From a virus, in IMG/VR virus record IMGVR_UViG_3300037010_000032, positions 1 through 20,618 of that record: 20,618 nucleotides of DNA, one strand, 5' to 3'. Shown piece by piece: positions 1-20,618 of the stretch (positions are counted from its first letter, which is position 1; the number at the start of each line of letters is the position of its first letter). A program made the translations under genes and the position numbers. The notes beneath the pieces were generated by a model that saw only the letters and a program-made list of their open reading frames with translations, was not told the origin of the DNA and did not search any database.

Positions 1-396
1 TTTGATTTCTTTCTCATCCACTCCTGTAGTGGTCATAAATTGAATGATGGCATGTGTGATGCTGTCAGCTGATAGAGTCAATCCACCAAGCAATGGAGTT
101 TCTTCTGCAGTCACTTCACCTCGGCTAATGAAATAGGTCACATGATAGTTGCGTGTAGCGTCACCAGTGAAGGTCATGAATACAGCTTCAGCTTCTTGGA
201 TAAATTTCTCACTAATTTTGTCGCATAAATCATCTAAATATGAGACAGGTTTCTTCTCTTGATATTCTTCAATGTCTTCTTCAATGTAGCCTTGGCCATC
301 ACAGTATGAACATTCACAATTCTCAATCTTGCTTGTTTCCCAGTTGGCATACTCATATGCACCTTCACCGTTGCACTCTTTGCATTTGATTTTCAT
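1..396 (-). CDS. Zinc-ribbon (DnaJ-like CxxCxGxG) protein, C-terminus cut by window edge
   Basis: An open frame of 132 codons runs from an ATG at 396 off the left edge of the window. Near the N-terminus are two CxxCxGxG-type motifs, CKECNGEG and CSYCDGQG, about 20 residues apart. This is the pattern of the DnaJ central zinc finger and of small phage zinc-ribbon proteins. An acidic stretch rich in E and Y follows, then a region without recognisable motifs that contains TFTGDATRNYHVTYF. There is no J domain. The ATG overlaps the stop of the 34-codon gene upstream (ATGA), so the two are probably co-transcribed from the promoter at 537-567. Zinc binding is inferred from the cysteine spacing; the biological role is unknown. 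Confidence 0.75.
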   Translation of the reverse strand, partial: MKIKCKECNGEGAYEYANWETSKIENCECSYCDGQGYIEEDIEEYQEKKPVSYLDDLCDKISEKFIQEAEAVFMTFTGDATRNYHVTYFISRGEVTAEETPLLGGLTLSADSITHAIIQFMTTTGVDEKEIK

Positions 397-497
397 AGCG
401 AATAGAAATAAAAAATTACACTTAATACAGCCACCATTGCTGCAATTGATTGTACCACTACCCAGTGATCAGGTGTTGAAGGAATGAATCTTCTCAT
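393..497 (-). CDS. Small single-pass membrane peptide, 34 aa
   Basis: A 34-codon open frame starts at an ATG at 497 and ends in a TGA that overlaps the ATG of the zinc-ribbon gene (ATGA). The N-terminal half is polar and begins MRRF, then STPDHW. The second half, from VVVQSIAAMVAV to IFYFYSL, is a continuous hydrophobic helix long enough to cross the membrane once. The start lies about 40 nt downstream of a good Bacteroidota promoter. The tight stop/start coupling and membrane-like composition suggest a real gene rather than chance. No function can be assigned. Confidence 0.55.
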   Translation of the reverse strand: MRRFIPSTPDHWVVVQSIAAMVAVLSVIFYFYSL

Positions 498-536
498 CTT
501 GTTAAATAATTAAGGTTTAAATGTCTTATGACTCTG

Positions 537-567
537 CGAAGATACACATAGTTTTTATATATGCAAA
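537..567 (-). promoter_or_regulatory. Bacteroidota-type promoter (-33 TTTG, -7 TATCTTCG)
   Basis: Read on the minus strand, TTTG (567-564) is followed after exactly 19 nt by TATCTTCG (544-537). The Bacteroidota primary sigma factor consensus is TTTG (or TTG), roughly 19 nt, then TAnnTTTG, so only one base of the -7 box differs. It lies just downstream of the terminator at 599-622 and about 40 nt upstream of the 34-aa gene, which fits the start of a new transcription unit running to the left. Confidence 0.7.
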
Positions 568-598
568 TTATTTTGCACAATTTTTTTGATATATAAAC

Positions 599-622
599 AA
601 AAAGCACCCCATCTGGAGCGCT
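599..622 (-). terminator. Intrinsic terminator after the lysis/phosphoesterase genes
   Basis: On the minus strand AGCGCTCC (622-615) can pair with GGGGTGCT (610-603) across a 4-nt loop AGAT, giving an 8-bp stem with two G-T pairs. It is followed at once by TTTTT. This is a standard intrinsic terminator, about 75 nt beyond the stop of the metallophosphoesterase gene. It closes the long leftward unit. Confidence 0.8.
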
Positions 623-648
623 CTTTCTTACCTAATAACCTATAAACT

Positions 649-695
649 ATACTTATGCGTGCTCAAATATACTTAATTGTGGTGAATAATACTTA
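649..695. repeat. Three direct repeats ATACTTA with exact 20-bp period
   Basis: ATACTTA begins at 649, 669 and 689 on the plus strand (TAAGTAT on the minus strand). The second and third copies share a longer core, ATACTTAATT. The repeats fill the stretch between the stop of the phosphoesterase gene and the terminator at 599-622. A 20-bp period is close to two helical turns, so all copies would face the same side of the DNA. This could be an array of protein-binding sites; that is inference only. Confidence 0.45.
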
Positions 696-696
696 A

Positions 697-1692
697 TTAT
701 CTCACCTTTCCATCAATGATCCTTAAATTCTTTACCCGGTAGTCACCATTGGCTTCAGCCTCCACGAAAATAAATCCATGATTCCACTTGTTGTAAGGTA
801 GATATTCTGGTGAAAGTCCACACAGGCAGCCCTGGCTAAATGTAGTCACCACATTGCCATGCATATCTTTCTCTGAATGCTCAGATGTTTGATGATGATG
901 GCCAATGATACAAGATGCCTTAGCTTTCATAAACAATCCCCTAGCAGGATTGACTGGTGAGAATACACTGTTGCCGAATTCATGGCCATGCATCACTGCA
1001 AGCTTGCCAATTATCACCTTCTGCTTGCTCTTGATCAGTTGCACACCATACTGCCCAAACTTGAGAATGTGCTGCAGTTCAAAGTCTGTGATTCCTAATA
1101 GCTCAGGAGCTCTCACCTTAAGATAGTTTTCCCATCTCTCCTCATGATTGCCTAACTTAAAATAGATAGGCCCAGGAATGGCTTCATTTAGCGTCTCAAA
1201 GAAGTCTCTTGTCATCTGCAGTTCACCTGATAGTGATCGCAGCCTTGGGTCCTTGATGAATCTTGATGCCTGGTACATGTCAATTGTATCTCCATTCAAG
1301 AATACACAGTTTGCTCCATTCTCAATTCCATAGTTTATGGCTATGCTCAGCGCTTCATTATCTTGATACGGCAAGTGAATATCTGATAGTATCAAGATGC
1401 GATTAGATCCTGCAGGAAATGTGAATGTAGGGATTTCTTCATAGTCACTTTCAGGTAGTGATTTGTTCCATGCCATAGCTTCAATTTTTTGTTCATCAGA
1501 TCTCACGGCTATTGGTGAAGAACAGCTCTTGCCTTTACATTCACCTCTGTAATATCTTATCTTGTTATATACTGCATTGTATTGAATAAACACTTTAGGA
1601 TGTAAGGCCATCAATGCATTAGCTGCTGTACGGCTGCCAATGTTAGGATTGTCTGCTAGAAATTCCTTGATTATTTGTACATCTACCTTCAT
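697..1692 (-). CDS. Metallophosphoesterase with N-terminal HTH-like segment
   Basis: This 331-residue protein carries the full set of calcineurin-like metallophosphoesterase motifs in order: SDIH (D104, H106), GDTID (D135), GNHE (N182, H183), HGH (H235, H237) and GHHH (H265, H267). These bind two metal ions and the phosphate. Residues 1-50 look like a helix-turn-helix (IIKEFL, NIGSRTAANAL, NAVYNKIRYYRG), followed by a short linker with two cysteines. The frame is open for 16 codons further upstream, but the ATG at 1692 overlaps the endolysin stop (ATGA), the junction style used throughout this window, so I chose that start. It may act on nucleic acid because of the HTH-like part, but the substrate is unknown. 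It is the last gene before the terminator. Confidence 0.88.
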   Translation of the reverse strand: MKVDVQIIKEFLADNPNIGSRTAANALMALHPKVFIQYNAVYNKIRYYRGECKGKSCSSPIAVRSDEQKIEAMAWNKSLPESDYEEIPTFTFPAGSNRILILSDIHLPYQDNEALSIAINYGIENGANCVFLNGDTIDMYQASRFIKDPRLRSLSGELQMTRDFFETLNEAIPGPIYFKLGNHEERWENYLKVRAPELLGITDFELQHILKFGQYGVQLIKSKQKVIIGKLAVMHGHEFGNSVFSPVNPARGLFMKAKASCIIGHHHQTSEHSEKDMHGNVVTTFSQGCLCGLSPEYLPYNKWNHGFIFVEAEANGDYRVKNLRIIDGKVR

Positions 1693-2168
1693 GCTGGATG
1701 AATAAAGCCTACAAGCTGCAGTCCATTCATAGCTTTCCATTGATATGTGCGAGTCTTCAATGCCACTTCAATTCCTTCACGGCCACCTGCTTTGTTGGTG
1801 TTGCCTTCAATGCACTTGAAATTCTCGGCAGTTGCCTCCACCACTATGCCAATGTGACCTGTCCATCCCCGGTTGCCGTTCTTTACAGATCTCCAAACTA
1901 CAAGTGATCCAGGCACAGCGGTCTCTGATCCCTTTCTGCCAGCAGCTTCATAGTTCAAATATGTTTTGAATGCTGATGCACTGAATGGCTTAGTATCTTG
2001 ACCTGCTTCTCTCCATACAAGCTCAGCAAAGTAGGCACACCAGGCTTGAGCATTAATAAACCCAACGGTCCGCATCTTAGCATCAAATTCTGGATTTATG
2101 AATCCCATGTTGCCAGGCTTCTCTCTTTGTCCAATGTACTTTGTAGCCACTTCTACTATCCTTTCCAT
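1689..2168 (-). CDS. Endolysin, CHAP/NlpC-P60-like cysteine peptidase or amidase
   Basis: This 159-residue protein is a compact single-domain papain-like peptidoglycan hydrolase. The candidate nucleophile is C44 in AWCAYFAELVW. The catalytic histidine is H105 in GWTGHIGIVVE, and the third polar residue lies in CIEGNTN (E121 or N123). The spacing and the WCA...GHIG...EGNTN order match the CHAP family and its relatives. There is no signal peptide, so it should rely on the holin to reach the cell wall. The gene overlaps the spanin gene upstream by 13 nt and the phosphoesterase gene downstream by 4 nt. Its place after holin and spanin supports a lysis role. Confidence 0.88.
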   Translation of the reverse strand: MERIVEVATKYIGQREKPGNMGFINPEFDAKMRTVGFINAQAWCAYFAELVWREAGQDTKPFSASAFKTYLNYEAAGRKGSETAVPGSLVVWRSVKNGNRGWTGHIGIVVEATAENFKCIEGNTNKAGGREGIEVALKTRTYQWKAMNGLQLVGFIHPA

Positions 2169-2590
2169 GTTGCCATTTTATAACACATCCAGATCACAAT
2201 AATTAGCCAAAGGGCTAGAATGATTTTTGTGACCAGTGTGATAGGTGATGTTTTTATTTTTGCTTTGTGCTCCTTCTTAGCAATATATTTGATGAGTCTC
2301 AAAGTATCTCGCTTCAATTTGTACTCAATTCTTTCCTGGTATCGTGTCAAAGGAACATACTTGATCACATCATGAAGTACAGGAACAGAATCAATCACTG
2401 TCCTGATCACTTCTTTCTCCTTAGTGATTGTATTCCAAAGTGTATCTGTGCGATAAATGTATTGATAGCTTGTATCTGTGCCGAATGCAGCTCCCTTTGC
2501 CTGTGCTTTGATAATATGCTTCTTAGCCTGGCGCACATGGTATGCTGCGTTGCATGATGTTAAGAGTAGAATGATGGCAATATACCTCAT
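2156..2590 (-). CDS. Candidate unimolecular spanin (lipoprotein plus C-terminal membrane helix)
   Basis: This 144-residue protein begins with a short lipoprotein signal, MRYIAIILLLTSC, whose lipobox cysteine is C13. The middle, about residues 20-112, is charged and likely helical or extended. Residues about 117-138 form one strong hydrophobic helix, and a short basic tail follows. An outer-membrane lipid anchor at one end and an inner-membrane helix at the other is the topology of one-piece spanins such as phage T1 gp11, which fuse the two membranes at lysis. The gene sits between holin and endolysin and overlaps both (ATGA with the holin stop, 13 nt with the endolysin). The spanin call rests on topology and position, not on sequence similarity. 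Confidence 0.65.
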   Translation of the reverse strand: MRYIAIILLLTSCNAAYHVRQAKKHIIKAQAKGAAFGTDTSYQYIYRTDTLWNTITKEKEVIRTVIDSVPVLHDVIKYVPLTRYQERIEYKLKRDTLRLIKYIAKKEHKAKIKTSPITLVTKIILALWLIIVIWMCYKMATWKG

Positions 2591-3003
2591 AAACTGTCTT
2601 TAATCTTCTTAATGCTGCTTATAAACTTCTTGAATCTACTAATTATTCCTTTATCATCACCGTATTTTTCTCTGATTTTTTCATCTATGCTAGATATCTC
2701 TATTCCAATCAGGAACAATCCTGAAAGTTTAGTCACTACAAACGGCACACTGAACACTGTAAGCATGGCATCATTGATCATTGCATAGTCAACAAGAAAT
2801 AGAAGAAGCACTGAAGCTTCATATGCAATTGTCTTGCTTAGAATACCATGTCTCAGGCGCTTGCTTGTAAATTTACTCTTTGTTAATGCCAGGGCCACAA
2901 TTGTATCTGTGAGAATTGCCAAGCCTACAGCTAGAATGATCAGTGATATAGGAGCAAAGAAGGCCATGCATGTCAAGATGGCTGTACGGATGATTGATGT
3001 CAT
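2587..3003 (-). CDS. Holin-like membrane protein
   Basis: This 138-residue protein has a long hydrophobic N-terminal region (about 7-40, enough for one or two helices) and two further hydrophobic segments at about 59-77 and 80-103. A charged, lysine-rich cytoplasmic-type tail follows (KFISSIKKIKDSL). This layout resembles the small multi-pass phage holins often found in Bacteroidota phages. It is the first gene of the lysis block, ahead of the spanin candidate and endolysin, and its stop overlaps the next start (ATGA). One copy of the 19-nt element lies 4 nt upstream of its ATG, which may give it its own expression signal. Confidence 0.72.
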   Translation of the reverse strand: MTSIIRTAILTCMAFFAPISLIILAVGLAILTDTIVALALTKSKFTSKRLRHGILSKTIAYEASVLLLFLVDYAMINDAMLTVFSVPFVVTKLSGLFLIGIEISSIDEKIREKYGDDKGIISRFKKFISSIKKIKDSL

Positions 3004-3007
3004 ACTT

Positions 3008-3026
3008 TAATATGTAGAAGTGTTCT
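3008..3026 (-). promoter_or_regulatory. Conserved 19-nt upstream element, copy D
   Basis: The minus strand reads AGAACACTTCTACATATTA, ending 4 nt before the ATG of the holin gene and overlapping the TAG stop of the gene upstream. It shares AGAACA and TACATAT at identical spacing with copies at 10830, 12063 and 19244. Here the element also contains a perfect inverted repeat, GTAGAA-CAC-TTCTAC. The function is unknown; candidates are a phage-specific promoter or a translation signal. Confidence 0.55.
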
Positions 3027-3336
3027 ACATTTCTATGATCACATCATATCCCATTTGCTCAAATGCTGATTTTGCATATGTATGTGCTGTATCCAGGCCT
3101 TGGATTTCACCTGGCTGAAGCTCCACTGTGATATTGCCTTGCGGTACATCAGTAAACATCTGACCAGCTCCAGATTCATATGCTGCTTTGCTTGCATATG
3201 TACCAATGGCTATCTCCAATGTGATTCCATTTGCTCTCGCTGCAAATTCAATGCGGCCATATACTAATGGCAAAGCGATTTCAGTACCAGTGATTGTGAT
3301 TGTTTTGTCTTTTGATGATTCAATAAGTAAACCCAT
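3025..3336 (-). CDS. Small protein of unknown function between fibre and lysis genes
   Basis: This 103-residue protein begins MGLLIESSKDKTITITGTEI. It is rich in beta-type sequence in its first half and has a segment with a tail-fibre-accessory flavour (KAAYESGAGQMFTDVPQGNITVEL). No signal peptide, membrane helix or catalytic motif is visible. It lies 27 nt downstream of the fibre-like gene, and the gap is A-rich on the minus strand before the ATG. Position suggests a fibre-associated or minor structural protein, but I do not recognise the family. Confidence 0.7.
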   Translation of the reverse strand: MGLLIESSKDKTITITGTEIALPLVYGRIEFAARANGITLEIAIGTYASKAAYESGAGQMFTDVPQGNITVELQPGEIQGLDTAHTYAKSAFEQMGYDVIIEM

Positions 3337-3363
3337 GATTTTTTTATTTGTAAAGTTATAAAA

Positions 3364-4890
3364 TTATGCTATTGCAATAGTAGTGATTGTACCAGAGCTT
3401 CCTCTAAATTTAAGCGCTCCACCTTCGACGTATAGCTTTCCGCCTCCAGCAAGATTGGCTGTTGGTGCTGTTCCGTTAGGTATATAAATTACTCCTATAT
3501 CATTTGTGTCTTCAGTAGGAGTTTGAAGCAATAAATTTGATTGTGAAGTAATAGATGCTTTTAATGCAGTTGTTCCGTTTCTATTTAATGAGAATTCGAT
3601 TGCACATTTTTGGTCACCAGAACCAGTACCTTTTGACCTTGCTCTAATTACAGCGGCATCTCCACCAAATGAAGTTCCTGCAAATGTAGTAGCAAATTTC
3701 AAACAAGCTGTTTCATCTGCTACCGTTGCGGCAGCCGTAGCAATTTTGATTGATGTATCTTGCACGGCAGTATATACGTGAAGTTTTGAAGTTGGTGATG
3801 TTATTCCAATACCAACACTTATTTGATTTGACTGATTGGAAGTAATAAAGCAATGCTCACCAGTCCAAGGCGATAATTGCCATCCAATAGTTGCACCATT
3901 ATAACCTCTTAATGTAGGTGATGATGGATTTAAAGAAACATAATAACTCGTGTTATTGCCTAACGTAAAAGCACCATTTCCAGATACGCTAAAGATATTA
4001 TCATTATCCGCTGAATTCCTTACTCTGAATGCAATGTCAGTAGATAATGCACCTGGTGCTTTAATGTCCAGGCGAGCACTATTTGAAGCTACAGCACCCA
4101 AATTTAATCGGCCATTGGTATTATCCCAGAATAGGTTAGCGCTTTGCTGTACCACATTGCCAGTACCTTGAAAGAATACTCTGCCAATGGTGCCAGATGT
4201 TACCGCAGTTGTGCCTACGGTTATACCTCCGCCTACGGTGATATCTCCGCTTCCGAGTAGTGAAGTACCATTGATTGTCTTAATATTGGTGCCGCTTACA
4301 AGAGTAGGCTGTACGGCTACATCTCCACTACCTAAAAGCGAAGTGCTGTTAATTGTTTTGATATTCGTACCGCTAACTAAACTCGCTTGTTTGCTTGAAT
4401 CTAAATGTTCCAAAGCCAATTTAACTGTGCTTCCTGTTACGCTTGAGTCATTGTCTACTTGAGAAGCGTTTAAGTGTTGGTGCTGCCATTTTGCAGGTGA
4501 CCCTCCGTAAACCCAAGTGTCGTTAGCAGATGGAGTTCCATTTTGTAAATCAATTCCGTGTATTCTATGTACAGTTGGGTCGGGATATGTTCCGCTTAAA
4601 TCACCCCCAGCAGTTCCGCTTGGTGGTAATGAAGTAGGTATAGTTGGCTTGTTTAGAATTTCAGCAACTCCACTAACTGCGCTCCAATCAGAATTAACTT
4701 GAGCCGCAGGAATAGATGGCTTGTTTGTCAAGTCATCATAGTCACCAGTTGTTGCAACAAGTGCAAGATCTGCGGTGTTTGCTTTTAAAGATAGTGCATC
4801 AAAGACTGCATTCTCAGAAGGTGCCGTTGTAGTTACTCCATCCTGGATAGTCTGAGTGACTTCTGAAGGTATATTTATATTTACTGCCAT
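3364..4890 (-). CDS. Tail fibre-like / receptor-binding protein
   Basis: This 508-residue protein has the pattern of a phage fibre. The N-terminal part holds DYDDLTNKPSIP-type repeats, a Gly/Pro-rich stretch (GGDLSGTYPDPTV), and two copies of an LVSGTNIKTIN-x-TSLLGSGD repeat. After these comes a long beta-rich region with many TT, SN and GNG turns. DYDDLTNKP and INGxSLLGSGD repeats are typical of trimeric fibre shafts, often between a virion-attachment end and a receptor-binding tip. The C-terminus (GGKLYVEGGALKFRGSSGT) resembles fibre tip or tail-spike ends. I see no S74 chaperone domain. The ATG overlaps the previous gene by 10 nt (ATGGCAGTAA). The gene seems richer in CG dinucleotides than its neighbours, which could mean separate acquisition. 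Confidence 0.8.
   Translation of the reverse strand: MAVNINIPSEVTQTIQDGVTTTAPSENAVFDALSLKANTADLALVATTGDYDDLTNKPSIPAAQVNSDWSAVSGVAEILNKPTIPTSLPPSGTAGGDLSGTYPDPTVHRIHGIDLQNGTPSANDTWVYGGSPAKWQHQHLNASQVDNDSSVTGSTVKLALEHLDSSKQASLVSGTNIKTINSTSLLGSGDVAVQPTLVSGTNIKTINGTSLLGSGDITVGGGITVGTTAVTSGTIGRVFFQGTGNVVQQSANLFWDNTNGRLNLGAVASNSARLDIKAPGALSTDIAFRVRNSADNDNIFSVSGNGAFTLGNNTSYYVSLNPSSPTLRGYNGATIGWQLSPWTGEHCFITSNQSNQISVGIGITSPTSKLHVYTAVQDTSIKIATAAATVADETACLKFATTFAGTSFGGDAAVIRARSKGTGSGDQKCAIEFSLNRNGTTALKASITSQSNLLLQTPTEDTNDIGVIYIPNGTAPTANLAGGGKLYVEGGALKFRGSSGTITTIAIA
4234..4380 (-). repeat. Two tandem protein-level repeats inside the fibre gene
   Basis: Two adjacent units of about 23 residues, LVSGTNIKTINSTSLLGSGD and LVSGTNIKTINGTSLLGSGD, differ at a single residue over this span. 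At the DNA level they differ at many third positions (for example AGCGGTACGAATATC versus AGCGGCACCAATATT), so this is an old duplication kept by selection on the protein rather than a recent copy. Confidence 0.8.
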
Positions 4891-5537
4891 ACTATATTGA
4901 TATCAAAGTCTGCTAATGTTACTGCTATTTCTGTTGCTACAAGTTCACCATTCAAATAAACATCATAGGTTGTATCTGGGAGCACATATGTATCTCCTGA
5001 TTGAATGCTCTGACTGAATGATCCATCACTATTCACCACTGTTGCTTCAGGGCAGTTACCAGATGGCGGTGGTGTGCCATTCTCAAAGTCATAGTCATCC
5101 ATTGGTAGATCACACCAATTGCCATCATCAAAGATATTGAGAGATACATTCATACTCCAGCCTGCTGTCATATCTTGACTGCGCTGAATGAATGGATCAG
5201 TGCTCATTGTAAAGTTGATGTCAGAGAATTCACTCCACCTGTATTGCTGCATTGTCACCTTGATGTCATTGCATATGCTCAAGCAGTCAGAATGAATCTC
5301 ATTGATCTGACGGTATTCCTGTAAATTGTATTTGTCGGCAATGGTGATGATGACATTGACCTGTACAAAGCCATCTCCTAGGTTGCCTGGCTGAAGTGTT
5401 GCCACCATCAATGGATACAGTGCAGCATCACGGCTGACAGCATCTAGATAGTCACCTTGAAAGTACTCCCTGATTTGTCTGTGTGCTGTTGCTATCTCGC
5501 TGAGCTCTCGCATCAGCTGATTGAGTGTTCTGTCCAT
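4881..5537 (-). CDS. Two-part tail completion/collar-like protein
   Basis: In this 218-residue protein the first ~145 residues have an alpha/beta layout (MDRTLNQLMRELSEIATAHR, then LYPLMVATLQPG, a beta strand VNVIITIADKY, and a WSMNVSLNIFDDGNWCDLP end). This resembles tail-terminator or tail-completion proteins seen next to the connector in Bacteroidota phages. After a Pro-rich hinge (ENGTPPPSGNCPEATV) comes a small beta domain (SDGSFSQSIQSGDTYVLPD) like those that decorate collars or fibres. The ATG at 5537 is the first in frame after a stop (TAG). It lies after the connector-like gene and overlaps the fibre gene by 10 nt. The function is inferred from fold-like features and position. Confidence 0.7.
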   Translation of the reverse strand: MDRTLNQLMRELSEIATAHRQIREYFQGDYLDAVSRDAALYPLMVATLQPGNLGDGFVQVNVIITIADKYNLQEYRQINEIHSDCLSICNDIKVTMQQYRWSEFSDINFTMSTDPFIQRSQDMTAGWSMNVSLNIFDDGNWCDLPMDDYDFENGTPPPSGNCPEATVVNSDGSFSQSIQSGDTYVLPDTTYDVYLNGELVATEIAVTLADFDINIVWQ

Positions 5538-5610
5538 TTCTCTCTAGGTATTTTTTGAGCTTGTCAACGGCCTTTTTGCTGGCCTTAAATTCTTTCTTTA
5601 CACTATCCAT
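5452..5610 (-). CDS. Possible small lysine-rich protein overlapping two genes
   Basis: A 52-residue open frame starts at an ATG (5610) that overlaps the stop region of the connector-like gene by 13 nt. It continues 86 nt into the next gene in another frame. The part lying in the 60-nt gap, MDSVKKEFKASKKAVDKLKK, looks like a real amphipathic basic helix. The rest (after YLERN) lies in the overlap and has a Q/S/T-rich composition that may be frame noise. The start position matches the stop/start coupling used by the neighbours. It may be a short gene, or the remains of one; I cannot tell which. Confidence 0.35.
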   Translation of the reverse strand: MDSVKKEFKASKKAVDKLKKYLERNGQNTQSADARAQRDSNSTQTNQGVLSR

Positions 5611-6113
5611 CCACTAGGTGTATATCCTGTTCTATCTTTAGTCACTGATTCAGCACAATTATCATCACATCCGGTGATGTACTCTGGATACAGTTGGCCA
5701 TTGTCATCTACCAAGAATCCAATCAAGCGCTCCTTGTAGAAATAGGCATCCTTGCGAAGGAGATCTCTCAGTGCTGTAGTCTCAGTGTCTGTGTTTGCAT
5801 TCTGATATTCATCATTTGAACGGCCCACTGCTTTGTTGGTCAGCTTCTCATTCAATAGCACTGCAGATCTGTAGTCAACAAATGCTACCAAACATGGCAG
5901 AATGTAGTTATTCATCAGGTTTAGATAGTCAGCATCCCAGTCATTGTCTTCAATGCGCTGCAATAGGGCTTTATACAAGCATGTTCCTATAGCAGGTTGA
6001 ATGTGCATGTCCTGAGTGCGCTTAATGGCCACACCTAGAATCTTTGTATCTGTATTATTGTGGATCAATCCAAGCTTCTTGAGATTGTCCACTGTGATCA
6101 TCATATTCATCAT
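5598..6113 (-). CDS. Head-tail connector/adaptor-like protein
   Basis: This protein of about 171 residues is mostly helical. It begins MMNMMITVDNLKKLGLI and includes ILGVAIKRTQDMHIQPAIG, CLYKALLQRI, LPCLVAFVDYRSAVLL and DLLRKDAYFYKERLIGFL. The pattern of a short N-terminal helix, 'xxQxxxIxPxxGxxLYxxL' and a late tyrosine-rich helix is common in small connector proteins that follow the portal in Bacteroidota phages. The frame is open 26 codons upstream, but the ATG at 6113 overlaps the portal stop (ATGA), so I prefer that start. Position directly after the portal supports a head-completion role. Confidence 0.72.
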   Translation of the reverse strand: MMNMMITVDNLKKLGLIHNNTDTKILGVAIKRTQDMHIQPAIGTCLYKALLQRIEDNDWDADYLNLMNNYILPCLVAFVDYRSAVLLNEKLTNKAVGRSNDEYQNANTDTETTALRDLLRKDAYFYKERLIGFLVDDNGQLYPEYITGCDDNCAESVTKDRTGYTPSGWIV

Positions 6114-8086
6114 CTCTTGATTACTAGTTGCTGTACCCAAATATGTCTGCAGAATGGTGTGGTGACTTGAGTATCTGGATTTGTGTACCATCCACCTCTA
6201 TATGTCCACACATTGCGCTCTACTCTTGCAGTGATGTTGTTGATATCTTCTCTTGTATAGAGTCTGTTCAGTTCAATAAGCTTTGCACAAAATTCACGGC
6301 TGCCACTTTTAGCATCAGGTACATTCGGGCGCTTCTTGTATGAATAAACTACTTCAAATTGTGCCACTGGTGCCTTAGCTTGGTCCACAATGTTCTGACC
6401 TAAGTCAGTGATTTGTCCCTGGCTAATTACTTCTAATGCTGTGAGCTTTGCAATTGACTCAGCTACCTGCTGAATAGTTGATTCTGTTGCCTTAGCAATG
6501 GCAGTTGAATCTTCTCCTTTGCTGATCATGTCGGCCACATTCTTGTCGTATTCATTCATCTGAATGAGCAGCTCCCCAACAGTGGCAAACATCATGTCAT
6601 GTGCTGCAAACACCTCATCATTAGGTGTATCCCATTCAATGATTTGTTCCTTGATCACATAATACTCTGATGCGTTACGGCCATACTCACTGAAGATATC
6701 TAGCTCATCCTTGCTGAATGCATGATTTGTTCCACAGCTAGACATTGCCACAGTTGGCAGACCTACTATTTTGCGTGCTTGTCCTTCATCTATGCCAGGG
6801 AAAGAAGCTAAAACTATCTGCAATGCTGAGTCAGCTGTCAGTGTTCCTGCCTTGATTTGTGCTACCACCTCAATAAGTGATGCTATCTGTGCTCCATTCA
6901 ATGCGCTTTTAGCTACATCTACGGGCACATCTACTGCTGTTGGTGTAGTTGGTCCATCTTTAGGTGCAACAAGCGGTGCAACAGCCTTAGCAACGGATGC
7001 AATTGGTGCCACATCTTTAAGCTTTAATACTGCCATAGCTCCACTCAATGATGCCATGTAGTTAATCATCCATTCAATTTGGCGCTGTCTAGCATTTACA
7101 TAGGTCATCTTGAATATCTCAAAGAGATCTGCAGACTCAGCTGCATTGAATGATCCATCCTTGATGATACCAAACAATGAAGGAGATGTCACTGAATGTG
7201 ATACCAAGATATTCTGCTGCACTGATTTCTCAGTCATCAAATATCGGTCACTCAGGTCATTGCCATTCAATGAAAGGACAGTTGGCGCTGTATCTGTAGA
7301 ATCACTGAATGTGATGATGATTTCTCCAGCATCCTCAACAGATTGTGTACGGCCCTTGATTTGTTCCTTGATATTTCTTTCTTCTTCAGCTGTCTCAGGA
7401 AAGCCACTAGCCAAGTTGATCAGTGTGCCTGCCTTAAATCCATTCTGAATCTCATACATGTGAAATTTAGAGATATCCACATCAGTCTGAATGGCTGTGA
7501 TTCCACCATAGTAAGGCGGTTTAGGATACACACCCTTCTCACCTTTGGATCTCTTAGCTGGCTCCTTGTAATATAAAATGAAAGAACCTGTTTTGTTGGT
7601 ATCATTTAGTGCAGGATAGCTTCTGAAGTTGGTCCCCTCAGCAGTCTGCTCTCTAGCATTCCAATCATCACTGACAAAGTATGTGCGCTCATCTTCGCTA
7701 GATCTCACAGCATCAATGTCAATAAACTCCCATCTCACTACTCTGGTACCTTCTCTATTCCATGTACCAATGGCAGCCATTCCACCAAAGACTTCAAAGT
7801 CAAAGGTCATTCGCTGCACAATCTCATTCATGTCATAGTCACTGTATGGATTTTCTAGAAATAAAGTAGCATCACCAGATGTCACTTCAAGTCCTGATCC
7901 TGCAATGTAGAAAGTCTTTGATTTTATTATTCCTTGGTGCCAAGCAGAACCATTAAGGAGATCAATCAAGAAAAAAGGATAGTCATTTCTGGCTCCCCAT
8001 TTCATTACTCCAGTCTTCTTGTCCTTCATTTCCAAAGGCTTCTGATATTCCTTAGAGAATGAAAGTGTGAACATCTTGTCACTCAT
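6110..8086 (-). CDS. Portal protein with MuF-like C-terminal extension
   Basis: In this 658-residue protein the N-terminal ~360 residues fit a phage portal: KWGARNDYPFFLIDLLNGS, an early beta segment FYIAGSGLEV, FEVFGGMAAI, and a late ILVSHSVTSPSLFGI stretch followed by a long helix (FKMTYVNARQRQIEWMINY). A Pro/Ala-rich linker follows, then a helical block NGAQIASLIEVVAQIKAGTL that recurs in portals. The last ~200 residues form an extra domain ending SREFCAKLIELNRLYTRED, RGGWYTNP and CRHIW, a Cys/His/Trp pattern I associate with minor head (MuF-type) proteins. The portal would form the dodecameric DNA gate at the capsid vertex. The start overlaps the previous gene by 8 nt and the stop overlaps the connector start by 4. 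Confidence 0.85.
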   Translation of the reverse strand: MSDKMFTLSFSKEYQKPLEMKDKKTGVMKWGARNDYPFFLIDLLNGSAWHQGIIKSKTFYIAGSGLEVTSGDATLFLENPYSDYDMNEIVQRMTFDFEVFGGMAAIGTWNREGTRVVRWEFIDIDAVRSSEDERTYFVSDDWNAREQTAEGTNFRSYPALNDTNKTGSFILYYKEPAKRSKGEKGVYPKPPYYGGITAIQTDVDISKFHMYEIQNGFKAGTLINLASGFPETAEEERNIKEQIKGRTQSVEDAGEIIITFSDSTDTAPTVLSLNGNDLSDRYLMTEKSVQQNILVSHSVTSPSLFGIIKDGSFNAAESADLFEIFKMTYVNARQRQIEWMINYMASLSGAMAVLKLKDVAPIASVAKAVAPLVAPKDGPTTPTAVDVPVDVAKSALNGAQIASLIEVVAQIKAGTLTADSALQIVLASFPGIDEGQARKIVGLPTVAMSSCGTNHAFSKDELDIFSEYGRNASEYYVIKEQIIEWDTPNDEVFAAHDMMFATVGELLIQMNEYDKNVADMISKGEDSTAIAKATESTIQQVAESIAKLTALEVISQGQITDLGQNIVDQAKAPVAQFEVVYSYKKRPNVPDAKSGSREFCAKLIELNRLYTREDINNITARVERNVWTYRGGWYTNPDTQVTTPFCRHIWVQQLVIKR

Positions 8087-8447
8087 ATATATTGTGTGTT
8101 ATTTCAGTGTCATATTCATTGTTTGCTGCAGTATCTTCTAATACCTTGGCAAGTCCTTCTTCACATAGCGCATATGCCTGCAATGGATCTAGATTTGAGT
8201 CACTCTCTTGCTCCCAAATGCGGTAAGTGTAGTCACCTCCGTATGGAAATGTCAAGTCCACCTCATCAATGATCACAAATTCATCATATCTAGGAATACC
8301 AGTGCTGATATTCTCTAGGATACAGGTGACTGTCTCAAAGCTCTGCTGATGAGTAAACTCAAACAGCCAGTATGGTGCTATCAGTGTCTGCAGCTCCGTC
8401 ACTGTCACTATCAATGTGCTGCTCTGTGATCTCTGTATTCTTAGCAT
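8079..8447 (-). CDS. Small structural protein of unknown function upstream of portal
   Basis: This 122-residue protein starts MLRIQRSQSSTLIVTVTELQ and has a beta-rich core (YWLFEFTHQQSFETVTCIL, DEFVIIDEVDLTFPYGGDYTYRIWEQ). It ends with a helix and an acidic tail (YALCEEGLAKVLEDT). Proteins with this beta core and a closing EEGLAKV-type helix are often found among structural genes of Bacteroidota phages, without known function. The gene overlaps the previous one by 89 nt and the portal by 8 nt. The start at 8447 is kept because the N-terminal segment fits the beta core; a later start would remove the first strand. Confidence 0.75.
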   Translation of the reverse strand: MLRIQRSQSSTLIVTVTELQTLIAPYWLFEFTHQQSFETVTCILENISTGIPRYDEFVIIDEVDLTFPYGGDYTYRIWEQESDSNLDPLQAYALCEEGLAKVLEDTAANNEYDTEITHNIYE

Positions 8448-8589
8448 TGCGCTTTAATTTAGGTGATTTTGGCTCAAAGATGAACAATAAGCCAGCTGAT
8501 TCATATTCAGATTCATTGCCTTCAGTAATTTTGTACCTCTTGCCATTGACTCTTAGATCAGCACCAATATATACTGCCTTTATTTTCAT
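8359..8589 (-). CDS. Small unknown protein, 76 aa, overlapping next gene by 89 nt
   Basis: The first ~45 residues form a small beta/alpha unit (MKIKAVYIGADLRVNGKRYK, ITEGNESEYESAGLLFIFE). The second part is charged and low-complexity (KSPKLKRNAKNTE, then DSDSDGAADTDS). The second part lies largely inside the overlap with the next gene, so its odd composition may reflect coding in two frames. The ATG follows the terminator at 8605-8633 by 15 nt. Position ahead of the 122-aa and portal genes suggests a structural accessory. Confidence 0.65.
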   Translation of the reverse strand: MKIKAVYIGADLRVNGKRYKITEGNESEYESAGLLFIFEPKSPKLKRNAKNTEITEQHIDSDSDGAADTDSTILAV

Positions 8590-8604
8590 AGCTCTAATTT
8601 AAGC

Positions 8605-8633
8605 AAAAAAGGGAAGGAATCATTTTCCTCCCC
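8605..8633 (-). terminator. Intrinsic terminator after the probable tail tube gene
   Basis: On the minus strand GGGGAGGAA (8633-8625) pairs with TTCCTTCCC (8619-8611) over a 5-nt loop, 9 bp with one G-T pair. A run of six T follows (8610-8605). It lies 24 nt past the stop of the 175-aa gene and 15 nt before the ATG of the next gene. Confidence 0.82.
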
Positions 8634-8656
8634 TCAATTATTTTGTGCGGTCTGAA

Positions 8657-9184
8657 TTAAACTGCTGGTGACTGCTGTGCAAGCAAAGTTGCATATACTG
8701 TACCATCAACATCTGGTACCTCATTGTTCTCCATTCCGAATAGAACAATTGTGTGTCCATTGCGGTCAGATTTAACTGTACCTGAAGTGTAGTCACCTCC
8801 ATCATTCACTTGTACTCCTTCATCAAGTCCTAGTGCTACCACTGTTCCATCAGCCTTCTCTACCAATGCCACAATCTCATTCTGTGCAAGCAAGTGGATT
8901 TGTGAGCGAAGGTCTTTTGAATCTGATGCAAGGATCATTGTCAATGTCTGCTCATACCAAAGTGTTCCATTATCTTTGTTCACCTTGATAGGCGCTGCAT
9001 AGCTTGAAAGATTGCTCTTCAATTTATACAAGAATGTCTCACCAGTTACTGTCAGCACAGTGACTACATTGTCAACCACTGTTGATGTAGCAGCAGACAC
9101 TGGAAATAATAGAACCGATTTGATCCCACCTTTACCATTGGTACATGTTCTGTCATTGTACCCATTTGTCATTTCACATGCCAT
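8657..9184 (-). CDS. Probable major tail tube protein
   Basis: This 175-residue, beta-rich protein has an N-terminal MACEMTNGYNDRTCTNGKGG with three cysteines. It contains alternating strands (VVTVLTVTGETFLYKL, NGTLWYEQTLTMILASD), a helix (SKDLRSQIHLLAQNEIVALV), and a final part with turns (GDYTSGTVKSDRNGHTIVLF, GMENNEVPDVDGT). The late 'SGTxxxDxNGxTIxLxGxExxxVPxV' layout resembles tail tube and related hexameric ring proteins. It has terminators on both sides and so forms its own unit, consistent with high-level expression. A head decoration or capsid-associated role is the main alternative. Confidence 0.6.
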   Translation of the reverse strand: MACEMTNGYNDRTCTNGKGGIKSVLLFPVSAATSTVVDNVVTVLTVTGETFLYKLKSNLSSYAAPIKVNKDNGTLWYEQTLTMILASDSKDLRSQIHLLAQNEIVALVEKADGTVVALGLDEGVQVNDGGDYTSGTVKSDRNGHTIVLFGMENNEVPDVDGTVYATLLAQQSPAV

Positions 9185-9207
9185 GTGTTCTGTGTATTTA
9201 GTTTTGT

Positions 9208-9233
9208 AAAAGGGAGCACCCTAAAGCGCTCCC
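9208..9233 (-). terminator. Intrinsic terminator between major capsid and tail tube genes
   Basis: No, not between as drawn on the plus strand alone: on the minus strand GGGAGCGC (9233-9226) pairs with GTGCTCCC (9219-9212) around a 6-nt loop TTTAGG, 8 bp with one G-T pair, followed by TTTT (9211-9208). It lies about 15 nt past the stop of the capsid gene, 24 nt before the tail tube gene start, so it ends or attenuates the protease-scaffold-capsid unit. Confidence 0.8.
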
Positions 9234-9247
9234 ATAAAAATTGTTAA

Positions 9248-10207
9248 TTAGTCGTTTCTCCAAACACCAATCTGATTCAAGAAAGGAACCTGAACACCAG
9301 CACGGAATTTAGAACGGATGTAGATCACATCATCATCTTGAGAATACCACATTTCGTAGTTATCAAAGTCAGATGTCAAGTCAGTTCCAAAGATGAACTC
9401 AGTTGACTTACCTGTGAAGATTGCATCTGATCCATTCAATCCTGGTACACGTACCACTTTCATGTCTGTACCTGGAACAATGATTTCACTCATTGAAGCA
9501 ATTTGTGCAGGAGAGTAGTGGAAGAAGTTCAAGTCAACCAAGTTCTTCATCAAAAAGTTGAATGACTCACGGCCAGCGAAACATACAAATGCTGCGTTTT
9601 CAGCCACTGCTTCAGGTGTATTTGTAAAACACTCATAGAAGATGTCATATGCATTTGTTGCATCCATTGATGCTGTACCTGATGTGTTCAAGTTTACTGC
9701 ACCATTGGCAACAGTTACGAACTGAATGAATCCATTCATGAATGCCAAGTTACCTGAACCAGTTGATTTATTACCTTTCCAGATTAACTTGTCAAGCTCA
9801 ATTGCATGCAAGCTCAAAAGGTAGCTAGTCAATTGTGCTTCAAACGGCAAAGACTGATCTTCAGCCATTGCACCTGGGCGCAAAGCTAACTGAGTCCAGA
9901 AACCTGCAAGGTCCTTCTGGCAGAAACGCTTCATGTATCCAAGAGTTTCAACAGAAATTGCACGATCTGTGAAGATTGTATCTCCTTCTGGAGTCATTGT
10001 ACAGTCACCTGACTGATAGATGATAGAATCATCAAGCAATTTGATTTCTTCTGATCCTTTGATGCCTTCTTGAATAGCAATGTACTCAAGTGTGCGTGCC
10101 TCAGTCACAGAACGTGTGATTAGGTCTTCTCTTTGTTCGTCAACATATGCTGCTAGTCCAGCAACATCATAGTCAAACTTTGTGCTAATGAATTTTTTTA
10201 AGCTCAT
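9248..10207 (-). CDS. Major capsid protein
   Basis: This 319-residue protein begins MSLKKFISTKFDYDVAGLAA. It has the features of a Bacteroidota phage coat protein: an N-terminal helical arm (AYVDEQREDLITRSV), a middle helix-rich part (SVETLGYMKRFCQKDLAGFW, then EAQLTSYLLSLHAIELDKLI), and a closing beta part with VVRVPGLNGSD, FIFGTDL, YEMWYSQDDDVIYIRSKFRA. The pattern ENAAFVCFAGRESFNFLMKN followed by a PGT/VPGL segment is seen in coat proteins of this group. It is preceded by a protease and a scaffold-like gene, the usual order for a maturing capsid. A terminator follows directly. Confidence 0.88.
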   Translation of the reverse strand: MSLKKFISTKFDYDVAGLAAYVDEQREDLITRSVTEARTLEYIAIQEGIKGSEEIKLLDDSIIYQSGDCTMTPEGDTIFTDRAISVETLGYMKRFCQKDLAGFWTQLALRPGAMAEDQSLPFEAQLTSYLLSLHAIELDKLIWKGNKSTGSGNLAFMNGFIQFVTVANGAVNLNTSGTASMDATNAYDIFYECFTNTPEAVAENAAFVCFAGRESFNFLMKNLVDLNFFHYSPAQIASMSEIIVPGTDMKVVRVPGLNGSDAIFTGKSTEFIFGTDLTSDFDNYEMWYSQDDDVIYIRSKFRAGVQVPFLNQIGVWRND

Positions 10208-10212
10208 TTTTT

Positions 10213-10812
10213 CTACTTGTTAATGTTATTTTTCAAAAATAATTGGCGAGTTGTTAAGGTGCTCGTAACCCTTGCAAATTTCTCTGTCTCAGTCACATTG
10301 TTTGATGGAGCTGATTTGAAAGTGTTGAATTCACCCTTCAATTCAGTCACCTCACTGCGAAGTGCATCATTCTCGGTTGCAACAGTCTTGATCATCTCAG
10401 TCAATCCTTCAAAGATTGTACTGAATGCACCAAGCTTTGCATTCACAATAGATTCCACTTCATCTGCTGACATAGCTGATGCCGTTACTGCTGGATCCGC
10501 TGATGGATCTAATACTGGTAAATCATTTGTAGCTGATGCTGTAGTATCAATCACTTCAGTGACTATCCCATTTGCATCCACAACAATAGAAATTCCAGCC
10601 ATTTCTCCACCGAGTGCATGTGTGCCCTCTGGTGCTGGTACCTGCTCAGTATCTGTCACTACAAATACAGCTGTACCAACAATAAGCTCCCCTTCATAGG
10701 AAAGTTGTGTGCCGTCTTCTAGCACTGCCTCGTTGAAAGCTTGTGCCGTTGCTGAAAATGCAGCTTTCAGTTCTCTGATTGAGTCCATGATTGCTTTCAA
10801 ATTTTCGTTCAT
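10213..10812 (-). CDS. Scaffold-like capsid assembly protein
   Basis: This 199-residue protein has an N-terminal helix (MNENLKAIMDSIRELKAAFS), then a small beta domain with EDGTQLSYEGELIVGTAVF and VPAPEGTHALGGEMAGI, which is a recurring unit in Bacteroidota phage scaffold proteins. A flexible acidic/Thr-rich linker follows, then a coiled coil (SADEVESIVNAKLGAFSTIF, ENDALRSEVTELKGEFNTFK). The C-terminus is basic (TLTTRQLFLKNNINK), as expected for a coat-binding end. It sits between protease and major capsid genes. A copy of the 19-nt element lies 17 nt upstream of its ATG. Confidence 0.78.
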   Translation of the reverse strand: MNENLKAIMDSIRELKAAFSATAQAFNEAVLEDGTQLSYEGELIVGTAVFVVTDTEQVPAPEGTHALGGEMAGISIVVDANGIVTEVIDTTASATNDLPVLDPSADPAVTASAMSADEVESIVNAKLGAFSTIFEGLTEMIKTVATENDALRSEVTELKGEFNTFKSAPSNNVTETEKFARVTSTLTTRQLFLKNNINK

Positions 10813-10829
10813 TTGTCTTGTGTTTATTA

Positions 10830-10848
10830 GTATATGTATTCTTGTTCT
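10830..10848 (-). promoter_or_regulatory. Conserved 19-nt upstream element, copy C
   Basis: The minus strand reads AGAACAAGAATACATATAC. It overlaps the stop codon (TAG) of the protease gene and ends 17 nt before the scaffold ATG. Compared with the other three copies only the last two bases are changed outside the variable middle. Confidence 0.5.
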
Positions 10849-12058
10849 AAATTTTGATTGCTTCTGCCTGAGTATTCTCTGTGATCAGTTGCAATTCTTC
10901 TGTATTATTGTCAATGTGCTTGTTAATTCTCAGCCTGTTCACTAGCATATACTTGTGCTTGCCTGCAGTAAAGTACACGTTCTCCTTCTTGATGCCTAGC
11001 TTCTCAGCCATTGCATAAACTGGCCCACCATTTGACTGAGTTCTAGCAGTTATTATAAAGATTTCATCATTGGCTGCTAAGAACCTTCGTGCCATGTCCT
11101 GACCTTTGGCTGTAGTCAACGTATCATCATAGTCAAATGAGATTCTTTTCTTTGCGAATTGAGTATTCAGTTGCTTCAATTTTCTGCTAGCCCACTCCAC
11201 ACCTTCATCTCCACCCCATGCTAGCCACATCAATCTGCCGCATCCATCACCAAGTTCTTTCTGGCTGTTCTGTCTGTGACGTTCAAAGCCTGCCATGCGT
11301 GCGATTGTATCTCTACTGATGGCTTCTTTGTTGGCCAATTGATTCGCTCGTGCTTTGCCTACTGGAGTTCCACATTCACCCCATCCATTTTCTTCAGCAT
11401 ACCTTAAGGCTATCTTTGCATTCTCTGATGCTGCTTCTGGATAGTCAGTATATGACTCAGCAAAGGCCATATCTTTGATGCTATCAAGTTCTTTCTGTAT
11501 TGCGGCCATCATCACCTCTTCAGTATTGCCTACATGCTCCAGTACAAAGTCACCTTCAATGGAGAATCCTGTCCACTCTCCATTCTTAGCACGGTTATAT
11601 AGCTCAGTGTTTGGAGTTTTGTAGCTCACTATCCATGATCCATCATTGACATCCTTGAATCTGTCAGGTGCTGTGAATCCTTTGGCTGCATCTACCTGAT
11701 AGCTGTGAATCATGAACAGGTCATCTCTCACCTGATCATGTGAATGCTCAAGATTGATATTATTAAAATTGCCTTTCCTAGCATAGTCATAAATGATGCT
11801 CTTGATAGCCTCCTTTGTGAATACTACATAGTATTCTTCATTTGTTCTGCTGTCGTATCTGTAGATTGGAGTATCTGCGCTGATAGCCACACCACTGATC
11901 ACTTGCTCAACATCATTGAATTCAAAGCGCTTTACATTGGCAAAGGTCTGGAAAGATATCTCATGTGCTGGATCTAGGACCAGGCTGTTGAAGCTCACAG
12001 TTGTATCTGGATTCATCAGATCAATGGAGATTTCGTAAATTGGAATGTTCTTTATCAT
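10847..12058 (-). CDS. Capsid maturation protease fused to a HAD-type phosphatase-like domain
   Basis: This 403-residue protein has three parts. Residues 1-190 resemble XkdF-type prohead serine proteases: a VISGVAISADTPIYRYDSRT segment, candidate histidines in NLEHSHD (H105, H107) and candidate serine S166 in TGFSIEGDF. Residues about 203-298 form a module with YTDYPEAASENAK, CGTPVGKARANQLANKEAIS and GCGRLMWLAWGGDEGVEWA, which I recognise as an accessory part of Bacteroidota phage capsid proteases. Residues about 304-395 carry a HAD-like motif FDYDDTLT (D309, D311), a Thr motif IITART, and a late HIDNN. The protease should trim scaffold and coat during maturation; the HAD-like role is unknown. 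One copy of the 19-nt element lies 4 nt upstream. Confidence 0.8.
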   Translation of the reverse strand: MIKNIPIYEISIDLMNPDTTVSFNSLVLDPAHEISFQTFANVKRFEFNDVEQVISGVAISADTPIYRYDSRTNEEYYVVFTKEAIKSIIYDYARKGNFNNINLEHSHDQVRDDLFMIHSYQVDAAKGFTAPDRFKDVNDGSWIVSYKTPNTELYNRAKNGEWTGFSIEGDFVLEHVGNTEEVMMAAIQKELDSIKDMAFAESYTDYPEAASENAKIALRYAEENGWGECGTPVGKARANQLANKEAISRDTIARMAGFERHRQNSQKELGDGCGRLMWLAWGGDEGVEWASRKLKQLNTQFAKKRISFDYDDTLTTAKGQDMARRFLAANDEIFIITARTQSNGGPVYAMAEKLGIKKENVYFTAGKHKYMLVNRLRINKHIDNNTEELQLITENTQAEAIKI

Positions 12059-12062
12059 ACTC

Positions 12063-12081
12063 TAATATGTATTTTTGTTCT
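12063..12081 (-). promoter_or_regulatory. Conserved 19-nt upstream element, copy B, in the divergent gap
   Basis: The minus strand reads AGAACAAAAATACATATTA, ending 4 nt before the protease ATG. The element takes up 19 of the 23 nt between the two divergent start codons and touches the ATG of the plus-strand gene. With no minus-strand gene for 650 bp upstream, this is the best candidate position for a promoter of the protease-scaffold-capsid unit. Confidence 0.55.
12070..12077 (+). promoter_or_regulatory. Candidate -7 box for the plus-strand gene
   Basis: TATTTTTG matches the Bacteroidota -7 consensus TAnnTTTG exactly and lies 4 nt before the ATG of the plus-strand gene. No clear TTTG is found 17-23 nt upstream. 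If used, transcription would begin at about the ATG, giving a leaderless or nearly leaderless message. The match may also be a by-product of copy B of the 19-nt element on the other strand. Confidence 0.3.
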
Positions 12082-12813
12082 ATGAAATTTGTTTATCCCT
12101 TCAAATATAGGCAAAGCACCTTTGAGATCAGTGAATCTCTGAGATGGCTATACCTTGCATATCCTGATGCAGAAGTCTACATCATTGGAGATGCTCCTGA
12201 CATACACTTGCCGTACGTTCATATTCCGTACACATCTCATCTGCCCTTTGCTGGATGTGATGTCACTGACAAAGTGATGCTGTTCTGTCAGATGATAGGT
12301 GATGAATTCATTCTAATGAATGATGACTTCTTTATCACTGATAAATTTATATTTCACCAGGTGATGAAGAATGGCTATGTCACTATTTCACCAGGGCATT
12401 CAATTACTTATCAACAGGCCTGTGAGAATACTATTGATTTTCTTGCAGCCAATCATCTGGAGTTAATTAATTTTGAATGTCATCAGCCTGTGCTCATCCA
12501 GTCATGTCGTTTCATTGAGCTGTTCAGTCAAGTTCAATATAAAGAATACAATCATCTGCTCAAGTCAATGTACTTTAATACCTGGCCTATGCCATCATAT
12601 CAAGGTGACAATCTCAAGCTGGGCCACTCACTGAACAAAGCAAAAAAATACCTTGATCAATACGGTGCATTCAGCTGTGCAGATTCATTTCTCACAGCTG
12701 AACACATGGATTTTATTAGTACGTACTCAAGCTCTGCTGAGTCTGGACCTTCTGCTGCGTGCCAGTTATGTCACTCTCCAGTACCACCACTTGACTCACC
12801 GGTGGGCCATTAG
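12082..12813 (+). CDS. Stealth-like sugar-phosphate transferase (glycosyltransferase-type), lone plus-strand gene
   Basis: This 243-residue protein shows features of Stealth-family hexose-phosphate transferases: SESLRWLYLAYPDAEVYIIG like the conserved strand-helix before the active site, FILMNDDFFI (NDD at 80-82) like the CR2 motif 'fLylNDDff', and a later ECHQPVLI (H134) like the CR3 histidine region. Stealth enzymes build cell-surface sugar-phosphate polymers; in a phage such an enzyme could change the host surface or decorate virion proteins. I chose the ATG at 12082; the frame is open upstream to a TTG at 12001 inside the protease gene. The last 98 nt run antisense into the tape measure gene, and the residues encoded there (after DFIST) are Ser/Pro-rich and may be uninformative. 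No signal peptide or membrane helix is seen. Confidence 0.7.
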   Translation: MKFVYPFKYRQSTFEISESLRWLYLAYPDAEVYIIGDAPDIHLPYVHIPYTSHLPFAGCDVTDKVMLFCQMIGDEFILMNDDFFITDKFIFHQVMKNGYVTISPGHSITYQQACENTIDFLAANHLELINFECHQPVLIQSCRFIELFSQVQYKEYNHLLKSMYFNTWPMPSYQGDNLKLGHSLNKAKKYLDQYGAFSCADSFLTAEHMDFISTYSSSAESGPSAACQLCHSPVPPLDSPVGH

Positions 12814-15223
12814 ATCCACCAGGCAAAAAATCTGCCAGTGAAGTTGTTTGTGCATTGGTAGTTCCTGATCCACCTAGTGCAGATGCAGATGCTCCAGCCG
12901 TTGCTCCACCTCCCACTTCAGGCATTGCAGGCGCTGTGCCTCCTTCATACTTTGTACTCATCACAGCTGCCAATTGTGCAGCTCCCACTATTCCTGCAGC
13001 AATACCAAATGGAATACCTATAGGAATACCACCACCAGTGGCAATGGATTGCATCACTGCTTGCGCTGTACTGATTGCAATGGATACAAGCTTCAATGCT
13101 TTGTCACGTTTAAACTGTTCACGCTTGATTTTATCTTCTGCATCAAATTGCTTCTTCTGTAGTTGATAGGCAGCCATTGCATATTTTTCATTGATGGCTT
13201 GTTTTTGTGCAGCGGTCAAGTTGGCATTCTTCAATTCATTGGTCTTCTGCGTTTCAAGTTGACTCAGCTGTGCATCTGTATTGGCTTGCATTGCTTTGAG
13301 CTTGTTATCTTGCACCTCATTCATGGCATCATTGATTGCAGATAAAGAGTCAACAGCTTGCGCTGCCACATCCAGTCCAGCGCTTATTGCTGCAGTGTCT
13401 TCTTCAAACTTCTTTTGACTTGCGGCCTTGGCATCTGCTACCTTCTGCTTTTCAATGTCTGCAATTTTCTTTTCTCTTAGAGCCACCATTGCAACAATAG
13501 CAGCATCAAACTGATCCTGCCTAATTAGATTCGCAGCTAGATTGTCCTCAAGAGTTTTGATTTCATCACGCTGTGCATTGTCAAAGTCAATAAGTGCTAG
13601 TTTATACTGATCCAATAAATATCCCTGAATCATTCTTCTTGCATCTCTCTGCTTCTTATATTTTTCTTCTATAGATGCTAGCTCTATCTTATTATATTTA
13701 TCTGCAATATCTGCCAGGGCTTTCTTCTCAGCTAAGTCAATCACACTGATATCTTCACCTTTAGCTAGCGCTCTTTCTCTTAAATCAAAATAATAGGCCC
13801 CTACTTTCTCCTCATCCAATTGGCGTGCTGTCTTCAAGCTGTCATAGTACGCATTCTCTGCAGCCTCAAGGTCCATGATCAGTTGATTCTTCTCCTCAAG
13901 TGCTCTGTCATTTATCTCCTTCTGTTGGTCCGCTAATTTCTTGGCCTGTTCCTTGGCAGCATCTGCAGCATCCTTGTTGGCCGTGATTTGAATTACTTTT
14001 TTCTCAGTCTCAGAATCCTTGACATCCTGATTCATCTTGTTCAGATTGTCCTTGCCTGCAGCTCTTTGCTCTTTGTACATTCCTGACATGAACTTGTTAT
14101 TCTTCATCAGTACATCAAGTGCTTTGATATTATTCTCCACCTCCTTGATTTGCTCTTTTTGGTAGTCAATAGATGCTTGAATTTTTTTCTTCTTTAATTC
14201 AATAGTGCTCAATCCAGCTGCATCAGCCAGGGCAATTTCACGATCAAATTGTTTCTGTCCATTTTCAAATGCTTGCTTCTGAGCTGCTCTAAGTTCACGT
14301 TCTTTCTCCATCTGCCTCTGGATGCGTTGCATTCTTTTGGCATGTGTGGCCGCTCTCTTTTTATCCTCATCATCCTCAACAAGTCCAAGCATCTGCAGTC
14401 CTTTTACGGCTAGCATGATCACACCAATAAATGGCATGAAGATACCTATTACAATTTTTATTCCTGTCCCTAGCTTATTAAACCAGCTGATGGCTCTACC
14501 TACTGCAGCTGTCACCTTGTCCCAGTTAGCAATCAACAAACCAAGGCCCACTACCAACGCACCAATACCAGTGGCAACAAGTGCAAGCCTAAAAACTTTC
14601 AATGCACCAGTGGATGTGCCTACAGCCAATGCATATGCTTTTTCATAGAATGCTCTGAGCTGCATACCAACGACATGCTCCTCATTCAATATGATAGATA
14701 CCTCATTGATTGCATTCATCACACCTTGCACAGCCTGAAGCTTGACCATGGTCTGCATCAATTCTTCATTCTCCACACCAGTCAATGCAATGGCAGATGA
14801 GATTCCTTGGAATACTGCAGCACCTCCTTGCAATGCTCCCATTGCTGTATCTAATTTAACAGTATCTGATGACAAAGCATTCACCTGGCTCTTGATATCA
14901 CCGATGCCATCCTTCAATTGACCTGCAGCTGCAATGGCTGCTTGACCAACAGGTGACTCCATCCCTGCCTGAGCAGCAATGTTCTGGTATTCCTTCATGG
15001 CCTTGGTCATCTCACGCATGGTCAAGCCTCCAGCATCTACCTTTGCATTCAATTCTGTGAGCTTATCAGCGAATACATCAGTGCCTGCACCTTCAGCAAC
15101 AGTGCTCTGCAAGGTATTCACATCCTTGTTCAGACTATTCACTGCCTGATCAAATGATTTTATGTCATTTACACTGCTGCCAGTGTCTACTTTAAGGGAA
15201 AATACTGCTTCTTTTGTAGCCAT
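12716..15223 (-). CDS. Tail tape measure protein
   Basis: This 835-residue protein begins MATKEAVFSLKVDTGSSVND with the usual helical N-terminal region (SFDQAVNSLNKDVNTLQ). Two hydrophobic helices follow at about 211-233 and 255-276, then a long charged coiled coil from about 288 to 680 rich in K, E, A and Q. The end is a Gly/Ala-rich segment (GGGATAGASASALGGSG) and a tail VVVLESDITGTQQKVQTQQS, a type of ending common in tape measures of Bacteroidota phages. It sets tail length and may help DNA cross the inner membrane. The start overlaps the stop of the previous gene by 1 nt (TAATG). The 3' end overlaps the plus-strand gene by 98 nt. Confidence 0.9.
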   Translation of the reverse strand: MATKEAVFSLKVDTGSSVNDIKSFDQAVNSLNKDVNTLQSTVAEGAGTDVFADKLTELNAKVDAGGLTMREMTKAMKEYQNIAAQAGMESPVGQAAIAAAGQLKDGIGDIKSQVNALSSDTVKLDTAMGALQGGAAVFQGISSAIALTGVENEELMQTMVKLQAVQGVMNAINEVSIILNEEHVVGMQLRAFYEKAYALAVGTSTGALKVFRLALVATGIGALVVGLGLLIANWDKVTAAVGRAISWFNKLGTGIKIVIGIFMPFIGVIMLAVKGLQMLGLVEDDEDKKRAATHAKRMQRIQRQMEKERELRAAQKQAFENGQKQFDREIALADAAGLSTIELKKKKIQASIDYQKEQIKEVENNIKALDVLMKNNKFMSGMYKEQRAAGKDNLNKMNQDVKDSETEKKVIQITANKDAADAAKEQAKKLADQQKEINDRALEEKNQLIMDLEAAENAYYDSLKTARQLDEEKVGAYYFDLRERALAKGEDISVIDLAEKKALADIADKYNKIELASIEEKYKKQRDARRMIQGYLLDQYKLALIDFDNAQRDEIKTLEDNLAANLIRQDQFDAAIVAMVALREKKIADIEKQKVADAKAASQKKFEEDTAAISAGLDVAAQAVDSLSAINDAMNEVQDNKLKAMQANTDAQLSQLETQKTNELKNANLTAAQKQAINEKYAMAAYQLQKKQFDAEDKIKREQFKRDKALKLVSIAISTAQAVMQSIATGGGIPIGIPFGIAAGIVGAAQLAAVMSTKYEGGTAPAMPEVGGGATAGASASALGGSGTTNAQTTSLADFLPGGSNGPPVSQVVVLESDITGTQQKVQTQQSLSTY

Positions 15224-17487
15224 TATCTTTGGTATTTGTCAGGTGATATTGTTATTTGATACGTTTGTGCGCTCTCAGCCTCCACTAGTCGGATGAATTC
15301 CGATTCTGTGCTGGTCATTTTACCACTGTCATAGTTGTTGACCTTCTGTAGTCTGAACATCACACCATCAATCATGATGAGCTTCTTAAAGTCAAGGCCA
15401 CCGATGTCATTACTCAGCAACATTGCCTTAGCTGTCAGCTGCTTTCCAAACTTGCTGATGATCTCTCTAATGAATCTCTCATGATAGCTGTACAGATTGT
15501 TGGTAGTGTATGCAATTGTCTCTCCAGTGCTGTAGAAAACGTATTGCGGCACACCCCACATCAAGTCAAAAGTGGGATTTAATAAATTGTCAAGATGACC
15601 AACATAGGGATACTTGATCTGTGCATGTGGCACATCAAATTCATCAATGTGAATCCAGTCACCAGTCACTAGGTCCCCAACATCCTCAGAATATAGCTGC
15701 ACAATGAATGGCTTAGCTACCTTCTCCACCTTGTTGATGGTGCCATTGTCTTCAATCTTCTGCTGATAGGCACATGGGATGATTAGTTCAGTGAATCCTT
15801 CACCATCAGCAATGCGGACCAATGGCTTCTGACTGAATGGTAGCTTCACATCAGTCACACTTTGGCTGAATGCGTTGCCACTAGTCACTGAGTTGTTGCC
15901 ATACTCAGTCAAGGTATCCTCTGCATAGCGCTTGCTCCAGTAGTCATCATCCTTCTCAAATGAGAATCTGTAATCCTTTGAAGCAAAGTTAATAGTGGGA
16001 GTAATCTTCACAGGCTGTGATCTGTCAATCTTCTTTGTCCAGTCAAGTGCCGTATCTGTACCATCATAAAAGTCAACAAGCGGCTCAATCTCCAGTATAG
16101 TGGGATCTAATGTGTTTGGCTTGATATACAAATTAAACATATCCCTGATGCCCTTGAAGAATACATCTGCAGTCATTGATGGTAAAAGTGTGCCAATGTT
16201 TAATGTTGATCCTGGAGTGAGTGACTGCGGTTGCTTTTCAAGATTCAAGATAGCAGCCAATGATTCAATAGTGGCTGTCATCGTACCAGGCTGATTAAGA
16301 TTTACGCTGTACATATTTAATTGCAAGCGTGCATCTAATACATCACTGAAGGTTAAATTAATAGGCACACTAATATCAAATGCATAGTCAATTGTATATA
16401 AAATAAGACCTGGTGTGATTTGTCCACTAGCAATTTGTGTGATACTATCATTCAATCCATTCTTTCTGACAATGAGAGATACATTCCAACTACCAAAAAG
16501 AAATCCTGATGTGGATGTCTCAGCTGTGAAGCGGTGATCACCTTCATACTTTACTGCAAATAATCCTTCACTGGATGGAACAATACTCAATGGAGAGGCT
16601 GTTTGAACTTGACCTTGAAAGTCAGCTGTCACAGTTCCATCATAGTTGTTGAATGAATTAAATGCAGGTATCCACGTACCTGATTTTGATACATTCATTA
16701 CAAAGCCATCTGCATCATTGTTCTCAGTAGTGAATACACTATCTATTGCTGCCTGCTCTGGTGTGATCTGTGGGAGCACTCCGCCTTGATAGGCCATCAA
16801 CAGGCGCTTGAATCTTTGGCTCTCAAAAAAAGTTGAATCCCATGTGATTCCTGCCTGAGTGAATGCTCTTAGCAGTATGTCATAGCAGAATACATGTGCA
16901 GGTATGTGCTCCACTGCAAAGGTATCTGGAGCAGGCCGCTGATATCCATAGTCAACAAGTCCATAGTAATATCCTAAGCCATCCCAATTGGCTCCTGTTC
17001 CATTGGTGAAGGGAGCACCGTTTTTTACAATGGTCCCCTGCCATGAATCCTGTTGATTGGCATAGTTGAATTCATGATTGTATTCAGTCCAGTCCATTGC
17101 ATTAATCTTGATATCCTTGAGCCTGCCGATGTAGTCAATAGTTTCTGAGATCAGAACAATGTTGAAGGTCCAGTTGCCATCTTGCTGGATACAATCCTGC
17201 AGCTGACATACACCATTGAATTCCATCACACCATCATGATAGTATTGTGCTTCTGCCTTGACTGATGGATCAAAATTCATGAAAGCTGTTGGCGCTCCCA
17301 GTGTAGCTGATAGGCTGAACACATTTGCCATGAGCTGAACATTGGTAGCTGTACCAGGTAGCCCTATAGTCTTTGAGTTGTTGCCCTTGCGTGCACTGAT
17401 ATCCTTGATGTCACTGATGGCATATGTTAATGGGAAAGGTATCTTGTCATTCAAGTCTACCTGTATGCCGTTTATATATAGCTCCAT
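15223..17487 (-). CDS. Large tail protein, distal tail/hub-like
   Basis: This 754-residue protein begins MELYINGIQVDLNDKIPFPL. It continues with an N-terminal domain (TYAISDIKDISARKGNNSKT, IGLPGTATNVQLMANVFSLS) that I recognise from tail proteins next to tape measures in Bacteroidota phages. Then come beta-rich stretches typical of tail tip proteins (YYHDGVMEFNGVCQLQD), a middle part with IRDMFNLYIKPN and LEIEPLVDFYDG that looks like a baseplate hub fold, and a C-terminal receptor for other tip parts (QKVNNYD, ESEFIRLVEA). It lies 1 nt after the 401-aa gene and overlaps the tape measure start. By order it could be the distal tail or hub protein; the exact role is not certain. Confidence 0.75.
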   Translation of the reverse strand: MELYINGIQVDLNDKIPFPLTYAISDIKDISARKGNNSKTIGLPGTATNVQLMANVFSLSATLGAPTAFMNFDPSVKAEAQYYHDGVMEFNGVCQLQDCIQQDGNWTFNIVLISETIDYIGRLKDIKINAMDWTEYNHEFNYANQQDSWQGTIVKNGAPFTNGTGANWDGLGYYYGLVDYGYQRPAPDTFAVEHIPAHVFCYDILLRAFTQAGITWDSTFFESQRFKRLLMAYQGGVLPQITPEQAAIDSVFTTENNDADGFVMNVSKSGTWIPAFNSFNNYDGTVTADFQGQVQTASPLSIVPSSEGLFAVKYEGDHRFTAETSTSGFLFGSWNVSLIVRKNGLNDSITQIASGQITPGLILYTIDYAFDISVPINLTFSDVLDARLQLNMYSVNLNQPGTMTATIESLAAILNLEKQPQSLTPGSTLNIGTLLPSMTADVFFKGIRDMFNLYIKPNTLDPTILEIEPLVDFYDGTDTALDWTKKIDRSQPVKITPTINFASKDYRFSFEKDDDYWSKRYAEDTLTEYGNNSVTSGNAFSQSVTDVKLPFSQKPLVRIADGEGFTELIIPCAYQQKIEDNGTINKVEKVAKPFIVQLYSEDVGDLVTGDWIHIDEFDVPHAQIKYPYVGHLDNLLNPTFDLMWGVPQYVFYSTGETIAYTTNNLYSYHERFIREIISKFGKQLTAKAMLLSNDIGGLDFKKLIMIDGVMFRLQKVNNYDSGKMTSTESEFIRLVEAESAQTYQITISPDKYQR

Positions 17488-17488
17488 A

Positions 17489-18694
17489 CTAGTTCAATTG
17501 AGATCTATAGCTCCATGTCACAGTGATGTTGACTGTCTCTTGAATCAATCCATCCTTGAATCTTGACTTGAGCACACTTGCATTGTTTTCTACCACTACT
17601 GGCTTAAATATGCCATCCTTATACAGCCACACTTGCGGTGATTCATATAGCTCTCTCACTAGCCAGTTCTGTACAGCAGGTTTCATCCAGTCTGAATTCA
17701 GAATGATAGTATCTGAAGCAGTCTTCATGGCTGACTTCTTCTCAGCATCAGTCAATGCTAGGCTATATTGATTATCTACCCAGGTACCACGTTGCACTTG
17801 ATATCCATAGTTTTGGATTCCACTGGCATCTATGCGTAACTTGTTAAAGGAATACTGATCTATGACTCCAAACTTATTCACCCAGTACAGGCGCTGCACA
17901 TCAAAGCGCTGGCATTCACGATCAAAATATAGTCTAAATGGGTTTGTGCTCTGTGTAGTGTATGGTGCTCCATTGCCTGTGGCAATCAATGTCACCTCGT
18001 AATAGTAACAGTCATCCCACTCTGGTCCCGTAGTCCATCCTTGTGCATCCATTTGATTAGGTGATATGTCAAGCATATGCACAATAAAGTCTAAGTCAAT
18101 GATGTCTGTATTTGTATATGTCAATGTTCCTGTCACATCATAGATGTCAAGCTTCAATTCATAGTATTCATTATCTCTAGCAGCAAAAATACCCACTAAG
18201 AATGGCAAATTATAAGGAGTAAATTGTGCAGCTGATGAAGGAAAGTATGTAAGAAAATTCGGGCTGATGGCATTAGTATAGTCAATCCAGTATTCATTTG
18301 AATTGAATGCATAAAACTGCTCATATCTCAAAGCTCCATTGAATCCATAGTTGCCTGCAGATGTGGCTGAAGCTTCAAGCACAGGCGGTGTGCCATAGCT
18401 TTCATGAATTACTATCTGAATATCTATTGCTTGATCTTGTGATTCAAATGAGAAGACATTGAGATATGTCATGTGTGTACGTACAAATGAGCGCACATAT
18501 TCGGATGCATCAAATTTGCAGTAATTGTCAAACATTGGATACAATTCATAGGTGCCGAATAGCGCACTGGCAACAAATAGCTCCACCTTGTAGCTAAAGT
18601 TTGGCTGTCCAGTCTGATCAGATGAAAAAGCCCAAATCATTTCATTGGATGCTGGGCTATAGAATTGCGGCTCTTGGTTGATAGTTACTGCCAT
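17489..18694 (-). CDS. Tail structural protein of unknown exact role
   Basis: This 401-residue, beta-rich protein begins MAVTINQEPQFYSPASNEMI. It has many aromatic residues (WAFSSDQTGQPNFSYKVELF, NSNEYWIDYTNAISPNFLTY), a middle part ending PFRLYFDRECQRFDVQRLYW, VNKFGVIDQYSFNKLRID, and a C-terminal strand pair (ETVNITVTWSYRSQLN). I have seen this type of protein next to the large tail protein in Bacteroidota phages but cannot name its role. The ATG overlaps the previous gene by 10 nt using the same junction, ATGGCAGTAA, as the fibre gene. Confidence 0.72.
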   Translation of the reverse strand: MAVTINQEPQFYSPASNEMIWAFSSDQTGQPNFSYKVELFVASALFGTYELYPMFDNYCKFDASEYVRSFVRTHMTYLNVFSFESQDQAIDIQIVIHESYGTPPVLEASATSAGNYGFNGALRYEQFYAFNSNEYWIDYTNAISPNFLTYFPSSAAQFTPYNLPFLVGIFAARDNEYYELKLDIYDVTGTLTYTNTDIIDLDFIVHMLDISPNQMDAQGWTTGPEWDDCYYYEVTLIATGNGAPYTTQSTNPFRLYFDRECQRFDVQRLYWVNKFGVIDQYSFNKLRIDASGIQNYGYQVQRGTWVDNQYSLALTDAEKKSAMKTASDTIILNSDWMKPAVQNWLVRELYESPQVWLYKDGIFKPVVVENNASVLKSRFKDGLIQETVNITVTWSYRSQLN

Positions 18695-19236
18695 TTTTCT
18701 GTATTTTTTGTAAAGGATACGTTAAAAATAAGACCTGTCACTGTAGCCAAGTCTGATGCTATCTTATTGAGCACATCATCTGTCATGACATTCTCTGTTA
18801 TTTTCTTAGGCTGCAATCCATGATGCTTGATACTGGATGCAGTTGCATATGCCTTTGACATGCTACCACCTTTCCACTGCTGTATGGCATTGGCCATGTT
18901 TGCACTCACATACGGTGTGCGAAATGAATATGCACTACCTGATACTGTTGGCCGCTTGTAGTTGTATCCGGGCACATTAGGCAATGCATTCACACCTTGA
19001 TCCTGGAACAAATAGTACTGGTCCGCTTGTATCTCAAATGAGAATGCTCCAGTAGGCATATATACCACTGACTGCATTAATGCTCCAGTATTCATGACAT
19101 TAGCACTGATATACTCCTTGAAGTCTTCAGTCACTTTATTGGCTATGTCTAAGATTAACTTTTCATAGGCTGTCTCAGGCTGAGATAGCTCCTGCTGAGA
19201 TATACCTAGTGAGTCAAGAAAGTCAAGTTCTGCCAT
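18685..19236 (-). CDS. HK97 gp10-like neck/tail completion protein
   Basis: This 183-residue protein has an N-terminal helix (YEKLILDIANKVTEDFKEYI), a core strand-turn pattern (TGALMQSVVYMPTGAFSFEI, ADQYYLFQDQGVN), a Gly/Pro loop and a C-terminal helix. The 'YYxFxDxGV' motif followed by a loop is like the conserved region of HK97 gp10 proteins, which form part of the head-tail connection. Its start overlaps the end of the frameshifted chaperone frame by 14 nt. A copy of the 19-nt element ends 7 nt upstream of its ATG. Confidence 0.7.
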   Translation of the reverse strand: MAELDFLDSLGISQQELSQPETAYEKLILDIANKVTEDFKEYISANVMNTGALMQSVVYMPTGAFSFEIQADQYYLFQDQGVNALPNVPGYNYKRPTVSGSAYSFRTPYVSANMANAIQQWKGGSMSKAYATASSIKHHGLQPKKITENVMTDDVLNKIASDLATVTGLIFNVSFTKNTEKWQ

Positions 19237-20031
19237 GCTTACTTAATATGTAATCTTGTTCTGATTTTAGCTTGAAGTAGTTCAGCCAAAACAATGTCTT
19301 TATGTACGGCTGCCTCGTAATCTCATCCACATCCTTCTGAAGCTTCTCAGCCATGTGGACCAGAAGCCCTGTCCAGATGAACCACTCTGAGTCATTTCTT
19401 TCATCTGAGCTGCTGTTGTCTCTTTCAGCATCTTCGTCTGATTCTTCATCCTGATTATCTGGATCTCCAAGATAGCGAGCTTCCGCTGCTCTGATTGCCG
19501 CAAAAAAAAAGCGAAGAAGTCAATAAATTCATCACCAGGGAAAGCCTTCTTGAATATCTCCTTGCGCTTGACTGATGGATTCAGCACCTTGCCACGGTCA
19601 TCTTCTTGAGCATACTCCATGCCCTCTTCAATATAGCAGATGGCCAATGCTCCACATGGATCCTCTTGTACAGATTCAATCAGTTTTAAGTCAATGATCT
19701 GTCCAGTGCTCATCACTGAGATATCTGGCTCAAAGAGATACACCACATCATCAATCACCACTTTGCCTGTAGGCTTCTCCTTCTGAACGTATGTGCCGAG
19801 TATAGTCAGTATATGCTTGCTGCAGCTCAGTACATCATCAATGTGTGCCTTGCGGACCTTGCTCACTGATAGGCCGCTGAAGATGCTGATGAGTTGACAT
19901 TGAAAGTCAAGTGATGTCATCATGTCTTCTGCAGCTTCTTGATACACTGGTGCCACCATCAGCCACTTGGCCATCATGTCAGGTGTGCAGTCTTGAAGTG
20001 TTGCTGGTAGTTTAATCTCTATTTGTTTCAT
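19223..20031 (-). CDS. Frameshifted (-1) long form of the tail assembly chaperone, about 269 aa
   Basis: Residues 1-176 are shared with the short form. After a -1 shift at the T9 run (19510-19502) the frame stays open for 93 codons and ends at a TGA at 19225-19223, just inside the next gene. The added part begins FAAIRAAEARYLGDPDNQ and has an acidic linker (DEESDEDAERDNSSSDERND). It closes with a helical domain (EWFIWTGLLVHMAEKLQK, DEITRQPYIKTLFWLNYFK). It accounts for the 63 nt between the short form's stop and the next gene. A short and a long product from one slippery site is known for tail assembly chaperones such as lambda gpG/gpGT. A sequencing error in the homopolymer is the alternative. 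Confidence 0.6.
19244..19262 (-). promoter_or_regulatory. Conserved 19-nt upstream element, copy A
   Basis: The minus strand reads AGAACAAGATTACATATTA and ends 7 nt before the ATG of the neck protein gene. It lies inside the -1 frame of the chaperone gene (encoding SEQDYIL), so the sequence could be constrained by both uses. Confidence 0.45.
19300..20031 (-). CDS. Putative tail assembly chaperone, short (unshifted) form
   Basis: This 243-residue product begins MKQIEIKLPATLQDCTPDMM. It is mostly helical up to about residue 175 (AKWLMVAPVYQEAAEDMM, DDVLSCSKHILTILGTYV, IIDLKLIESVQEDPCGALAI). Beyond the T9 run the unshifted frame gives 67 residues (RQSEQRKLAILEIQI..., ending RMWMRLRGSRT) with basic, Met/Arg-rich composition unlike the rest. 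The gene follows the terminase (ATGA overlap) and precedes the neck and tail genes, the place where tail chaperones often lie in siphoviruses. The function is inferred from position and the frameshift signal; I do not recognise the domain. Confidence 0.6.
   Translation of the reverse strand: MKQIEIKLPATLQDCTPDMMAKWLMVAPVYQEAAEDMMTSLDFQCQLISIFSGLSVSKVRKAHIDDVLSCSKHILTILGTYVQKEKPTGKVVIDDVVYLFEPDISVMSTGQIIDLKLIESVQEDPCGALAICYIEEGMEYAQEDDRGKVLNPSVKRKEIFKKAFPGDEFIDFFAFFLRQSEQRKLAILEIQIIRMKNQTKMLKETTAAQMKEMTQSGSSGQGFWSTWLRSFRRMWMRLRGSRT
19502..19510 (-). other. Slippery T9 site for -1 ribosomal frameshifting
   Basis: Nine T on the minus strand lie in the frame GCT TTT TTT TTG. This contains T TTT TTT, a canonical slippery heptamer at which both tRNAs can re-pair one base back. 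About 15 nt further on, GAGC and GCTC could form a 4-bp hairpin with a 7-nt loop, a weak stimulatory structure at best. Confidence 0.6.
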
Positions 20032-20618
20032 GCTCTTAATATCTTATATTTTCCTTTCATCCTGTAGTGGCGAAGTGAGTGCCATGCTAGTGCTGTGCTC
20101 ATCACTCCATCATCATGCATACCTGAAGGTGCACTGTACTGCACTTTCCGTGTGTTTATATTGTAAATATAGGTAAAGTTTTCAAGCTCATCAATCAGCC
20201 ATGAATGATTCATGATGCGGATGTCATTCTGCTCAAATGCCAGGGCCAAGTCTTCAATTAACATTGGCTTGCTCTTAGATGTCGTAGTGAAGGGATATAC
20301 ATTGTTCCTGCACTTTGTCTGTAGCATCTCAAAGAACACATCACCTTGATTGTTGACCTCCACCACAGTGACTGCATTAAAGCGCTTGATCACATCAGCC
20401 ACCTTGTCAATGATCTTGCTCCACTCATCTTGTCGCCATCTCTCTACATAGATCATGTGGCCATGCTCATTGAGAATAGTCAGGACCGTGTAGTCATCTG
20501 CTCTACCAATATCAAGGCCAGCATATGCTTTGCCACTTGGCTCTGATGCAGCTACAGATGTACGAACATTCCTGAACAGCCCAGATGCATTGTCAATAAA
20601 TTCTGCTAAGTATTCCTG
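20028..20618 (-). CDS. Terminase large subunit, C-terminal nuclease domain (5' end outside window)
   Basis: The frame is open from the right edge for 196 residues. Visible residues 33-48 (AGLDIGRADDYTVLTI) are the first acidic motif (D36) of the RNase H-like nuclease of phage large terminases. E87 in VTVVEVNNQGD is the second acidic site, and MHDDGVMSTALAWH (D169, D170) is the third. This domain cuts concatemeric DNA during packaging; the ATPase domain must lie upstream, beyond the window. The stop TGA overlaps the next ATG (ATGA). Confidence 0.9.
   Translation of the reverse strand, partial: QEYLAEFIDNASGLFRNVRTSVAASEPSGKAYAGLDIGRADDYTVLTILNEHGHMIYVERWRQDEWSKIIDKVADVIKRFNAVTVVEVNNQGDVFFEMLQTKCRNNVYPFTTTSKSKPMLIEDLALAFEQNDIRIMNHSWLIDELENFTYIYNINTRKVQYSAPSGMHDDGVMSTALAWHSLRHYRMKGKYKILRA

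Follow-up and report, generated by a model that had tools for sequence, protein, structure and literature searches.

Background

The production of two protein forms from the tail chaperone gene is a hallmark of long-tailed phages, and it is attributed to the ribosome. In the case of dnaX, homologous genes use either polymerase slippage or ribosomal frameshifting. That tail chaperones come in two forms is well established, and the published descriptions are of a ribosomal mechanism (PMC5009743; PMC10885494). As for slippage, a run of nine A or T is the length where selection against it is evident in many bacterial genomes (PMC1088944), and the RNA polymerase of E. coli slips on seven or more T, with a preference for poly(T) and for insertion, the T9 run of mxiE being one example (PMC6260861). 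Among the papers listed by a literature search of incomplete coverage, none reports slippage or realignment during transcription for tail chaperones or for phage tails.

Organisation of the locus

The window, i.e. the whole stretch of DNA that was analysed, is the 20,618-base virus record IMGVR_UViG_3300037010_000032. The best reading of its sequence is that it belongs to a siphophage-type virus and carries a tail assembly chaperone gene resembling lambda G/GT. The relatives fall into two clades, of which clade 1 is the window's own and clade 2 includes Nonlabens phage P12024S. The features of the locus are as follows.

20028..20618, minus strand: C-terminal part of TerL (PHROG 38/2, E about 1e-9; tblastn to phage TerL genes)
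20031..19300, minus strand: ORF of the putative chaperone gene, 243 codons, directly downstream of TerL
19504..20031, minus strand: G-like common N-terminal part, 176 aa before the slip site (AlphaFold2 pLDDT 88; sub-threshold Phage_TAC_7 match in relatives)
19502..19510, minus strand: T9 slip site, read in the 0 frame as GCT TTT TTT TTG; T9 without exception in clade 1, and in clade 2 either T9 or T10, with any phase
19300..19503, minus strand: 0-frame C-terminal tail of the short form and stop codon, 67 residues, basic; constrained jointly with the -1 frame
19223..19504, minus strand: T-like -1-frame extension, 93 codons plus TGA; acidic disordered linker, then helices
18685..19236, minus strand: next gene, 183 aa; 14 nt of the -1 ORF overlap its start
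12716..15223, minus strand: putative tape measure protein, from length, position and composition (marginal PHROG tape-measure match, E 0.061)

The first-pass annotation had described a T9 run followed by a -1 frame with 93 open codons whose end lies 14 nt inside the next gene, and an unshifted frame that ends after 67 residues and leaves a gap of 63 nt. All these numbers hold: the -1 frame is open from the T9 to the TGA at 19225-19223, with the ATG of the next ORF at 19236, and the 0 frame stops at 19300, 67 residues past the core, after which 63 nt remain before the next ORF. Three genes separate the chaperone gene from the putative tape measure gene. Between the tape measure and the protease genes lies an ORF of 270 aa (12001-12813, plus strand), without any Pfam match and on the strand opposite to all the structural genes. 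The window also contains genes for a calcineurin-like phosphoesterase (697-1740, minus strand) and for a CHAP-domain, endolysin-like protein (1689-2168, minus strand); a metallo-dependent phosphatase gene is carried by P12024S too.

Identity of the gene and relationship to phage P12024S

The G part gave a confident AlphaFold2 model (mean pLDDT 88), and the extension was predicted as an acidic linker of low confidence followed by helices. Nothing significant was found when the model of the G part was compared with the PDB by Foldseek, and a profile search of the PDB sequences returned short repeat-protein matches only, which we took as spurious. Searches with tblastn of the phage records, using the 243-aa protein and the relative L076, were likewise without a match. 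In a viral structure library the G part matched gp38 of P12024S along with other proteins from flavobacterial phages and from uncultured ones, and the link between this phage and the gene of the window was found by structure comparison only. Family matches stayed below their cutoffs: Pfam Phage_TAC_7 was matched in 7/39 representatives (best E 0.002, under the curated cutoff), and PHROG 166, annotated as tail protein, in clade 2 (E 0.003, sub-threshold). As is characteristic of G/GT, an N-terminal protein continues here, by way of an overlapping and conserved -1 frame, into a trans-frame extension, and on this organisation and the sub-threshold matches the gene is most likely a tail assembly chaperone.

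In P12024S, gp38 follows directly after TerL and has a T9 run, and the -1 extension beyond it spans gp39, which is annotated separately. The two genes make up one frameshifted pair around the T9 (NC_018271, L302, 23136-23830), and the same is the case in P12024L (L304); gp39 is currently annotated as an independent gene of 55 aa whose start lies inside the extension. The G parts of the window and P12024S share 12% identity in the structural alignment. Clade 2 is homologous to the window's clade with an hhalign probability of 98% (E 1e-13), and the extension profiles match more weakly (46%, E 2e-4). The protease, capsid, tube-like and portal proteins of the window match gp01, gp02, gp03 and gp06 of P12024S, the "tube" label coming from position and composition, and their order is identical when the P12024S record is read circularly. 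Because of this synteny, a position right after the terminase with the tape measure further downstream, which had been called less usual, is normal in the lineage.

The best explanation is that the virus belongs to the P12024S lineage, whose members infect Bacteroidota where the host is known; the cultured members of clade 2, P12024S and P12024L, infect a marine Persicivirga. The clade-2 relatives in viral contigs are represented by the best 80 of at least 571. The clade-2 profile had no match in 388 genomes from the phylum of the MAG G011, and only a single one of the loci matching the window's clade came from a MAG. In phages of Olleya, Riemerella, Bacteroides and Cellulophaga the genes around TerL are arranged differently, with no obvious counterpart. 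A weak hit to Flavobacterium phage 6H led to its gp10, which we rejected as it has no convincing equivalent of the frame switch.

Conservation of the run and of both frames

The loci of clade 1 were collected by protein searches that were blind to the run, at first 51 and then 80 + 80, these being the best 80 loci of each search. In 217/217 locus records that span the site (duplicates included and contigs partly shared) the run is a T9 of unchanged phase and the extension lies in the -1 frame, and 77 further loci, some of which overlap the earlier contigs, agree. Exactly T9 is found also among L076, L227 and their kin, which form a subclade at 34-37% identity, so that the -1 ORF and the T9 are kept together across 34-100% identity. 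The codons of the run are always NNT TTT TTT TT[G/C] in the 39/39 representatives (<95% amino acid identity), where the codon before is GCT, GGT, AGT or AAT and the one after is TTG or TTC, with TTA in two later loci. In the upstream part of these genes, Phe is encoded by TTT in 43% of cases, Ala by GCT in 26%, Gly by GGT in 28% and Leu by TTG in 25%. Since the phase is uniform in all loci while TTT and TTG are used at 43% and 25% only, the conservation of the T9 is more than chance. In 14 clade-1 loci (153,755 bases) A/T runs of eight or more are nearly absent, with two of eight and fourteen of nine, the latter being one per locus, as expected from the chaperone site alone.

Clade-1 loci lacking the run are either contigs that end before the site or the deletion in L049 (3683-4800) and L161, which are from the same contig; here the slip site is gone and the frame of the G part meets a stop codon ahead of the extension, which reflects a defective genome or a misassembly. 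L191 has an intact T9 and a frame error upstream of it. The first-pass annotation had suggested that relatives be examined for both frames and the run, and named as evidence against a switch either a run of 7 or 10 T or a long frame that is continuous across a broken run; both frames and the run are kept in the 217/217 records and the 77 further loci, and a search of clade 1 for the contrary cases gave none.

In the overlap, changes silent in one frame only were, relative to opportunity, 0.78 (silent in the -1 frame) and 0.60 (silent in the 0 frame), and those altering both were 0.27; these figures are raw counts over related pairs and carry no claim of significance. The changes silent in a single frame are thus much commoner, and selection therefore appears to act on both the tail of the short form and the extension of the long form. 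In the window's clade the dual-coded 0-frame tail varies in length between 41 and 73 residues.

Could the -1 ORF be a separate gene with its own start, in the way that gp39 of P12024S has been annotated? No ATG precedes the folded part in the -1 frame in 38/39 representatives, and no ATG, GTG or TTG in 37/39, which together with a conservation of the extension that starts at the T run makes this reading very improbable, and internal initiation of the -1 ORF unlikely. Another possibility is that the long frame is simply the whole gene, interrupted by an error of sequencing or assembly, as some sequencing methods do err at homopolymers, but the length is the same in every independent clade-1 assembly across the site, T9 is found also in the records of the cultured P12024S and P12024L, and both frames are constrained in the overlap. 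We find an error or a simple indel hardly credible and treat both as excluded. The earlier proposal that the likely tail chaperone gene makes a short and a long form by a programmed -1 switch at the T9 is supported.

Run length and codon phase

Within clade 1, polymerase slippage and ribosomal frameshifting cannot be told apart at any position silent in both frames, and the argument about mechanism is for that reason based mainly on clade 2. There, all of 126 distinct sequences have a run of 9 or 10 T and an extension in the -1 frame, and all three codon phases occur. Runs of 7, 8 or 11 T were found in 0/80 clade-2 representatives (the best 80 of at least 571). If the T's beyond a core xxT TTT TTT are counted to the left (L) and to the right (R), the (L,R) states of clade 2 are (1,1), (1,2), (2,1), (2,0) and (0,3), and that of the window's clade is (0,2); over the two clades all six combinations of phase and length for 9 and 10 T are present, and those giving 7, 8, 11 or 12 T, e.g. 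(0,0), (0,1), (1,0) and (2,2), are absent from the sequences of both.

A tree of both clades built with the run excluded (119 rows, a quick tree in which many forks are weakly supported) requires at least 12 changes of phase or length state, and in the well-supported groups L442/L426 and L417/L398 one side of the run grew while the other shrank. When R was permuted over L in clade 2, a mean of 8.7/80 sequences fell outside 9-10 T versus 0 observed, and zero was reached in 0/100,000 permutations, a procedure that ignores relatedness. After the core, Leu is encoded in the zero frame by CTG only when the run extends 5' by two, and otherwise by TTG or TTA. Other T or A runs in the clade-2 loci are far more often 7 and 8 than 9-10 long, and base composition would therefore favour shorter runs. 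Taken together, the aligned sequences show that the length of the run is conserved and that the codon phase drifts.

The locus could be phase-variable, with changes of run length in the DNA that toggle the long form, since homopolymers of 9-10 are mutable and both T9 and T10 occur in clade 2. The T10 relatives nevertheless keep the extension in the -1 frame, and clade 1 has no length variation, so that a contingency locus is highly unlikely.

Programmed -1 ribosomal frameshifting, in which slippage of tandem Phe tRNAs on T TTT TTT (or T TTT TTG) gives the same GT fusion, deserves more weight. It is the known mechanism in lambda-type tail chaperones (PMC5009743), clade 1 never loses the wobble T of the codon before, as a heptamer demands, and the heptamer is there in every sequence, although this is automatic in any T9; a ribosomal slip may contribute. 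However, a heptamer needs only 7 T, yet T7 and T8 occur in none of the sequences collected from either clade, and 5' additions, which create no further slippery tandem, substitute for 3' extension. Stimulators are not conserved either: RNAalifold found no covarying pair downstream in either clade (pseudoknots being outside the model), an SD-like motif upstream of the run is present in 6/39 representatives only, and in Flavobacterium johnsoniae SD sequences are rarely used (PMC8710568). A stem CTCGCTAT...ATAGCGAG, about 22 nt after the T9, was seen in L227, L076, L058, L132, L213 and others, but it is not family-wide, and we rejected it as a stimulator as it is missing from other relatives, the window included; it is possibly a by-product of the dual coding. 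The T run as a terminator was also rejected, there being no terminator-like site.

A conserved length of 9-10 T irrespective of phase, in the absence of conserved stimulators, points to RNA-polymerase slippage, and the sequences have the conserved A/T homopolymer of about nine or more at the frame transition that is characteristic of it. We therefore consider slippage of the polymerase at the run to be the probable mechanism, and ribosomal frameshifting in its place rather unlikely. Of the first-pass annotation, the programmed switch into the -1 frame with its two forms stands, and slippage at the T TTT TTT heptamer, in the form proposed, is not supported. Against slippage it can be said that the cited data are from enterobacterial and T7 RNA polymerases and not from Bacteroidota, and that the E. 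coli enzyme slips on 7 T, so a need for nine is not predicted for every polymerase.

A model for the switch

In the mechanism we infer, most transcripts would carry U9 and be translated into the short form, with the G-like core and a tail of 67 residues. On a fraction of its passes over the run the RNA polymerase would realign and add one U, which shifts reading to the -1 frame and leads to a product identical with that of a ribosomal slip, so that the mRNA GCU UUU UUU UUU GCG would yield the long form with the G core, the acidic linker and the helical T domain. If the parts act as they do in lambda, the tape measure would be coated by the G part and tail-tube protein would be brought in by the T part, the long form being a minority in a fixed ratio.

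For the lineage at large, which is siphophage-type and widespread, with hundreds of environmental contigs, we hold it likely, if a shade less firmly than for slippage as such, that the ratio of short to long chaperone is set by RNA-polymerase slippage on T9 or T10, under selection for length and with a drifting phase. If this is true, the product has been conserved and the switch is placed in transcription instead of translation, a parallel to dnaX, and annotators could find missing long forms such as the one that includes the now separate gp39 of P12024S. Comparing run length with codon phase would also be a simple comparative test of polymerase slippage versus ribosomal frameshifting ahead of experiments.

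Comparison with known systems

The gene resembles lambda gpG/gpGT in that a common N-terminal domain has a -1 switch near its end and a C-terminal extension as the second form, within a tail module. Unlike the lambda gene it lies directly after TerL and three genes from the putative tape measure gene, its 0-frame tail of 41-73 residues in the window's clade is dual-coded, its T9/T10 run has no conserved stimulators, and the sequence similarity is not above threshold. Closer are P12024S and P12024L (genus Inhavirus; phages of Nonlabens, = Persicivirga), which share the position after TerL, the T9, the -1 extension and the head gene order; they differ in the codon phase of their T9 and in that gp39 has been annotated apart. 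In having an A/T homopolymer of nine or more that leads to two protein forms, the locus is like Shigella mxiE (T9) and spa13, Citrobacter tssM (A11) and Thermus dnaX (A9). Those genes are bacterial or carried on plasmids, and RNA or protein evidence exists for them, whereas the case for this likely phage tail chaperone is a comparative one.
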